This document shows positions 1 through 64,000 of a stretch of 64,000 nt of DNA, one piece after another. The first letter of the stretch is position 1. The number at the start of each line of letters is the position of its first letter. The DNA is from Polaribacter sp. WD7 (GTDB lineage Bacteria; Bacteroidota; Bacteroidia; Flavobacteriales; Flavobacteriaceae), in contig NZ_QPEJ01000017.1 of the NCBI RefSeq assembly GCF_003335085.1, positions 434,001-498,000 of the forward strand. Reading direction: 5' to 3'. The notes beneath the pieces were generated by a model. The model was not told the origin of the DNA. It saw nothing but the letters and a program-made list of their open reading frames with translations, and searched no databases. Both the position numbers and the translations under genes were made by a program.

Positions 1-926
1 CTACAGATGTTGCTGCACGTGGCTTGGATGTAGATAATTTAACACATGTAATCAATCATAAATTACCAGATCAAATAGAAAACTACAACCATAGAAGCGG
101 TAGAACTGGTAGAGCAGGAAACAAAGGAATTTCTATTGTATTGGTTAACAATAAAGAAAAAGGAAAATTACGCCCTATAGAGCGAATTATAAAGAAAAAA
201 TTTGTAGAAACAAAAGTACCTTCTGGTAAAGAAATTTGTCAAAATCAATTGATGCACTTAATAGATAAAGTGCAAAATATTGAAGTTAATAAGTCTCAAA
301 TAGAAGAATTTTTACCTAGTATTTATGAAAAATTAGAAGGTTTAACTAGAGAAGAACTAATTCAAAAATTTGTTTCTTTAGAGTTTAACACCTTCTTATC
401 TTACTATGAAAATGCTAAAGATTTAAATGATTTATCGTCAAGAGACAATTCAAGAGGAAGGTCTTCTAGCGAAAACATGAGTCGTTTCTTTATCAATATT
501 GGAAGAAAAGATAAGTTAAACCCTGCAAAATTAATTGGCTTAATTAATGATCAAAACATAGGTGACAAGATTGAAATTGGAGCCATAGATATTTTAGACA
601 CGTTCTCTTTCTTTGAGGTTGATAAAGCTTTTGAAGAAAAAACGTTAGAAGCCTTTACTTCAAATCAACCCGATTTTGATGGTCGTTCTGTAAATGTAGA
701 AATTACTAAAAAAGATCGTTCTGGAGGAGGCTCAAAAAGAAGAGGCAAAAAACCATTTGGTAAAAAAGAGGGTGGTTTTGGTAGACGTAGAAATTCTGAA
801 GGTGGAGGTCGCAGGAATGACGATGACCGCAGAAGTAGATCTTCAGATAGAAGATCAGACAATAAATCTAGAAATTCTAGCGACAGAAAACCCAGTGGTT
901 TTGGAAGAAAACGTAGAGAGCGTTAG
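1..926 (+). CDS. DEAD-box RNA helicase, C-terminal part (5' end outside window)
   Basis: The reading frame is open from the left edge and ends at TAG 924-926; the first full codon is at 3. The visible part begins in helicase motif V ([11 protein letters not shown]) and continues into motif VI ([10 protein letters not shown]), so this is the second RecA-like lobe of an ATP-dependent RNA helicase. After it come about 70 residues resembling the small RRM-like RNA-binding domain of DbpA-type helicases (around [17 protein letters not shown]), and then a low-complexity tail of about 70 residues rich in Arg, Gly, Ser and Lys, typical of RNA-binding tails on cold-adapted or ribosome-assembly helicases. 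The N-terminal lobe with motifs Q, I and II is not in the window. The likely role is unwinding structured RNA in ribosome assembly or decay; the exact paralogue cannot be fixed. A hairpin terminator follows. Confidence 0.93.
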
Positions 927-949
927 CAACTTTATAAATACAATTTACA

Positions 950-981
950 AACCTCAATTTAAGCAAATTGAGGTTTTTTTT
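950..981 (+). terminator. Rho-independent terminator of the helicase gene
   Basis: A perfect 11-bp stem (950-960 with 965-975), loop AAGC, running into eight T. It lies 23 bp after the helicase stop codon. Confidence 0.85.
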
Positions 982-1075
982 GGTTAAGACACAAAATATA
1001 AATTGCAATTACTCAATAGAAACTATAAGTTTTTAATAATTCAATAAAAATAGAGATTCGTTTTCAATAGTCATT

Positions 1076-1083
1076 TACTTTTG
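1076..1083 (+). promoter_or_regulatory. Bacteroidota -7 promoter element for the 2-hydroxyacid dehydrogenase
   Basis: TACTTTTG matches the Bacteroidota housekeeping -7 consensus TAnnTTTG and lies 50 bp before the ATG at 1134. I do not see a convincing -33 TTTG at the usual spacing. Confidence 0.6.
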
Positions 1084-1109
1084 CAAATATTATTCAGATA
1101 TTTGCAAAA
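1079..1109. promoter_or_regulatory. Operator-like palindrome overlapping the promoter
   Basis: A perfect 12-bp inverted repeat, TTTTGCAAATAT (1079-1090) and ATATTTGCAAAA (1098-1109), with a 7-nt spacer. Its left arm shares bases with the -7 element and its right arm lies about where transcription would begin. This is where a repressor would block the promoter. A leader-RNA hairpin is the alternative, but there is no T-run after it. Confidence 0.5.
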
Positions 1110-1133
1110 AACACGTATTCTCATTCGTAAATA

Positions 1134-4046
1134 ATGGTAAAAAACTCTAGTTTAGAAAATTTACACAAAGCTCTTTCTGGTGATGTGTTGTATGACCAAT
1201 TGCACAAAACTTTGTACGCTACAGATGCTTCTGTATATCGTAAAATTCCTTTGGCTGTTGCTTTTCCTAAAAATGAAAATGATATTAAAATTTTAATAGA
1301 TTTTGCCAACAAAGAAAATGTTACGCTAATACCAAGAACAGCAGGTACCTCTTTAGCAGGACAATGTGTGGGAGACGGTATTGTGGTAGACGTTGCTAAA
1401 CATTTTACCAATATTATTTCTTTTGATGAGCAAGCTAAAACTATAAAATTACAACCCGGTATTGTTAGAGATTCGTTAAATGTGTATTTAAAACCTTTTG
1501 GTTTATTTTTTGGTCCAAATACATCCACCTCAAACAGATGTATGATTGGAGGAATGGTAGGTAACAATTCGTCTGGAAGCACCTCTATTCGTTATGGAGT
1601 TACGCGCGATAAGGTTTTAGCTATTGATGCTATTTTGAGTGATGGAACTTCGGCTACTTTTCAAGAAATATCATCAGAGGAATTTGTAAAGAAAACCAAA
1701 CAAAATACGTTAGAAGGAAAAATCTATAAATCAATTTTTGATGAATTGTCTGTTAAAACGATACAACAAGAAATCAAAACAGAGTTTCCTAAAGAAAATA
1801 TACATAGAAGATGTACAGGTTATGCTGTAGATGAATTCTTAAAATCAGATTTGTTTGGAGGAACAGAATCTACAATAAACATAGCTAAACTATTAGCGGG
1901 TAGCGAAGGTACTTTAGCATTTTCTACAGCCATTACCATTCAATTAGATGCTATTCCTCCAAAAGAAAGCATCATGGTTTGTACTCATTTTACAAGTATT
2001 AATGAGAGTTTAAAAGCCACATTAACAGCAATGAATCACAAGTTGTACAATTGTGAATTGATGGATAAAGCCATTTTAGATTGTACAAAAAACAATAGAG
2101 AATTAGTAAAAAACAGATTCTTTTTAAAAGGAGATCCAGAAGCTGTTTTAATGTTAGAAGTTGCGGCAAACTCAATTGCTGAAGCAGAAGTTTTAGCTGA
2201 TACTTTAATTGCTGACCTAGAAAAAAATAATTTTGGTTATCATCATCCAAAGGTATATGGAGCAGACATTGCTAAAGTTCATTATTTAAGAAAAGCTGGT
2301 TTAGGTGCATTAGGAAACATGGTGGGTGACATGAAAGCTGTGGCTTGTATAGAAGATACCGCTGTGGCTTTAGAAGACCTACCTGACTATATTGAAGAGT
2401 TTACAAAAATCATGGACAAATATCAGCAAGATGCCATTTATTACGCACATGCTGGAGCAGGAGAATTACACTTACGTCCTATTTTAAACTTAAAGAAAAA
2501 AGCGGATGTTGTTTTGTTTCGTAAAATAACTACCGAAACAGCTGAACTGGTAAAAAAATATCAAGGTTCTTTTTCTGGTGAACATGGAGATGGAATTGTA
2601 CGTGCAGAATTTATCCCACTAATGATTGGCGAGAATAATTATCAATTATTAAGACGTATAAAAAGAGCTTTTGATCCTCATAATGTTTTTAATCAAGGAA
2701 AAATTACTGATGCTTTTCCTATGGATCAAAGTTTGCGTTACGAAATAGATAGAGATGAACCAAAAATTGAAACTATTCAAGATTTTTCTGATAGTGAAGG
2801 TATTTTAAAATTAGCAGAAAAATGCAATGGCTCTGGAGATTGTAGAAAACCTGTTGAAGCTGGCGGAACCATGTGCCCAAGCTATAGAGCTACCAAAAAT
2901 GAAAAGGAAACCACCCGTGCAAGAGCAAATGTTTTAAGAGATGTTTTAACAAACAATACGGCTGCTAATAAATTTGATTCAAAAGCATTAAAGCAAGTTT
3001 TAGATTTATGTTTAAGCTGTAAAGCATGTGCCTCAGAATGTCCAAGTAATGTAGATATTGCTACAATGAAAGCAGAGTTTTTATATCAATATCAAGAAAC
3101 TAACGGGTATTCTTTTAGAAGTAAATTATTTGCTAATAATGCAAAACTAAATAAATTAGGTAGCCTTACTCCTGCACTATCCAATGCTGTTTTAAATACA
3201 CCTTTTGCAAAGAAAGCGATGGGCGTTGCCATAGAGAGAAACGTGCCTAAATTGGCAAAAAAAACACTAAACAATTGGTATAAGCAGCGTAATACTCCTT
3301 TTAATAAAACTGAGAAATTTAAAAAGGAAATCTACCTTTTTAATGATGAATTCACTAATTTTTATGATGTAGAAATCGGTAAAGACGCAGTTTTTCTTCT
3401 AGAAAAACTAGGTTATAAAGTAATTATTATAAATCATGAAGAAAGTGCTAGAAGCTACATTTCTAAAGGTTTTTTAAAAGAAGCTAAAATAGTTTGTAAT
3501 AAAAATATTGCCATTTTTAAAAATATCATTTCAGAAGAAACTCCTTTAATAGGTATAGAACCATCTGCAATTTTAACCTTTAGAGATGAATATATTAGAT
3601 TAGCTAGTAATAAAACAGCTGCAGAAAAGATAGCAAAACACACCTATACTTTTGAAGAGTTTTTAGCCAAAGAAATTAAAAAAGACAATATTGATAAAAG
3701 CTTGTTTACCTCTGAAAAAAAGACCTTGAAAATTCATGGACACTGTCATCAGAAAGCTTTATCTGGCACAAATGCTAGTTTTCAGATTTTAAATCTTCCA
3801 GCAAATTATACAGTAACTATTATGAATACAGGTTGTTGTGGAATGGCAGGTTCTTTTGGTTATGAAAAAGAGCATTATAAAGTAAGTATGCAAGTAGGAG
3901 AAGATACACTGTTCCCTAAAATAAGAAACTGTAGTACAAAAACTGAAATTGCTGCTGCAGGAACTAGTTGTCGTCATCAAATTTACGATGGAACTAAACG
4001 TATTGCAAAACATCCAATTACAATTTTAAAAGAAGCTTTACTGTAA
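1134..4046 (+). CDS. FAD-linked and Fe-S 2-hydroxyacid dehydrogenase (YdiJ / D-lactate dehydrogenase type)
   Basis: 970 residues, the expected length for the large fused FAD/Fe-S dehydrogenases that oxidise D-2-hydroxy acids (D-lactate or D-2-hydroxyglutarate) and pass electrons to the quinone pool. Order seen: a PCMH-type FAD-binding domain (about 38-270, with PRTAGTSLAGQ at 68-78), an FAD-oxidase C-terminal domain with the HGDGIVR segment, then Fe-S ligands (C564 onwards, CLSCKACASECP at 626-637), and a CCG-type domain with HGHCHQ at 868-873 and NTGCCG at 898-903. All expected cysteines are present. It is a single-gene unit with its own promoter and an operator-like palindrome, which suggests substrate-responsive control. 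Which hydroxy acid is used cannot be told from sequence. Confidence 0.9.
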   Translation: MVKNSSLENLHKALSGDVLYDQLHKTLYATDASVYRKIPLAVAFPKNENDIKILIDFANKENVTLIPRTAGTSLAGQCVGDGIVVDVAKHFTNIISFDEQAKTIKLQPGIVRDSLNVYLKPFGLFFGPNTSTSNRCMIGGMVGNNSSGSTSIRYGVTRDKVLAIDAILSDGTSATFQEISSEEFVKKTKQNTLEGKIYKSIFDELSVKTIQQEIKTEFPKENIHRRCTGYAVDEFLKSDLFGGTESTINIAKLLAGSEGTLAFSTAITIQLDAIPPKESIMVCTHFTSINESLKATLTAMNHKLYNCELMDKAILDCTKNNRELVKNRFFLKGDPEAVLMLEVAANSIAEAEVLADTLIADLEKNNFGYHHPKVYGADIAKVHYLRKAGLGALGNMVGDMKAVACIEDTAVALEDLPDYIEEFTKIMDKYQQDAIYYAHAGAGELHLRPILNLKKKADVVLFRKITTETAELVKKYQGSFSGEHGDGIVRAEFIPLMIGENNYQLLRRIKRAFDPHNVFNQGKITDAFPMDQSLRYEIDRDEPKIETIQDFSDSEGILKLAEKCNGSGDCRKPVEAGGTMCPSYRATKNEKETTRARANVLRDVLTNNTAANKFDSKALKQVLDLCLSCKACASECPSNVDIATMKAEFLYQYQETNGYSFRSKLFANNAKLNKLGSLTPALSNAVLNTPFAKKAMGVAIERNVPKLAKKTLNNWYKQRNTPFNKTEKFKKEIYLFNDEFTNFYDVEIGKDAVFLLEKLGYKVIIINHEESARSYISKGFLKEAKIVCNKNIAIFKNIISEETPLIGIEPSAILTFRDEYIRLASNKTAAEKIAKHTYTFEEFLAKEIKKDNIDKSLFTSEKKTLKIHGHCHQKALSGTNASFQILNLPANYTVTIMNTGCCGMAGSFGYEKEHYKVSMQVGEDTLFPKIRNCSTKTEIAAAGTSCRHQIYDGTKRIAKHPITILKEALL

Positions 4047-4153
4047 TTTTTCTTGTTATTTTATTTTAGAGTAAATTTATTAGTTTTTGAAAATCTTAAA
4101 CTTTATGAATAAGTTTTAGAATTTCTTTAAGATAGTTTTTTTATAAATATTCT

Positions 4154-4161
4154 TAAATTTG
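4154..4161 (+). promoter_or_regulatory. -7 promoter element upstream of the DUF4199-like gene
   Basis: TAAATTTG, an exact TAnnTTTG match, 30 bp before the ATG at 4192. No clear -33 box. Confidence 0.55.
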
Positions 4162-4191
4162 TTTAACAATATTAATTAAAAAATAAACAAA

Positions 4192-4656
4192 ATGAATCAG
4201 ACAAAAATAATTATTAAACATGCACTATTAATTACAGCTTTAATTGGAGGCTTTTTTTTCTTATGCAAATTCTTTGGTTTAGAGGATAGTCCTTATCTAC
4301 GATTCATGAATTTATTTTTTGTTGTGTTTGGGGTAAGAAGAGCTATAAAAACTAATATTTTTAGGAATAATGAAACTCAATACACCACTAACTTGGGTAT
4401 AGGTATACAAACATCTGCTTTAGCAGTTATAGTGTCTATATTAGGAGTTATTGGTTATATAGAACTTATCAATCCAGAATTTTTATCAATTATGAATAGC
4501 TCATTTTTAATTGGCGGTAATTTATCTTTGGCAGAAATTACATTTACATTATTAATAGAAGGTATGGCATCTTCTGTAATCGGCTCATTTGTAATTATGC
4601 AGTTTTATAAAAATCACGATAAAAAAAGGGTTAGCACAAGTAAACAACCTGCATAA
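4192..4656 (+). CDS. DUF4199-like four-helix membrane protein
   Basis: 154 residues with about four hydrophobic segments (roughly 8-28, 33-50, 70-95 and 115-142) and a short basic C-terminal tail. The size, the start TKIIIKHALLIT and the IEGMASSVIGSF segment in the last helix resemble the DUF4199 family, small inner-membrane proteins common in Bacteroidota with no known function. It stands alone between a promoter motif and a strong bidirectional terminator, so it is probably monocistronic. No catalytic motif is seen. The family assignment is by general resemblance. Confidence 0.65.
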   Translation: MNQTKIIIKHALLITALIGGFFFLCKFFGLEDSPYLRFMNLFFVVFGVRRAIKTNIFRNNETQYTTNLGIGIQTSALAVIVSILGVIGYIELINPEFLSIMNSSFLIGGNLSLAEITFTLLIEGMASSVIGSFVIMQFYKNHDKKRVSTSKQPA

Positions 4657-4680
4657 GTCATAGTAAAAGTTATAAATTAA

Positions 4681-4720
4681 CAAAGCCCAAAATCTTAATT
4701 CAGATTTTGGGCTTTGTTTT
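4681..4720. terminator. Bidirectional terminator between convergent genes
   Basis: A perfect 15-bp stem (4681-4695 with 4702-4716), 6-nt loop and a T-run on the plus strand. On the minus strand it follows valS. Confidence 0.9.
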
Positions 4721-4739
4721 ACAAAAAATAGCGAAATAT

Positions 4740-7376
4740 TTATTCTAAATTCTTTAAACTATTTTTAATCGTTTCTATTTTAGCTAAAGTATCGCTTTCT
4801 TTTTTACGTTCTAATTCAATAACTTTTTCTGGAGCATTTGAAACGAAACGTTCATTAGATAATTTCTTTTGAATACCAAATAAGAAACCTTCTGCCCTTT
4901 TTAATTCTGCATTTAATTTCTTTGTCTCTGCCTCTACATCAATATTTGCTGTAGAAATAGGTACAAAGTATTCGTTAGATTTTACTCTAAAAGATGCACC
5001 ATCTACTTTTTCAGAAACATAATTTACTAAAGATGTATTTGTTAACTTTTGAATAATTGTGTCAAAGTTTTTAGATTGATTTTCATTATCTACTACAAAC
5101 AACTCAATAGCTTCTTTAAAAGGAATATTTTTTTCTTTTCTGATAGTTCTTATTCCTGAGACTACTCCTGTTGCAAAATCAAAGTCAGTAATAATTTGTG
5201 TGTCAAATGTTTTTTGTTCTGGGTATTTAGCAATAATTAAAGCTTTATCTGGAGTTCTTTCTGCTATAAATTGCCAAATTTCTTCTGTTAAAAATGGCAT
5301 AAATGGATGCAATACCTTTAAGTTATTCTCTAAAACTTTAATAATAGCGTCAAAGGTAATCTTGTCTATAGGTTGCTGATATGCAGGTTTTACAATTTCT
5401 AATAACCAAGATGAAAAATCATCCATAATTAGTTTGTAAATAGACATTAAAGCGTCTGATAATCTGTATTTAGAGAAATGATCTTCAATTTCTGCTAAAG
5501 CTTTTTGAAATTTTGCTTCGTACCAAGCCAAACCAATTTTTGCGGTTTCTGGCTGTGATAAACTAGCGTCTACTTCCCAACCTTTTATCAAACGGAAAGC
5601 ATTCCAAATTTTATTAGCAAACCCTTTTCCTTGTTGGCATAAATCTTCATCAAATAAAATATCATTTCCTGCTGGCGCACTCAATAATAACCCAACACGT
5701 ACACCATCTGCACCAAACTCTTCTATCAATTTTAATGCATCTGGCGAATTCCCTAAAGACTTGGACATTTTTCGACGTTGTTTATCACGTACTAAACCTG
5801 TTAAATACACATTTTTAAAAGGTTTTTCATCTTTATACTCATATCCAGCTATTATCATTCTAGCTACCCAAAAGAATAAAATATCTGGTCCCGTAACTAA
5901 ATCGTTAGTAGGGTAATAATAGTTGATTTCTTTGTTTTCGGGATTTCTGATTCCGTCAAAAACAGACATTGGCCATAACCAAGAAGAAAACCATGTATCT
6001 AATGCATCTTCATCTTGACGTAAATCTTTAGTTGTTAGTTGTTGGTTATTGGTTTTTTGTATTGCTAAAGCTAAAGCTTCATCAATATTTTCAGCTACAA
6101 CAAAATCTTCTTTTCCATCACCAAAATAATAAGCAGGAATTTGTTGTCCCCACCATAATTGACGAGAGATATTCCAATCTCGAATATTCTCCATCCAATG
6201 ACGATAGGTGTTTTCAAACTTTTTTGGCACCAAATTAATATCGGTATCATCACCCAAAACAGCAGCAATAGCTGGCTTTACTAAATCTGTCATTTTTAAA
6301 AACCATTGATCTGACAACCTTGGTTCTATAACTGCTTTGGTTCTTTCTGAAGTACCAACTTTATTGGTATGCACTTCCTTTTTAATCAAAATTCCTTTTT
6401 CTTCTAATTCTTTAGCAACTGCTTTTCTAGCAACAAACCTGTCTTTGCCTTGATAATGCAATCCAAAAGAATTTAAAGAAGCATCTTCATTAAAAATATC
6501 AATAACTTCTAAATTGTGCTTATCTCCTAAAACTTTATCATTTTCGTCATGAGCAGGTGTTACTTTCAAACAACCTGTACCAAACTCTACATCTACGTAT
6601 TCATCTTCAATAATTGGTATCACTCTATTACATAAAGGTACAATAGCCTTTTTACCTTTTAAGTGTGTAAAACGCTCGTCATTAGGGTTAATACAAATTG
6701 CAGTATCTCCAAAAATGGTTTCTGGTCTTGTTGTTGCTATCGTTAATGTATCGTTAGAACCCTCAATTTTATATTGTAAGTAATATAAATTACCTTGTTT
6801 TTCTTCATAAATTACCTCTTCATCAGAAAGGGTTGTTTTTGCTTCAGGATCCCAGTTTACCATTCTGTATCCTCTATAAATTAAACCTTTGTTATACAAA
6901 TCAACAAAAACTTTAATTACAGATTCAGACATTTCTGGATCCATGGTAAAAGCGGTTCTCTCCCAATCGCAAGAAGCGCCTAGTTTTTTTAATTGCTCTA
7001 GAATAATTCCCCCATATTCATTTTTCCAATCAAACGCATGTTGTAAAAACTCTTCTCTAGTTAAATCGCTTTTACGAATTCCTTGTTCTTTTAATTTAGC
7101 CACCACTTTTGCTTCAGTAGCAATTGATGCATGATCTGTACCAGGAACCCAACATGCATTTTTACCTAATAATCGTGCACGACGAATTAGCACATCTTGA
7201 ATGGTATTATTCAACATATGCCCCATATGTAAAACTCCAGTTACGTTTGGAGGAGGAATTACAATAGTGTAAGGTTCTCTTTCATCTGGTGTAGAATGAA
7301 AGTAATTGTGTTGAATCCAGTACTCATACCATTTACCTTCTACTTTTGTTGCATCATATTTTGATGGAATAGCCAT
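4740..7376 (-). CDS. valS: Valine--tRNA ligase
   Basis: Class I aminoacyl-tRNA synthetase that charges tRNA-Val in the cytoplasm. With the start chosen here it has 878 residues, normal for the family. The HIGH-type motif is HMGH (50-53) and the KMSKS motif lies near 535; the C-terminal coiled-coil arm (about 810-878, rich in Lys and Glu) is present. I chose ATG 7376 ([14 protein letters not shown]) over the longer frame that begins at 7409, because a -7 promoter element (7407-7414) covers the longer start. The stretch around residues 440-450 ([10 protein letters not shown]) is encoded by DNA that resembles a dispersed repeat seen upstream of ribH. The gene stands alone and ends at a bidirectional terminator. 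Confidence 0.97.
6028..6057. repeat. TTAGTTGTT/GTTGTTGG repeat inside valS
   Basis: A 30-bp stretch of GTT/GTTGG units within the valS coding sequence. Its first 18 bases match the arm at 27400-27417 upstream of ribH at 17 of 18 positions. It is read in frame as a polar Asn/Gln/Thr segment in a surface region of ValS. Confidence 0.4.
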
Positions 7377-7406
7377 ACTTTGGAATAATTTTTGAAATAT
7401 AGTTGG

Positions 7407-7414
7407 CAAAAATA
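7407..7414 (-). promoter_or_regulatory. -7 promoter element of valS
   Basis: TATTTTTG on the minus strand, an exact TAnnTTTG match, 31 bp before ATG 7376. It helps decide the valS start. Confidence 0.6.
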
Positions 7415-7499
7415 CAATTATCTAATTTCAGGAGAAAATTAGCTATTGATTTTTTAGAATAAAATATTAGTTTTAATTTTACTAACTAAATCTATTTTT

Positions 7500-7904
7500 A
7501 TGAAAGTTTTTGCAAGCATAGTGGTTATGTTTTTCTTATCGTTTTCTTTACAAGCACAAGAATTTAATTTTGAAAAAGAAATTATAGATTATGGGAAAAT
7601 AGCTAAAGGAGATAATGGTGAAAGAATATTTATCTTCACAAATACTGGTAATCAGCCTTTAATTATTAAGAATATACAATCATCGTGTGGTTGTACGGTT
7701 CCTAAAAAACCAGAACAGCCTATTATGCCTGGTGAAAAGGGAGAAATTAAAGTTTCTTATGATACTACAAGAATAGGTGGTTTTTCAAAAGCAATTACTA
7801 TTTTTTCTAATGCAAAAAATTCAAGAAAAGTTATTAAAATAAAAGGGTACGTAGAAAAAGCAATTTCTTTAGACAAGAAAAAAAGTTTACTGTCTGATAG
7901 TTAG
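7500..7904 (+). CDS. DUF1573 domain protein, exported
   Basis: 134 residues: a signal peptide (about 1-19, ending in QAQ) followed by one DUF1573 domain, an Ig-like fold frequent in Bacteroidota envelope proteins. The family hallmark SSCGCTVPKKP is at about 61-71, followed by PGEKGEIKVSYDTT. The function of the family is not known; it is related to ASH-type domains. It converges on the aspartic protease gene, and the two stop codons overlap by 4 bp (7901-7904), so there is no room for a terminator between them. Confidence 0.85.
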   Translation: MKVFASIVVMFFLSFSLQAQEFNFEKEIIDYGKIAKGDNGERIFIFTNTGNQPLIIKNIQSSCGCTVPKKPEQPIMPGEKGEIKVSYDTTRIGGFSKAITIFSNAKNSRKVIKIKGYVEKAISLDKKKSLLSDS

Positions 7905-9247
7905 ATTTTTCTTTCTAACCTGAATTTAAAATCTATTTTTTCACCATTTCTATCTACTTTTATCTTTATTTTTTTTCCTGGTTTTTCACGAAATTTATAA
8001 ATAATATCATTTATTGTTAATTCGTGAGTGGGAGTTCCATTAATTTCTAAGATAATATCATCTTTTAATACTCCTGCAATATATGCAGGACTATTTTTAG
8101 TAACACTTTTTACTTTAAACGAAGGCTTGAAAACAAAAGAGTAAGTAGTTACAAATGAAAAAGTATCTGTACCTTCAGTTTCAGTATTACTATAAAAACC
8201 ATTAAATTTTTTCTTATCCTCCTGTTTAACAAGTTGTTTACCATGATATATAACATCTAAACCACTCATATTATAATGAAATCCGTTTTTAAATGAGCTT
8301 GTTTTTTTAAGTGTGAATTTTTTATTAGGATAATCTATCCAAATCTTAAATCTTTTTAAAATATTACCACCTATACTACCATTTCTATCTCTAAAAATTC
8401 TAGCTGAATGTGTAGCCGTTGTGTCTAGAAAAGACACTGTAGGATTATCAATTTCAAATTGACCTAGTTTAAATTTTGGAATACGACTTCTGTTGCCATA
8501 TATCGTTCCGTTTAAGCCCTCTCCTAAAATATCATAGAAAAAACGTTTTGGTGTTTTGATTTCTTCTTTAGAGTTTTCAAATAACCAAATGGCATCACTA
8601 CCACCAGAATCAACCAACAACTTAACATTGGTAAATGTATTGTTAATAGTATCTAAACTTAACTTTGCATTTATATAAGGTTTTTTTCTGTAAAACTTAA
8701 AGGGTATTGTTTGGCATTTTTTACACTTTTTGTATCTAAAGATTTTCGGGTTGTAAAAAGTGATTTTCTTAGAGTTATAATTAATATTTACAATTAAATC
8801 TTTTAATAAATTATAACCTATAATACCATGTATAGTTATCCCCATTCTGCTAGATAAATCAAAATAATCTTTTAAAATAAGATAAATAGTTTCATCATAA
8901 CTTTTAATGTTTTTTATAGAAAGCGTATTTCTCTTCGATAAAATTGCCCCTACTCCTTTACCTTCTCCTAAGCCCTTTAGTTTGATATTAGTAGTATTTT
9001 GTAATGATAAACTATCATTTTTAGTCAAATCAAAAAGTATTGTTTTGTTAACTCCTGTATCTAAAATAAAAGAAAGTATATTTCCGTTAACTTCAACCGG
9101 AATTACAATAAGGTTGTTAATCAGCTGAAAATTTACTTTTTGTTTCTTTTGATCTGAATTTACAAAATGAAATCCTGTTTGCGCACTAACTTGAAAAAAA
9201 TAAGAAAAAAATACAATTGGAATAAAAAACTTTAGGCTCAACTTCAT
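7901..9247 (-). CDS. Exported aspartic protease with C-terminal PDZ domain
   Basis: 448 residues from ATG 9247; a longer frame starting with TTG at 9262 is rejected because a -7 element lies on it. It has a signal peptide (about 1-22, ending VSAQ) and two retropepsin/pepsin-type active-site motifs: LDTG at 62-65 and VDSG at 212-215. Each is followed by the beta-strand pattern of an aspartic protease lobe. A PDZ domain fills about 371-448 (NGTPTHELTINDI). Two DTG/DSG lobes in one chain would allow the protein to act as a monomer. The likely site is the periplasm or outer membrane. The substrate is unknown. The pair KKCKKC near 174-178 may bind metal or form a disulfide. Confidence 0.85.
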   Translation of the reverse strand: MKLSLKFFIPIVFFSYFFQVSAQTGFHFVNSDQKKQKVNFQLINNLIVIPVEVNGNILSFILDTGVNKTILFDLTKNDSLSLQNTTNIKLKGLGEGKGVGAILSKRNTLSIKNIKSYDETIYLILKDYFDLSSRMGITIHGIIGYNLLKDLIVNINYNSKKITFYNPKIFRYKKCKKCQTIPFKFYRKKPYINAKLSLDTINNTFTNVKLLVDSGGSDAIWLFENSKEEIKTPKRFFYDILGEGLNGTIYGNRSRIPKFKLGQFEIDNPTVSFLDTTATHSARIFRDRNGSIGGNILKRFKIWIDYPNKKFTLKKTSSFKNGFHYNMSGLDVIYHGKQLVKQEDKKKFNGFYSNTETEGTDTFSFVTTYSFVFKPSFKVKSVTKNSPAYIAGVLKDDIILEINGTPTHELTINDIIYKFREKPGKKIKIKVDRNGEKIDFKFRLERKI

Positions 9248-9259
9248 ACTTTTATGTAT

Positions 9260-9267
9260 CAAAAATA
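9260..9267 (-). promoter_or_regulatory. -7 promoter element of the aspartic protease gene
   Basis: TATTTTTG on the minus strand, 13 bp before ATG 9247, implying a very short leader. Confidence 0.5.
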
Positions 9268-9389
9268 AAGATTAAGATGCTTTTATTTTCTTTTTTAGTA
9301 AATATTTAACCTTTAAACTTTTCTCAATAAAACGTGTTAAATAAAATATATTTCGGAAATTTGCATCTACAAATACTTAATATTTTATT

Positions 9390-10580
9390 ATGCCATTAAT
9401 ATCTAACAAAGGAATACAGATGCCTTCTTCTCCAATAAGAAAATTGGTACCTTTTGCAGAAAGTGCAAAAAAAAGAGGGGTTAACGTTTTTCATTTAAAT
9501 ATTGGTCAGCCAGATATTAAGACACCTCAAATAGCACTGGATGCAGTTAAAAACAATACTATTAAAACTTTGTCATATGCACGCTCTGAAGGTTCTGAAG
9601 AATATAGAAAAAAACTTACACACTACTATAAAAAACACCAAATTGAGGTTACTAAAGAAGATATTGTAGTAACCACAGGTGGTTCTGAGGCTTTGCTATT
9701 TACTATTGGTAGTATTACAGATCCGGGTGATGAAATTATCATACCAGAGCCTTTTTATGCTAACTACAATGGTTTCTCTGTCGCTTCTGGCGTAAAGGTT
9801 ATACCCGTGATTTCTAAAATTGAAGATAATTTTGCTTTACCAAAAATTGAAGATTTTGAAAAACTAATTACTAAGAAAACAAAAGCAATCTTAATTTGTA
9901 ACCCAGGAAACCCTACTGGATATCTATATTCTAAAGAAGAATTAGAAAAATTAAAGAAAATAGTTATAAAACATGATTTGTTTTTGATTGCAGATGAAGT
10001 GTATCGTGAATTTATATATGACGACCTAGAGCATACTTCTATTTTATCTTTAAATGGTTTAGAAGAACACGCAATTGTTATAGACTCTGTCTCTAAACGC
10101 TATAGTATGTGTGGTGCAAGAATAGGTTGTATTGTTTCTAAAAATACATCATTTATAGAAACTAGTATTAAATTTGCGCAAGCGAGACTTAGTCCACCAA
10201 CATATGCTTTGTTAGCTAGTGAAGCTGCTTTAGATACACCTCAAATTTATTTTGATGATGTAAAAGCAGAATATGTAACTCGTAGAAATACATTAATTAA
10301 TGAATTGCAAAAAATTGAAGGCGTTAAAGTTACCAAACCTAAAGGTGCTTTTTATTGTGTAGTTGAGTTACCTGTAAAAGATACTGATGATTTTGCACAG
10401 TGGATTTTAGAAAAATTTAATTATAATAATGAAACAATTATGATGGCTCCTGCTAGCGGTTTTTATTCTACCGAACAAGAAGGTAAAAATCAAGTTAGAA
10501 TTGCCTATGTATTAAAAAAAGAAGATTTAATTAGTGCTGTAAAAATTTTAAGAGAAGCTTTAAAAGTCTATAATTCTTAA
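9390..10580 (+). CDS. PLP-dependent aminotransferase, class I/II
   Basis: 396 residues, fold-type I aminotransferase of the aspartate/aromatic aminotransferase family. The Schiff-base lysine is K236 in SVSKRYSMCGARIG. Other family marks are the GGSEAL loop, NPGNPTG (about 171-177) and the DEVYREF segment. It would transfer an amino group between an amino acid and a 2-oxo acid; the substrate (aspartate, aromatic or branched-chain) cannot be decided. A near-consensus -7 sequence lies just upstream at 9356-9363. murB follows 38 bp later on the same strand and may be cotranscribed. Confidence 0.92.
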   Translation: MPLISNKGIQMPSSPIRKLVPFAESAKKRGVNVFHLNIGQPDIKTPQIALDAVKNNTIKTLSYARSEGSEEYRKKLTHYYKKHQIEVTKEDIVVTTGGSEALLFTIGSITDPGDEIIIPEPFYANYNGFSVASGVKVIPVISKIEDNFALPKIEDFEKLITKKTKAILICNPGNPTGYLYSKEELEKLKKIVIKHDLFLIADEVYREFIYDDLEHTSILSLNGLEEHAIVIDSVSKRYSMCGARIGCIVSKNTSFIETSIKFAQARLSPPTYALLASEAALDTPQIYFDDVKAEYVTRRNTLINELQKIEGVKVTKPKGAFYCVVELPVKDTDDFAQWILEKFNYNNETIMMAPASGFYSTEQEGKNQVRIAYVLKKEDLISAVKILREALKVYNS

Positions 10581-10618
10581 TAAATACTAATTTTTTTTAC
10601 TAAGTAACTACGCAAATT

Positions 10619-11629
10619 TTGAACATTCAAGAGAATAAATCTTTAAAACACTACAATACTTTTGGTATAAATGTAGTTGCAAAACAATTTGTAGCTGTAG
10701 ATTCGGTTTATAAATTACAACAGCTTTTAAAGCTAAATAAAGATGTTTTTTTAATTTCTGGAGGAAGCAATATGCTACTTACTAAAGATATTGATAAATT
10801 AGTCGTACACATTAATATAAAAGGAATTTCTATAGACAAAGAAGATGATAATTTTGTTTACTTAACTGTAAATGCTGGTGAAAACTGGAACGATTTTGTA
10901 CTCTGGTGTGTATCACAAAATTATGGTGGACTTGAAAACCTGTCTTTAATCCCTGGAAACGTTGGTACTTGCCCCATACAAAATATAGGTGCTTATGGTG
11001 TAGAAGTTAAAGACACGATTACTAAAGTTGAAGCTATTGATATTAACTCAGGTAAATTTGTAGAATTTTCTAATACCGAGTGTAATTTTGGATACAGAAA
11101 TTCTATTTTTAAAAACAAGGTAAAAAGTAAATATGTAATTACTGCAGTCTGTTTTCGGTTGACAAAAAACAATCATAAATTAAATACCTCTTATGGCGCT
11201 ATTGAAAAAGAACTTAACTCTAAAGGAATTTTTAATGCTACTTTAAAAAATATTTCTGACGCAGTAATTGCTATTAGAAAATCTAAGCTTCCAGACCCAA
11301 ACAAAATTGGTAATAGTGGTAGTTTTTTTAAAAATCCTGTTATTTCTACACATACATTTTTAGAACTTCAAAAAAAATATCCGTCAATACCTAGTTATAC
11401 TGTTTCTAGAACTGAAATTAAGATACCTGCTGGATGGTTAATAGAACAAGCTGGTTTTAAAGGAAAACGTTTTGGAGATTGTGGTGTTCATAACAAACAA
11501 GCTTTAGTATTAGTAAATTATGGGAATGCTACTGGTGAACAAATTTATCAACTAGCACAAAAAATTCAAGATACCATTTTAGCAAAATTCGGAATTTCAC
11601 TTGAAATTGAGGTTAATGTAATTGTATAG
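10619..11629 (+). CDS. murB: UDP-N-acetylenolpyruvoylglucosamine reductase
   Basis: MurB uses NADPH and FAD to reduce UDP-GlcNAc-enolpyruvate to UDP-MurNAc in peptidoglycan synthesis, in the cytoplasm. 336 residues, the size of the type I (E. coli-like) enzyme. FAD-binding segments SGGSNML and SLIPGNVGTCPIQNIGAYG are present. The catalytic serine lies in GNSGSFFKNP (about 235) and the C-terminal glutamate in LEIEVNVI. The start is TTG: the frame has a stop at 10601, no ATG before residue 57, and the family N-terminus (ENKSLKHYNTFG) begins at once after the TTG. The non-ATG start may keep translation modest. Confidence 0.95.
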   Translation: MNIQENKSLKHYNTFGINVVAKQFVAVDSVYKLQQLLKLNKDVFLISGGSNMLLTKDIDKLVVHINIKGISIDKEDDNFVYLTVNAGENWNDFVLWCVSQNYGGLENLSLIPGNVGTCPIQNIGAYGVEVKDTITKVEAIDINSGKFVEFSNTECNFGYRNSIFKNKVKSKYVITAVCFRLTKNNHKLNTSYGAIEKELNSKGIFNATLKNISDAVIAIRKSKLPDPNKIGNSGSFFKNPVISTHTFLELQKKYPSIPSYTVSRTEIKIPAGWLIEQAGFKGKRFGDCGVHNKQALVLVNYGNATGEQIYQLAQKIQDTILAKFGISLEIEVNVIV

Positions 11630-11635
11630 AAAATC

Positions 11636-12180
11636 TCGGGTTTTAAATTTTTATTAGCTCTAAACATTACCGATTATATATTACGACAAACTTTTTCTAG
11701 TAATTTCAACTATTTATTAATAACTTTTTTCCGTCTATTTTAGCCAGTGTAAAAATTATACACTAATTCTCAGGTAATACACTTATATGTTTAAAAAAAA
11801 TTCTGATTTTTATTTATTATCTACAAAATTCCTGGGTGATTCAATTCTATAAATATTTTGTTTTATTTACATCAATATCTACACCTAATATACTTTACAT
11901 AAATGCAAAGCGTTTTTTATATACTTTTTCGTATAAACTCTAAAGACTTATTTATTGCAGTTCGATAAATCCAAGTAGATAATTTTGAATTGCTTTCAAA
12001 ATTTTTAATCAATTTAAATACCTATAAAAAAACTTCTTGTGGTGCATCTTCTAAATCTTCTTTATTAGGAATAAAAGAAATGCAGGTTCTGAAAATTTTT
12101 TGTTGATAATTATACAGAAGTAAATCAAATACATTTTGATTCCCTACTTTTAACTCTTTCAAAAATTTTCATCGTTCAAG
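11636..12180 (-). pseudogene. Decayed ECF-type RNA polymerase sigma factor gene
   Basis: Reading the minus strand in one frame from 12180 to about 11797 gives recognisable sigma region 2: FLKELKVGNQNVFDLL, YNYQQKIFRTCISFIPNKED, LEDAPQEVF, then SNSKLSTWIYRTAINKSLEF, interrupted by TGA (12169-12171), TAG (12022-12024) and TAA (11917-11919). Past the linker, NHPGIL (about 11825-11840) is in the same frame. After a frameshift, LPEN and IIFTLAKIDGKK (about 11715-11780) match region 4, and a further shift gives FRANKNLK (11641-11664), the usual end of region 4. The span of about 180 codons equals a whole ECF sigma factor, so the gene decayed in place rather than being truncated. It converges on murB. 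No anti-sigma gene is visible next to it. Confidence 0.85.
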
Positions 12181-12207
12181 TGTTGGGTTTGTAAAAAAAT
12201 AAATATA

Positions 12208-12238
12208 CGAAAAACCAGATAAAATTAACTTATCTGGT
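12208..12238 (-). terminator. Possible orphan terminator on the minus strand
   Basis: A 9-bp stem (12214-12222 with 12230-12238) followed on the minus strand by TTTTT. No intact gene ends here; it may be left from a lost gene upstream of the sigma-factor pseudogene. From here to 12430 I see no coding signal on either strand. Confidence 0.35.
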
Positions 12239-12430
12239 CTCTCTAATTGATATAGGGACTTAAATATCTTACCCTTAACTAAAATTGTATGTAATAAACT
12301 TTGCTATAGTGTACTATTTGTTTTGTTTATTATACTTTTGAAATGAACATCAAGTTGTTAGACACACTATTTTAAAAAAGTCACATCGTTAATATTTAGT
12401 CAACTTTTTTAAGTTAACACCAAGAATATG

Positions 12431-12438
12431 TATCTTTG
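12431..12438 (+). promoter_or_regulatory. -7 promoter element of the small membrane protein operon
   Basis: TATCTTTG, an exact TAnnTTTG match, 17 bp before ATG 12455. It lies on the longer frame's first codons (ATG 12428) and therefore argues for the shorter start. Confidence 0.6.
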
Positions 12439-12454
12439 TAATATAAATTATTTT

Positions 12455-12658
12455 ATGAAATTATTATTTTTAACTTTAGGATTGTTAGCTCTTGGTGTTG
12501 CTGGTATTGCTATAAAAATTTGGGCTAAAAAAGATGGTAAATTTGCAGGAACTTGCGCTAGTCAAAACCCAATGCTAAATAAAGATGGAGAAGCTTGTGG
12601 TTTCTGTGGAAAAACTCCAGATCAGTTTGATACTTGCGCTGAGCCTCAGCATCAATAA
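12455..12658 (+). CDS. Small membrane-anchored cysteine-rich protein
   Basis: 67 residues from ATG 12455: one N-terminal transmembrane helix (about 2-22), then a short soluble tail with four cysteines (C33, then a CGFC pair near 47-50, and C60). The layout of one helix plus a small Cys-rich domain recalls NqrM, the maturation factor of Na+-translocating NADH:quinone reductase, but the cysteine spacing does not let me claim it. It opens a plus-strand run with the glycosyltransferase, sigma factor and transporter genes. Function not recognised. Confidence 0.7.
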   Translation: MKLLFLTLGLLALGVAGIAIKIWAKKDGKFAGTCASQNPMLNKDGEACGFCGKTPDQFDTCAEPQHQ

Positions 12659-12673
12659 ATCTTATTGCTGTAG

Positions 12674-13777
12674 ATGATATTATCTGTACTTTTCTACGTA
12701 TTTGTAGCATTTACAGTCATACAAACTATATATTACCTTGCTTTTTTTTCTTTTCTTTTAGAACAAAAGAAAAAGAAAAAACACAAAAAACTCCCTCCTG
12801 TTTCTATCATTATATGTGCTAAAAATGAAGCTAAAAACTTAAAGAAATTTTTACCTACTATAATTAACCAACATTATGATGATTATGAAATAGTACTTAT
12901 TAATGATGCTTCATCTGACAAAACTGCTTCAGTTATGGAAGAGTTTAAAGCAAAACATGATACTATTAAGATTATTGATGTAGAAAATATTGAGGCTTTT
13001 TGGGGAAATAAAAAATATGCCCTTACTTTGGGTATAAAAGCGTCAAAATACAATCATTTACTTTTTACTGATGCAGATTGTAAACCTGTTTCTAAAAATT
13101 GGATTTCAGAAATGGTTCAACATTTTTCAAAAGAAAAAACCATTATTTTGGGTTATGGTAAGTATAAAAGAGAAAAATCTTTAGTAAATTTACTTGTGCG
13201 TTACGAAACCTTGTTAACTGCTATTCAATATTTTAGTTATGCCAAATTAGGTTCGCCATACATGGCTGTTGGAAGAAATTTAGCTTATCATAAAGACGAA
13301 TTTTTTAACGTTAAAGGCTTTATCAATCATATACATATAAAATCTGGTGATGATGATTTGTTTATACAAGATGCAGCTTTAAAAGATAATACTTGTATTT
13401 GTACATCAGCAAAAAGTTTCACAGAATCTATAGCTCCATCATCTTTTACGGCTTGGTTTCGTCAAAAAAGAAGGCATATTTCTACTGCAAATCATTACAA
13501 ATTTAAACACCAATTCTTTTTAGGTTTATTTTATATTTCAAAAATATGCTTTTACGCATTAGCCATAACTTTGTTCTTTTTTGTTTCTTGGAAATTATTA
13601 TTGTTACCTTTATTAGCTTATTTTACAATAAATTATGTATTAATATCAGTAGCTGCAAAAAAACTAAAAGAAAAACAAATAGTGTATTTTCTACCTTTTT
13701 TAGAAATAGGGTTAATGGTATTTCAATTTTCAATATTTATCACTAATTTGTGGTCAAAACCCAAGCATTGGAATTAG
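12674..13777 (+). CDS. Membrane glycosyltransferase, family 2
   Basis: 367 residues. An N-terminal transmembrane helix (about 3-25), a GT-A domain of family 2 (PPVSIIICAKNEAKN near 39, INDASSDKT, TDADCKP as the DxD region, GDDDLF, and FRQKRRHIS matching the family QxxRW position), and two or three C-terminal helices (about 285-365). It would move a sugar from a nucleotide sugar to a lipid or polysaccharide acceptor at the inner membrane. The acceptor is unknown. The gene overlaps the next one by 28 bp, so the two are translationally linked. Confidence 0.88.
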   Translation: MILSVLFYVFVAFTVIQTIYYLAFFSFLLEQKKKKKHKKLPPVSIIICAKNEAKNLKKFLPTIINQHYDDYEIVLINDASSDKTASVMEEFKAKHDTIKIIDVENIEAFWGNKKYALTLGIKASKYNHLLFTDADCKPVSKNWISEMVQHFSKEKTIILGYGKYKREKSLVNLLVRYETLLTAIQYFSYAKLGSPYMAVGRNLAYHKDEFFNVKGFINHIHIKSGDDDLFIQDAALKDNTCICTSAKSFTESIAPSSFTAWFRQKRRHISTANHYKFKHQFFLGLFYISKICFYALAITLFFFVSWKLLLLPLLAYFTINYVLISVAAKKLKEKQIVYFLPFLEIGLMVFQFSIFITNLWSKPKHWN

Positions 13778-14331
13778 ACAAAAAGCAACTTGATATAACC
13801 ATAGTAAAAGCTAAGAGCGGAAACCAATCTGCATTTAGTTTATTGCTAGATACATTTTGGTTAGACGTCTACAATTATCAATTAAAACGAACTCAGAATG
13901 AAAATGATGCAGAAGACATTACTATTAGAACATTTTCTAAGGCTTTTGATAAAATTGCATTTTATGATGATAAATATGTATTTAAGACATGGTTAATTAC
14001 CATTTCAAAAAACTTGCATATTGATTTATTAAGAAAGAAAAACATTTCTATTAGTGCTGATACTTCTGAAGAACAAGAAAAAAAAGCCTACTTGGTTGCT
14101 GACGAAAATCCAACACCAGAAGATAGAATTATTACAGAGCAAAATTTAGCCAAATTATTAAGAGATATAAAGCAATTAAAGCCTAAATACCAAGCAGTAA
14201 TTCAATTACGTTATTTTCAAGAATTGAGTTACAAAGAGATTTCAGAAAAGATGAATGAACCAATGAATAACGTAAAGGTAACATTATTACGAGCTAAGAA
14301 ATTGTTAGCAGCAATAATTAAGAAATCTTAA
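13750..14331 (+). CDS. ECF-type RNA polymerase sigma factor
   Basis: 193 residues starting at GTG 13750 inside the end of the glycosyltransferase gene; TTG 13768 is an alternative. Region 2 covers about 25-95 (AEDITIRTFSKAFDKI and FKTWLITISKNLHIDLLR), and region 4 covers about 130-190 (LKPKYQAVIQLRYFQELSYKEIS, then VKVTLLRAKKLL). It directs RNA polymerase to its own promoter class. No anti-sigma factor lies beside it; the neighbours are a glycosyltransferase and an Nramp-like transporter, so control may be by expression level alone. It is intact, unlike the decayed sigma gene 1.6 kb upstream. Confidence 0.93.
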   Translation: MVKTQALELDKKQLDITIVKAKSGNQSAFSLLLDTFWLDVYNYQLKRTQNENDAEDITIRTFSKAFDKIAFYDDKYVFKTWLITISKNLHIDLLRKKNISISADTSEEQEKKAYLVADENPTPEDRIITEQNLAKLLRDIKQLKPKYQAVIQLRYFQELSYKEISEKMNEPMNNVKVTLLRAKKLLAAIIKKS

Positions 14332-14333
14332 AC

Positions 14334-15563
14334 ATGAAAAAATCGTTCTTGCAATCTCTTGGTCCAGGATTATTATTTGCAGGCGCTGCTATTGGAGTAT
14401 CTCATCTGGTACAATCTACTAGAGCTGGTGCAGAATTTGGTTTTGGTTTAATTTGGGCACTATTATTAGTGCATCTATTTAAATATCCTTTTTTCCAATT
14501 TGGGCCACGTTACGCAGCCGCAACTGGCGAAACATTATTAGATGGCTACCAAAAATTAGGTAAAGGAGTTTTAATTGCATATTACGTTTTAAACTTTGCT
14601 ACAATGTTTACCATTCAAGCCGCAGTAACCATAGTTACAGCAGGTTTAGCTTCTCAGCTTTTTGGTTCTTTTGGAGGCGAAGAAAATTTAGTTTTATGGT
14701 CTAGCATACTAATGTTTATCAGTTTAATCATCTTATTGATAGGGAAATACAGTTTGTTAGATAATTTGATGAAATACATCATTTTAATTCTAACAATAAG
14801 TACAATAATAGCGGTATCTGTAGCCTTATTTAGCACAAAAGAAGCGTTTGATGTTGCACAAATAATTCCGTCTGGTGCCGTAGAACTTACATTTTTAATC
14901 GCATTTTTAGGTTGGATGCCTGCACCTATGGACGTTTCTATTTGGCACTCTATATGGTCTGTAGAAAAAGATAAGACTACAGTTATAAAAACCAAACCAA
15001 AAGATGCTATTTTTGATTTTAACGTAGGTTACTTGGGTACTCTTTTTTTGGGTTTATGCTTTGTTCTTTTAGGGGCTTTGGTAATGTATAACTCAGGAGA
15101 AACGTTTTCTAATAAAGGAGGTGTTTTTGCCTCTCAACTCATAAAATTATACACTAAAAATTTAGGCGATTTTTCTTATATTTTTATTGCAATTGCTGCG
15201 TTTACCACTATGTTTAGCACAACCATAACTACCATGGATGCTTCTCCTAGAGCTATGCACAGAACTTCTAAATTAATATGGAATAAAAATTTTAAACGTG
15301 GATATTGGTTCTGGATACTTTTCTTATTTATTGGTACTTTTTTAATTTTAAATTACTTTATGGATAATATGGGCATTTTGGTTAAAATAGCTACTATTTT
15401 ATCTTTCTTAACAGCCCCCTTTTACGCTATCCTTAACTACAAACTTATTACAGGAAAACACACTCCTAAAGAACATCAACCAGGTATACTTTTAAGAATT
15501 TTAAGTATCATTGGTATTGTATTTTTAATAGGATTTAGTATTTGGTTTTTAACAAGTATTTAA
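14334..15563 (+). CDS. Nramp-superfamily transporter with non-canonical metal site
   Basis: 409 residues and about 11 transmembrane helices, with the LeuT-fold Nramp pattern (GPGLLFAGAAIG at the start, later KYPFFQFGPRYAAATGETLLDG). Canonical Nramp proteins bind Mn2+ or Fe2+ with DPGN in helix 1 and MPH in helix 6. Here helix 1 reads AIGVSHLVQS (about 18-28) and helix 6 reads GWMPAPMDVS (M195-P-A-P-M-D200), so both key sites differ. It may carry another ion such as Mg2+ or a non-metal substrate, as in Nramp-related groups. It starts 2 bp after the sigma-factor stop, in the same operon. Confidence 0.85.
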   Translation: MKKSFLQSLGPGLLFAGAAIGVSHLVQSTRAGAEFGFGLIWALLLVHLFKYPFFQFGPRYAAATGETLLDGYQKLGKGVLIAYYVLNFATMFTIQAAVTIVTAGLASQLFGSFGGEENLVLWSSILMFISLIILLIGKYSLLDNLMKYIILILTISTIIAVSVALFSTKEAFDVAQIIPSGAVELTFLIAFLGWMPAPMDVSIWHSIWSVEKDKTTVIKTKPKDAIFDFNVGYLGTLFLGLCFVLLGALVMYNSGETFSNKGGVFASQLIKLYTKNLGDFSYIFIAIAAFTTMFSTTITTMDASPRAMHRTSKLIWNKNFKRGYWFWILFLFIGTFLILNYFMDNMGILVKIATILSFLTAPFYAILNYKLITGKHTPKEHQPGILLRILSIIGIVFLIGFSIWFLTSI

Positions 15564-15575
15564 ATCTTTCCTTTG

Positions 15576-15583
15576 TATCTTTG
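15576..15583 (+). promoter_or_regulatory. -7 promoter element of lipA
   Basis: TATCTTTG, 20 bp before ATG 15604. It is the same octamer as at 12431. Confidence 0.6.
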
Positions 15584-15603
15584 TACAACTAAATTGATAG
15601 AAA

Positions 15604-16473
15604 ATGGCAATAGATTCTGTTATTATTCCTGAAAAACCTAAAAAACCAAAATGGTTACGTGTAAAATTACCCGTTGGTAAAAAATACACAGAACTTAGAG
15701 GTTTAGTAGATAAGTACAAATTAAATACAATTTGTACTAGTGGTAGTTGTCCTAATATGGGGGAATGTTGGGGAGAAGGAACTGCGACTTTTATGATTTT
15801 AGGAAACATTTGTACACGTTCTTGCGGTTTTTGTGGTGTAAAAACAGGAAGACCTGAAACTGTAGAATGGGATGAACCTGAAAAAGTAGCACGTTCTATA
15901 AAAATTATGGATATTAAACATGCTGTAATTACTTCTGTAGATAGAGATGATTTAAAAGATGGTGGCTCTATTATTTGGGCAGAAACCGTAGATGCAATCA
16001 GAAGAGCAAATCCTAATACAACGTTGGAAACCTTAATTCCTGATTTTCAAGGGAACACTAAACAAATTGATAGAATTATTGAAGTAGCTCCTGAGGTAGT
16101 TTCTCATAATATGGAAACGGTGAGAAGATTAACAAGAGAAGTTCGTATTCAGGCAAAATATGATAGAAGTTTAGGTGTTTTAAAATACTTAAAAGAAAAT
16201 GGAATGCGAACTAAAACTGGTTTAATGCTTGGTTTAGGTGAAACAGAAGAAGAAGTAATACAAACTATGAAAGATTTACGAACAGTAAATTGTGATATTA
16301 TTACTATTGGACAATATTTACAGCCCACAAAAAATCATTTACCGGTAAAAGAGTTTATCACACCAGATCAATTTAAAAAATACGAAACCTTAGGCTTAGA
16401 AATGGGATTTATGTATGTAGAAAGCGGTGCTTTGGTAAGATCTTCGTATAAAGCGCATAAACATGCAAAATAA
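15604..16473 (+). CDS. lipA: Lipoyl synthase
   Basis: Radical-SAM enzyme that inserts two sulfur atoms into protein-bound octanoyl groups to make lipoyl cofactors for 2-oxoacid dehydrogenases and the glycine cleavage system. 289 residues, the normal length. The auxiliary cluster motif is CTSGSCPNMGEC (about 43-54) and the radical-SAM CxxxCxxC is CTRSCGFC (about 69-76). The C-terminal RSSYKAHK contains the RSSY serine that ligates the auxiliary cluster. It has its own -7 element although it follows the transporter by only 40 bp. Confidence 0.97.
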   Translation: MAIDSVIIPEKPKKPKWLRVKLPVGKKYTELRGLVDKYKLNTICTSGSCPNMGECWGEGTATFMILGNICTRSCGFCGVKTGRPETVEWDEPEKVARSIKIMDIKHAVITSVDRDDLKDGGSIIWAETVDAIRRANPNTTLETLIPDFQGNTKQIDRIIEVAPEVVSHNMETVRRLTREVRIQAKYDRSLGVLKYLKENGMRTKTGLMLGLGETEEEVIQTMKDLRTVNCDIITIGQYLQPTKNHLPVKEFITPDQFKKYETLGLEMGFMYVESGALVRSSYKAHKHAK

Positions 16474-16535
16474 CGATTGTAAATAAAAAAATATGGTTTC
16501 AAATAATTTTTGGCACAGATTTTGATTTTTCAATA

Positions 16536-16566
16536 AATGAAAACAACGTTGTAAACTGTTTTCATT
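16536..16566. other. Intergenic inverted repeat after lipA
   Basis: A perfect 10-bp inverted repeat (16536-16545 with 16557-16566) and an 11-nt loop, without a T-run. It could stabilise the lipA mRNA 3' end. Confidence 0.4.
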
Positions 16567-16598
16567 GTGTAAATTATTTGAATTAGTTGATTAAAAGA

Positions 16599-16628
16599 AA
16601 TCCGTCTTTATTAAGATGGATTTTTTTT
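16599..16628. terminator. Bidirectional terminator between lipA and the TPR lipoprotein gene
   Basis: A 10-bp stem with one G-U pair (16599-16608 with 16613-16622), loop TATT, then eight T on the plus strand. It overlaps the stop codon region of the convergent gene. Confidence 0.75.
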
Positions 16629-17774
16629 ATTCCAGATTGCAAACTCTTTTGTAGTTGTAAACTTAGGAAAACTTTCTTTTATACTTAAGCTCAATTCTTT
16701 CTTATTTACATTAAATTTCGTTACAAAAGTATCTAAAATCTTTATCGCTTCTTCTTTTTGATCTGTCTCGATATAAATTGCTAAAAGTCCATCATAAGCC
16801 TCTAAAAACTCAGGGTAATCAGCAGTAACTAATTTAAGTTTTTGCACCGCATCTTGATATCTATTTTGATAAGTATAAATATTGGCTCTCATAAAATTTA
16901 AAAAAGAATCTCCTTTTACGTGCTTGTCTAATTTGTCTATAGCTTCTATTGCCTTTTGAAAATCTTTCTTTAAAATAAACCTATCAATAGACAATAAGTA
17001 TAAACTAGGATCATTGGGGTATTTTGATTCGTAGTCTTTTACAGCTTTTACATACATCTTATTAGACAAGTTAGCTGTTGTAGCTATGTTGGTCAACTTA
17101 AAAATTTTTTCATTTTTAAAAGAACTACTTATGGTTTGGTATATTTTATTTGATTTTTCAAAATTGCCATTTTTGTTTAAAGTTCTAATTTTTTCTAGTT
17201 TTTTCATATCCCTCATAAACAGACTACTGGTAAAATCACCTGTTAAAAAATTACCACCGTATAGTGCTTTTTTATAAATAGTTCTGTACGTATCACTTAA
17301 ACTCTCGCCTGAGGTATATATATAGGTATCTGCTATTTTAGGTTCATCTTTTATTTTTTTCACTAAATGATCGTGATAATTAATACCATTTTTACTAAAA
17401 AAACGAAATATAATATGGTAGTCTTTTAATGTATCTTGGTAAATTCTTAGAAAATCATATTTGGCACCATTACTTTTTTCTTGAATTAAAATTTCGCCAA
17501 AATTAAATTGTCTTATAAAGCCAATATAAAAACTGTTATTAAATTCTAAGATTCTTTTTTTTGAAGTACTTCTAATAAAACGTTTGGCAAGTGCGTCTGC
17601 ATCATAGATACTATTAATAGCAATAATATTATCATTTACAAAACCATATTGTAATTCTGAAGCAATTTTTTCTACTTCTGTCCTTTTTATTTTTAGTGTA
17701 TCATTTTTCTCTTTTTCACTAAGGCAAGAACAAAATATAAATACAAATAGTATTGCTAAAGATTTTAATTTCAT
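16611..17774 (-). CDS. TPR-repeat lipoprotein
   Basis: 387 residues. The N-terminus MKLKSLAILFVFIFCSCLS is a lipoprotein signal with the acylated cysteine near 15-17. The middle (about 30-190) has no motif I know. The C-terminal half (about 190-375) shows tetratricopeptide-like helix pairs, for example around YESKYPNDPSLYLLS, QKAIEAIDKL and YPEFLEAYDGLLAIY. TPR lipoproteins usually serve as envelope scaffolds. It lies just downstream of pheT but is separated from it by a terminator. Function not recognised. Confidence 0.75.
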   Translation of the reverse strand: MKLKSLAILFVFIFCSCLSEKEKNDTLKIKRTEVEKIASELQYGFVNDNIIAINSIYDADALAKRFIRSTSKKRILEFNNSFYIGFIRQFNFGEILIQEKSNGAKYDFLRIYQDTLKDYHIIFRFFSKNGINYHDHLVKKIKDEPKIADTYIYTSGESLSDTYRTIYKKALYGGNFLTGDFTSSLFMRDMKKLEKIRTLNKNGNFEKSNKIYQTISSSFKNEKIFKLTNIATTANLSNKMYVKAVKDYESKYPNDPSLYLLSIDRFILKKDFQKAIEAIDKLDKHVKGDSFLNFMRANIYTYQNRYQDAVQKLKLVTADYPEFLEAYDGLLAIYIETDQKEEAIKILDTFVTKFNVNKKELSLSIKESFPKFTTTKEFAIWNKKNPS

Positions 17775-17791
17775 GGCATTTTAGTTGAAAT

Positions 17792-17818
17792 AAAAAAGCT
17801 CCGTAAAGGAGCTTTTTT
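17792..17818. terminator. Terminator after pheT
   Basis: A perfect 11-bp stem (17792-17802 with 17808-17818), loop GTAAA, with T-runs in both directions. It sits between the pheT stop and the start of the lipoprotein gene. Confidence 0.85.
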
Positions 17819-17822
17819 GTAG

Positions 17823-20249
17823 TTATCTTAATACGGCATTCAAACTTTTTTCAAAAGTTTGCTGTAGCTTTTGCATTATTTTGTCAATTTGTTTATCTGC
17901 TAAGGTTTTGGTTTCATCTTGTAACAAAAAACTTACTGCATAAGATTTTTTTCCATCAGGTAACTTATTTCCTTGATAAACATCAAAAAGAGCTACATCC
18001 TTTAAAAGTTTTCGTTCTGATTGAAAGGCCAAATTATAAATTTCTTTGAATTCAGTTTTGTTATCTAATAACAGTGCTAAATCTCTTTTAACAGAGGGAA
18101 ATTTAGGTAAATCTAATACTTTAACTTTTTTGTTACCTGCAAGTTTCAAAATCTCACCCCAATTAAAATCTGCAAACAAAACTTCTTGTTTAATTCCAAA
18201 ATCTTTTAAAATTGGACGCTTTAGAACTCCAAAATCAACCAACTTTGTTTTACCCAAATTAAAAGATATTCCTTCAGAAAAAATATCTTGCTTTGATGGT
18301 GATGTTTTTACATTAGACAAATTTAATCTTTCTAATAATGAAGAAACTACACCTTTCAAATAGAAAAAATCAGATACTTTAGTGGCAACATTCCAGCTTT
18401 CTTGTGTTCTATTTCCTGTTACAAAAAGTGTTAAATGTTTGTACTCCTCGTATTTTTCTCCAAACTTATGATATGTTTTTCCAAACTCAAAAAATTGCAA
18501 TGCGCTGTTTTTTCTATTGATATTATAGCCTATAGATTCTAAGCCACTAAATAAAAGAGATTGACGCATTACTTTTAAATCGTTACTTAACGGATTTAAC
18601 ATTTCAACGTTTGCGTCTTCATTAATATTTTCTGATAAAGCAGCATACTCTGGCTTTGTTAAAGAATTCGCCATGGTTTCATTAAAACCTAAAGCGCTCA
18701 ATTGATTGGCTATAATATTTTCTACTTTCGTTTCTTTATTAGAATCAAAAGAAATAGACGTATTTAGCTTGTGAGAAAATTTGATATTATTATACCCATA
18801 AACACGTAAAATCTCTTCAATAATGTCTGCTTCACGTTGTACATCTGTTCTATAGGAAGGAATTGTTAGGCCTAACCCACCAGCAGTTTCGCTATTAATC
18901 TTTATTTCTAAAGAAGCTAAAATATTCTTTATCGTTTCCTTAGGAATCTCTTGACCAATAAGCCTATATGCATTTTCATAAGATAAAAATACTTGAAAGT
19001 CTTCTATTTTTTCTGGATAAAAATCAGAAATATCTGAAGCCATTTTTCCTCCTCCAAATTCTTCAATCAATAAAGCTGCTCTTTTTAAAGCATATTTTGT
19101 TAAATTGATATCTATACCACGTTCAAAACGGAAAGAAGCATCTGTATTTAAACCATGTCTTTTTGCCGTTTTTCGGATAGATACAGGATTAAAATAGGCG
19201 CTTTCTAGAAAAATTGACGTAGTATGCTCTGTAACACCAGACTTTACCCCTCCAAAAACACCGCCTATGCAAAGTGGGTTTGCATCTGCATCACAAATCA
19301 TAATATCTTCAGAAGACAACTCTCTTTCTACTTCGTCTAACGTAGTAAACTTGGTTCCTTCTTCTAAAGTTTTTACTAAAATTTTATTGCCTTTTATTTT
19401 TTGAGCATCAAAAGCATGTAACGGTTGCCCTAACTCGTGCATTACATAATTTGTAATATCTACAACGTTATTTTTAGGTGTTAAACCTATTGCTTTTAAC
19501 CTATTCTGAATCCATTCTGGGGAATCTTTAACTTCAATGTCTGTAATTGTGATTCCGCAGTAACGAGGTGCTAATTCTTTATCATCAACCTCTACGTCAA
19601 AGCGTAATGTTCTTTCATCAACATGAAAATCACTAACTGATGGAGATATCAATTCTAATTTAATATCTTGTTGCATCAATCCTGCTCTTAAATCTCTAGC
19701 TACTCCAAAGTGACTCATTGCATCAGATCTATTAGGAGTTAGACCTATTTCAAAAACATAATCTGTGGTAATGTTGAAGACTTCTGCAGCCGGAGTTCCT
19801 ACTTTTAAAGATTCGTCTAGTACCATAATACCATCATGTCCAGAGCCTAAGCCTAGTTCGTCTTCTGCACAAATCATTCCTAAACTTACCTCTCCTCTTA
19901 TCTTGCCTTTTTTTATTTTGAAGCCTTCACCTTTATCATCATATAATGTAGTACCAACTGTGGCAACTGGTACTTTTTGACCTGCTGCAACATTAGGTGC
20001 ACCACAAACAATTTGTACCGTATCTTTTAAACCTAAATCTACAGTGGTTACTTTTAAACGATCTGCATTGGGGTGTTGGCTGCAAGTTATGACTTTACCA
20101 ACAACTACACCTTCTAAACTTCCTTTTATAGATTCTTTAGTTTCTATACCTTCTACTTCTAAACCTAAATCAGTCAACAACTCTCCTGCTTTCTCTGGCT
20201 CTAAATCAACCTGTAAAAATTGTTGCAACCAACTGTATGATATTTTCAT
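17823..20249 (-). CDS. pheT: Phenylalanine--tRNA ligase beta subunit
   Basis: 808 residues, the usual length of bacterial PheT, which pairs with PheS as an alpha2-beta2 enzyme charging tRNA-Phe. Seen in order: a tRNA-binding OB domain (about 40-150, VVGKVITCSQHPNADRLKV), B3/4 editing domain (about 215-390, GQPLHAFDAQKI), B5 domain (about 405-475) and a C-terminal ferredoxin-like anticodon-binding domain (about 715-808, LPKFPSVKRDLALLLD). pheS is not in the window, so the two subunits are encoded apart. A -7 element sits 26 bp upstream of the ATG. Confidence 0.97.
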   Translation of the reverse strand: MKISYSWLQQFLQVDLEPEKAGELLTDLGLEVEGIETKESIKGSLEGVVVGKVITCSQHPNADRLKVTTVDLGLKDTVQIVCGAPNVAAGQKVPVATVGTTLYDDKGEGFKIKKGKIRGEVSLGMICAEDELGLGSGHDGIMVLDESLKVGTPAAEVFNITTDYVFEIGLTPNRSDAMSHFGVARDLRAGLMQQDIKLELISPSVSDFHVDERTLRFDVEVDDKELAPRYCGITITDIEVKDSPEWIQNRLKAIGLTPKNNVVDITNYVMHELGQPLHAFDAQKIKGNKILVKTLEEGTKFTTLDEVERELSSEDIMICDADANPLCIGGVFGGVKSGVTEHTTSIFLESAYFNPVSIRKTAKRHGLNTDASFRFERGIDINLTKYALKRAALLIEEFGGGKMASDISDFYPEKIEDFQVFLSYENAYRLIGQEIPKETIKNILASLEIKINSETAGGLGLTIPSYRTDVQREADIIEEILRVYGYNNIKFSHKLNTSISFDSNKETKVENIIANQLSALGFNETMANSLTKPEYAALSENINEDANVEMLNPLSNDLKVMRQSLLFSGLESIGYNINRKNSALQFFEFGKTYHKFGEKYEEYKHLTLFVTGNRTQESWNVATKVSDFFYLKGVVSSLLERLNLSNVKTSPSKQDIFSEGISFNLGKTKLVDFGVLKRPILKDFGIKQEVLFADFNWGEILKLAGNKKVKVLDLPKFPSVKRDLALLLDNKTEFKEIYNLAFQSERKLLKDVALFDVYQGNKLPDGKKSYAVSFLLQDETKTLADKQIDKIMQKLQQTFEKSLNAVLR

Positions 20250-20274
20250 CTTATTATTCGGGTTTGTTTAGTGG

Positions 20275-20282
20275 CAAATTTA
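20275..20282 (-). promoter_or_regulatory. -7 promoter element of pheT
   Basis: TAAATTTG on the minus strand, exact TAnnTTTG match. The rest of 20283-20472 is AT-rich with no gene seen. Confidence 0.6.
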
Positions 20283-20472
20283 CTTAAAATCTAGTTTTTA
20301 TCGGCCTTTTTCATTTTAAAAAAATGCAACTTCAATAAAAAACATCTTACGCTGTTTTTTAAAATCATCCTATAAAACAAAAGTAAATTGTACCTTACTT
20401 TGTCTTTAAAAAGTAGTATGAAAAATGTAAAATATTGTTTTGCAATTTGGTTTGACTATTTGCTATAGAAAA

Positions 20473-21033
20473 TTATTTAAAAATTTTAGAATCTATTTTT
20501 TTATAAAGTAGATAGTAAAGTTTTGCAAAAACGGTACCTATAGTTAAGCCTACTAAAATATCTATTGGAAAATGAACCCCTAAATACAATCTGCTGTACG
20601 CAAACAGTATTGGGAAGATTAAAATTAGATAAATATATTTTATGTGATCTTTGAGCAAATGAATTACAAAGATTGAAAAGAATGAAGATGTTGTTGCATG
20701 ACCAGACATAAAACTATAGCCGCCAACTTTCTTAACTATTCTAAGCAAATGATTAATTTCTGGATCATTGTTGGGACGTAAACGTTGTACGGAGTTTTTA
20801 ATAAGATTTGTAAATTGATCTGAGAAAGCAACCAAAATTATCATTGCTAGTATCGCAAATCCTCCTCTTTTCCATCCAAAAGTTTTAATTACATAAACAA
20901 TTATAAAAATAAAAAGAGGTATCCAACTTAATTGATTTGTTATGGTTAGCCATAATATATCCCATTGTTCGCTACCTAAATTGTTTAAAAAAATAAGAAG
21001 ATTTTTATCTGCTGTTATAATGTCATTAAACAT
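20473..21033 (-). CDS. PAP2-family membrane phosphatase
   Basis: 186 residues with about five transmembrane helices. All three parts of the PAP2 active site are present: KxxxxxxRP at K79-P87, SGH at 110-112, and SRxxxxxHxxxD at S147-D158. Such enzymes remove phosphate from lipids, for instance undecaprenyl diphosphate or phosphatidate, at the outer face of the inner membrane; substrate not decided. The gene starts 1 bp after the stop of the upstream peptidyl-prolyl isomerase gene, so it belongs to that operon. Confidence 0.92.
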   Translation of the reverse strand: MFNDIITADKNLLIFLNNLGSEQWDILWLTITNQLSWIPLFIFIIVYVIKTFGWKRGGFAILAMIILVAFSDQFTNLIKNSVQRLRPNNDPEINHLLRIVKKVGGYSFMSGHATTSSFFSIFVIHLLKDHIKYIYLILIFPILFAYSRLYLGVHFPIDILVGLTIGTVFAKLYYLLYKKIDSKIFK

Positions 21034-21034
21034 G

Positions 21035-22192
21035 TTATTTACCCACTTTTAAAATTTCAACTTCAAAAACCAAATCCGCTTTTGCAGGAAAGGGTCCAAA
21101 AGCATCTTCTCCATAACCAATGTAATAAGGTATGAAGAGGCGAGATTTCTCTCCTTCCCTCATTGTTAAAACACCTTCTTCAAACCCAGCAATCATAGGT
21201 CTTTGTTGATCATCTAACCTAAAAGTTAATGGTTTACCATTTACATCATAAGAAGATTGTATTTTTTTACCATCTGCTACATAAAGAATGTAATTTGCAG
21301 TAACAGGTTCATTGGCTGAGACTTTTTTTCCTTTGGTTTTCTTCAACTTAAGAATCTGAAGTCCTGAACTTGTTTTTGTAGCTTTAGAGACGCCCATTTT
21401 AGTATAAAATTTTTCTTTCTCTATCAAATAATTGGTATATCTTTTTTCTTCTAATTCTTCTTTAGCTTTTTTTTGTTCTGTTATTGAATTGTTATAAGCG
21501 ATATCCTCTTTTTCAAAAACATTAGCGGCATTAAAATTAGTAGCTTCTTGACCTATTCTTATAATGTCTAAAGATAAAATAGTATCATTTTGAGTTATGG
21601 ATTTTACTACAGCCATTCTTGTAGAATCTATCGCATTTTGTAATTTTAAAGAATCTTTATATTGTAACTTTAATTCTTTTAATTGATTGGGATTTACTAT
21701 TGTTTTTCCAAAGACAGAATGTTTGTCATCCAAATGCGGAATTGGCCTATGTGTGATAAAAAATTGACTATTGTTGGTTGCCACACCTCCATTTGCCATA
21801 GATAAAATTCCAGCATCATTATGCTTGTATAGTAATTGGCCATTTTCATTTTTAGGAAATTCGTCTCCAAAAGTATATCCTGTAGGTTTTCTTCCTTGAG
21901 TATCATAGCCTCCTGCTTGAATTACAAAATTATTGACAACCCTATGAAAAATGATATTTTTGTAAAAGTTTTTACCTTTTAAAGAATCTAACAACTTGGG
22001 ATGCTCTCCTTCTGCCAAAGAAACAAAGTTAGCCACAGTCATTGGAACTTTATTGGCATATAATTCTACTAAAATTGCCCCTTTATTGGTAATAATTTCT
22101 GCATATAAACCCTCATCTAAATCAGAATATTTTACGGGTTTACATGCAGAAATTATGAATAGTAGTGTTAAGATTACAGAAATCTTACGCAT
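21035..22192 (-). CDS. Cyclophilin-FKBP fusion peptidyl-prolyl isomerase, lipoprotein
   Basis: 385 residues. A lipoprotein signal (IISAC, cysteine at 17), a cyclophilin-type domain (about 35-215: FHRVVNNFVIQAGGYD, then NNSQFFITHRPIPHLD), a helical charged linker (about 225-270) and an FKBP-type domain (about 280-385: GFEEGVLTMREGEKSRLFIP, YYIGYGEDAFGPFP). It therefore carries two unrelated prolyl isomerase folds in one chain, anchored in the envelope where it would help fold exported proteins. The gene overlaps the previous one by a single base (TAATG type), so translation is coupled. Confidence 0.93.
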   Translation of the reverse strand: MRKISVILTLLFIISACKPVKYSDLDEGLYAEIITNKGAILVELYANKVPMTVANFVSLAEGEHPKLLDSLKGKNFYKNIIFHRVVNNFVIQAGGYDTQGRKPTGYTFGDEFPKNENGQLLYKHNDAGILSMANGGVATNNSQFFITHRPIPHLDDKHSVFGKTIVNPNQLKELKLQYKDSLKLQNAIDSTRMAVVKSITQNDTILSLDIIRIGQEATNFNAANVFEKEDIAYNNSITEQKKAKEELEEKRYTNYLIEKEKFYTKMGVSKATKTSSGLQILKLKKTKGKKVSANEPVTANYILYVADGKKIQSSYDVNGKPLTFRLDDQQRPMIAGFEEGVLTMREGEKSRLFIPYYIGYGEDAFGPFPAKADLVFEVEILKVGK

Positions 22193-22926
22193 TATTTTTT
22201 GTCTAAAATCTCTATTAATTCTACTTCAAAAACTAAAAGAGAAAAAGGTTTAATTTTATCTCCCCTAGATTGAACGCCATATGCCAATTCTTGTGGGATA
22301 AAGAATTTATATTTAGCGCCTTCTTTCATCAATTGAATTCCTTCTGTCCAACCTTTAATAACTTGGTTTAATCCAAATTCTGATGGTTTCTTACGTTCTA
22401 CAGAGCTATCAAAAACTTCTCCTTCTAAATTCGTACCATGGTAATGTACTTTTACTCTAGATGTAGCTTTAGGTGTGTCTCCTGTACCTTCTTTAATAAC
22501 CATATATTGCAAACCACTTTCTGTAGTTTTAATACCATCTTTGTTTTTATTTTCGGCTAAAAAGTCTTCACCAGCTTTTTTATTATCTCCAAATTTAGCT
22601 TCTGCTTCTTTCGCCGCTTTAGCTTCCATTTCTTTTCTTTTTTCTACTTGTAATTTTTGAAAAAATTTACTTAAAAATAAATTTAAGTCTTTTGGATTTA
22701 TCAAAAGATTAGTAGAGTCTATTCCATTTTTATACCCTTGTAAAAAAAGATCTCTGTCTGCCTTTTCAAAATTAGCTTTAACCTTAAAAGCCATATCTAA
22801 ACCTAAAGCATAACTTGCTGAGTCTATTTCTGTTTCTAAAGATTTTACTTCTTTAAATTGGTTTCCTCCACATGATATCATAGATGCTACAATAGCTAGC
22901 GTTAAAATTGTTTTGATAATTTTCAT
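22192..22926 (-). CDS. FKBP-type peptidyl-prolyl isomerase, lipoprotein
   Basis: 244 residues. Signal with lipobox SMISCGG (cysteine at 19), an N-terminal helical dimerisation region like FkpA/Mip (about 30-125, SYALGLDMAF and a coiled part rich in Lys/Glu/Ala), and a C-terminal FKBP domain (about 140-240: GWTEGIQLMKEGAKYKFFIP, ELAYGVQSRGDKIKP). It should act as a periplasmic or surface folding catalyst. It is the middle of three isomerase genes in a row, 3 bp downstream of gldI. Confidence 0.93.
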   Translation of the reverse strand: MKIIKTILTLAIVASMISCGGNQFKEVKSLETEIDSASYALGLDMAFKVKANFEKADRDLFLQGYKNGIDSTNLLINPKDLNLFLSKFFQKLQVEKRKEMEAKAAKEAEAKFGDNKKAGEDFLAENKNKDGIKTTESGLQYMVIKEGTGDTPKATSRVKVHYHGTNLEGEVFDSSVERKKPSEFGLNQVIKGWTEGIQLMKEGAKYKFFIPQELAYGVQSRGDKIKPFSLLVFEVELIEILDKK

Positions 22927-22929
22927 AAG

Positions 22930-23463
22930 TTATTGTTTAATATTTATTAATGTTACTGTACTTTTTATAGATTTATTTATTCCTATTTTTTTTCCATCAC
23001 CAACAACTCCATAGGCATTGTAAGACGGAATGACAAATGTAATAGTTTCTCCAATTTTCATCAACTTTATTCCGTATTGTAATGCAGCAATAAAATCTTC
23101 TTTGTCTACCGTATAAGTTTTTGTCTTTAACTCTTCTTTAGAATAGATAATATTTCCTTCTAAATCTTGAATATTATAGGCAAGAGTAACAACATCTCCA
23201 GGTTGTGGTATGGGACTATCTTTGGTTATTTTGTTCGCGTATGTGTACCAAAATCCGTTTGGCGAAACTAAATAATTGGTCGTAGAATCTCTACGAATTA
23301 CATCAATTATTTTTTGATTTTCTAGGGCATTCAAACGTTTAGACTCTTTTATTGTTTCTTTTAAAATAGTTGTTGATGGTTTGGGCTGAATTGGTCTTCT
23401 AGGTGTTATTTTAGAACACGAAAAACAAAGTATACTCAAAAAAAATAAAACTCTAATTTTCAT
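22930..23463 (-). CDS. gldI: Gliding motility-associated peptidyl-prolyl isomerase GldI
   Basis: 177 residues. Lipoprotein signal (LCFSCSK, cysteine at 16), a short linker, and an FKBP-like domain (about 75-175: GDVVTLAYNIQDLEGN, YGIKLMKIGETITFVIPS, YNAYGVVGDGKKIG). Length and sequence agree with GldI of flavobacteria, a lipoprotein needed for gliding in Flavobacterium johnsoniae, thought to help fold other motility and type IX secretion proteins. It overlaps the DHH phosphoesterase gene by 11 bp and is followed by two more isomerase genes. Confidence 0.88.
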   Translation of the reverse strand: MKIRVLFFLSILCFSCSKITPRRPIQPKPSTTILKETIKESKRLNALENQKIIDVIRRDSTTNYLVSPNGFWYTYANKITKDSPIPQPGDVVTLAYNIQDLEGNIIYSKEELKTKTYTVDKEDFIAALQYGIKLMKIGETITFVIPSYNAYGVVGDGKKIGINKSIKSTVTLINIKQ

Positions 23464-24481
23464 AAGAAATTTCTAAGTCTTTTTGATATTCTGGTAGTAG
23501 TGAAGTAAATTTGGTTACGGTTTTAGCCATTTCCAAATCAGATTTTCCTCCTGCAGCATTGTCATGTCCTCCACCATTAAAATAAGTTCTAGCAAATTTA
23601 TTTACAGAAAAACTTCCTTTAGATCGAAACGATATTTTTATAATTCCTTGTTCTTTATCTTCAATAAAAATTGCCGCAAAAATAATTCCTTTTAAAGATA
23701 GTGCATAATTTACAACACCTTCTGTATCTCCTTTCTGAAAATCAAAACGCTTCTTTTCTGCATCGGTAAGGGTAATATAGGCTGTTTTATAAGATGGTAA
23801 AATTTGTAAATTACTCAGTGCCTGTCCTAAGAGTAATAATCTATTATATGAGTTTGTATCGTATACCTTATTGTGTATTTTATCATTTTCTGCACCTCTA
23901 TCAATCAAATCTGCAATAATTCTATGTGTTTTACTGGTTGTAGATCTAAACCTAAAAGAACCTGTATCTGTCATAATACCAGTGTACAAACAAGTTGCAA
24001 TCTCTTTATTTATTAAATCTAAATCATGATTCATCTCTATGAATTGATATACCATTTGACATGTAGAGCAGATGTTTACATCAGAATACATATAGGTAAC
24101 ATCATCTGGCTGTTGATGATGGTCTATCATTGCAAAATCATTTGGATAGTTTTCTAAAGTATTTTGCATATCAGAACCTACTCTGTGCAGTGCATTAAAG
24201 TCTGACAAGAAAATAATGTCAGACGTTTTTATTGCTTTTTGAGATTGTGTATTTTGCCAATCGAATCTGTAAGTTGTTTCTGAACCTGGTAACCAATGTA
24301 AAAACTCTGGATACTCATTAGGCACAACAACGGTTGCCTTGTGTCCCTTTTTATCTAAATAGTGTTTTAACGCTAAAGTAGATCCCATTGCATCTCCATC
24401 TGGGTTTCTGTGACCAACAACCACTATGTTTCTTGGTTTTTCTAAAAACTGCTGTAACGCTTCAAATCCTTTTAAAATCAT
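23453..24481 (-). CDS. DHH/DHHA1 phosphoesterase (NrnA-type nanoRNase or pAp phosphatase)
   Basis: 342 residues. The DHH domain has GHRNPDGDAMGS (about 21-32) and the DHH-type motif IDHHQQPDD (about 118-126). The DHHA1 domain ends with GGGHDNAAGG (about 301-310). Proteins of this kind degrade very short RNA, dephosphorylate pAp, or cleave cyclic dinucleotide products. It is first in the minus-strand operon with gldI and the isomerases. It is divergent from ndk across 100 bp. Confidence 0.9.
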   Translation of the reverse strand: MILKGFEALQQFLEKPRNIVVVGHRNPDGDAMGSTLALKHYLDKKGHKATVVVPNEYPEFLHWLPGSETTYRFDWQNTQSQKAIKTSDIIFLSDFNALHRVGSDMQNTLENYPNDFAMIDHHQQPDDVTYMYSDVNICSTCQMVYQFIEMNHDLDLINKEIATCLYTGIMTDTGSFRFRSTTSKTHRIIADLIDRGAENDKIHNKVYDTNSYNRLLLLGQALSNLQILPSYKTAYITLTDAEKKRFDFQKGDTEGVVNYALSLKGIIFAAIFIEDKEQGIIKISFRSKGSFSVNKFARTYFNGGGHDNAAGGKSDLEMAKTVTKFTSLLPEYQKDLEISYEN

Positions 24482-24487
24482 AAGTGG

Positions 24488-24525
24488 CGAATATACAATT
24501 TAATTAAAAAAATTGTGTAATTTCG
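24488..24525. promoter_or_regulatory. Divergent promoter region between the DHH gene and ndk
   Basis: TATATTCG on the minus strand (24488-24495) and TAATTTCG on the plus strand (24518-24525) are one-mismatch versions of TAnnTTTG pointing away from each other towards the two genes. Confidence 0.4.
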
Positions 24526-24581
24526 CGCCGAATTTGTGAAGAGTTTCACAATAACATTTAAGAACTATAAAAGTCAATTTA

Positions 24582-25001
24582 ATGGCAACAAATAGAACAT
24601 TTACAATGATTAAACCAGATGCTGTAGAAAACGGACATACTGGTGCTATTTTAGAAAAGATTAACGCTGCAGGTTTTAGAATCGTAGCGTTAAAAAAAAC
24701 TCAAATGACAAAAACTGATGCAGAAACTTTTTATGCTGTGCATAATGAGCGTCCGTTTTTTGGTGAATTGGTAACTTTTATGACTCGTGGGCCAATTGTT
24801 GCTGCTATCTTAGAAAAAGATAATGCTGTAGAAGATTTTAGAGCTTTAATTGGAGCTACAAATCCTGCTGATGCCGCAGAAGGAACCATAAGAAAATTGT
24901 ATGCTACTTCTATGGGAGAAAATGCTGTACACGGTTCTGACTCTGATGAAAATGCAGAAATTGAAGGTAATTTTCACTTCTCTGGAAGAGAGCAATTTTA
25001 A
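24582..25001 (+). CDS. ndk: Nucleoside diphosphate kinase
   Basis: 139 residues, normal for NDK, which moves the gamma phosphate from ATP to other nucleoside diphosphates. The active-site histidine is in NAVHGSDS (about 113-120). The family start [10 protein letters not shown] is present, as is the [13 protein letters not shown] loop. The gene is monocistronic, with a strong terminator 40 bp after the stop. Confidence 0.97.
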
Positions 25002-25040
25002 TAAGAATTATAGAAATTCTTAGTCTAAACTATATTTGTT

Positions 25041-25073
25041 AAAAACTTGTAGAGAAATCTACAAGTTTTTTTT
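25041..25073. terminator. Terminator after ndk, usable in both directions
   Basis: A perfect 13-bp stem (25041-25053 with 25058-25070) closed by a GAAA tetraloop, with T-runs on both strands. The convergent DUF721 gene ends 20 bp beyond. Confidence 0.93.
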
Positions 25074-25093
25074 GTGATTTCTAAAATACATTA

Positions 25094-25390
25094 TTAAACC
25101 AACATCAATTTCTGAATTACTTCGTCTCCCATCTCTTCATTCATCATTTTAATTATCTTGTCTTTTCCATAACTCAATTCTTCTCTTAATACTGAAGATG
25201 AGAGTTGAATAATTAATGTTTTGTTTTGTAATTTTACAGAAGTGGTATGTGTAGCAACCCCTGGCCCCATCATTTGCATCCAGGTTTCTTCTACTTTTAT
25301 TTTTTGCATTCCTTTACTCAAATTATTTTCTTCAATAAAGGATTTCATCAAATCTTGAATCGAAAAAGAATCGTTTTCTCTTTTGGGCAT
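25094..25390 (-). CDS. DUF721 protein (DciA-like)
   Basis: 98 residues. The pattern (VEETWMQMMGPGVATHT, then LQNKTLIIQLSSSVLREELSY) is that of DUF721, the family of DciA, the ancestral loader of the replicative helicase DnaB in bacteria that lack DnaC. Short DUF721 proteins like this carry only the core KH-like domain. It lies 51 bp downstream of recF on the same strand, a pairing that fits a role in DNA replication or repair. Function as DciA is inferred, not shown. Confidence 0.8.
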   Translation of the reverse strand: MPKRENDSFSIQDLMKSFIEENNLSKGMQKIKVEETWMQMMGPGVATHTTSVKLQNKTLIIQLSSSVLREELSYGKDKIIKMMNEEMGDEVIQKLMLV

Positions 25391-25441
25391 TTTCGTTTAA
25401 ATTATTTTTTATGTACTATGGCTAATTAGTTTTTTTTGATA

Positions 25442-26521
25442 CTACAATCTAAAAATTTGATAAGGAGAATTACTCTGTCTTATAATGTCTTCAGTTCTTT
25501 CTGAATGTGTGTCTGTTATAAATATTTGACCAAATTCTTCATTATCTACCAAATCTATAATTTGCTGCACCCTATTTTCGTCTAATTTATCAAAAATATC
25601 ATCTAACAATAAAATGGGTGTGAGTTGAGACTGCTGTTTTATAAATTGAAATTGAGCTAATTTTAAAGCAATTAAATATGACTTTTGTTGCCCTTGAGAA
25701 CCAAATTTTTTGATAGGATAATCACCTATCTGAAAATTTAAATCATCTTTATGAATTCCTGAAGATGTATATTGTAAAATCTTATCTTTTTCTAAAGATT
25801 TTTTAAGTAAATCTTCCATAGAGAAATTATGCATCTGACTTTTATATTCTAGATTTACATGCTCTTTATCTCCTGAGATGACTTGATACTTCTCATTAAA
25901 AATAGGGATAAACTCCTCTAAAAACTCCTTTCTAATTTCGTATATTTTGCTTCCATAATCTGCTAATTGTTCATCGTAAACACTTAAGTTTAAAGCATCA
26001 AAAGTTCTATTTGCAGCAAAATATTTTAATAAAGCATTACGTTGACTTAAAACTTTATTATAAGCTAGTAACTGTCTTAAATAGCTTTTGTTTTGTTGAG
26101 AAATTACACCATCTATAAATTTTCTTCTAGTATCACTGCCTTCTGTAACCAAATCTCTGTCTGCTGGAGAAATAATTACTAATGGTATCTGTCCTATATG
26201 CTCAGAGAATTTTTCGTAATTTTTTCCGTTTCGTTTTAGTATTTTTTTTTGCCCTTTTTTAAGACTGCATAAAATCTTTTCTTTTCTATCATTTAACAAG
26301 TAATCACCCTCTATCATAAAAAAACCTTCTCCGTGCTTAATGTTTTGCACCGCTACAGAATTAAAGTAACTTTTAGCAAAAGATAAATAATAAATAGCGT
26401 CTAAAATATTTGTTTTACCCACACCATTATTACCTACAAAACAATTTATTTTCTCCTGAAAATCAAACGTTTGAGATGCTATATTTTTAAAGTTGACTAA
26501 AGATATTTTTTCTAAATACAT
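25442..26521 (-). CDS. recF: DNA replication and repair protein RecF
   Basis: 359 residues from ATG 26521; an upstream TTG at 26527 is less likely. SMC-like ATPase that binds gapped DNA and, with RecO and RecR, loads RecA. Walker A is GNNGVGKTN (about 31-39), the ABC signature region is [20 protein letters not shown] (about 272-291) and Walker B with D-loop is [15 protein letters not shown] (about 304-318). Length is normal. It is followed by the DUF721 gene. Confidence 0.95.
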
Positions 26522-26604
26522 GTGCAAAAATGGGTCTTGGAAATCCTACGCAAATTATTGAAAATTTTACAAAATAAGCCCTTTTAAAATCCAATTAAAA
26601 AAAC

Positions 26605-26612
26605 TATTTTTG
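26605..26612 (+). promoter_or_regulatory. -7 promoter element of the TPR protein and ribH genes
   Basis: TATTTTTG, exact TAnnTTTG match, 23 bp before ATG 26636. Confidence 0.6.
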
Positions 26613-26635
26613 TCCGCACTAATTTTACATGACAG

Positions 26636-27403
26636 ATGGCAACATACAAGAAGAGAGGATACAAACCAAAAAATAAACAAGAAGAGCAACAAGTAGAACA
26701 AATAGATAGCACAACTGCTGAAGTTTTTAACACATTAGACGAAACTGCTTCTAAATCTGAGCAGTGGATTGAAAAAAATAGCAAGCCCTTATTCTATGCC
26801 TTGATAGGTATCGTTGTTATTTTCTTAGCTTATTTAGGGTATAACAAATACATTGTAGAACCAAATGAAACTGAGGCTTCTAATGAATTGGCTTTTCCTA
26901 GAAAATATTTTGATGAGGCTGCTACAGCAGGTTCAGGAGTAGATTCTCTTTTAAATTTAGCATTAGAAGGTGCTGATAATAAGTATGGCTTTTTAGATAT
27001 TGCTGACACTTACAACGGCACAGATGCTGGAAATTTGGCAAATTATTATGCTGGTGTTTCTTACTTACAGCTAAAACAATACGATAAAGCTATAGCATAT
27101 TTAAGCAAATTTAATTCTGATGATGAAATGCTAGGGCCAGTAGCTTTAGGTGCTATTGGAGATGCTTTTGCTGATATAAATCAATTAGAAGATGCTTTAG
27201 AATATTATGAAAAAGCTGCAAACAAACAAAATAACGAATTTTCTACTCCTTTGTTTTTATACAAAGCAGGGCAAACAGCAATGCTGTTGAAAGATTATGA
27301 TAAGGCTGAGGAATTATTTTCTAAAATAAAAGAGAACTATCCTAAATCTGATCAAGGTAGAAATATCGATAAGTTTATAGCAGCGGCTAAATACGTTAAT
27401 TAG
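26636..27403 (+). CDS. Membrane-anchored TPR protein (YfgM-like)
   Basis: 255 residues. A charged Lys/Gln-rich cytoplasmic N-terminus (1-45), one transmembrane helix (about 52-72), then TPR-like helices to the end (YYAGVSYLQLKQYDKAIAYL, LEDALEYYEKAA, YDKAEELFSKIKENYP). The layout matches the YfgM/ancillary SecYEG translocon TPR group, which assists handover of exported proteins to chaperones. It precedes ribH by 69 bp with a repeat in between. Confidence 0.82.
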   Translation: MATYKKRGYKPKNKQEEQQVEQIDSTTAEVFNTLDETASKSEQWIEKNSKPLFYALIGIVVIFLAYLGYNKYIVEPNETEASNELAFPRKYFDEAATAGSGVDSLLNLALEGADNKYGFLDIADTYNGTDAGNLANYYAGVSYLQLKQYDKAIAYLSKFNSDDEMLGPVALGAIGDAFADINQLEDALEYYEKAANKQNNEFSTPLFLYKAGQTAMLLKDYDKAEELFSKIKENYPKSDQGRNIDKFIAAAKYVN

Positions 27404-27460
27404 TTGTTTGTTGTTGGCTTCTTCTTAAAACTAAAGTCCAACAACTAAAAACAGACAACA
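27399..27460. repeat. Intergenic GTTGTTGG/CCAACAAC inverted repeat
   Basis: Between the TPR gene and ribH: a left arm TAGTTGTTTGTTGTTGG (27401-27417) and a right arm CCAACAACTA (27438-27447), 8 bp perfectly complementary at the inner ends with a 20-nt spacer. The left arm resembles the stretch in valS at 6028-6057. It looks like a short dispersed intergenic repeat. Confidence 0.5.
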
Positions 27461-27472
27461 GAAAATCAAAAT

Positions 27473-27979
27473 ATGGCAACAACAGATTTATCAGTATACA
27501 ATAGAACAACAATCCCAAATGCGAAGTCTTTTCGATTTGGGATTGTTGTTTCTGAGTGGAATCCAGAAATTACACAAAACTTGCATCAAGGAGCAATAGA
27601 TACCTTGCTTGACTGTGGTGCAATGCAAGAAAATATTATTTCTTGGGAAGTTCCTGGTAGTTTTGAATTGGTATACGGCTGTAAAAAAATGATTCAAACC
27701 CAACAATTAGATGCCATTATAGCTATTGGTAATGTAATACAAGGAGAAACCAAACACTTTGATTTTGTTTGTGAAGGTGTTACACAAGGTATCGTAGACC
27801 TAAACATAAAATATGATGTGCCTGTTATTTTCTGTGTGCTTACAGATAATACCAAACAACAATCTTTAGACAGATCTGGAGGCAAACATGGTAACAAAGG
27901 CGTAGAATGTGCTGTAGCGGCCATAAAAATGGCTGCTTTGAAAAATAGCGACAGACCTTCTGATAGTATTGGTTTTTAG
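27473..27979 (+). CDS. ribH: 6,7-dimethyl-8-ribityllumazine synthase
   Basis: Penultimate step of riboflavin synthesis: condenses 5-amino-6-ribitylaminouracil with 3,4-dihydroxy-2-butanone 4-phosphate. 168 residues, normal. Substrate-binding marks SEWNPEIT (about 28-35), VPGSFELV (about 60-67), GNVIQGETKHFDFV (about 84-97, active-site histidine in KHFDF) are present. The last 15 residues extend past the usual end. The coding sequence contains a perfect 16-bp inverted repeat near its start. Confidence 0.96.
   Translation: MATTDLSVYNRTTIPNAKSFRFGIVVSEWNPEITQNLHQGAIDTLLDCGAMQENIISWEVPGSFELVYGCKKMIQTQQLDAIIAIGNVIQGETKHFDFVCEGVTQGIVDLNIKYDVPVIFCVLTDNTKQQSLDRSGGKHGNKGVECAVAAIKMAALKNSDRPSDSIGF
27505..27550 (+). 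other. Strong hairpin within the 5' part of ribH
   Basis: A perfect 16-bp inverted repeat (27505-27520 with 27535-27550) with a 14-nt loop, covering codons 11-26 of ribH. It is the strongest hairpin seen inside any gene here. The left arm (AACAACAA) can also pair with the upstream TTGTTGTT at 27409-27416, so two mutually exclusive structures are possible. Confidence 0.5.
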
Positions 27980-28013
27980 TGTTTTTAAAAAAATAGATTA
28001 CCATCTACAACCA

Positions 28014-28151
28014 TTATATTTTGTAAACTTTTTTAAGTTTATTTAAGAATACTTTTAACATCATTTCTTGATGCATTCCTTTTAATTCTTTAAATTTGAA
28101 ATCCTTTAAATTGGTACAATCATTGATTTCTTCACTTGAAACAAACGCCAA
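28014..28151 (-). CDS. Possible small ORF or gene remnant, 45 codons
   Basis: In the gap after ribH the minus strand is open from TTG 28151 (directly after an in-frame stop) to TAA 28014. It encodes a charged helix-like peptide (CTNLKDFKFKELKG, then MLKVFLNKLKKVY). It is opposite to its neighbours, has no ATG near the start, and might be chance or the tail of a lost gene. I do not recognise it. Confidence 0.25.
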   Translation of the reverse strand: MAFVSSEEINDCTNLKDFKFKELKGMHQEMMLKVFLNKLKKVYKI

Positions 28152-28164
28152 TTAAATGTAAATT

Positions 28165-28443
28165 ATGGGATTTTTAAAACGTACACACAAACAATTCGAT
28201 TATCAACCTAGGTATTATAAGGGTGAAGGAAACCCGTATAAGATTGAACACAAATTAGATCAATTTAGAAAAACTGTAGGTAGAAAAAAAGGTATTAAAA
28301 CAAAATTTGTAGATGCCTTTGATGAATTAAAGGATATGAGAGCAAACGGTGTAAACAAAACTATTTTAATAATAATAGCTCTATTAGTACTGCTATTTTT
28401 ATTTATTATTGATTTTGATTTATCAATCTTTACTAAAAAATAA
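28165..28443 (+). CDS. Small conserved-looking protein with C-terminal membrane helix
   Basis: 92 residues. A basic soluble part (1-65, with YQPRYYKGEGNPYKIEHKLDQ) and a C-terminal hydrophobic helix (about 66-86), so it is probably tail-anchored in the inner membrane. Its stop overlaps the mutL start by one base (TAATG), so the two are translated together. The position after ribH could lead to a riboflavin-related label; nothing in the sequence supports that. Function not recognised. Confidence 0.8.
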   Translation: MGFLKRTHKQFDYQPRYYKGEGNPYKIEHKLDQFRKTVGRKKGIKTKFVDAFDELKDMRANGVNKTILIIIALLVLLFLFIIDFDLSIFTKK

Positions 28444-30257
28444 TGCCTGATATTATTCAACTTTTACCAGACCATGTAGCCAATCAAATTGCTGCCGGAG
28501 AAGTCGTTCAGCGTCCTGCTTCTGTAGTAAAAGAATTGCTAGAAAATGCTATTGATGCGGGGGCTACCAACATTAAACTTTTGTTAAAAGATGCGGGTAA
28601 AACTTTAATTCAGGTAATTGATGATGGCAAGGGAATGAGTGTTACAGATGCTAGAATGTCTTTTGAGCGGCATGCTACATCAAAAATTCAAAAAGCAGAA
28701 GATTTATTCAACTTATGCACTAAAGGCTTTCGTGGTGAAGCCTTAGCCTCTATTGCCGCAATTGCTCATGTAGAATTAAAGACTAAACAAGCACAAGAAG
28801 AACTGGGCACATGCCTAAAAATAGAGGGCAGTAACATAATTTCTCAAGACTTTATTTCTACCGGAAAAGGTACAAGTATTTCCGTAAAAAATTTGTTTTA
28901 TAATATTCCTGCTAGAAGAAATTTCTTAAAATCAGATACAGTTGAAACACGTCACGTTATAGATGAATTTCAAAGGGTCGCACTAGCACATCCAAATATT
29001 GCTTTTTTATTACACCATAATGACAACGAGGTTTATCATTTAAAAAGTTGTAATCTTAGAAAACGTATTGTATCAATTTTCGGAATTAAAATGAATGAAA
29101 AATTAGTTCCTATTGATGAACAAACAGACATTTTAAATATTGAAGGTTTTGTTGCCAAACCAGAATTTGCGAAAAGAAAAAGAGGTGAACAGTTCTTTTT
29201 TGTAAATAATCGATTTATAAAGAGTTCGTATTTAAATCATGCTGTTGTAAATGCTTTTGACGGTTTGTTAGAGCAAGGTGCGCATCCCTCTTACTTTTTA
29301 TATTTAACAGTACCTGCAAATACTATAGACATCAATATTCATCCTACTAAAACTGAAATCAAATTTGATAACGAAAAAGCCTTGTACGCAATGCTTAGGG
29401 CCACTGTGAAGCACAGTTTAGGACAATACAATGTGGCACCCGTATTAGATTTTAATAGAGATGCTAACTTAGATACCCCTTATCATTTTAACGCTACAGC
29501 AAGTGCCGCAAAAGCACCTAAAATTATAGTAGACCCTAATTTTAATCCTTTTAAAGAAGAGAAAAATACTGCTTCCCAATCAAATTATAAACCTCAGAAA
29601 CAAACTGAAAGCTGGGAATCTTTATATACTTCTTTAGCTGTTGACACATTTGAAAAACAAGAAGTTTTATTTGATAATCAGCAAGAAATAGACACCAAAA
29701 AAACGTTTCAAATTCAACGGAAATATGTATTAAGTTCCATAAAATCTGGCGTTGTTTTAATTCATCAATCTTTAGCACACCAACGTATTTTGTATGAAGA
29801 TTTTTTAGAAAGTATTACTGTTAAAGAAGCCAATAGCCAACAATTATTGTTTCCTGTTAAAATTTCCTTTTCATCAAAAGAAATTGAAATGATTTACACG
29901 ATAAAAACTGAATTGGAAAATGCAGGATTCTATTTTGATGAGTTTACAAAAGATAGCGTTACCATTAAAGGCATACCTGTTTCGGTTACAGAAAGTAAAA
30001 TTACAATTATTTTAGAAGAGTTACTTAGCGATATAGATTTAGAAGTACCCGATGCTAGTTTTAGTCATTTTGATGTAATGGCAAAATCATTTGCAAAAAC
30101 CTTGTCTATTAAAACAGGAACGCAACTCTCTGAAAAAGAACAAGAAGCATTAGTTAACGATTTATTTTCTTGTAAAGAGCCCTCTATTTCGCCTTTTGGT
30201 AAAGCTACTTTTAAAACATTAACGTTAAACGAAATTGATAATTTATTTACTAGTTAA
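28443..30257 (+). CDS. mutL: DNA mismatch repair protein MutL with degenerate endonuclease motifs
   Basis: 604 residues. The N-terminal GHKL ATPase is intact: ENAIDAGATN (about 34-43), DDGKGMS, TKGFRGEALASI (about 94-105). A linker (about 335-410) precedes the C-terminal dimerisation domain. MutL proteins that nick DNA carry DQHAxxExxxxE and a C-terminal CPHGRP. Here the first site reads HQSLAHQRILYE (H441-E452), keeping only the last Glu, and the second reads SISPFGKAT (about 581-589), without Cys, His or Arg. The protein should bind ATP and MutS but the metal site for nicking looks lost. It is the first large gene in a coupled operon with two rhomboids. Confidence 0.95.
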   Translation: MPDIIQLLPDHVANQIAAGEVVQRPASVVKELLENAIDAGATNIKLLLKDAGKTLIQVIDDGKGMSVTDARMSFERHATSKIQKAEDLFNLCTKGFRGEALASIAAIAHVELKTKQAQEELGTCLKIEGSNIISQDFISTGKGTSISVKNLFYNIPARRNFLKSDTVETRHVIDEFQRVALAHPNIAFLLHHNDNEVYHLKSCNLRKRIVSIFGIKMNEKLVPIDEQTDILNIEGFVAKPEFAKRKRGEQFFFVNNRFIKSSYLNHAVVNAFDGLLEQGAHPSYFLYLTVPANTIDINIHPTKTEIKFDNEKALYAMLRATVKHSLGQYNVAPVLDFNRDANLDTPYHFNATASAAKAPKIIVDPNFNPFKEEKNTASQSNYKPQKQTESWESLYTSLAVDTFEKQEVLFDNQQEIDTKKTFQIQRKYVLSSIKSGVVLIHQSLAHQRILYEDFLESITVKEANSQQLLFPVKISFSSKEIEMIYTIKTELENAGFYFDEFTKDSVTIKGIPVSVTESKITIILEELLSDIDLEVPDASFSHFDVMAKSFAKTLSIKTGTQLSEKEQEALVNDLFSCKEPSISPFGKATFKTLTLNEIDNLFTS

Positions 30258-30259
30258 AA

Positions 30260-30994
30260 ATGAATAGACTCACAGACGCTATAAAACACTTAATTATTAT
30301 AAATGTAATTGTCTTTGTTGCTCCTCAACTTTTACAATTAGATTTTACCAATGTATTAGCCCTACATTTTCCAATGAATGAAAATTTCGGAATTTGGCAA
30401 TATGTTTCTCATATGTTTATGCATGGTAGTTTTGCGCACATTCTTTTCAATATGTACGGTTTATGGGCCTTTGGAACACCTTTAGAGCAAATGTGGGGTA
30501 AAAATAAATTTATTTTCTTTTATTTTTCTGCGGGTTTAGGAGCTGCGATTATTTATACTTTGGTAAATTATTATCAATTTAACGGAATTTATGATCTGTT
30601 TATTCAAGCTGGTTTAACTAAGTCTGAAATTATAGCTATATTGGATGCAGGCACCACCAATGACCAAAGAGTTGTACAAGCGGTATCTCAAGAACAATTT
30701 AATAAAATTATTGGCTTGTATGAGACGCCTGCAGTAGGTGCTTCAGGTGCTGTTTATGGAGTTTTAGTGGCTTTTGGAATGTACTTTAAAGACGCTAAAT
30801 TGGCGCTGATATTCTTCCCTGTTCCTATAGCCGCCAAATATTTTATTCCTGTAATGATTTTAGGAGACCTCTTTTTTGGAATGACTAAATATTCTGTGGG
30901 TAATATTGCTCATTTTGCTCATGTTGGTGGAGCACTCATTGGCTTTTTAATAGCTTGGTATTGGAAAAAAAATCAATTCAAAACACATTACTAA
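30260..30994 (+). CDS. Rhomboid intramembrane serine protease (first of two)
   Basis: 244 residues with six to seven transmembrane helices. The catalytic serine is S162 in GASGAVYG and the catalytic histidine is H221 in HVGGALIGF. HGSFAHILFNMYGLWAFG (about 54-71) is the conserved rhomboid loop and helix with the HxxxN pattern. It would cut single-span membrane proteins within the bilayer. It begins 2 bp after mutL and its stop overlaps the next start by one base. Confidence 0.95.
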   Translation: MNRLTDAIKHLIIINVIVFVAPQLLQLDFTNVLALHFPMNENFGIWQYVSHMFMHGSFAHILFNMYGLWAFGTPLEQMWGKNKFIFFYFSAGLGAAIIYTLVNYYQFNGIYDLFIQAGLTKSEIIAILDAGTTNDQRVVQAVSQEQFNKIIGLYETPAVGASGAVYGVLVAFGMYFKDAKLALIFFPVPIAAKYFIPVMILGDLFFGMTKYSVGNIAHFAHVGGALIGFLIAWYWKKNQFKTHY

Positions 30995-31848
30995 TGGGCT
31001 TTATAGAAGATATCAAATTGCGGTATAAAACAGGTAATATTGTTGAAAAATTTATTTTTATAAATATAGGAGTATTTATTGCATCTCTTCTATTTAAGGT
31101 GATCTTTGGTCTTTACAAAACTAATGGCGATTTCATATTCAATTGGTTTGCTTTAGAGCATAATTTCTCTACTTTAATTACCAAACCATGGTCCATTATT
31201 TCTTATGGCTTCTTACATGCTGGGTTTATTCATATTCTATTCAATATGATAGCGCTTTATTATATAGGTAATTTATTTATTCAGTACTTTACACAAAAGC
31301 AACTAGTTCAATTTTATGTATTAGGCACCTTTTTTGGGGGACTTTTATTTATGTTAAGTAATAGTTATTTTCCTCTTTTTGAAGGAACTAGACCACACTT
31401 AGTTGGAGCTTCTGCTGGTATTTCTGCTATTTTTATAGGACTTACTACGTATATGCCTAATTATCAATTACAAATACGCTTTATAGGATTTGTCAAATTA
31501 TGGCATTTAGCCGCTATTTGGATTGGTTTGGACGTAATAGGACTTGTTGGCAGTAATGCTGGAGGACATTTTTCGCATCTAGGCGGAGCATTATTTGGTT
31601 TTTTGTATGTAAATCAAGCAGCGAATACAAAGCTAAATATTTGGGATAAACTTTCGGGAATATTTACATCTCGTAAAAAACCTTTACATACAGTTTATAA
31701 ATCTTCTAAAAAGACTGCGCCTAAATCTAAAAACACTGATTTAACACAGCAGCAAATAGACGGAATACTAGATAAAATAAGCAAATCTGGATACGATAGT
31801 TTGACAAAATCTGAAAAAGAATTTTTATTTAAACAAGGTAAAAAATAG
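30994..31848 (+). CDS. Rhomboid intramembrane serine protease (second of two)
   Basis: 284 residues from ATG 30994, which overlaps the stop of the previous gene (TAATG); a TTG 39 bp upstream is in the overlap and less likely. Catalytic serine S140 in GASAGISA, catalytic histidine H195 in SHLGGALFG, and HAGFIHILFNMIALYYIG as the conserved loop. After the membrane domain there is a basic linker and a short helical C-terminal domain (about 245-284, QQQIDGILDKISKSGYDSL) absent from the first rhomboid. The two paralogues differ enough to have different substrates. Confidence 0.94.
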   Translation: MGFIEDIKLRYKTGNIVEKFIFINIGVFIASLLFKVIFGLYKTNGDFIFNWFALEHNFSTLITKPWSIISYGFLHAGFIHILFNMIALYYIGNLFIQYFTQKQLVQFYVLGTFFGGLLFMLSNSYFPLFEGTRPHLVGASAGISAIFIGLTTYMPNYQLQIRFIGFVKLWHLAAIWIGLDVIGLVGSNAGGHFSHLGGALFGFLYVNQAANTKLNIWDKLSGIFTSRKKPLHTVYKSSKKTAPKSKNTDLTQQQIDGILDKISKSGYDSLTKSEKEFLFKQGKK

Positions 31849-31849
31849 C

Positions 31850-32860
31850 ATGAAAAAACTAACGTTGTTTAATAAAATACTCTATGTTGCCAATTCTATT
31901 GTAGCTGTATTATTGTTATTTTCTTATTTATTACCTTATGTTTCCCCTAACGTTGTTGCTACTTTTGCCATATTAAGTCTTTTTGTACCTTTTTTATTGA
32001 TTATTAATATTGGATTCTTGGTGTACTGGATAGTTAAGTTAAAAAAACAGTTTTTAACATCTCTTGTTATTTTAATTATTGGTTGGTTTTTTATATCTCC
32101 TTTTTATAAGATAACGTCTAAAAATGATGCTTCTAACAATGATTTAAAATTGATGAGTTATAATGTAAGGATGTTTAATCACTGGAAATGGACAAAAGAA
32201 AAAAATATACCTGCTAAAATAAAAAAATTTATAGCAGAAAATGATGCTGATGTTATCGCCATTCAAGAGAATATTTCTGTTAAAGAATATGAATTGGATT
32301 TTAAATATAATTATATCAAAAAAAAATACAAAAGAGGCAGATTTGGAGCTGCTATTTATTCTAAATATCCAATTGTTAATGAAGGCTATATCGAATTTAA
32401 AAATACGTCTAATGAAATAATTTTTGCTGATATCTTGAAAAAAAAAGATACTATTAGGATTTATAATTTTCATCTACAATCTTTAAAAATATCACCGGAA
32501 AAAGAAAATTTTGGGGAAGAAAATTCTCAAAAACTTATACAAAATTTAAAAGAGAAGTTTACGCAGCAAGCAGAACAAGTAGCATTATTTCTTGAACATG
32601 AAAAAACATGGAAAGGCAAAAAAGTTATTTGTGGCGACTTTAACAATACTGCGTATTCTTGGGTTTACAATCAAATTTCTAAAAATAAAAAAGATGCCTT
32701 TATAGAAGCAGGAAAAGGTTTTGGTAAAACATTTAACTATTGGTTTCCTATGCGTATAGATTTTATTTTGACTGATGCTACTGCAACTGTAAATCAATTT
32801 AAAAACTTTTCTGAAAAATATTCTGACCACTTCCCTATTCAGGCTAAAATAAACTGGTAA
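31850..32860 (+). CDS. Membrane-anchored endonuclease/exonuclease/phosphatase (EEP) family protein
   Basis: 336 residues. Three N-terminal hydrophobic helices (about 10-30, 36-60, 66-85) and an EEP domain (about 98-336). Active-site marks are MSYNVRMF (metal Asn), AIQENI (metal Glu), CGDFNNT (DxN) and SDHFPI (Asp-His). Fold members cut nucleic acids or phosphoinositide-like phosphodiesters; membrane anchoring and an outward-facing domain favour an extracytoplasmic substrate. It starts 1 bp after the second rhomboid stop and is in the same operon. Confidence 0.88.
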   Translation: MKKLTLFNKILYVANSIVAVLLLFSYLLPYVSPNVVATFAILSLFVPFLLIINIGFLVYWIVKLKKQFLTSLVILIIGWFFISPFYKITSKNDASNNDLKLMSYNVRMFNHWKWTKEKNIPAKIKKFIAENDADVIAIQENISVKEYELDFKYNYIKKKYKRGRFGAAIYSKYPIVNEGYIEFKNTSNEIIFADILKKKDTIRIYNFHLQSLKISPEKENFGEENSQKLIQNLKEKFTQQAEQVALFLEHEKTWKGKKVICGDFNNTAYSWVYNQISKNKKDAFIEAGKGFGKTFNYWFPMRIDFILTDATATVNQFKNFSEKYSDHFPIQAKINW

Positions 32861-32888
32861 ACCTTTATATTCGCAAAAAGATTATTCA

Positions 32889-34031
32889 ATGAAACATTTT
32901 ACTGTAGCAATTATTGGTAGTGGGCCTTCTGGTGCTTCAACTGCTTTTTATTTAGGCAAACAAGGAATTCAAACAGTAATTATAGAAAAAGAAACTTTAC
33001 CGAGGTATAAAACTTGTGGTGGTGGTTTTGTAAATAGAGGCAAAAAAGAAATGCCCTTTGATATTTCAGAAGTTATAGAACGTGAGTTTTGTAAGGTTGA
33101 TACGTACTTTAACAATCACAATAAATGCTATAATTCTATTAAAAAAAAGCCTATCATTACTATGATAATGCGTGATGCTTTTGACAATTTAATTGTTAAA
33201 AAAGCAAAAGAATTTGGTGTTACTTTATTAGAAAATCATAAACTTTTAGAGATAACTTTTGTAGATAAAAAAGCTATTTTAAAAACTTCTCAAGGAGAAA
33301 TTTCTGCTGATTTTGTAATTGCTGCAGATGGTGTATTAAGTCCAACAGCAAAAATGGCTGGATGGCAAAAAGATACTAGAAAACTAATACCTGCTTTAGA
33401 ATATGAGGTGGAAGTTTCTAAACAAGATTTTGAACGCCTTTCTAAAAGCGCTCGTTTTGATATCGATGCTGTTCCTTACGGTTATGCTTGGTGTTTTCCA
33501 AAGAAAAATCACTTATCATTAGGTGTATTAACTACCAAAAAAGGAAAAATTAATTTAAAAGAATATTACACAAAATATTTAAAAACACTTGATATCAAAG
33601 AGGTTGTTAATGAAGATGCTCACGGATTTCAAATACCTGTAAAACCAAGAACCGATGGCTTTGTGAAAAATAATGTGTTTTTAATTGGTGATGCTGCTGG
33701 TTTCGCAGAACCGATTACTGCAGAAGGAATTTCCAACGCTATTTTAAGCGGTAAATATGTTGCTGAAGCTCTGGTAGAAAGTAAATTACAACAAGACGTT
33801 GCAAAAAAACTTTATTTAGAAAAACTTGACATAAAGTTATTATATGAACTTAAGTCTGGTGCACTTTTGGCAAAATTCTTTTATCATAACAACCCATTAA
33901 GAGTCTATTTATTAAACAAATATGGTCAAGTTTTTAATGATATTATGGTAGATGTTTTGCACGGTGACAGAGCTTTTCCAAAAAATATTTCTGAAAAATT
34001 AAAAGCGAAAATTAGCGAGAAGATTTTTTAA
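32889..34031 (+). CDS. Geranylgeranyl reductase family FAD-dependent oxidoreductase
   Basis: 380 residues. Rossmann FAD motif GSGPSGASTA (about 10-19) followed by IIEKETLPRYKTCGGGF, the hallmark of the geranylgeranyl reductase family; the second FAD motif is VFLIGDAAGFAEPITAEGI (about 258-276). Family members saturate isoprenoid chains of lipids, quinones or pigments, or act as related flavin monooxygenases. The substrate in this organism is unknown. A near-consensus -7 sequence (TATATTCG) lies about 15 bp upstream, so it may have its own promoter after the mutL operon. Confidence 0.88.
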   Translation: MKHFTVAIIGSGPSGASTAFYLGKQGIQTVIIEKETLPRYKTCGGGFVNRGKKEMPFDISEVIEREFCKVDTYFNNHNKCYNSIKKKPIITMIMRDAFDNLIVKKAKEFGVTLLENHKLLEITFVDKKAILKTSQGEISADFVIAADGVLSPTAKMAGWQKDTRKLIPALEYEVEVSKQDFERLSKSARFDIDAVPYGYAWCFPKKNHLSLGVLTTKKGKINLKEYYTKYLKTLDIKEVVNEDAHGFQIPVKPRTDGFVKNNVFLIGDAAGFAEPITAEGISNAILSGKYVAEALVESKLQQDVAKKLYLEKLDIKLLYELKSGALLAKFFYHNNPLRVYLLNKYGQVFNDIMVDVLHGDRAFPKNISEKLKAKISEKIF

Positions 34032-34307
34032 AAAATTTCTTTGTTGTATTCTTTCTTTAGGTAAACAAGGTTGCTTGTCTACGATATGACTCATTTCGAA
34101 ATTACAATATAAGTAATCCTTTTATTTGCTTTTCTTATTTCTATAATATCCATTAAGACTTATATTTTTACATGTTTTATAGGTTGTTAGATTTTATCTT
34201 ACCTAAAAAATAAAATCTACTAATAATTATCTAGCTACTCTATTAAATTTAAATAATAGTAATTTACTCAAACAATTGGTTTTTATCTAAAACATTGAAT
34301 AATACAA

Positions 34308-34438
34308 ACATGAAAAATGTGGTTTTTTTGCAGAATATAATAAGCATAATTTCTATCTATTTGTTAAACTGTAAGAACTTCTTCATTGAATAAATAGATA
34401 GAAACTATTGTTATTTTCCAAAAAAAATTCTGCATGTT
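34308..34438. repeat. Fold-back element with nested inverted repeats
   Basis: Three nested complementary pairs in the same order: AACATG/CATGTT at the ends, GCAGAAT (34330-34336) with ATTCTGC (34427-34433), and a perfect 13-bp pair TTTCTATCTATTT (34350-34362) with AAATAGATAGAAA (34392-34404) around a 29-nt spacer. About 130 bp in all. No coding capacity. It could be a MITE-like element, a structured RNA, or the footprint of an insertion. Confidence 0.5.
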
Positions 34439-34646
34439 ACTAATAGATTAGAGTAACATTTATAAACTAGCCTAACTCATAAATTTTTCTAAAATTTCAT
34501 GAAGTTATTCTCAATTAAATTGTGAATATTACACCAAATTATGTTTGTCTTTTTTTGTTATTCGTATTCTTTTAAGTACTTACACCACAAACAATCAACA
34601 TGGTAATAATTGACTTGTCTACTTAAAAAAATCGTCAATATTATTG

Positions 34647-34654
34647 TAAATTTG
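34647..34654 (+). promoter_or_regulatory. -7 promoter element of mtaB
   Basis: TAAATTTG, exact TAnnTTTG match, 20 bp before ATG 34675. Confidence 0.6.
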
Positions 34655-34674
34655 CATTCTTTAAATATACAGGA

Positions 34675-36009
34675 ATGATTTCAGACAAAAGAGTCGCTTT
34701 TTATACCTTAGGTTGTAAACTTAATTTTTCTGAAACCTCAACAATTGCAAGAAATTTTGTAAATGAAGGTTTCAAACGTGTTGAGTTTGATGACAAAGCA
34801 GATATTTATGTAATTAATACCTGTTCTGTAACCGATAATGCAGATAAACGTTTTAAATCTATTGTTAAGAATGCCTTAAAAAAAAATGACGAAGCTTTTT
34901 TGATTGCTGTAGGTTGTTATGCACAATTAAAACCCGAAGAATTGGCTGCTGTAGATGGTGTAGATTTGGTATTGGGTGCTACTGAAAAATTTAATGTTAC
35001 TAGTTATATCAACGATCTTACAAAAAACAACGTTGGAAAAATTCACTCTTGTGAAATTTCTGATGCAGATTTCTATGTTGGCTCCTATTCTATTGGAGAT
35101 AGAACTAGAGCTTTTTTAAAAGTACAAGACGGTTGCGATTATAAATGTACTTATTGCACAATACCTTTAGCCAGAGGTATCTCTAGAAGTGATACACTTA
35201 CAAATGTTATTAATAATGCAAAAGAAATTTCTGCAAAAGGGATTAAAGAAATTGTGTTGACAGGTGTAAATATTGGTGATTACGGAAAAGGTGAGTTTGG
35301 TAATAAGAAGCATGAACATACGTTTCTTGATTTAGTAAAAGAGTTAGATAAGGTTGACGGAATTCATCGTTTAAGAATATCATCTATAGAACCTAATTTA
35401 CTTAAAGATGAAACAATTGATTTTGTATCTAAATCCAATTCTTTTGTTCCTCATTTTCATATTCCGCTCCAATCTGGAAGTGATGAATTATTAAAAAAAA
35501 TGAAACGTAGGTATTTGCGTAATACCTACACTAACAGAGTTGCTAAGATTAAAGAAGTAATGCCCAATGCCTGTATAGGCGTTGATGTTATTGTGGGTTT
35601 TCCAGGAGAAACAGATGAACTTTTTTTAGAAACTTATAATTATCTAAACAACTTAGATATTTCTTACTTACATGTATTTACCTATTCTGAAAGAGCTAAT
35701 ACTGAAGCTGTAGATTTAGAAGGTGTTGTTCCTAAAAAAACACGTGCAAAAAGAAGTAAAATGTTACGCGGCTTATCTGCAAAAAAAAGAAGAGCTTTTT
35801 ATGAAAGTCAATTAGGAAATACCGTAACAGTATTATTTGAAAATGAAAACAAAGAAGGCTATATCAATGGTTTTACAGAAAACTATGTAAAAGTAAAAAC
35901 CCCTTGGAATCCATCATTAGTAAATACATTACATACCATTACATTAACAGAAATTGATGATGATGGTCTCGTTAGGTTTACTTTTATTAAAAAAACGATT
36001 ACAGTCTAA
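34675..36009 (+). CDS. mtaB: tRNA t6A37 methylthiotransferase MtaB
   Basis: 444 residues. Radical-SAM methylthiotransferase converting t6A to ms2t6A at position 37 of ANN-decoding tRNAs. N-terminal MTTase domain with Fe-S cysteines (TLGCKLNFSE near 12, NTCSVTDNAD near 49, GCYAQL), radical-SAM CxxxCxxC at C154, C158 and C161 (CDYKCTYC), and a C-terminal TRAM-like domain (about 380-440). The starting motif GCKLN rather than GCQMN points to MtaB and away from MiaB and RimO. Confidence 0.94.
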   Translation: MISDKRVAFYTLGCKLNFSETSTIARNFVNEGFKRVEFDDKADIYVINTCSVTDNADKRFKSIVKNALKKNDEAFLIAVGCYAQLKPEELAAVDGVDLVLGATEKFNVTSYINDLTKNNVGKIHSCEISDADFYVGSYSIGDRTRAFLKVQDGCDYKCTYCTIPLARGISRSDTLTNVINNAKEISAKGIKEIVLTGVNIGDYGKGEFGNKKHEHTFLDLVKELDKVDGIHRLRISSIEPNLLKDETIDFVSKSNSFVPHFHIPLQSGSDELLKKMKRRYLRNTYTNRVAKIKEVMPNACIGVDVIVGFPGETDELFLETYNYLNNLDISYLHVFTYSERANTEAVDLEGVVPKKTRAKRSKMLRGLSAKKRRAFYESQLGNTVTVLFENENKEGYINGFTENYVKVKTPWNPSLVNTLHTITLTEIDDDGLVRFTFIKKTITV

Positions 36010-36111
36010 ATAACAAAATTTAGACTTACCTTTTTGGTATACATATTGCTATATTTTAATACGTTTATTCCCCCAAACCAAATAGAATAAAAAATTTAAA
36101 ATTAAAAGAAT

Positions 36112-36771
36112 ATGAAAAAAACTCCTATCTATTTTATGCCTGGTTTGGCGGCTGGTCCTGAGATTTTTGAAAACTTAGAATTTAATGTAGATAAATATGA
36201 ATTACACTATTTAAAATGGATTAAACCCCTAGCAGCAGAAGAATCTATTGCTAATTATGCGATGCGTTTGTGTGAAGAAGTTAAGAGTGAAAACCCTGTA
36301 CTTGTTGGTGTTTCATTTGGAGGAATTATGGTACAAGAAATGAGTAAATTTATAAAAACTAAAAAAGTTATTATAATTTCTAGTGTTAAACAAAATAGCG
36401 AGTTGCCAAAGAAATTTCAACTTGCTAAATTTACTAAGGTCTATAAGTTTTTTCCAACCAAAGTTGTCTCTAATTTTGAAGATTACGCTCGCTATTTTTT
36501 AGGAAAATCTTTAAAAAAGAGAGCAAAAATTTACAAAAAGTATCTTTCTGTAAGAAGCAAAACGTATTTAAATTGGTCTATTGCACAGGTAGTCAATTGG
36601 CAGCAAGACAAAGCTCTTGAAAATTTAATACATATTCACGGAACAAAAGACCATGTTTTTCCTATTAAAAATATTTCTGATTGTATAGAAATAAAAGGAG
36701 GTTCTCATGTAATGATATTAACCAAAGCTAAAAAAATATCAAAATTAATTGATGACGTTTTAACTTTTTAA
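36112..36771 (+). CDS. Alpha/beta hydrolase
   Basis: 219 residues, small for the fold. The nucleophile elbow is GVSFGG with S68; the histidine is probably in GGSHVMIL near the C-terminus, and an acidic residue in HGTKDHVFP (about 182-190). FMPGLAAGPEIFENL near the start would form the oxyanion region. It is an esterase or thioesterase-like protein with no specific substrate indicated. It stands 100 bp after mtaB and 42 bp before the transglycosylase gene. Confidence 0.82.
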   Translation: MKKTPIYFMPGLAAGPEIFENLEFNVDKYELHYLKWIKPLAAEESIANYAMRLCEEVKSENPVLVGVSFGGIMVQEMSKFIKTKKVIIISSVKQNSELPKKFQLAKFTKVYKFFPTKVVSNFEDYARYFLGKSLKKRAKIYKKYLSVRSKTYLNWSIAQVVNWQQDKALENLIHIHGTKDHVFPIKNISDCIEIKGGSHVMILTKAKKISKLIDDVLTF

Positions 36772-36813
36772 AACACATTCCTTTCATTATTTTTATACTG
36801 TTAAATTATTTTT

Positions 36814-37734
36814 ATGAGCAAGCCTTTACGTTTACTGTCACTTTTAAGTGTGGTTTTAATAACTGTTGTTTTTATCAACGCTATCAATACAAAAAATACT
36901 ATTTCTTTTCAAAAAGAAAATGACCCCATAAATACGCATGAGAGTTACAAAATAAAAGCTTTAAAACTTCCTAAAAACTTAAATCTAGCTGGAGAACGTG
37001 TACCTTTAGAAAAAACAGATATTAAAGAAAGAATGGATAGGGAGTTGTTAGTAAATACATATTGGCAGTCTAACGGTTTGTTACTTATAAAAAGAGCAAA
37101 TAAATATTTTCCTGTTTTAGAACCTTTATTAAAAAAATATGGTTTGCCAGACGATTTTAAGTTTTTAGCACTTGCTGAAAGTGGTTTTATAGATGAAACA
37201 TCTACAGCTGGGGCTGCTGGCATGTGGCATTTTTTAAAATCTACAGGAAAAGAATTTGGTTTAGAAATAAATAGTAATGTTGATGAACGTTACCATATTG
37301 AAAAAGCTACAAAGGTAGCTGCAGAATACTTAAAAAAATCTAAAGAAAAATTAGGCTCTTGGACATTAGCTGCTGCAGCTTACAATGCTGGTAACTATGG
37401 AGTTTCTAAAAGATTAGAAACACAACAGGTTACCAGTTATTATGATGCATTATTACCTGACGAAACAGAGCGATATATTTTTAGAATTATTGCCTTAAAA
37501 GAAGTTATTTCTAATCCTAAAAAATATGGTTTTGTATTTGATGAATCAGATTTGTATACACTTACAGAAACAAAAATAGTAAAAGTAGATACTGCAATTA
37601 CCAATATTGCCTCTTTTGCAAAGAAATTTGGAACTAATTACAAAGAACTAAAACTATACAACCCTTGGTTAAGAGAAAACAAGTTAAATAATAAGAGCCG
37701 TAAACTGTATGAAATTAAAATTCCTATAAAATAA
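36814..37734 (+). CDS. Lytic transglycosylase (MltD-like) with LysM-like tail
   Basis: 306 residues. One N-terminal hydrophobic segment (about 5-25, signal or anchor), an SLT transglycosylase domain (about 85-230) with catalytic E122 in LAESGF followed by GAAGMWHFLKSTGKEFG and AAAAYNAGNYG, and a C-terminal region (about 255-303, FAKKFGTNYKELKLYNPWL) like a LysM peptidoglycan-binding motif. It would cleave the MurNAc-GlcNAc bond of peptidoglycan in the periplasm. Only one LysM-like copy is present. The stop lies 1 bp from the convergent YwbE stop. Confidence 0.92.
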   Translation: MSKPLRLLSLLSVVLITVVFINAINTKNTISFQKENDPINTHESYKIKALKLPKNLNLAGERVPLEKTDIKERMDRELLVNTYWQSNGLLLIKRANKYFPVLEPLLKKYGLPDDFKFLALAESGFIDETSTAGAAGMWHFLKSTGKEFGLEINSNVDERYHIEKATKVAAEYLKKSKEKLGSWTLAAAAYNAGNYGVSKRLETQQVTSYYDALLPDETERYIFRIIALKEVISNPKKYGFVFDESDLYTLTETKIVKVDTAITNIASFAKKFGTNYKELKLYNPWLRENKLNNKSRKLYEIKIPIK

Positions 37735-37735
37735 T

Positions 37736-37933
37736 TTATTCGATAATATTTTTTACTCTTCCTATCAAACCCGACTTTAATTGTACTTTTATTCCGTGAG
37801 GATGTCTTGTTGAGTTTGTCAATATTTTAGAAACAATACCACGGGTTAATTCTCCTGATTGTTGGTGATGTTTTTGAACAATCTCTACAAACAAATCTTC
37901 TTTTATATTTTTACGTTGTCTTGCGTCAATCAT
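37736..37933 (-). CDS. YwbE family protein (DUF2196)
   Basis: 65 residues, the family's usual size. The conserved stretch is SGELTRGIVSKILTNSTRHP followed by HGIKVQLKSGLIGRV, an SH3/KOW-like small basic protein of unknown function. Possibly binds nucleic acid. It sits 4 bp downstream of the nitronate-monooxygenase-like gene, so it probably ends that minus-strand operon. Confidence 0.88.
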   Translation of the reverse strand: MIDARQRKNIKEDLFVEIVQKHHQQSGELTRGIVSKILTNSTRHPHGIKVQLKSGLIGRVKNIIE

Positions 37934-37937
37934 AATA

Positions 37938-38882
37938 TTACAGTGAATTTATGTTTTGTTTTACTGTTTCAAACTCTTTCATAATAGCTTCTATAACTTC
38001 TTTTGCTGATTTTATTTGATGAATTAAACCTGCAATTTGACCAATTTCTAATTCTCCGTTTTCTAAATCTCCTTCAAAAATCCCTTTTTTAGCTCTAGCT
38101 CTTCCCAACAATTTTTGTAATTCTTTAAGAGATGGATTTTGCTGATACAAAAGCTGTACTTCATCATAAAATTTATTTTTTATTAAACGTACAGGAGCCA
38201 ATTCTTTCAACGTTAGTTGAGTATCTCCATCTTTTGCATTTACAATAGACTCTTTAAATTTTTGATGTGCAGAAGATTCTATAGTTGCGGCAAATCTGCT
38301 ACCTATTTGTACTCCATCTGCTCCTAAAACCATAGCCGCAAGCATTCCTCTTCCTGTTGCAATACCTCCTGCAGCAATTACAGGTATTTGTACAGCTTCT
38401 TTAACCATAGGTATTAACGTAAATGTTGTGGTTTCTTCTCTTCCATTATGCCCTCCTGCTTCAACCCCCTCGCAAACTATAGCGTCTACACCTGCAGCTT
38501 CAGCTTTTAAAGCAAATTTTACAGAGCTCACAACATGTACAACTGTAATTCCTTTTTCTTTTAAAAAAGGAGTCCATATTTTAGGATTTCCTGCAGACGT
38601 AAAAACTATTTTAATTCCTTCATCAACAATAATTTTCATGATTTCCTCAATTTGAGGATACAACATAGGTACATTAACACCAAAAGGTTTGTCTGTTGCA
38701 TTTTTACATTTCTGTATATGTTCTCGTAAAACTTCAGGGTACATAGAACCTGCACCAATTAATCCTAAACCGCCAGCATTGGAAACTGCCGAAGCTAGTT
38801 TCCAACCAGAAACCCAAACCATACCTCCTTGAATTATTGGGAATTTAATAGAAAATAAATCTTTAATTTTATTGTTTGTCAC
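37938..38882 (-). CDS. Nitronate monooxygenase / FabK-like flavoprotein
   Basis: 314 residues, FMN TIM barrel. Family marks are FPIIQGGMVWVSG (about 14-26), GGLGLIGAG, VVHVVSSVKFALKAEAAGVD, VCEGVEAGGHNG (about 136-147), PVIAAGGIATGRGMLAAMVLGADGVQIGSRFAAT. Members oxidise nitronates or reduce enoyl-ACP (FabK); the AGGHNG segment is shared by both. The start is GTG: its bases overlap the TGA of the upstream subtilase gene (GTGA), so translation is coupled to that gene. Confidence 0.87.
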   Translation of the reverse strand: MTNNKIKDLFSIKFPIIQGGMVWVSGWKLASAVSNAGGLGLIGAGSMYPEVLREHIQKCKNATDKPFGVNVPMLYPQIEEIMKIIVDEGIKIVFTSAGNPKIWTPFLKEKGITVVHVVSSVKFALKAEAAGVDAIVCEGVEAGGHNGREETTTFTLIPMVKEAVQIPVIAAGGIATGRGMLAAMVLGADGVQIGSRFAATIESSAHQKFKESIVNAKDGDTQLTLKELAPVRLIKNKFYDEVQLLYQQNPSLKELQKLLGRARAKKGIFEGDLENGELEIGQIAGLIHQIKSAKEVIEAIMKEFETVKQNINSL

Positions 38883-40546
38883 TGCTTAAGAATTTTAACA
38901 GTCGCTGATGTATTGGCTTTATCTAGTTTTAAAAAATAGACTCCCTTTTGAAGCTCTGAAATATCTATAGATTGATTATTTAATTGATAGTTTGAAACTT
39001 TCTTTCCTAAAATATCAAATAATGTAATTTGATAATCTTTTAAATCTCTTTGTAAATTCTTTATATAAAAAGATGTTGTAACTGGGTTTGGAATAACTTT
39101 TATATCATTTAAAAGAATTTCATTAACAGAGAAAACGGAAATATAATTATTAAAAGCTTTTTCAAAATCAGGTATTCCATAACCGTGTTGATTTGTAGGA
39201 TTGTTATATCTATCAGCCGATTTATAAAGTTCTTCTTTTAAAAAATCATTTAGATTTTTATTTCTTTTATTTACAGATTTTAATATAAAACCTTCATTAT
39301 CATTTAAACAAGCAATTAAACCTGCCACAATTGGCGATGAAAATGATGTTCCGTTAGACAATGAAACTTGACCGGAAGAAAAATTTATAACCGTAACTCC
39401 TAATCCTTGGGCTAAAATTTCTGGTTTAATTCTATTATCAGATGTAGGTCCAAAAGAACTAAAAGGAGCTATTTCACCCACAGCATCAACAGCTCCTACC
39501 GAAATTACAGATGCAGCATCTGCAGGGGCTGCTAGGTATTTCCAACCACTATTACCGCTATTTCCAACTGCATTTACCACTAGTATTCCTCTAGAATTTG
39601 CTATTTCTGCTCCTCTAGAAATAAAAGTTGTTTTACCATCCATATCAGCATACGAATAACTATGATTAGGATTATCAAAAATTGTATACCCTAAGGAAGT
39701 ATTTATTACATCAACCCCTAAACTATCGGCTTTTTCTGCAGCTTCTACCCATAAAGTTTCTTCTAAGACCGTTTCAGATTCCGCTTTTTCAGTTATAAAA
39801 AGATAAAAACTAGCATCAGGTGCTGTACCCACAAATTTTCCTTCTAAATATCCTGCCATAGTAGACAAAACGTGTGTACCATGACTATTTCTCGTATAAA
39901 AATTATCATTTCTATCAGCAAAATTATACCCTCCTAAAATTTGATTGTTATCTCTTATTCTTTTAAACGCTTCTAAAGTATTTACATTAGGAAAACCAGC
40001 ATCTATTACTGCTATAATTTGCCTTTTCCCTGTTAAACCTGCTTTATGTAGCTCATTTCCTTTTAATATTTTTATCTGATTTTCTGCATCGCCGTAATTG
40101 AAATCAGACAACGTATTGGAAAATTTATTTACATGATTTTGAACTCCATTTTTTGATATTCTTTTTCCTTTAAAATTTAAGGATTTATTAGCATACTCAA
40201 TAGCTTTAATAAAATTATATTTAGATGATAGCGTCTTAATCTTAGATACTGTTGCCTGAACATGAATAGCATTCAACCACTTAGATTTACCTAAAATAGT
40301 AAGATTTTCTTCATTTCTTATTTGATTATAGTAACCAGTATGAATAGGAACATCTTTTTCATCAAAAGCAATTCCTTGAGTTTCTCTTCTATAAATTGCT
40401 CTTTGAGAAACCATAGTTAAAGGATTGTTTAAAAAAGTAGTAGCATTGGGTTTATCTTTGAGAAAAATCCACGCATCTTCAATAGTTTCTTGCGAAGAGA
40501 TTTGTGTTGAAAAGAATATGATGTAAAGGAAAATTATTTTTTTCAT
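38879..40546 (-). CDS. Subtilisin-like (S8) protease with type IX secretion sorting domain
   Basis: 555 residues. Signal peptide (about 1-19), a propeptide-like region (about 20-155), an S8 domain with Asp in AVIDAGFP (D182), His in NSHGTHVLS (H222) and Ser in NGTSFSSPIVAG (about 402), and a C-terminal sorting domain (about 485-555: VIPNPVTTSFYI, ending GVYFLKLDK). That domain directs export through the type IX system and attachment to the cell surface or release. An extracellular protease is therefore expected. Downstream coupling to the flavoprotein gene by a GTGA overlap is unexpected for a secreted enzyme. Confidence 0.93.
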   Translation of the reverse strand: MKKIIFLYIIFFSTQISSQETIEDAWIFLKDKPNATTFLNNPLTMVSQRAIYRRETQGIAFDEKDVPIHTGYYNQIRNEENLTILGKSKWLNAIHVQATVSKIKTLSSKYNFIKAIEYANKSLNFKGKRISKNGVQNHVNKFSNTLSDFNYGDAENQIKILKGNELHKAGLTGKRQIIAVIDAGFPNVNTLEAFKRIRDNNQILGGYNFADRNDNFYTRNSHGTHVLSTMAGYLEGKFVGTAPDASFYLFITEKAESETVLEETLWVEAAEKADSLGVDVINTSLGYTIFDNPNHSYSYADMDGKTTFISRGAEIANSRGILVVNAVGNSGNSGWKYLAAPADAASVISVGAVDAVGEIAPFSSFGPTSDNRIKPEILAQGLGVTVINFSSGQVSLSNGTSFSSPIVAGLIACLNDNEGFILKSVNKRNKNLNDFLKEELYKSADRYNNPTNQHGYGIPDFEKAFNNYISVFSVNEILLNDIKVIPNPVTTSFYIKNLQRDLKDYQITLFDILGKKVSNYQLNNQSIDISELQKGVYFLKLDKANTSATVKILKQ

Positions 40547-40599
40547 AGTATATTTTTAAACTATAAAAATAAGGATTTAAAATCCTCAAAAAAAACTTT

Positions 40600-41787
40600 T
40601 TAAGCTATTACACCAGAGCCTATTAATTCTTCATTTTTATACCAAGCCACAAATTGACCTTCTTGTATTGCTGATTGTTTGTTTTCAAATTCTACATACA
40701 AACCACTTTCTACTTTGTATAACATTGCTTTTTCTAGTTGTTGACGATACCTAATTCTTGCTTCAACTTGCATAATTTCTCCTGAAATTAAAGCCAAATC
40801 TTCGCGTATCCAATGTATTTCTTCATTGGTAACAAACAATACATTTCTATATAATCCTGCATGATTTTTACCTTCTCCGGTGTAAATAATATTCTCTTTT
40901 ACGTCTGTTTCAATAACATACAATGCCTCTTTTGTTCCGCCAACATTTAAACCTTTACGTTGCCCTTTGGTAAAATAATGTGCACCTTGATGTTTCCCTA
41001 CTATTTTTCCATCTTCTTTTTGATAAGTAAACTTGGTAGAAAAATAATTGAGTGCTGCTTCTTTATTTTTAAATTTTGGAACTGGTTTTGTGTATTGCAC
41101 AAAGTTTGATGGAATTGTAACAATTTCACCATCTTTAGGTTGAAGTTTTTGTTGCAAAAACTCTGGTAACCGTACTTTACCAATAAAACATAAACCTTGA
41201 GAGTCTTTCTTTTCTGCAGTAATTAAATCTGCCTTTTTTGCAATTTCTCTTACTTCTGGTTTTGTCAATTCTCCAATTGGAAATAAAGCTTTTGCCAATT
41301 GTTGTTGAGATAATTGACATAGAAAATAAGATTGATCTTTATTATTATCTTTACCTGCCAATAATTTATAAATCATTTTACCATCAATTTCCTCTTCAGA
41401 TTTTCTACAATAATGACCTGTAGCCACATAATCTGCACCTAATTGTAAAGCTATATCCATAAAGACATCAAACTTTATTTCTCGGTTACACAATACATCT
41501 GGGTTAGGAGTTCTTCCTTTAGAATACTCATCAAACATATAATCTACAATACGTTCTTTATACTGTTCACTTAAATCTACAACTTGAAAAGGAACCCCTA
41601 ATTTTTCTGCAACAATCATAGCATCGTTGCTATCTTCTAACCAAGGGCATTCATTAGAAATGGTAACAGAATCATCATGCCAGTTTTTCATAAACAAGCC
41701 AATAACTTCATACCCTTGTTCTTTAAGTAAATATGCGGTAACACTACTATCTACACCTCCAGAAAGACCAACAACTACTCGTTTCAT
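40600..41787 (-). CDS. mnmA: tRNA-specific 2-thiouridylase
   Basis: 395 residues from ATG 41787 ([16 protein letters not shown]); an upstream TTG frame is less likely. MnmA makes 2-thiouridine at position 34 of tRNA Lys, Glu and Gln. PP-loop SGGVDSS near 9-15; first catalytic cysteine in [11 protein letters not shown] (about 100), second in SQGLCFIG (about 203). The family has a flavobacterial insert around 225-255 ([12 protein letters not shown]). A palindrome covers its promoter. Confidence 0.95.
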
Positions 41788-41805
41788 TTTTATTTTTTTC
41801 AAAAT

Positions 41806-41823
41806 ACAAAGTTACAACTTTGT
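41806..41823. promoter_or_regulatory. Palindrome over the mnmA promoter
   Basis: ACAAAGTT-AC-AACTTTGT, a perfect 8-bp inverted repeat with 2-nt spacer. On the minus strand it contains the -7 element TAACTTTG (41807-41814), 20 bp before ATG 41787. It looks like a small operator placed on the promoter. Confidence 0.5.
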
Positions 41824-41914
41824 TGTTGATTTATAAATTGATATTTGCCAGTATAGCCTAATTAAAATGATATTTTAAAAACAGAAAAAAATTAATAAAA
41901 AAGTTATTGAAAAT

Positions 41915-42628
41915 TTAATTCTTTCCTTGTTTAATGTACGAATTTTCTTTCTTTTTATCTTTATCGTTAGCAAGTTCACCATCTAAATAATACTCCCACT
42001 TGCCTATTCTTTTTCCTTCCTTATAATTACCTGTTTCTTTTAAATCTCCATTCAACTCAAAATACTTTGCCAAACCATTGGGTCTACCATTTTTGTAAGT
42101 AACTTCTTCAATTAAAATTCCTTGGTCAGAATACTTACTAACCACACCATCTAGCAAACCATTTGCATACACTGCAAACTCTGTAACTTGTCCGTCTGGA
42201 TAGTAAACAAGCTGTTCTCCATCTAATTTCCCGTCTTTGTAATTCTCTTCAGACATTAATGTACCGTCTGGATAAAAATATTTCCAATTACCAACTCTTT
42301 TCTTCCTATTTAAAACACCTTCGGTTTGTATACTTCCGTTTAACCTATAAAACTGTACAAAAAGAGAATCTGAACCAGGAAAAAACGTTTTTATAACAAC
42401 AGGACGACTAGAATCTGTAATATCATAAAACTTAAATACACCTACTTCTTTTCCGTTTTGAAATTGACCTGTGTAACGAATTCTCTTATTTGGATAGTAT
42501 TTTTTCCAAACACCTGTTCGTTTACCATTTTCATCAAGCCTATTTATGTTTTGCGAAAAACCGCTGGCAGTTAGAAAAAAACAATATAAAAAAGAAGAAA
42601 CAAAAAAGAGTCTTTTTATATTTATCAT
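41915..42628 (-). CDS. MORN-repeat (YwqK-like) exported protein
   Basis: 237 residues with a signal peptide (about 1-25, ending GFSQ) and about seven MORN-type repeats of roughly 23 residues (GKRTGVWKKYYPNKRIRYTG, VGNWKYFYPDGTLMSEENY, GRPNGLAKYFELNGDLKETG and others). MORN repeats form a beta-hairpin ribbon. Proteins like this are often labelled YwqK-family antitoxin, but no toxin gene is beside it and the signal peptide places it outside the cytoplasm. Function not recognised. Confidence 0.82.
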   Translation of the reverse strand: MINIKRLFFVSSFLYCFFLTASGFSQNINRLDENGKRTGVWKKYYPNKRIRYTGQFQNGKEVGVFKFYDITDSSRPVVIKTFFPGSDSLFVQFYRLNGSIQTEGVLNRKKRVGNWKYFYPDGTLMSEENYKDGKLDGEQLVYYPDGQVTEFAVYANGLLDGVVSKYSDQGILIEEVTYKNGRPNGLAKYFELNGDLKETGNYKEGKRIGKWEYYLDGELANDKDKKKENSYIKQGKN

Positions 42629-42670
42629 TGATAAGAAATTTTTGAGTAAATATACATTAATCGTACCAAA

Positions 42671-43258
42671 ATGAGCATACTTTTTTTAACTGAACAGCTC
42701 CAAAATATTGAGAATGCCAAAAAAGAAAATAGACAAAGAGCAGCAAATATTGTATTAGAAAGTCCTAAATTATTCAAAGATTTAATTACAATTACTTTTC
42801 AGGTAAAAGATAAAACATCTATACGAGCAGCTTGGATTTTAGAGTGGATCTGCACGCATCATGGATTGGATTGGATGACACCTCATTTGGATGAGTTTTC
42901 AGAAAAAATTGCAGAATTAACCTTTGATAGTGCAATTAGACCTTGTGCCAAAATTTGTGAGCATTTAGCAGAAGCTTATTTCTCTAAAAATGAAAATCTA
43001 ATTCAAAAAAAACTCACAGACCTTCATGTTGAAAAAATAGTTGCTACTGGTTTTGATTGGTTAATTACACCGCAAAAAATAGCGGTAAGAGCTTACTCTA
43101 TGAATACCTTATATCTTTTTGGGCTAATTATTGATTGGATTCATCCAGAACTTAAACACTTAATTGAAACAAAAATCATTAATGAAAGTAAAGGTACAAA
43201 AGCCCGAGGAAAATACATTTTAAAGTTGATAGAAAAACATCAAAAAAGCCGTTTATAA
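42671..43258 (+). CDS. All-helical protein upstream of purB, HEAT-like
   Basis: 195 residues, helical and without signal or membrane segment. The pattern (NRQRAANIVLESPKLFKDLI, TSIRAAWILEWICTHHGLDW, KIAVRAYSMNTLYLFG) looks like degenerate HEAT or armadillo-type helix pairs. It sits 44 bp before purB on the same strand. Being next to purB does not make it an adenylosuccinate lyase; no lyase motif is present. Function not recognised. Confidence 0.75.
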   Translation: MSILFLTEQLQNIENAKKENRQRAANIVLESPKLFKDLITITFQVKDKTSIRAAWILEWICTHHGLDWMTPHLDEFSEKIAELTFDSAIRPCAKICEHLAEAYFSKNENLIQKKLTDLHVEKIVATGFDWLITPQKIAVRAYSMNTLYLFGLIIDWIHPELKHLIETKIINESKGTKARGKYILKLIEKHQKSRL

Positions 43259-43273
43259 ATCTCTTTAAATCAC

Positions 43274-43281
43274 TATTTTTG
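43274..43281 (+). promoter_or_regulatory. -7 promoter element of purB
   Basis: TATTTTTG, exact TAnnTTTG match, 21 bp before ATG 43303. It overlaps an upstream in-frame TTG at 43279 and argues against that start. Confidence 0.6.
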
Positions 43282-43302
43282 CAGTTCATAACAGAACAAA
43301 AA

Positions 43303-44646
43303 ATGAACATCACACAATTAAATGCCATCTCTCCTATAGATGGTCGTTATAGAGGTAAAATAAACCAATTGTCTAATTATTTTTCAGAAGAAGCTCTTAT
43401 AAAATATAGAGTCCGTGTAGAAATAGAATATTTTATTGCGCTTTGTGAAATTCCTTTGCCTCAATTGGTAGATTTTGATAAGAATTTATTTGACGATTTA
43501 CGTAAGATTTATACCAATTTTACTGCTGTTGATGCTCAAAAAATTAAAGACATAGAGAAAATTACCAACCATGATGTAAAAGCGGTTGAGTATTTTATAA
43601 AGGAAAAATTTGATGCTTTAGGACTACAAAAAGACAAAGAATTCATCCATTTTGGATTAACTTCTCAAGATATAAATAATACTGCTATTCCGCTTTCTAT
43701 TAAAGAAGCTATGAATGATGTTTTTGTACCAAATTATCTTCAAGTTTTAGAAAAACTACAAGAATTGGTTATCGAATGGAAAGATATTTCTATGTTAGCA
43801 AGAACTCATGGGCAACCTGCTTCTCCAACTAGATTAGGTAAAGAAATTGATGTGTTTGTTACCCGTTTAAAAGAACAATTTAATTTGTTAAATGATATAC
43901 CAAGCGCTGCAAAATTTGGAGGTGCTACTGGTAATTACAATGCCCATAAAGTGGCGTATCCTTCTATTGACTGGAAAGCTTTTGGAAACGAATTTGTACA
44001 AGAAAAGTTAGGTTTACACCATTCTTTTCCTACCACTCAAATAGAACATTATGACCATATGGCTGCTCTTTTTGATACGCTTAAGCGAATCAATACGATC
44101 ATTATTGATTTAGATAGAGATTTTTGGACATACGTTTCTATGGATTATTTTAAGCAGAAGATAAAAAAAGGAGAAGTTGGCTCTTCTGCAATGCCACATA
44201 AAGTAAACCCTATCGATTTTGAAAATTCTGAAGGAAACTTAGGAATTGCAAATGCTATTTTTGAGCACTTATCTGCTAAATTACCAATTTCTCGTTTGCA
44301 ACGCGATTTGACAGATAGTACTGTTTTACGTAATGTAGGGGTTCCTTTTGGACATACTATTATAGGCTTTACCTCTACTTTAAAAGGATTGAATAAATTA
44401 TTGCTAAACAAAGAAAAATTTGAACAAGATTTAGAAAACAACTGGGTAGTAGTTGCAGAAGCTATTCAAACAATTTTAAGACGAGAAGCTTATCCAAATC
44501 CGTATGAAGCGCTTAAGGGGCTTACGAGAACCAATGCTAAAATCAATCAAGATTCTATAGCTAATTTTATTGATACTTTAGAGGTTTCTGCAGATATCAA
44601 AAACGAATTAAAAGCTATTACACCAGCTAATTATACGGGAATATAA
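43303..44646 (+). CDS. purB: Adenylosuccinate lyase
   Basis: 447 residues from ATG 43303. Fumarase/aspartase superfamily enzyme acting twice in purine synthesis: SAICAR to AICAR and adenylosuccinate to AMP, each releasing fumarate. The signature GSSAMPHKVNPIDFEN (about 293-308) carries the catalytic serine; RTHGQPASPT (about 167-176) and HFGLTSQDINNTA (about 116-128) are the other two conserved regions. The length matches the E. coli-type enzyme. The lipoprotein gene follows without a gap. Confidence 0.96.
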   Translation: MNITQLNAISPIDGRYRGKINQLSNYFSEEALIKYRVRVEIEYFIALCEIPLPQLVDFDKNLFDDLRKIYTNFTAVDAQKIKDIEKITNHDVKAVEYFIKEKFDALGLQKDKEFIHFGLTSQDINNTAIPLSIKEAMNDVFVPNYLQVLEKLQELVIEWKDISMLARTHGQPASPTRLGKEIDVFVTRLKEQFNLLNDIPSAAKFGGATGNYNAHKVAYPSIDWKAFGNEFVQEKLGLHHSFPTTQIEHYDHMAALFDTLKRINTIIIDLDRDFWTYVSMDYFKQKIKKGEVGSSAMPHKVNPIDFENSEGNLGIANAIFEHLSAKLPISRLQRDLTDSTVLRNVGVPFGHTIIGFTSTLKGLNKLLLNKEKFEQDLENNWVVVAEAIQTILRREAYPNPYEALKGLTRTNAKINQDSIANFIDTLEVSADIKNELKAITPANYTGI

Positions 44647-45147
44647 ATGAAAGAATTAGATTTTAAGAGTAAAGGAAACCGCTTAACAAGTAAAAATAGT
44701 GTAGTTAGAAATAAATTTTCTTTATTGCATCTTTTTACTATACTCTTTTTGCTTTGTTCTTTTTTCTTTTTTTCCTGTAAATCAGACCTTAAAGACAATT
44801 CTGATTATTTTAAACAGGGTGTTTTTGAAATTCCTGCAGGTAATGGATACAGCAAAACTATCATCACAAGAAAAGATAGTATTCAAATTGAAGAATATGA
44901 AAAAATTGTAAGTATTTCTAAAGATAGTTCTTTTACTGAAAAAAGAATCAAGCATATAGATACCTTATACATCAAATGGAAAAATAATTTCTTTTATACT
45001 TTGCGTATGAAATCACCCAAAAAGAAATTAGACAAAGACCCTATTTTTGTACAAATTACCAAATTAAAAGAAAATTCTTATGACTTTTCTGCTAAAATTG
45101 GTTTCAGCAAATACAAAACAGACGGAACAATCTATAAAGTAAAATAA
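44647..45147 (+). CDS. Putative lipoprotein downstream of purB
   Basis: 166 residues, starting at ATG directly after the purB stop. A basic N-terminus of about 24 residues precedes a hydrophobic segment ending FFFFSCKSD (cysteine near 44), a lipoprotein signal with an unusually long leader; a later start is possible but no in-frame ATG lies near the hydrophobic part. The mature part is beta-rich and small (about 120 residues, GVFEIPAGNGYSKTI, DTLYIKWKNNFFYTLRM). Function not recognised. Confidence 0.7.
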   Translation: MKELDFKSKGNRLTSKNSVVRNKFSLLHLFTILFLLCSFFFFSCKSDLKDNSDYFKQGVFEIPAGNGYSKTIITRKDSIQIEEYEKIVSISKDSSFTEKRIKHIDTLYIKWKNNFFYTLRMKSPKKKLDKDPIFVQITKLKENSYDFSAKIGFSKYKTDGTIYKVK

Positions 45148-45930
45148 ATGGAAATTTTTGCGCACGCTGATGCTTGGGTTGCTCTAATAACATTAACATT
45201 TTTAGAAATTGTTTTAGGGATAGATAATGTTATTTTCATTTCTATATCTGCTAATAAATTACCCGAAAACAAGGTTAAAAAAGCTACTCTTTTAGGTTTG
45301 GGTTTGGCTATGGTAACACGTATTTTGCTATTATTTAGCGTATCTTATTTAATAGCGCTAAAAGATCCGTTTGTAAACGTTAGATGGAGTTGGTTTACTT
45401 CAGATATAACGGGTCAAAGCATTATTTTATTTATTGGAGGGTTATTTTTATTGTATAAAAGCACAAAAGAGATTCGTCATAAAGTAGAAAATACCGAAGA
45501 AAAAAATCTTACTAAAACACCAAAAGTAATTTCTTTTAGCGCTGTTATTACACAAATTATTCTAATAGATATTGTTTTTTCTTTTGATAGTATTTTAACT
45601 GCAGTAGGCATGACAAATGGTGTTGATGGTGCATTAATTATAATGGTAATTGCAGTAATAGTTTCTATTATCATAATGATGATTTTTTCTCAACCTATCA
45701 ATAAATTTGTCAATAAAAACCCTACAATACAAATGTTAGCACTTTCATTTTTAATTTTAGTTGGTTTTATGCTTATTGCTGAAGGTGCACATTTATCAAA
45801 TACCAAAATTTTTAACAAATCTGTAGGCGTTATTCCTAAAGGATATTTGTACTTTGCGATCGCTTTTTCATTAGGGGTAGAACTTCTTAATTTAAAGGTA
45901 AAAAAGAAAATTAAGATTGATAAAAAATAA
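45148..45930 (+). CDS. TerC family membrane protein
   Basis: 260 residues with seven to nine transmembrane helices. The TerC pattern is clear: LTFLEIVLGIDNVIFISI (about 14-31) and QIILIDIVFSFDSILTAVGM (about 134-153), each with acidic residues within a helix. TerC proteins are linked to tellurite resistance and, more generally, to metal ion (Mn2+) export during secretion of metalloproteins. It starts at once after the preceding stop and overlaps the next gene by 14 bp, tying it to the metal-related genes downstream. Confidence 0.92.
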   Translation: MEIFAHADAWVALITLTFLEIVLGIDNVIFISISANKLPENKVKKATLLGLGLAMVTRILLLFSVSYLIALKDPFVNVRWSWFTSDITGQSIILFIGGLFLLYKSTKEIRHKVENTEEKNLTKTPKVISFSAVITQIILIDIVFSFDSILTAVGMTNGVDGALIIMVIAVIVSIIIMMIFSQPINKFVNKNPTIQMLALSFLILVGFMLIAEGAHLSNTKIFNKSVGVIPKGYLYFAIAFSLGVELLNLKVKKKIKIDKK

Positions 45931-46240
45931 CAAACATAGTTTTAGTTTATTATTATTGGTAATCTTTATGATACCAATGGTATTACTCGGTTTGCACTCT
46001 TTTGCAGATCATGAGCATACCGTTTGTCATTCAAAAACAGAACAACACATTCATCAAAAAGATGTAGATTGTCAATTACACCTATTACAACATAAAACAT
46101 TTCATTTTGAGAGTTTAGCGTATCAACTATCTAACCCTAGTAACATTGATAATCAAACTAGTCTTACCTTACATTTTTTAAAACAACATCAGCAATTATC
46201 GTTTTCTTTAAGAGGGCCGCCTCTATATGTTCAAGTATAA
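45917..46240 (+). CDS. Small His-rich exported protein
   Basis: 107 residues with a probable TTG start inside the end of terC. A hydrophobic segment (about 10-27) serves as signal or anchor. The rest contains 11 of the 12 histidines (HSFADHEHTVCHSKTEQHIH at 27-46, then a second group) and two cysteines, a likely metal-binding composition. It precedes the TonB-dependent receptor by 35 bp. Small His-rich proteins beside such receptors are seen in metal uptake loci; the exact function here is inferred. Confidence 0.7.
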   Translation: MIKNNKHSFSLLLLVIFMIPMVLLGLHSFADHEHTVCHSKTEQHIHQKDVDCQLHLLQHKTFHFESLAYQLSNPSNIDNQTSLTLHFLKQHQQLSFSLRGPPLYVQV

Positions 46241-46275
46241 AAAAAGATTTTTTTATTGAACGTAGATAATAACAA

Positions 46276-48678
46276 ATGCAAAAAATAGTGTTTTTGTGTA
46301 TTGCTATATTGTGTAATCAATTCACTATAGCAGCACAAGATTGTAACCTTACTTTTAAAGGTAAAGTCTCTGATTTTCATGACAGTTCTCCAATTATTGG
46401 AGCATCTGTGCACATCTTAACATCAAACAAATACACCACATCTGATTGGGATGGAGTTTTTGAGTTTAAGAATTTGTGTACAGGTGAAATTGTTATAGAA
46501 ATCAAGCATCTTGCTTGTGAAACCAAAAGAATTTCTTTGAATTTGCAAAAAAATGTAACCAGAGAATTTTATCTAGAACATCACTTAGAAGAATTAAATG
46601 AAGTTGTGGTAACCTCTAATACTAAAACAGCAGTAACTAGTATAGAGCAATCTATCAAACAAAACACGATAGATCACTTTACAGATGGTTCTTTAGGAGA
46701 CGCCTTAAATACCATTAGTGGTGTTTCTTCTCTAAATACTGGAAATACTATTGTAAAACCTATGATTCATGGTTTGCATAGTAGTAGATTGTTAATTATA
46801 AACAACAATGTACGTTTGTATGACCAAGAATGGGGAGATGAACATGCACCTAATGTAGATTTAAACGCTTCTGGCAAAATTGATGTTATTAAAGGTTCTA
46901 ACACCTTAAAATACGGTAGTGATGCTATTGGCGGGTTAATTTTAATTAAGCCTAAAAAATATGCAGCCAAAGACAGTATTTTTGGTAGTACATTAATCTC
47001 ATTAAACTCTAATGGTTTAGGCAGAAGTTTAAATTCAGAAATTGTAAAAACTTATGATGCTGGTTATTATTCAAAACTTCAAATAAACAATAGACATTCT
47101 GGAGACTTTAAAGCACCCAATTATTTTTTAAATAATACTGGTTTAGAGAGTCTTAATGCATCTTTTGCTTTTGGTAAAAACGGATTTGAAAAAGGGTTTA
47201 ATACCTATTACAGTTTTGTGAATAACAAACTTGGTATTTTACGAGCTTCTCATATTGGAAACGTTGGCGATTTAGTTAATGCAATACAAAGTGATGAACC
47301 TTTAATTCAAGATGATTTTTCTTTTAAGATTATAGCACCAAGACAAGAAATCACGCATCATTTGGCAAAAGTAGATTTCTACAAACGTTTTAAAGATTTC
47401 GGAAAGTTATCATTACAGTATGACTTTCAATCTAATAGAAGAAAAGAATTTGACATAAGACGTGGAAATTTAAGAAACACTCCTGTTATAGATTTGAGTT
47501 TGATAACCACAAGTATTCAATCTGATTTGCAAGTTGACTCTTTTGACAATCTAAAACTGAATACAGGTATTTTATTGCGTTATCAACAAAATGATGCCAT
47601 AAGTACTGGAGTAAGACCTTTGATTCCTGATTTTGAAAAATATGATGCAGGTTTTTATACCATTGGTAATTATAGTCTTAACGAAAATTTAGAGTTAAAT
47701 GCGGGTGTACGTTATGATTTTTCATATATCAATGCCCAAAAAAACTATTTAAAAGCAGATTGGAATACCACTTTTAATTACGACGAACTATTTCCGCAGT
47801 TTGAAACAGGAGTTAGTAATGCTACCCAAATTGCCACAAATCCTGAATTTACATTTCATAATGTATCTGCAAGTTTAGGGCTAGCAAAACAATTTCAAAA
47901 TGACGTAGCATTAGTATTCAACTACGGTTTAGCAAGCAGAGTGCCTAATCCGTCTGAATTGTTTAGCGATGGTTTACACCACAGCGCCGCTAGAATAGAA
48001 ATAGGAATGCTTACCATAGACAAAGAAGTTGCCAATAAATTTATCCTTTCTTTAGAGAGAAATAACGCGAATTTTGGATTTAGTATCAACCCTTTTTACA
48101 AAAAGATAGATAATTTTATTCAGTTGATTCCTACAGGAATAACAACTACTATTAGAGGAGCATTTCCTGTTTGGGAATACAATCAAGTAAATGCGCAAAT
48201 TTTTGGAGTTGATGTAGACATCAATAAAAAAATAGACACCCAATGGGATTATAACGGGAGCCTTAGCTTAATAAAAGGAGACAATTTAACGGAAAATATT
48301 TCTTTGATTAATATACCTGCGGCTAATTTTAGTAATAGTATTTCGTACACAAATAAAGACTTAAACGAGTTAATTATTGCTTTAAAACAAACTACCCATT
48401 TAAGACAAAATCAATTTCCAGATTATAATTTTTTAACCTTTAACCCTGTAACAAGACAAGACGTTTTTGTAGATATAAGTACACCACCAAATGGGTTTAC
48501 ATTATTTAGTTTGCAAACCTCTGCAGTTTTTTCTGCATTCAAAAAGAATGATTTAAAAATTGAAGCTAATGTAAACAATCTCTTTAACGTGTCTTACAGA
48601 AATTATTTAAATAGATTCCGATTCTTTGCTGATGAGTTAGGAAGAAATGTAAACATAAAAATTAAACTTAATTATTAA
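46276..48678 (+). CDS. TonB-dependent outer-membrane receptor, possibly for metal
   Basis: 800 residues. Signal peptide (about 1-20), a carboxypeptidase-regulatory-like beta-sandwich (about 24-110, GKVSDFHDSSPIIGASVHI), a plug domain (about 120-230, ending GSNTLKYGSDAIGGLILIK) and a 22-strand barrel to the terminal aromatic residue (IKIKLNY). Family features such as SELFSDGLHHSAARIEIG in the barrel recall ZnuD-type receptors. It is small for a SusC-type glycan receptor and has no SusD partner, which also favours an ion or small-chelate substrate. It sits between a His-rich protein and an acidic lipoprotein. Confidence 0.9.
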   Translation: MQKIVFLCIAILCNQFTIAAQDCNLTFKGKVSDFHDSSPIIGASVHILTSNKYTTSDWDGVFEFKNLCTGEIVIEIKHLACETKRISLNLQKNVTREFYLEHHLEELNEVVVTSNTKTAVTSIEQSIKQNTIDHFTDGSLGDALNTISGVSSLNTGNTIVKPMIHGLHSSRLLIINNNVRLYDQEWGDEHAPNVDLNASGKIDVIKGSNTLKYGSDAIGGLILIKPKKYAAKDSIFGSTLISLNSNGLGRSLNSEIVKTYDAGYYSKLQINNRHSGDFKAPNYFLNNTGLESLNASFAFGKNGFEKGFNTYYSFVNNKLGILRASHIGNVGDLVNAIQSDEPLIQDDFSFKIIAPRQEITHHLAKVDFYKRFKDFGKLSLQYDFQSNRRKEFDIRRGNLRNTPVIDLSLITTSIQSDLQVDSFDNLKLNTGILLRYQQNDAISTGVRPLIPDFEKYDAGFYTIGNYSLNENLELNAGVRYDFSYINAQKNYLKADWNTTFNYDELFPQFETGVSNATQIATNPEFTFHNVSASLGLAKQFQNDVALVFNYGLASRVPNPSELFSDGLHHSAARIEIGMLTIDKEVANKFILSLERNNANFGFSINPFYKKIDNFIQLIPTGITTTIRGAFPVWEYNQVNAQIFGVDVDINKKIDTQWDYNGSLSLIKGDNLTENISLINIPAANFSNSISYTNKDLNELIIALKQTTHLRQNQFPDYNFLTFNPVTRQDVFVDISTPPNGFTLFSLQTSAVFSAFKKNDLKIEANVNNLFNVSYRNYLNRFRFFADELGRNVNIKIKLNY

Positions 48679-48690
48679 AATTTAAAAAAA

Positions 48691-49251
48691 ATGAGAAAAT
48701 TAAACACTCTTAAAACAATTCAACTATTAGCTATTTTATTTGTAGTATCTATAACATTTACATCTTGTAATGATAAAGAAGATGAATTTGAAAACGAAGA
48801 AGAATTAATTACAACAGTTACCTATACGCTAACCAATGGTAATAATGTTGTAACATTCGTTTTTCAAGACTTAGATGGTGAAGGTGGTGAAGAAGGTACC
48901 ATAGAAGTTTCTGGTCCTCTAGCTGCAAACACTACTTACACAGGTAGCATAGAGTTGTTAAATGAAAGTGAAACTCCTGCAGAAGACATTACAGAAGAAG
49001 TAGCTGAAGAAGACGATGAACACGAATTTTTCTACACTACAACAGTTGCTGGTCTAAGCATTGAAAAAACAGATGTTGATGAAGATGGTAATCCTGTAGG
49101 TATAGCTACTTCATTAGTTACTGGAGATGCTGGTACAGGAACTATTACAATTGTACTTAAACATGAGCCAACAAAACCAAATAATAATAATTCTGCAGAT
49201 GCAGGAGGTAGTACAGATGTAGAAGTTACTTTTGAAGTTTCAGTTCAATAA
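48691..49251 (+). CDS. Acidic lipoprotein following the TonB receptor
   Basis: 186 residues. Lipoprotein signal (TFTSCNDKEDEF, cysteine near 26), then a beta-rich, strongly acidic domain (TEEVAEEDDEHEFFYT and DLDGEGGEEGTIEVSG). The acidic and His residues could bind cations. It begins 12 bp after the receptor stop and ends the operon at a terminator, so it is probably the receptor's surface or periplasmic partner. Family not recognised with certainty. Confidence 0.78.
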   Translation: MRKLNTLKTIQLLAILFVVSITFTSCNDKEDEFENEEELITTVTYTLTNGNNVVTFVFQDLDGEGGEEGTIEVSGPLAANTTYTGSIELLNESETPAEDITEEVAEEDDEHEFFYTTTVAGLSIEKTDVDEDGNPVGIATSLVTGDAGTGTITIVLKHEPTKPNNNNSADAGGSTDVEVTFEVSVQ

Positions 49252-49265
49252 AATATTAATCTAGA

Positions 49266-49304
49266 CAAAAAAAGCGTTGCATTTAATGTAACGCTTTTTT
49301 TTAT
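49266..49304 (+). terminator. Terminator of the receptor operon
   Basis: A stem of about 15 bp with one G-U pair (49268-49282 with 49286-49300), 3-nt loop and eight T. It closes the run that begins upstream of purB. Confidence 0.9.
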
Positions 49305-49400
49305 GTAATATGTTTAATTCTTTTTATATTTTTGATAATTAATTGTGCTGTTTTAAAACTTACATAAAAGTGATAAAAATGCTCATTACCAAAGCATTTT

Positions 49401-50165
49401 ATGTCTAAATTACCCAAAAAACATCGCTTTTTAGATCTTTCAGATTATGGAAGACCTATCGCAAAAATTATTGCAAAGAACTTACAATCAACCTCTTTTA
49501 CTCCTATAGATGTAACACTTGCATTTGTAATTTCTGGTTGTATAGCAGTTTATTGTATCATAAAAGGTTATTACTGGTATGCTGCATTCTTTTTAATTTT
49601 TAAATCTATTTTAGACGCTGCAGATGGAGAGTTGGCACGAATAAAAGAAACCCCCTCCTATACAGGTCGTTTTTTAGATTCTGTTTCAGATATCATTTTA
49701 AATTTCTTTATTTTTCTAACACTTTGGTATTTAACAGATAGTACTGTAGTGGCAACAATATTATCTTTTTGTGGGCTACAACTGCAAGGTACACTCTATA
49801 ATTACTACTATGTAATTCTTAGAAACCGTTTTAATGGAGATACTACTAGTAGAGTTTTTGAAGACACTGCCCCTACTGCATTACCTGGAGAAAAACAAAA
49901 AAATGTAAATGTGCTCTTTTTTATTTACAAGCTACTTTATGGTGTTTTTGATAAAATTATCTATAATTTAGACAAAAGCGCTTCTACCGGAAAACCTTTA
50001 CCCAATTGGTTAATGACTTTAATTTCTACTTTTGGTTTAGGTTTTCAATTATTAATAATAAGCCTGTTTTTAATACTAGGATTAAAGAATCTAATCATTC
50101 CTTTTTTTATTGGTTACTCTAGTCTAATCTTTGTTTTTATTGCTATTCGAAAACTTTTTTACTAG
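49401..50165 (+). CDS. CDP-alcohol phosphatidyltransferase
   Basis: 254 residues and about six transmembrane helices. The full family signature DxxDGxxARx8GxxxDxxxD is present: D72, D75, G76, A79, R80, G89, D93, D97. It would join a CDP-linked alcohol or diacylglycerol to a second alcohol at the inner membrane; whether it makes phosphatidylserine, phosphatidylinositol or another lipid is not shown. No pathway partner is adjacent. Confidence 0.9.
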   Translation: MSKLPKKHRFLDLSDYGRPIAKIIAKNLQSTSFTPIDVTLAFVISGCIAVYCIIKGYYWYAAFFLIFKSILDAADGELARIKETPSYTGRFLDSVSDIILNFFIFLTLWYLTDSTVVATILSFCGLQLQGTLYNYYYVILRNRFNGDTTSRVFEDTAPTALPGEKQKNVNVLFFIYKLLYGVFDKIIYNLDKSASTGKPLPNWLMTLISTFGLGFQLLIISLFLILGLKNLIIPFFIGYSSLIFVFIAIRKLFY

Positions 50166-50286
50166 CAAACATGAACTTAATTTAAAACACAATGCTAAAA
50201 AACTGTTAAATTGAGTATTTTTTAGAAATGAAACGGACAAAAATTAATGTGAATAATATAAATTTATTACTTAAAACTCACATCAA

Positions 50287-51579
50287 TTAATATACATGTT
50301 CTGTCTTTTTCAAAGTGCTTAGCACCACAAAAGAAGCAACAAAAAACAATGCCAAACACAAAACACTATATTGCATAGATTCTGTAAGATAAATTAAGAA
50401 ACCAAAAACAAATGTTCCTAAAACAATTGCAATCTTTTCTGTAACGTCATAAAAACTAAAATATGTTGCATGGTCTGTTGTATCTGGCAGCAATTTAGAG
50501 TAGGTAGATCTTGTTAAAGATTGTATAGCTCCTAAAACCAGCCCTAACAAACCACCTAAAGCATAAAAATATAAATCTACATTTGGTAAATCTTTCTCTA
50601 ACATAAAAGCACTAAAACAAACTAGAACCCATATTAAAATAGTAGTTTTTATTGCCTTAACATTACCTATTTTAGATGATAACCTCGAAAAAAACCATGC
50701 CCCTAAAATAGCTACTATTTGAATTAATAAAACGGTTATAATTAAATTTAAAGTACCCAAACCTAATTCTGAAGAACCAAATATAGTAGCTAATAAAATA
50801 ATTGTTTGTACACCAACACTTAACAAAAAAAACGCAATTAAAAAATTACGTAATGTAGTATAATTTTTTAGTGATAACCATACTGTTTTTAATCCCTTAA
50901 AACCTTTCCATATATAATCTTTTTCTGGTTTTTTATGATGGATATTTTTAGGTAGTTTTTTAAATGTTATTTGCGCAAAACCAATCCACCATAGACCAAC
51001 CATTACAAAAGAATAACGCATCATAGTTAACTTCATTTCTCCGTCTTCTTGAGACATAATTAAATACAAACTAACAGCCAATAAAATGATAGAACCAATA
51101 TAACCATATATAAACCCTTTTGCACTTGCTGCATCTTGTTGTGCTGGATGTGCAACTTCGGGTAAATACGAGTTGTAAAAAACAATACTAGACCAAAAAC
51201 CAATGCTTGCAAAAATGGTACAAATTATACCAATCCATACAGTATTTATATCTTTAAAAAAGTACATAAAAATGACAGATAGCCCACCAAACCAACAAAA
51301 AAACTTCATAAATTTTAGCTTGTTTCCTGTGTAATCTGCAATAGCAGATAAAATAGGAGACATAAAAGCAACCATCAAAAAAGAAAAAGATAATGCATAA
51401 CTATATAAAGTATCTGGATGCTTCCATTCTATCCACAGAAAATTTACAGTTTTATCTTCTGTAATAGCATCATAAAAGAGCGGAAAAACTGCAGTGCTAA
51501 TTACTAGTGAGTATACAGAATTAGCCCAGTCATAAAAAGCCCAAGCATTAATTAATTTTTTATCACCTATTTTTAGCAT
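50287..51579 (-). CDS. MFS transporter, UMF1 (Atg22-like) family
   Basis: 430 residues with about 12 transmembrane helices. The start NAWAFYDWANSVYSLVISTAVFP (about 10-32, quoted in part) is typical of the UMF1 branch, related to the yeast vacuolar amino-acid effluxer Atg22. Substrate in bacteria unknown. The gene is alone on this strand, with a repeat element between it and the M48 protease gene. Confidence 0.87.
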   Translation of the reverse strand: MLKIGDKKLINAWAFYDWANSVYSLVISTAVFPLFYDAITEDKTVNFLWIEWKHPDTLYSYALSFSFLMVAFMSPILSAIADYTGNKLKFMKFFCWFGGLSVIFMYFFKDINTVWIGIICTIFASIGFWSSIVFYNSYLPEVAHPAQQDAASAKGFIYGYIGSIILLAVSLYLIMSQEDGEMKLTMMRYSFVMVGLWWIGFAQITFKKLPKNIHHKKPEKDYIWKGFKGLKTVWLSLKNYTTLRNFLIAFFLLSVGVQTIILLATIFGSSELGLGTLNLIITVLLIQIVAILGAWFFSRLSSKIGNVKAIKTTILIWVLVCFSAFMLEKDLPNVDLYFYALGGLLGLVLGAIQSLTRSTYSKLLPDTTDHATYFSFYDVTEKIAIVLGTFVFGFLIYLTESMQYSVLCLALFFVASFVVLSTLKKTEHVY

Positions 51580-51633
51580 AAAATAAAGTTTAAACAGTTA
51601 GGTACCATGATTTAAATAGTTTCAATATATCTC

Positions 51634-51780
51634 AGTCCGAGTGACTTTTTGATAAAAAAATCGTCCCAAGAACTATTTTTAAAGATAAAATTTTTATTAT
51701 TGACCTGTTTGTCCACAAAGGCAGGTATAAATTTCACTCAAATTCACAATATTTCATTGTAATACACAACAGGTTATTTT
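51634..51780. repeat. Palindromic dispersed repeat, copy A
   Basis: Intergenic element sharing blocks with 62882-63040. Common to both, in order: GAGTGAyTTTTT near the left, TTCACTCAAATT near the right, then ACAAxATTTCAT. Its right end (ACAACAGGTTATTTT, 51766-51780) is the reverse complement of the left end of copy B. It also carries an internal imperfect palindrome, ACCTGTTT to GGCAGGT (51703-51726). Looks like a MITE-type element with one end decayed. Confidence 0.65.
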
Positions 51781-51858
51781 ACAACAAAACCGCTCAAATA
51801 AACATTGAACGGTTACAATATAGTAATTCTATTTTGTTAATCTATAATTTGTATTTAT

Positions 51859-52662
51859 CTACTGATTATATTTAGCTGCTAATTGTTTAGCTGTTGGCAA
51901 ATATGTTCTTAAGTCATTTATTCTGGATGCGTTAGACGGGTGAGTACTTAAAATTTCTGGTTGTGAACTTCCACCTGATCTTTGGCTCATTCTTACCCAA
52001 ACTTCTGCAGCCTCTCTTCCATCGTAACCTGCCATAATCATAAACACCAAACCTAATCTATCTGCTTCTTGTTCATGCGTTCTACTAAATTTTAACATTC
52101 CCAAACCAGAACCTATACCAAAAGCAGTATTCCATATTTGTTGTGATTCAGCACTTTTACCAGATGTTCCTAATGCAACAGCTAAACCTCCTATTTGTTG
52201 TAATTGTCCTTGAGACATTCTTTCTTGCCCATGTTTTGCAAAAGCATGCGCCACTTCATGCCCCATAACCGCAGCTATTCCGTCTTCATTTGCACAGATT
52301 GGTAGTATTCCTGTATAAAAAACAACTTTACCTCCAGGCATACACCAAGCATTTACAGTTTCATCTTCTATTAAGTTAAACTCCCATTTGTAAGAATTTG
52401 CTTCTTCTACCATACCATTGGCACGCATAAAACGATCTACAGCACCTGCTATGTTTTTACCAACAACTTTTATCTGATTGTTTTTTTGTGCATTTGTTGA
52501 CACTTTATTTTCTGCCAAAAAACTATTGTATTGAGCAAAACTAGCGGGTAACACTTGAGAATCACTTACAATATTTATTCTTTTTCTACCCGTTATAGGT
52601 ACAGTGCTACATTCTGTAAATAAAAAAATCATTAAAAAGAGTATGACTAAATTTTTCATCAT
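51859..52662 (-). CDS. M48 family zinc metalloprotease, lipoprotein
   Basis: 267 residues, starting at one of two adjacent ATG codons. Lipoprotein signal (FLFTECSTVP, cysteine at 18). Zinc site HEVAH at H135-H139, third ligand in EQEADRLGL (about 199), and the SSQPEILSTHPSNASRI region typical of the BepA/LoiP subgroup. These enzymes degrade misassembled outer-membrane proteins. No TPR domain is attached, unlike BepA, so it is nearer to LoiP. Confidence 0.93.
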   Translation of the reverse strand: MMKNLVILFLMIFLFTECSTVPITGRKRINIVSDSQVLPASFAQYNSFLAENKVSTNAQKNNQIKVVGKNIAGAVDRFMRANGMVEEANSYKWEFNLIEDETVNAWCMPGGKVVFYTGILPICANEDGIAAVMGHEVAHAFAKHGQERMSQGQLQQIGGLAVALGTSGKSAESQQIWNTAFGIGSGLGMLKFSRTHEQEADRLGLVFMIMAGYDGREAAEVWVRMSQRSGGSSQPEILSTHPSNASRINDLRTYLPTAKQLAAKYNQ

Positions 52663-52810
52663 TTAAGTTTTATAATTATATCGATGGCAATTTATAAATT
52701 TATAAACTAAAAATGTGCTCTATTAATTTTTTAAATAACGTATTTAATTAAGATAATAAATGTAAGGTATAAACTTAAAATGGGACTTAAACTTTAAATA
52801 AAACACTATT

Positions 52811-53299
52811 ATGAAAAACTTATTTTTGATACTTATTGCTGTTTTTTTGACGAGTTGTATAACAAGTGCTCAAGAAGACAAAAAAGATAAAAAAGAATAT
52901 AAAATTACAAAAACTGAGAATGAATGGAAACAGCAATTGACACCTCAACAATTTTATGTTTTAAGAGAAGCTGGGACTGAAAGAGCTTTTACAAGTCCAT
53001 TAAATGCTAATAAAAAAACAGGAACGTATGTTTGTGCGGCATGTAAAACACCTTTGTATAAATCAGAACATAAATTTAATTCTGGTACAGGTTGGCCTTC
53101 TTTTGATAGGGCTATAAAAGGTAGTGTAGAGTTAGATATAGACTATAAAATTGGATATGCTAGAACAGAACTAAAATGCAATACTTGTGGTGGGCATTTA
53201 GGGCATTCCTTTAATGATGGACCTAGAGAAACTACAGGCGAGCGCCATTGTATCAATGGAGTTGCGTTAGAGTTTGTACCTAAAGATAAAACAAAATAA
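52811..53299 (+). CDS. msrB: Peptide-methionine (R)-S-oxide reductase, exported
   Basis: 162 residues. N-terminal lipoprotein or signal sequence (LTSCITSAQ), then the MsrB domain. Zinc-type CxxC pairs (CAAC and CNTC) are present, as are FNSGTGWPSFD and the catalytic cysteine in ERHCINGVAL (about 150). It repairs oxidised methionine, here most likely in envelope proteins because of the signal. Confidence 0.94.
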   Translation: MKNLFLILIAVFLTSCITSAQEDKKDKKEYKITKTENEWKQQLTPQQFYVLREAGTERAFTSPLNANKKTGTYVCAACKTPLYKSEHKFNSGTGWPSFDRAIKGSVELDIDYKIGYARTELKCNTCGGHLGHSFNDGPRETTGERHCINGVALEFVPKDKTK

Positions 53300-53407
53300 G
53301 AATTATTAAATTTGAATTAAATACAAGTAAAATAGCTATGTTTTAATTAGTTTTATTAAATTCACTATATGAATTCTACCAAGTATTACTACTATTTATA
53401 CATGTAA

Positions 53408-53851
53408 ATGTTTCAAAAAATAATTGCTAAACCATTTCTTTTTTTCTTTTGGCTGGTTCCTATTTTTATAATTATTGCACTCACTTACACTAAAAGAGAT
53501 ATTGTTTTAAATATTCATGATAGTTACTTTGTTGTTAGTAACAATCAATTTTATCTTCTTTCAGCCATTTTTTTCTGTATGATTGGTATTAATTATTATG
53601 CATTACATTGGGCTAACAGACCACCAAAAAAGTGGTTAACTATAATACATTTAGTTTTACAAACCGTTTCCTTAATTCTTGTTTTTACCAGCAACCGTTG
53701 GAACTGGATTCTGGGGGCATCTAACTTAGAGATAGATTTAACAAATGAAAATAGTAAACTCATTATTCTATTATCATTTTTAATATTCTTTTTTTCTATC
53801 ATAATTCACATTATCAACTTTTTGATTAGCATATTTTTAAAGTCTGAATAA
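53408..53851 (+). CDS. Small four-helix membrane protein of unknown function
   Basis: 147 residues with four hydrophobic helices (about 8-28, 45-65, 75-93, 115-142). The stretch IHDSYFVVSNNQFYLL (about 36-51) resembles the HDTYFVVAHFHYVL loop and helix of heme-copper oxidase subunit I, but the two heme histidines are replaced by Asn and Gln-Phe. The resemblance may be coincidental or show an old relation. No neighbour suggests a role. Confidence 0.65.
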   Translation: MFQKIIAKPFLFFFWLVPIFIIIALTYTKRDIVLNIHDSYFVVSNNQFYLLSAIFFCMIGINYYALHWANRPPKKWLTIIHLVLQTVSLILVFTSNRWNWILGASNLEIDLTNENSKLIILLSFLIFFFSIIIHIINFLISIFLKSE

Positions 53852-53895
53852 GCAAAAAACTACCTACAATACTTATAGAAATCCTTCTGAATCCT

Positions 53896-53903
53896 TATAT
53901 TTG
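53896..53903 (+). promoter_or_regulatory. -7 promoter element of ffh
   Basis: TATATTTG, exact TAnnTTTG match, 25 bp before ATG 53929. Confidence 0.6.
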
Positions 53904-53928
53904 TGCTTCCTAAAAAAGAACACAAATT

Positions 53929-55257
53929 ATGTTTAATAATTTAAGCGATAAATTAGATAAAGCCTTACACACCCTTAAAGGGCATGGAAAAATTACTGAG
54001 GTAAATGTAGCAGAAACTTTAAAAGAAGTAAGAAGAGCCTTATTAGATGCTGATGTTAACTTTAAAATTGCTAAAGAGTTTACAAAAAAAGTTCAAACTA
54101 AAGCTATTGGTCAAGATGTACTAACAACGTTAAATCCTGGGCAGTTAATGGTAAAGTTAGTTAAAGATGAACTAACTGAATTAATGGGAGGAGAAACCGT
54201 TGGTGTAAATTTAGGAGGATCTCCAACTATAATTTTAATGTCTGGATTACAAGGTTCTGGTAAAACTACTTTTTCAGGAAAATTAGCTAACTTTTTAAAG
54301 ACTAAAAAAACCAAACAAGTACTATTAGTTGGTTGTGATGTATATAGACCTGCAGCAATAAATCAATTACAAGTTGTTGGAGAACAAATTGGGGTTGAAG
54401 TTTATGCAGAAGTAGGTAACCAAAATCCTGTAGAAATTTCTAAAAATGCAATAGCGCATGCCAAAGCAAACGGTAAAAATGTTGTGATAATTGATACAGC
54501 AGGTCGTTTAGCGGTTGATGAAGAAATGATGACAGAAATCTCTAATATTCATAAAGCTATTCAACCTCAAGAAACTTTATTTGTTGTAGATTCTATGACG
54601 GGTCAAGACGCTGTAAATACTGCAAAAGCTTTTAACGATATTCTAAACTTTGACGGAGTTGTTCTAACCAAATTAGATGGAGATACCAGAGGTGGTGCTG
54701 CATTATCTATAAAATCTGTTGTAGACAAACCCATCAAATTTATTGGTACTGGAGAAAAAATGGATGCTATTGATATTTTTCATCCAGATCGTATGGCAGA
54801 TCGTATTTTAGGTATGGGAGATGTGATTTCTTTGGTAGAAAGAGCACAAGATCAATACGATGAAGAAGAGGCAAGAAAACTTCAGAAAAAAATTGCTAAA
54901 AATCAGTTTGGTTTCGATGACTTTTTAAGTCAAATTCAACAAATCAAAAAGATGGGAAGCATGAAAGATTTGGTAGGAATGATTCCTGGCGCAGGAAAAG
55001 CTATGAAAGATGTAGATATAGATGATGATGCTTTTAAAGGAATTGAAGCAATTATTCATTCTATGACTCCTTCAGAAAGAAGCACACCTTCTAGCATAAA
55101 TGCCAGTAGGAAAAAACGTATTGCTAAAGGTTCTGGAACTTCTATTCAAGAAGTAAATCAATTGATGAAACAATTCAATCAAATGAGTAAAATGATGAAG
55201 ATGATGCAAGGTGGTGGTGGCAGAAAAATGATGCAAATGATGAAAGGAATGCGATAA
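53929..55257 (+). CDS. ffh: Signal recognition particle protein Ffh
   Basis: 442 residues. SRP54-type GTPase binding signal sequences and 4.5S RNA for cotranslational targeting to the membrane. N domain (1-90), G domain with [10 protein letters not shown] (about 104-113), DTAGR (about 187-191), [10 protein letters not shown] (about 245-254), and a methionine-rich M domain (about 300-442) ending in [19 protein letters not shown]. Full length. No 4.5S RNA gene is seen nearby. Confidence 0.97.
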
Positions 55258-55303
55258 TCTTGTTTTAATTATTCTACATAACAAAAACAGAACACTAAGA
55301 ACT

Positions 55304-56188
55304 ATGATACTATTAGACGGTAAAAAAACAGCTGCAGACATAAAAGAAGAAATTGCTTTAGAAGTTAGAGATTTAAAAAATAAAGGAGCTAAAACACCTC
55401 ACTTAGCAGCAATTATTGTTGGTAATGATGGCGCTAGTATAACATACGTAAATGCAAAAGTAAAAGCTTGCGAACGAGTTGGCTTTGAATCTACTTTAAT
55501 TAGACTACCAGAAGAGACTACAGAAGATGATTTGCTAAATGAAATCGCTATTTTAAATGTAGATAAAGATATTGACGGTTTTATTGTTCAGCTTCCGTTA
55601 CCTATACACATAGATGAACAAAAAGTTTTAATGGCTGTTGATCCTGATAAAGATGTTGATGGTTTTCATCCAACAAATGTTGGAAAAATGGCTTTGAACT
55701 TACCCACTTTTATCTCTGCTACTCCTTTTGGAATTTTAGAATTATTAGACCGGTATAATGTTGAAACATCTGGTAAACACGTTGTTGTTCTAGGTAGAAG
55801 TCATATTGTAGGTAGCCCAATGAGTATTTTACTTTCGCAAAAAAGAAAAGTAGGTAATGCCACAGTTACCATGTGCCATAGTAGAACTAAAAACTTAAAA
55901 GAAATTATATTACAAGCAGATATTGTTGTAGCTGCTATTGGAATACCTGAGTTTTTAAAAGCAGACATGGTAAAAGATAATGTTACTGTTGTTGATGTTG
56001 GTATTACTCGTATTGCAGATTCTTCTAAAAAGAACGGTTTTAGATTGGTGGGTGATGTTGCTTTTGATGAAGTAGCCAAAAAATCTGAATATATTACACC
56101 TGTTCCTGGTGGTGTTGGTCCTATGACGATTGCAATGCTGCTAAAAAACACCTTATTGGCTCGCCAAAGAAATCATAACGTTAACTAG
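55304..56188 (+). CDS. folD: Methylenetetrahydrofolate dehydrogenase / cyclohydrolase
   Basis: 294 residues. FolD interconverts 5,10-methylene- and 10-formyl-tetrahydrofolate with NADP+. Catalytic lysine in [13 protein letters not shown] (Lys about 53); signature [13 protein letters not shown] (about 94-106) and [15 protein letters not shown] (about 267-281) are present, with the cofactor loop [11 protein letters not shown]. It lies 46 bp after ffh; the next gene starts directly after its stop. Confidence 0.97.
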
Positions 56189-57082
56189 ATGAGCAAAAAT
56201 AAAGTCATTACATATTTCTCTGAGTATTTTCAAATATTTATAGGTATAGTATTGACAAGTTTAGGCTTAAAAGCATTTTTACTACCCAATAAGTTTTTAG
56301 ATGGAGGTGTAACAGGTATAGCTTTATTGGTTAGAACTCAAGTAGACATTAACATGTCTTATTTGCTAATTATATTTAGTATTCCGTTTTTAATTCTCGG
56401 GTATTTTACGGTAGCAAAGCGTATTGTCATAAAATCTATTATCAGTATTTTGGGAGTAGCACTATTTATTCATTTTGAAAACTTTCAAACCATTACAAAC
56501 GATAAATTGTTGATTTCTATTTTTGGAGGATTACTAGTAGGCTCTGGAATTGGAATTGCAATTAGAAACGGATCTGTATTAGACGGGTCTGAAATTCTTG
56601 GTATATATTTAAACGATAAATTTGGCTTAAGTATTGGTAAAATTGTAATGCTTTTTAATATTATTCTATTTGGTGTTACAGCTTTTGTAGAATCTATAGA
56701 AATTGCGTTATATTCCATTTTAACCTACATTATTGCTGCAAAAGTAACAGATACGGTAATTGAGGGCTTTGAAGATTTCATTGGAGTTACCATAGTATCT
56801 CAGAAAAATGCAGTAATAAAAAAAGCAATACTAGAAGAACTTGGAGTTGGTTTAACCATTTACAAAGGTGCTTCTGGTTACGGATATAAGGGCAAAACAC
56901 AAGATTTTGATATTATACATTCTATAGTAAATAGAATTGATATTAAAAAAATGTATAAAATTGTAGAAGGAATAGACGAAAATGCTTTTATAGTTGAATT
57001 TGATGTAAATACAGTTAAAGGTGGTGTATTAAGACACTATATAGACAAAAAGAAAAACAGAAAATTACCAACAACTTCTTAG
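56189..57082 (+). CDS. YitT family membrane protein (DUF161 plus DUF2179)
   Basis: 297 residues. Five to six transmembrane helices (about 12-200, KFLDGGVTGIALLVRTQ near 31) and a C-terminal cytoplasmic DUF2179 domain (about 205-290, IYKGASGYGYKGKTQD). This is the standard YitT architecture, of unknown transport function. The ATG abuts the folD stop (TAGATG), so the two are probably cotranscribed. Confidence 0.92.
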   Translation: MSKNKVITYFSEYFQIFIGIVLTSLGLKAFLLPNKFLDGGVTGIALLVRTQVDINMSYLLIIFSIPFLILGYFTVAKRIVIKSIISILGVALFIHFENFQTITNDKLLISIFGGLLVGSGIGIAIRNGSVLDGSEILGIYLNDKFGLSIGKIVMLFNIILFGVTAFVESIEIALYSILTYIIAAKVTDTVIEGFEDFIGVTIVSQKNAVIKKAILEELGVGLTIYKGASGYGYKGKTQDFDIIHSIVNRIDIKKMYKIVEGIDENAFIVEFDVNTVKGGVLRHYIDKKKNRKLPTTS

Positions 57083-57094
57083 ATTACAAAAAAA

Positions 57095-58126
57095 CTACAA
57101 TTGTGTTTTGTTTTCTTCTTGTTGCCCAAATTCTTTTTTATAAATTCTTACAATTACCAAAAATAAACTAATTAATAAGGGACCAAAAATAAGCCCTATA
57201 AACCCAAATAAAGGTACACCTACAATAACGCCTATTAGTGTAATTAATGGGTGAACATTGTCTAATTTTTTTAGCACTAACAATCGTATTAAATTATCTG
57301 TAGACCCTACCACTACAAAGCCGTAAATTAGAATACCCCAAGCAGAAAAGTTATTTCCTGATGCTAAGGTTAAAATAAAAACAGGTAAAATACCTACCAA
57401 GGTACCTACAAACGGAATCATAGAACCTACTATTGTTATAACAAACCAGAAAAAAGGATTGTCTATACCAAAAATTAAAAAACCAATAAGTGCTACTATA
57501 CCCTGTGCAACAGCTACTAATGGAATTCCTATGGCATTAGAACGCACCATAGCTTGAGATTCTGCACCAATAATTTTTAAGTTTTTTTCACTAATAGGAA
57601 TGTATTCATACAAAGAATTTCTAAGTTCTGCTCTATTTGTTAGCATATAGTATAATAAAAAATACATAAGCGCAATTGCTAAAAACGCATTAAAAGTACC
57701 GCCTGCAAAGCCTTCTAAATTTTCTGTAATCCAAAATGAAATTTGAGAAGTATCTATTTTTGAAGAGATTTCAAAATCAAACTTGTTTTCTATCTTTAAA
57801 ATCCTTTCTCTTAAAACGGTAACTAATTGTTCTGAATTTGTAACTGCATCTGTAATTTTACTTCCTAGCATTAAAATAACACCTGTTACGGGTAATAAAA
57901 TGCAGACAAAAGAAAACAACATTAAGGTAAATGCCGCTAAATCTGGGTTCCATTTTTTTTTAACGAGAAACACCATCCATTTTCTTAGCAATACATAAAT
58001 AGTAATTGCTCCTAGAACACCTGATAGGTAAGGCAATAATTCTCTAAATATTAAAATACTTATAAAGAGAATTAATAGAAGTACAAATACTTGTCTAATG
58101 GTTTTGGGGGCAATAATATCTTTCAT
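57095..58126 (-). CDS. AI-2E family transporter
   Basis: 343 residues from ATG 58126; a TTG 18 bp upstream is less likely. Seven to eight helices with the family pattern (PYLSGVLGAITIYVLLRKW near the start; GSMIPFVGTLVGILPVFIL and GVPLFGFIGLIFGPLL near the end). Despite the family name, members include Na+/H+ antiporters and peptide or autoinducer exporters; substrate not determined. It converges on the YitT gene with 12 bp between. Confidence 0.92.
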   Translation of the reverse strand: MKDIIAPKTIRQVFVLLLILFISILIFRELLPYLSGVLGAITIYVLLRKWMVFLVKKKWNPDLAAFTLMLFSFVCILLPVTGVILMLGSKITDAVTNSEQLVTVLRERILKIENKFDFEISSKIDTSQISFWITENLEGFAGGTFNAFLAIALMYFLLYYMLTNRAELRNSLYEYIPISEKNLKIIGAESQAMVRSNAIGIPLVAVAQGIVALIGFLIFGIDNPFFWFVITIVGSMIPFVGTLVGILPVFILTLASGNNFSAWGILIYGFVVVGSTDNLIRLLVLKKLDNVHPLITLIGVIVGVPLFGFIGLIFGPLLISLFLVIVRIYKKEFGQQEENKTQL

Positions 58127-58222
58127 ATTATAAATTTTATGCAAAGTAAGTTAAAAATATATTTATATGAACGCTTTGCATATTATGTTTAATGCATATG
58201 AAAAAAGATTTCAGCATCTGCA

Positions 58223-58591
58223 CTACATGGTTTCTCTATGTACCAAATCTATAGAAAAAGCGGGTAAACAAATGGCAAGGTATTCACATTCTTCTTCAAA
58301 TGGGTTAGCATATTGTATTCTAGTATTTTTTTCTATTTTAATAGATTGTCCTGCTTCTAAAATTACAATTTCTTCTTCTATAGTAAACTGTTTTTTACCT
58401 TTTATGATGTAGGTATATTCATCAAACTCTGGGGTTTGAAAAGGTTCACTCCAACCTGGAGAAGCTACCATATGTGCAATACTAACTTGAGTATTTTTAT
58501 CTGTTGCGTTTCCAAAATGTTCTTCTATGAGTTTGCCGTCTGTTGTAGGGACTATAAAAGGTGATTTTTGAAGGGTATATTTTTTTTTCAT
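58223..58591 (-). CDS. Cupin domain protein
   Basis: 122 residues, a single small beta-barrel cupin. Motif 1 region is PGWSEPFQTPEFDEYTYIIKG (about 45-65, in part) and motif 2 is EAGQSIKIEKNTRIQYAN (about 79-96). Several of the metal-binding histidines of classical cupins are replaced, so enzyme activity is doubtful and a binding role is possible. Upstream lies a structured, comparatively GC-rich spacer. Confidence 0.82.
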   Translation of the reverse strand: MKKKYTLQKSPFIVPTTDGKLIEEHFGNATDKNTQVSIAHMVASPGWSEPFQTPEFDEYTYIIKGKKQFTIEEEIVILEAGQSIKIEKNTRIQYANPFEEECEYLAICLPAFSIDLVHRETM

Positions 58592-58600
58592 ACTGGGTAA

Positions 58601-58710
58601 CTATTTGCGTAAGCGATTGAGTGGCGTGTTTGAGCTCTTTTTAGAGGTTTGAAAAAACCTTAAAAAAGCGAGTAACGAAAGCGCGGTTTTGCATTATAGC
58701 AAAATACGCC
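58601..58710. other. Structured, GC-richer intergenic segment
   Basis: Between the two minus-strand genes. It holds a 6-bp hairpin AGGTTT-GAAA-AAACCT (58645-58660), a second hairpin TTTTGC-ATTATA-GCAAAA (58687-58704) flanked by further pairs GCG/CGC, and several GCG-containing words (AAGCG, GAAAGCGCGG) that differ from the AT-rich spacers elsewhere. It resembles a dispersed repeat or a structured RNA. No other copy is in the window. Confidence 0.4.
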
Positions 58711-59277
58711 CTAATGAAACCAAACTGTAAAAGATTTCATTTTAGCTAAATCTGGAATTTGAGCTAAGGTTACCTTTTGAGTATTGAAATCTTTTAAGCC
58801 TAACTCTTCATTATCTATAGTTATTGTTGCATTAAAATCGTCTATAAAAAGTGTTGCAGAAGAAAATGTACGCTCTATTCTATTAATGGTATTATTTGAA
58901 TTGATCTCTGAAAAACTAGCGTTTAAATTAACACCAGAATTTGTGATAAAACGTGGGTCATGAATTTCGATACTTTTTATGGTAGAAGTAGAATCTAACT
59001 GCTCTTTTGGCATAATGGTTAACAGTAACTTCCCTCCTTTTTCATAAATCAAATATTCATCATCTTCTTGAAAATAATTATTACCCTGAGCACCTTCGCT
59101 TAGGTTTTTTACGATAGAATCGTTTTTAAAAATAGCATCTAATTGGTCTATTTTAGTTGTTGTAGTTAGCTTGCCAACTTTACCTTTTTCTATTTCAAAT
59201 TTGTCATTATTGCTACAACTAATTATAAGTAATGATGTAAAAACAATGATGGTACTTAAGATATTTTTTTTGTTCAT
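58711..59277 (-). CDS. Lipoprotein of unknown function
   Basis: 188 residues with a clear lipoprotein signal (LLIISCSNND, cysteine at 21). The mature part is mixed alpha/beta and moderately acidic, with no motif I know. It lies 42 bp after the HerA-like ATPase gene on the same strand. Function not recognised. Confidence 0.8.
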   Translation of the reverse strand: MNKKNILSTIIVFTSLLIISCSNNDKFEIEKGKVGKLTTTTKIDQLDAIFKNDSIVKNLSEGAQGNNYFQEDDEYLIYEKGGKLLLTIMPKEQLDSTSTIKSIEIHDPRFITNSGVNLNASFSEINSNNTINRIERTFSSATLFIDDFNATITIDNEELGLKDFNTQKVTLAQIPDLAKMKSFTVWFH

Positions 59278-59319
59278 TTTAATTTTGTATTCTTTGTATT
59301 AACGTTCTTTTTCCTTTTG

Positions 59320-60876
59320 TTATTTCATTACTTTTTTTAAAATACCAAACACGCTTCTTATAAATGTAGCGCTAGTTAGTACTTTTACTATTGGGTTTTG
59401 TCTTGTGCTTGTTCTACGAGAGTTTGATCTTGAAGTTGTGCGTCTTGCTTCTTCTTTAGCTTTACGCTCTCTTTCTTTTTTTGCAGCTGCATCTTTGATT
59501 TCTTTTTCTTCTTCTTTGTTGATTTGCTCTATTTTTTGATTTAACATTTCATACGCACTTTCTCTATCTAAATTTTGATTGTACTTATGATATAATCTAG
59601 AGTTGTCTATAACTTGTTGTAACTCTTTGCTTGTTAGCACATCCATTCTGCTCATTGGCGCGCGTAACATGGTTCTTGCTAATGGTGTTGGAATTCCTTT
59701 TTCATTTAAGACAGAAACAAATGCTTCTCCAATTCCTAATTGAGTTAATACTTCTTTGGTGTCATAATATGCAGAATCTGGATAATTTTCTGCTGCTAGC
59801 TTAATGGCTTTTCTATCTTTTGCCGTAAATGCCCTTAAAGCGTGTTGTACTTTTAAACCTAATTGTGCTAAAATATCTTCTGGAACATCTTTAGGATTTT
59901 GGGTTACAAAATACAAGCCTATACCTTTAGATCGTATTAACTTTACAATACTTTCTATTTGATTTAATAAGGCTTTAGATGCTTGATCAAACACTAAATG
60001 TGCTTCATCTATAAAGATAATGAGTTCTGGTCTACCAGCATCTCCTTGTTCTGGAAAAGTTTCATACACCTCTGCCAACAATTGCAACATAAACGTAGAG
60101 AACAATTGAGGTTTGTCTTGAATATCTGTTAACCGTAAGACAGAAATAATACCTCTTCCGTTTTCATCTATTCTAACTAAATCTTCTACATCAAAAGATT
60201 TTTCGCCAAAAAACAAATCGCCACCTTGTTGTTCTATAGCTATAATTTTTCTTAAAATTGCTCCTGTACTTGCAGTAGATATTCTACCGTATTCATTTTG
60301 TATCTCTTCTTTACCTTCATTAGTTACAAATTGTAACAATTTCTTAAAGTCTTTTATATCTAATAATGGTAATTTATGATCATCACAATATTTAAAAATA
60401 ATAGCTACAATTCCGCTTTGCGTTTCGGTTAAATCTAAAATTCTTGATAGCAAAACAGGACCAAATTCTGAGACTGTAGCTCTCATTCTTGTTCCGTTTT
60501 GTTCTGATATTGTAAGTACTTCTATAGGAAATTTTTTAGCTTCAAAAGAAAATCCTATTTTGGCATGACGTTCATCTATCTTTGGATGACCAGTACTTGG
60601 TTGTGCCAACCCAGATAAATCTCCTTTAATGTCCATCAACAATACAGGAATTCCTTTTTCTGATAAATTTTCTGCTAATACCTGTAGTGTTTTTGTTTTT
60701 CCGGTACCTGTTGCACCTGCTATTAACCCATGTCTATTTAATGTTTTTAAAGGAACTTTTACAATGGCATTGGTAATAGTTTGTTCTCCCAACATGGCTG
60801 CACCTAAGTTAATTGAATCACCTTTAGCTTGATAACCCTCAGTAATATACTTATAAAACTCTTCTTGTTGACTCAT
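59320..60876 (-). CDS. HerA/YjgR-like ATPase (DUF853 family)
   Basis: 518 residues from ATG 60876 (MSQQEEFYKYITEGYQ), chosen because a -7 element lies 22 bp upstream at 60898-60905, inside the longer frame. FtsK/HerA-type P-loop ATPase: Walker A GATGTGKTKT (about 54-63), Walker B with DEAH-like FIDEAHLVFD (about 291-300), and the QNPKDVPEDIL segment of the family. The last 70 residues are charged and low-complexity (KEEEKEIKDAAAKKERERK). Proposed roles include DNA translocation; the exact function of the DUF853 group is unknown. Confidence 0.9.
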   Translation of the reverse strand: MSQQEEFYKYITEGYQAKGDSINLGAAMLGEQTITNAIVKVPLKTLNRHGLIAGATGTGKTKTLQVLAENLSEKGIPVLLMDIKGDLSGLAQPSTGHPKIDERHAKIGFSFEAKKFPIEVLTISEQNGTRMRATVSEFGPVLLSRILDLTETQSGIVAIIFKYCDDHKLPLLDIKDFKKLLQFVTNEGKEEIQNEYGRISTASTGAILRKIIAIEQQGGDLFFGEKSFDVEDLVRIDENGRGIISVLRLTDIQDKPQLFSTFMLQLLAEVYETFPEQGDAGRPELIIFIDEAHLVFDQASKALLNQIESIVKLIRSKGIGLYFVTQNPKDVPEDILAQLGLKVQHALRAFTAKDRKAIKLAAENYPDSAYYDTKEVLTQLGIGEAFVSVLNEKGIPTPLARTMLRAPMSRMDVLTSKELQQVIDNSRLYHKYNQNLDRESAYEMLNQKIEQINKEEEKEIKDAAAKKERERKAKEEARRTTSRSNSRRTSTRQNPIVKVLTSATFIRSVFGILKKVMK

Positions 60877-60897
60877 TATTTTTAATTCTAAAAAACC

Positions 60898-60905
60898 CAA
60901 AAATA
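60898..60905 (-). promoter_or_regulatory. -7 promoter element of the HerA-like gene
   Basis: TATTTTTG on the minus strand, 22 bp before ATG 60876. Confidence 0.55.
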
Positions 60906-60986
60906 GATTTGGATTGATGAGCATAAAAATAATCAAAGTTTAAGATTAAAGAAATTATTTATTGCTTTTGTTATATAATAAGGATA

Positions 60987-61910
60987 TTAAAATGATGCAA
61001 TAAAAAATGCGCTGAACTCTTTTTTCCATTTTTCTTGCTCTCTACTAGATAATTGGTTGTTGTTTAAAACAATACCTTTAATAGAGATTTTTGAAGTAGC
61101 AAAGTCGTTAGAAATTGTTTTAATTTTACAATTATTTATGTGTAATAAAATAAGTTTTGGCATGTGGATGAGCTGAATGGGTAACGCATCAAAATTATTG
61201 TGCCCGACATGAAAAACATTTAATTTTAGTAATTTTTTTATAGTTTTAGGAAGATCTTTTAAAAAATTATGTTCTAAATATAAGTTTTTTAAAGAGCTAA
61301 TTTCTCCAATTTCATTGGGAAGATTTTGGAGCTGACTATAATTTAACCATAACGATTTTAAAGACGATAGTTTTCCTAAATTTTGATAGGTTTCTACTGA
61401 TGTTATTTGATTATGAGATAAGTTTATTGCTTTAAGAGATGAAAGTTTTGTAATTTGTGTTGTAATTGTAGTTAAATTATTGTGTTGTAAATTTAAAAAA
61501 CTGATAGGTAAAAACTTTACAAGCTCAAAAGTCTTTTCTAAATCTAGTAATGGGTTGTTATTTAAAGACAAGTGTTTTAAATTAACAAAACGTTGAATAT
61601 TTTTAGGGAGTTCTTTTATATCTAAACTATCTAAAATTAAAACCTCTAACTTTTCTGGACGTTGTATTTGTTGAAAAACTGTTTCTAAATTCAGTTTTTT
61701 ATTTCCTGAAATGTTCAACATTTTTAGTGCTTGCAACTCATAAAAACCTTTGGGGACTTCATTCAAATTTTGATTAGAGAGATCTAAACGATATGTTTTA
61801 CAAACATTGTTTTGCAACACATTAGTGTGAGTAATGCCAAAAGAACGTTTGTAGGTTTTACAACCTTGAAACAAAACTAAAATTACAAGAAAAAAGAACT
61901 GCTTAATCAT
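60987..61910 (-). CDS. Leucine-rich-repeat lipoprotein
   Basis: 307 residues. Lipoprotein signal (LVLFQGCKTYK, cysteine at 17) followed by about ten leucine-rich repeats of 22-24 residues with the LxxLxLxxNxL pattern (FVNLKHLSLNNNPL, LKAINLSHNQI, LKNLYLEHNFL). A solenoid anchored in the envelope and probably used for protein binding. It overlaps the upstream gene by 8 bp, so the two form an operon and may act together. Confidence 0.88.
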   Translation of the reverse strand: MIKQFFFLVILVLFQGCKTYKRSFGITHTNVLQNNVCKTYRLDLSNQNLNEVPKGFYELQALKMLNISGNKKLNLETVFQQIQRPEKLEVLILDSLDIKELPKNIQRFVNLKHLSLNNNPLLDLEKTFELVKFLPISFLNLQHNNLTTITTQITKLSSLKAINLSHNQITSVETYQNLGKLSSLKSLWLNYSQLQNLPNEIGEISSLKNLYLEHNFLKDLPKTIKKLLKLNVFHVGHNNFDALPIQLIHMPKLILLHINNCKIKTISNDFATSKISIKGIVLNNNQLSSREQEKWKKEFSAFFIASF

Positions 61911-62847
61911 TTGTTTGTAATGTACTAAAGGTTAAAGCACTCCACTCTATAAACAATTTGTCTTTTGCTGCTACATCCCATGGAAAACGTGGATTTAAAC
62001 CAAAACTATCATGCAGTTTATTTTGAACATAAGCTCCTATTTTTTTAGAGTTTACCCCTACTTTTAATGCACTAGAAAAATGAGAAGTAACAAAACCCCC
62101 AAACACAAAAGCATTTGCGTAAAAGGTATTGGTATGTGGTTCTTGTAAATGCCATACATTTTTGCTTCCATCGTCAGAATTTATGGGGTTATTTGGTGTT
62201 TTACTATAATCTTGTAGTGGTGTAAATAAAGAAAGACCTACACCTAAATAATACGCATTCAAAAGGTTTTCTATGTTACTATAACTAATTGTTAAACTAC
62301 CTGTTGCGCCAAAATCTGTGCCTTGTCCGTTAAAAATTTTACCTGCTCTAAAATCGTTTTTAAATTGTACGTTAAAAGATTGATTTCTTTGACTTAAACG
62401 TATCAAAAATTTTCCTAAGCGCTGATTAAAATCAGACACATCTTGCGGTAAAAACTCTTTTTCAAATCCAAATCCCAATCCGTAAAAGCGTTGATTTTCT
62501 TTAGATTTTCCCAATAAAATTGGATCTTCAAAAAAAGATGATCCTAATAAATTATTGTTATTTCCTATTCCAGACAATAGAAAAACATCATAACCATAAT
62601 GAAACCCTTTAGTTTTTATATTATGCTTTTTAAAAAGATAACCAGAAAAAAAAGACAAGCCACTTTCTAAAGAAACATTCTTGTATTGCCCAACAATTAA
62701 TGTATTTGCACTTACCTTAAGTGCTTGATTTTGGTTACCTAGCTGAATTTTAGCTTTTACTAAAAATCCAAAATTTACGTGCAAAGATTGTGTAAACAAA
62801 GATGATGTAAAGAGTAAGCATAACAACATTAAAACAAAACCTTTCAT
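61903..62847 (-). CDS. Exported beta-rich protein of unknown function
   Basis: 314 residues with a signal peptide (about 1-19, LLFTSSLFTQ). The mature part is rich in alternating and aromatic-glycine segments (FHYGYDVFLLSGIGNNNNL, FYGLGFGFEKEF, GATGSLTISYSN), suggesting a beta-barrel or beta-sandwich. Some features recall exported proteins classed as polymorphic toxin type 23, but I cannot confirm this. Translationally coupled to the leucine-rich-repeat lipoprotein downstream. Confidence 0.7.
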   Translation of the reverse strand: MKGFVLMLLCLLFTSSLFTQSLHVNFGFLVKAKIQLGNQNQALKVSANTLIVGQYKNVSLESGLSFFSGYLFKKHNIKTKGFHYGYDVFLLSGIGNNNNLLGSSFFEDPILLGKSKENQRFYGLGFGFEKEFLPQDVSDFNQRLGKFLIRLSQRNQSFNVQFKNDFRAGKIFNGQGTDFGATGSLTISYSNIENLLNAYYLGVGLSLFTPLQDYSKTPNNPINSDDGSKNVWHLQEPHTNTFYANAFVFGGFVTSHFSSALKVGVNSKKIGAYVQNKLHDSFGLNPRFPWDVAAKDKLFIEWSALTFSTLQTND

Positions 62848-63203
62848 AGTATTTAAATAGTAAATCTGTACTTATTTATTAAAAATAACCTGTTGAGCAT
62901 TATAATGTAAAATAGTTTTAAAGTGTTAGTTTGAGTGATTTTTTTTATTAAAGGCTTCTTAAGAAGTTTTAATTTTTATGCTTTCTGCAATTTTACTCAC
63001 TCTAATCATAAAATTCACTCAAATTGACAAAATTTCATCAAAACGAACAAGAGTTTAAAAGAATATATTAAATTTTTCTTTTAACCCAACAATTTTAAAA
63101 GTCCTAAATCCAGAGCGATTCCGTAATAAAATCTGGTTTTTAAATAAAAAACGCTTTAGTAACTTTAAAAGTCGTAATATTAAGAGATTAATAACATAAA
63201 AGT
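62848..63203. other. 356-bp intergenic region
   Basis: Occupied by repeat copy B (62882-63040) and, to the right, about 160 bp of AT-rich sequence leading to the rhamnosidase gene, in which I see no clear -7 element or gene. Confidence 0.5.
62882..63040. repeat. Palindromic dispersed repeat, copy B
   Basis: Left end AAAATAACCTGTTG (62882-62895) is an exact 14-base reverse complement of the right end of copy A, and ATTAxAATG follows in both. Then TTTGAGTGATTTTTT (62930-62944) and, near the right, TTCACTCAAATTGACAA (63012-63028) with ATTTCAT, which match copy A in the same order. TTTGAGTGA and TCACTCAAA form inverted ends. The right outer arm is degraded here, as the left one is in copy A. Confidence 0.65.
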
Positions 63204-64000
63204 ATGAAAGTATTTTCTAATATCATGTTTTCTAAACGAATACTCGTAATTGTATTGGTTACTTTTATGGCAACACCACAAAATTACAGTCAAAATTGGA
63301 CTGCAGAATGGATTTGGCAAGAAAGTGATGGTTTAGAAAATACATGGGTAGCGTTTAGAAAAGAAGTTGTGGTCTCTTCTGTACCTCAAAAAGTTATAGC
63401 AAACATAGCTGTTGACAGTAAATATTGGTTATATATTAATGGTCAATTGGTTAAATTTGAAGGAGGTTCTGCTAGAGGACCTTCTCCTGGAAACACATGG
63501 TACGAAGAGATAAATATTACACCCTATTTACATAGCGGAAAAAACACTTTTGCCATATTAGCTTGGTACTGGGGTAGAGAAACTTTTAAAGGTACGCACA
63601 TAGATAGCGGTAAAGGTGGTTTGGTTTTTCAAGCAGATTTTGAAGATTTTAGTGTAATTTCTGATAATACATGGAAAGTAAAAACACATTCTGCCTACAA
63701 TACTAAAAGTGGTGGTGGTAATAACCGTATTGTCCCTTTTAACGTAGATTATGATGCTACTAAAAGTCTCGGAGACTGGAGTTCTAATGCTTGGTACACT
63801 AGTAATTATGATGACAAATTATGGAAAAATGCTACTGAAAAAGGAATACCACCAAGTTTACCATGGGGAAATTTAGAAAAAAGTGACGTTACTTTAAAAA
63901 ATCATGGATTGTCTAATTATGAAACATTACAAATAGGCAATACAATTGTTAATTTACCATATACAAATAATACAGGAACTACACTTACAATAGATGCTAA
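63204..64000 (+). CDS. Alpha-L-rhamnosidase-like protein, N-terminal part (3' end outside window)
   Basis: Open from ATG 63204 to the right edge: 265 complete codons. Signal peptide (about 1-29, ending NYSQ), then a beta-sandwich typical of the N-terminal carbohydrate-binding region of GH78 rhamnosidases: WTAEWIW, WVAFRKEVVV, AVDSKYWLYINGQLV, EINITPYLHSGKNTFAILAW and WYWGRETF. The catalytic (alpha/alpha)6 barrel would be outside. It would release rhamnose from plant or algal glycans, in the periplasm or at the surface. It may open a polysaccharide utilisation cluster to the right. Confidence 0.85.
   Translation, partial: MKVFSNIMFSKRILVIVLVTFMATPQNYSQNWTAEWIWQESDGLENTWVAFRKEVVVSSVPQKVIANIAVDSKYWLYINGQLVKFEGGSARGPSPGNTWYEEINITPYLHSGKNTFAILAWYWGRETFKGTHIDSGKGGLVFQADFEDFSVISDNTWKVKTHSAYNTKSGGGNNRIVPFNVDYDATKSLGDWSSNAWYTSNYDDKLWKNATEKGIPPSLPWGNLEKSDVTLKNHGLSNYETLQIGNTIVNLPYTNNTGTTLTIDA

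Follow-up and report, generated by a model that had tools for sequence, protein, structure and literature searches.

In CnrYXH-type systems, an ECF sigma factor occurs together with a short membrane anti-sigma factor and a periplasmic CnrX-like sensor. Relatives of Polaribacter sp. WD7 (G000 in our genome set) have, at a single locus, a row of genes that fits in order and sizes: a sigma gene, then a gene for a protein of ≈105 aa that has a single hydrophobic stretch, then one for a protein of ≈160 aa resembling the Spy/CpxP/Metal_resist group. By contrast with CnrYXH-type systems, the Spy-like protein of the relatives scores below the Pfam cut-offs, and the genes downstream encode EF-hand, CotH, YHYH, MORN, and SCO1 proteins (SCO1 being a copper-related family), with no metal pump. 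In G000 itself, the sigma gene at this locus is dead. This situation resembles the general notion of a transcription regulator that has become a unitary pseudogene and left its targets orphaned, in that the G000 sigma was a single-copy regulator that is dead at its ancestral locus and has one predicted target promoter left. It goes beyond that notion in that relatives, with their repeated losses and differing stages of decay, expose the fate of the targets.

A dead ECF sigma-factor gene between murB and a small membrane protein gene

The window is the whole stretch of 64,000 nucleotides that was analyzed (G000:C9:434001-498000). Its gap at 11630-12442 holds no ORFs of its own of 60 aa or more, and the minus strand of this gap reads as an ECF sigma factor. 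We aligned the region to a 192-codon profile made from intact orthologues (102 distinct sequences), using our own frameshift-aware script with ad hoc stop and frameshift penalties. The resulting relic occupies 11641-12179 on the minus strand (539 bp), with murB (10619-11629, plus strand) as its convergent neighbor and a gene for a small membrane protein (12443-12658, plus strand), which is conserved in relatives, as its divergent neighbor. The alignment covers profile columns 4-181 of 192, with consensus-identical codons at 108 of the 171 aligned, and scores 413.6, compared to a mean of 29.8 and a maximum of 40.1 for 100 shuffled sequences (best of both strands). In a scan of the window as 302 tile-strands, scores above 43 appeared only in tiles containing the relic or an intact ECF gene; apart from the relic-bearing tiles, the highest score was that of the intact ECF gene at 13750 (145), followed by 42.9. 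By eye, the relic starts with a TTG at 12179-12177, as do many relatives, and its final alignable codon corresponds to profile column 181 of 192 and ends at 11641.

The readable N-terminal piece matches Pfam Sigma70_r2 (PF04542) at 3e-12 (46.6 bits; cut-off 24). The frameshift-aware alignment also covers the columns of sigma-70 region 4, ending in MFRANKNLK, and the isolated region 4 piece gave no match in the Pfam search. The relic thus belongs by its Pfam region 2 to the ECF (group 4) sigma-70 factors (Sigma70_r2 / Sigma70_r4_2) and is nearly full length; in an intact orthologue, Pfam recognizes both regions. A sequence-only reading of this gap had proposed a decayed sigma gene, citing the minus-strand peptides KLSTWIYRTAINKSLEF, NHPGI, FTLAKIDGKK, and FRANKNLK, and had suggested a frameshift-aware search and a comparison of the same locus in close relatives. 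All of these peptides are present, and the strong sigma match in the frameshift-aware search and the Sigma70_r2 match bear out the proposal.

Unlike working ECF sigma-70 factors, the relic contains seven in-frame stops (12024-12022, 11897-11895, 11812-11810, 11765-11763, 11719-11717, 11716-11714, and 11676-11674) and at least six frameshifts, cannot make the sigma protein, and has no partner that we could find. The frameshifts lie near 12165, 11922, 11849, 11823, 11800, 11729, and 11683; six come from the profile alignment, and the seventh (near 12165), a loss of 1 base in a T run just after the TTG, was read by eye. The three stops and at least two frameshifts listed in the sequence-only reading were therefore real lesions but an undercount of the seven stops and six frameshifts aligned here. 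We conclude that the minus strand carries a dead, heavily decayed ECF sigma gene of nearly whole length.

Relatives retain the intact gene and its neighbors at the same locus

The comparison with relatives showed that they carry an intact sigma gene at the murB-lipA locus. The conserved frame of this locus consists of AAT-murB on one side and of the small membrane protein gene, a glycosyltransferase gene, a second ECF sigma gene (ECF2), Nramp, and lipA on the other. Between them, on the opposite strand, the run after murB reads SCO1, MORN, YHYH, CotH, EF-hand, Spy-like, ≈105-aa, sigma, and aquaporin or MscS, with downstream gene sets and order varying between relatives. In G000, ECF2 is intact at 13750-14331 (plus strand), in agreement with an earlier remark that an intact ECF sigma gene lies 1.6 kb away. 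We considered ECF2 as a replacement for the dead sigma and rejected this idea, as ECF2 is found in all 76 loci of our tree, whether or not they have the sigma that died in G000. Two side observations concern other genomes: a glycosyltransferase homologue in G078 (C2:40310-41272) has 8 internal stops and is likely a pseudogene, and at locus L181 (G157, 6413-7418) murB matches fall in two frames, from a frameshift or an assembly error.

At E ≤ 1e-30, a threshold at which sigma relics more decayed than that of G000 would drop out, the family profile matched 44 of 166 genomes assigned to the same genus, and the named loci closest to the first profile member are mostly from Polaribacter. The matches in G041, G102, and G138 reach only ≈1e-31 and are probably other ECF factors. 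Also among the 44, G129 has a 95-aa open fragment, the G140 gene is cut by a contig end, and the G000 entry is heavily decayed. In G045, the third codon of the sigma gene (L142) is TAA, and the gene for a secreted protein discussed below (L288) changes frame near its start, possibly reflecting later starts or early decay.

The ≈105-aa and Spy-like genes follow the full-length sigma gene in 38 of 38 loci of a first set; in a second set, which overlaps the first in part, the ≈105-aa gene comes next in 78 of 79 loci and the Spy-like gene is present in 76 of 79. The ≈105-aa gene was found in 15/15 genomes with the sigma and in 0/16 without it, G000 included (two of these 16 are <81% complete). No Pfam family matches the ≈105-aa protein above cut-off; position and size suggest that it is a probable anti-sigma factor. 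The same considerations lead us to infer that the Spy-like protein is a periplasmic sensor; its sub-threshold Pfam matches are to LTXXQ (24.1 against a cut-off of 24.3 bits, L012) and Metal_resist (22.0 against 29.2, L013). In related Flavobacteriaceae, the sigma heads a putative cell-envelope module. A search of the G000 genome found no anti-sigma gene, and CotH gave no match there; elsewhere, G000 has one YHYH protein (877-aa frame) and three SCO1-like matches, one of them barely above cut-off.

A predicted promoter motif of the sigma factor

Upstream of sigma genes outside Polaribacter, the pair GCAAGTTTT...GCATCTAA was first noticed by eye, and a subsequent scan located the motif before ≈105-aa, YHYH, EF-hand, sigma, and CotH genes. 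The search fixed both boxes by pattern and left the spacing free, and although spacings of 14-18 were permitted, 282 of the 283 sites, tallied by gene hit, showed a spacing of 16. The motif lies within 250 bp of the hit for 95/110 anti-sigma, 88/169 YHYH, 65/112 EF-hand, and 8/43 CotH hits. It is nearly absent within this distance of Spy-like (1/102), MORN (0/71), and SCO (0/71) hits, and these genes sit behind others in runs. Only 25 of 120 sigma-gene hits have the motif upstream, which implies that autoregulation of the sigma gene is not general. Further sites precede VTC-DUF4956-DUF2490 and additional YHYH genes. At places other than the sigma locus, the CotH, VTC, DUF4956, and DUF2490 genes of G125 and G090 (L298 and L299) have EF-hand or YHYH genes close by, and several genes in these groups are preceded by the same motif.

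The whole-genome pattern CAAGTT-N14-CATCTAA was present in 21 of 21 genomes with the sigma (1-7 sites each) and in 2 of 16 without it (G000 and G013, one site each). A reversed control pattern occurred 0-3 times per genome in both groups, ≈1 per genome overall. The G013 site was taken as chance, with no gene just downstream. From this distribution, CAAG-N16-CATCTA is the predicted -35/-10 promoter of the sigma factor.

The sigma-ECF motif SM6 of Flavobacterium psychrophilum (PMC9723704) is likewise a predicted class of ECF promoter in a flavobacterium, and its targets include an anti-sigma/ECF pair. It differs from the motif described here, which has CATCTAA and stands before a CotH/YHYH/EF-hand module, in having CGT at -10 and in serving T9SS genes among others. 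Our literature search, judged from the result listings, found no description of the sigma module or its motif. A sister motif, GCAAGTTTT-N-CGTCTAAA, recurs at sites in G044, G045, G080, G090, and G092; it may serve as promoter for a related ECF factor, which might recognize the G000 site described next as well.

One predicted target promoter survives in G000

The single motif site of G000 is an exact match on another contig (G000:C8:169014-169040), 24 nt before the start of an intact 203-aa ORF, whose ≈610-bp frame bears no lesion. The product is a ≈200-aa secreted protein with no Pfam family above cut-off, and the gene lies near those for a 60-aa protein and an ABC-F protein. Allowing two mismatches in a longer pattern added only two G000 sites (C5:40747 and C10:442996), each with two mismatches, which we took as chance or coding matches. 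It had been suggested that promoters served by the dead factor may still exist in the genome, and this holds for this one predicted promoter.

A chance match of the motif before the secreted-protein gene would need little explanation as such: G000 contains 1 match to the reversed pattern as well, so that a chance site somewhere in a genome is unsurprising. However, the site lies 24 nt before a start codon, and orthologues in eight genomes with the sigma share the exact motif at a similar distance, which makes coincidence very improbable. An altered motif precedes the orthologue in G113, G106, and G081.

In a clade of 20 genomes, the secreted-protein gene is in place in 11 of 12 with the sigma (not in G092) and in 1 of 8 without it, namely G000; weaker relatives of the gene occur elsewhere in most of the 20. 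Changes at codon positions 1, 2, and 3 number 31/19/30 in G000 and 29/21/26 in G044, which retains an intact sigma gene, and thus are fast in both lineages; beyond the open frame, nothing here points to selection. We tentatively consider that the orphan promoter may still work through takeover by another sigma factor, such that the secreted-protein gene would have outlived its regulator and the remainder of the regulon would have disappeared. In support of takeover, the ≈610-bp frame carries no lesion against ≈14 in the relic of similar length, and G000 alone of the eight sigma-less genomes in the clade keeps the gene in place. Retention could also be luck.

YHYH genes had a different fate. 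With one mismatch allowed, the motif was found at 20 of the 32 loci that have both the sigma and a YHYH gene (YHYH match above 60 bits; 38 loci considered) and at 0 of the 11 sigma-less loci that keep YHYH. Since the genomes share ancestry, Fisher p-values for comparisons of this kind exaggerate independence.

Neutral decay and large deletions at the G000 locus

Using G090 as the third sequence, we counted lineage-specific changes at codon positions 1/2/3 in G000 and G044; alternative third sequences give similar counts. The relic has 35/21/37 changes and the intact G044 gene has 0/1/21. For the intact neighbors, the G000 and G044 branches show 43/25/61 and 20/14/57 (glycosyltransferase), 23/6/64 and 22/6/67 (Nramp), and 12/9/38 and 8/5/20 (ECF2), so that third-position changes are similar on both branches in two of the three longer intact neighbors, ECF2 differing at 38 versus 20. 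The near-even relic counts, set against 0/1/21 and the comparable third-position change in the neighbors, imply that the relic has been neutral for most of its branch. It has been unconstrained for most of the time since the split from the intact-gene lineage; its death was not recent, contrary to what the readability of the remains had first suggested.

Large deletions have also shaped the locus. Only 11 bp (11630-11640) separate the relic from the murB stop codon, and synteny with relatives marks these as a deletion junction between the sigma C-terminus and murB. At this position, relatives with the sigma hold varying sets of anti-sigma, Spy-like, EF-hand, CotH, YHYH, MORN, and SCO1 genes, and all genes from the anti-sigma through SCO1 are absent at the G000 locus.

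On the other side of the relic, by-eye comparison with the regions upstream of intact genes points to what is left of the sigma gene's -7 promoter box at 12200-12207, minus strand (TATATTTA; many relatives have TATGTTTA). The label "-7 box" refers to the TAnnTTTG consensus (PMC9723704). Beyond it, at 12210-12237 on the minus strand, a terminator-like hairpin with stem CCAGATAA/TTATCTGG and a T run was seen by eye. An identical or almost identical stem lies after the aquaporin gene in 8 of the 13 loci shown, and loci with MscS in place of aquaporin usually have a different stem (both by eye); the hairpin is probably a remnant of a lost aquaporin gene. An aquaporin deletion scar at 12239-12310 (minus strand) was traced by aligning the spacer to that of the sister genome G083 (L177), with the 3' part matched by eye. 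Here, 12443-12293 aligns to the G083 spacer between the small gene and aquaporin with a score of 120 (shuffle maximum, 60), and the alignment, with mismatches, continues for ≈15 nt into the start of aquaporin. In the scar, weak traces of the first aquaporin codons (≈12293-12310) adjoin traces of the 3' untranslated region (≈12239-12275) and the hairpin, which indicates that the body of the gene was deleted.

Accordingly, the earlier view that point mutations and small indels killed the gene is right in that such lesions are present but is incomplete, because large deletions removed the probable anti-sigma gene, the remaining operon, and the aquaporin body. The events at the locus comprise deletion of the module, hollowing-out of the aquaporin gene next door, and neutral decay of the sigma gene. 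Death of the sigma gene seems more likely to have preceded or coincided with loss of the anti-sigma than to have followed it, since prior loss of the anti-sigma would have left the sigma unchecked.

The stretch might instead have been kept for another function, as a small RNA or regulatory region. It did survive the deletion of its neighbors, and a terminator-like hairpin remains upstream of it. Yet its near-even codon-position changes are those of unconstrained sequence, and in G083 this sequence is gone, from the sigma promoter up to murB. We regard retained function as very improbable.

The relic as a unitary pseudogene

Intact orthologues occupy the same locus in relatives, no functional copy was found elsewhere in the G000 assembly (17 contigs, 99.95% complete), and coding constraint has been lost. 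We therefore consider it very probable that the relic is a unitary ECF sigma pseudogene, with the module deleted, the aquaporin gene hollowed out, the sigma gene decaying neutrally, and one target promoter surviving with an intact gene. G000 has 11 other ECF-like matches, among which a working orthologue might be sought, the relic then being a stray duplicate or transferred fragment. However, the region 2 piece is 23-35% identical to the other G000 ECF factors and 59-68% to the five best orthologues in relatives, the relic occupies the ancestral position, flanked by murB and the small membrane protein gene, and the family profile at 1e-30 finds the relic alone in G000; a stray copy is thus most improbable. 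Errors of sequencing or assembly in a gene that is really alive are an extremely unlikely source of the lesions even in an assembly of 17 contigs, because ≈14 lesions fall within 540 bp between neighbors with open frames, changes at codon positions 1 and 2 number 35 and 21 where the intact lineage has 0 and 1, and the anti-sigma gene and operon are also missing.

Probable repeated loss of the sigma gene among relatives

In a tree of flanking proteins (76 loci), G083 is sister to G000 (support 0.999), and G044 and G005 form the next pair. G083 has no sigma and keeps aquaporin, G005 has no sigma and keeps YHYH-MORN-SCO and aquaporin, and G044 is intact. This pattern fits death of the sigma in the ancestor of G000 and G083 followed by different deletions; separate deaths are an alternative. 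Among 43 loci without a full-length sigma, 17 lack every queried gene in the interval from murB to the small gene; SCO-MORN-YHYH is retained in 7 and, together with aquaporin, in 3 more; aquaporin alone is left in 6 and MscS alone in 2; a sigma relic is present in 2 (G000 and G165); and 6 are cut.

In G165 (L183, 4844-5129 and following), the first ≈83 sigma codons, with lesions, remain at the same locus and are joined by a deletion to an apparent SCO1 end. The gap between murB and the small membrane gene in G009 (L223) may hold a ≈20-residue relic of the same sigma (score 51), and L215 and L218 gave relic-scan scores of 47. A scan score of 107 at L226 (G104) was rejected as a further relic, since it comes from a different, open ECF gene.

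We read the absences of the sigma as losses because intact copies occur at one shared locus in distant groups. Dollo parsimony on the 76 tips (34 with the sigma) gives 19 losses. Fitch parsimony on the same midpoint-rooted tree gives 15 changes with an absent root state; gains are the less probable reading.

Implications for the regulon

The relic itself is an ordinary unitary pseudogene in an unusually good context, and its interest lies in the motif, the repeated losses, and the orphan promoter. Intact, half-lost, and wholly lost versions of the regulator in these relatives amount to a natural experiment on what becomes of target promoters after a sigma factor dies. The targets differ in their fate: YHYH operons in genomes without the sigma lack the motif, whereas one other target has kept its predicted promoter in G000. 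The comparison also provides a testable promoter and gene list for a putative envelope regulon of Flavobacteriaceae that would include CotH, VTC, DUF4956, EF-hand, YHYH, and SCO1 genes.
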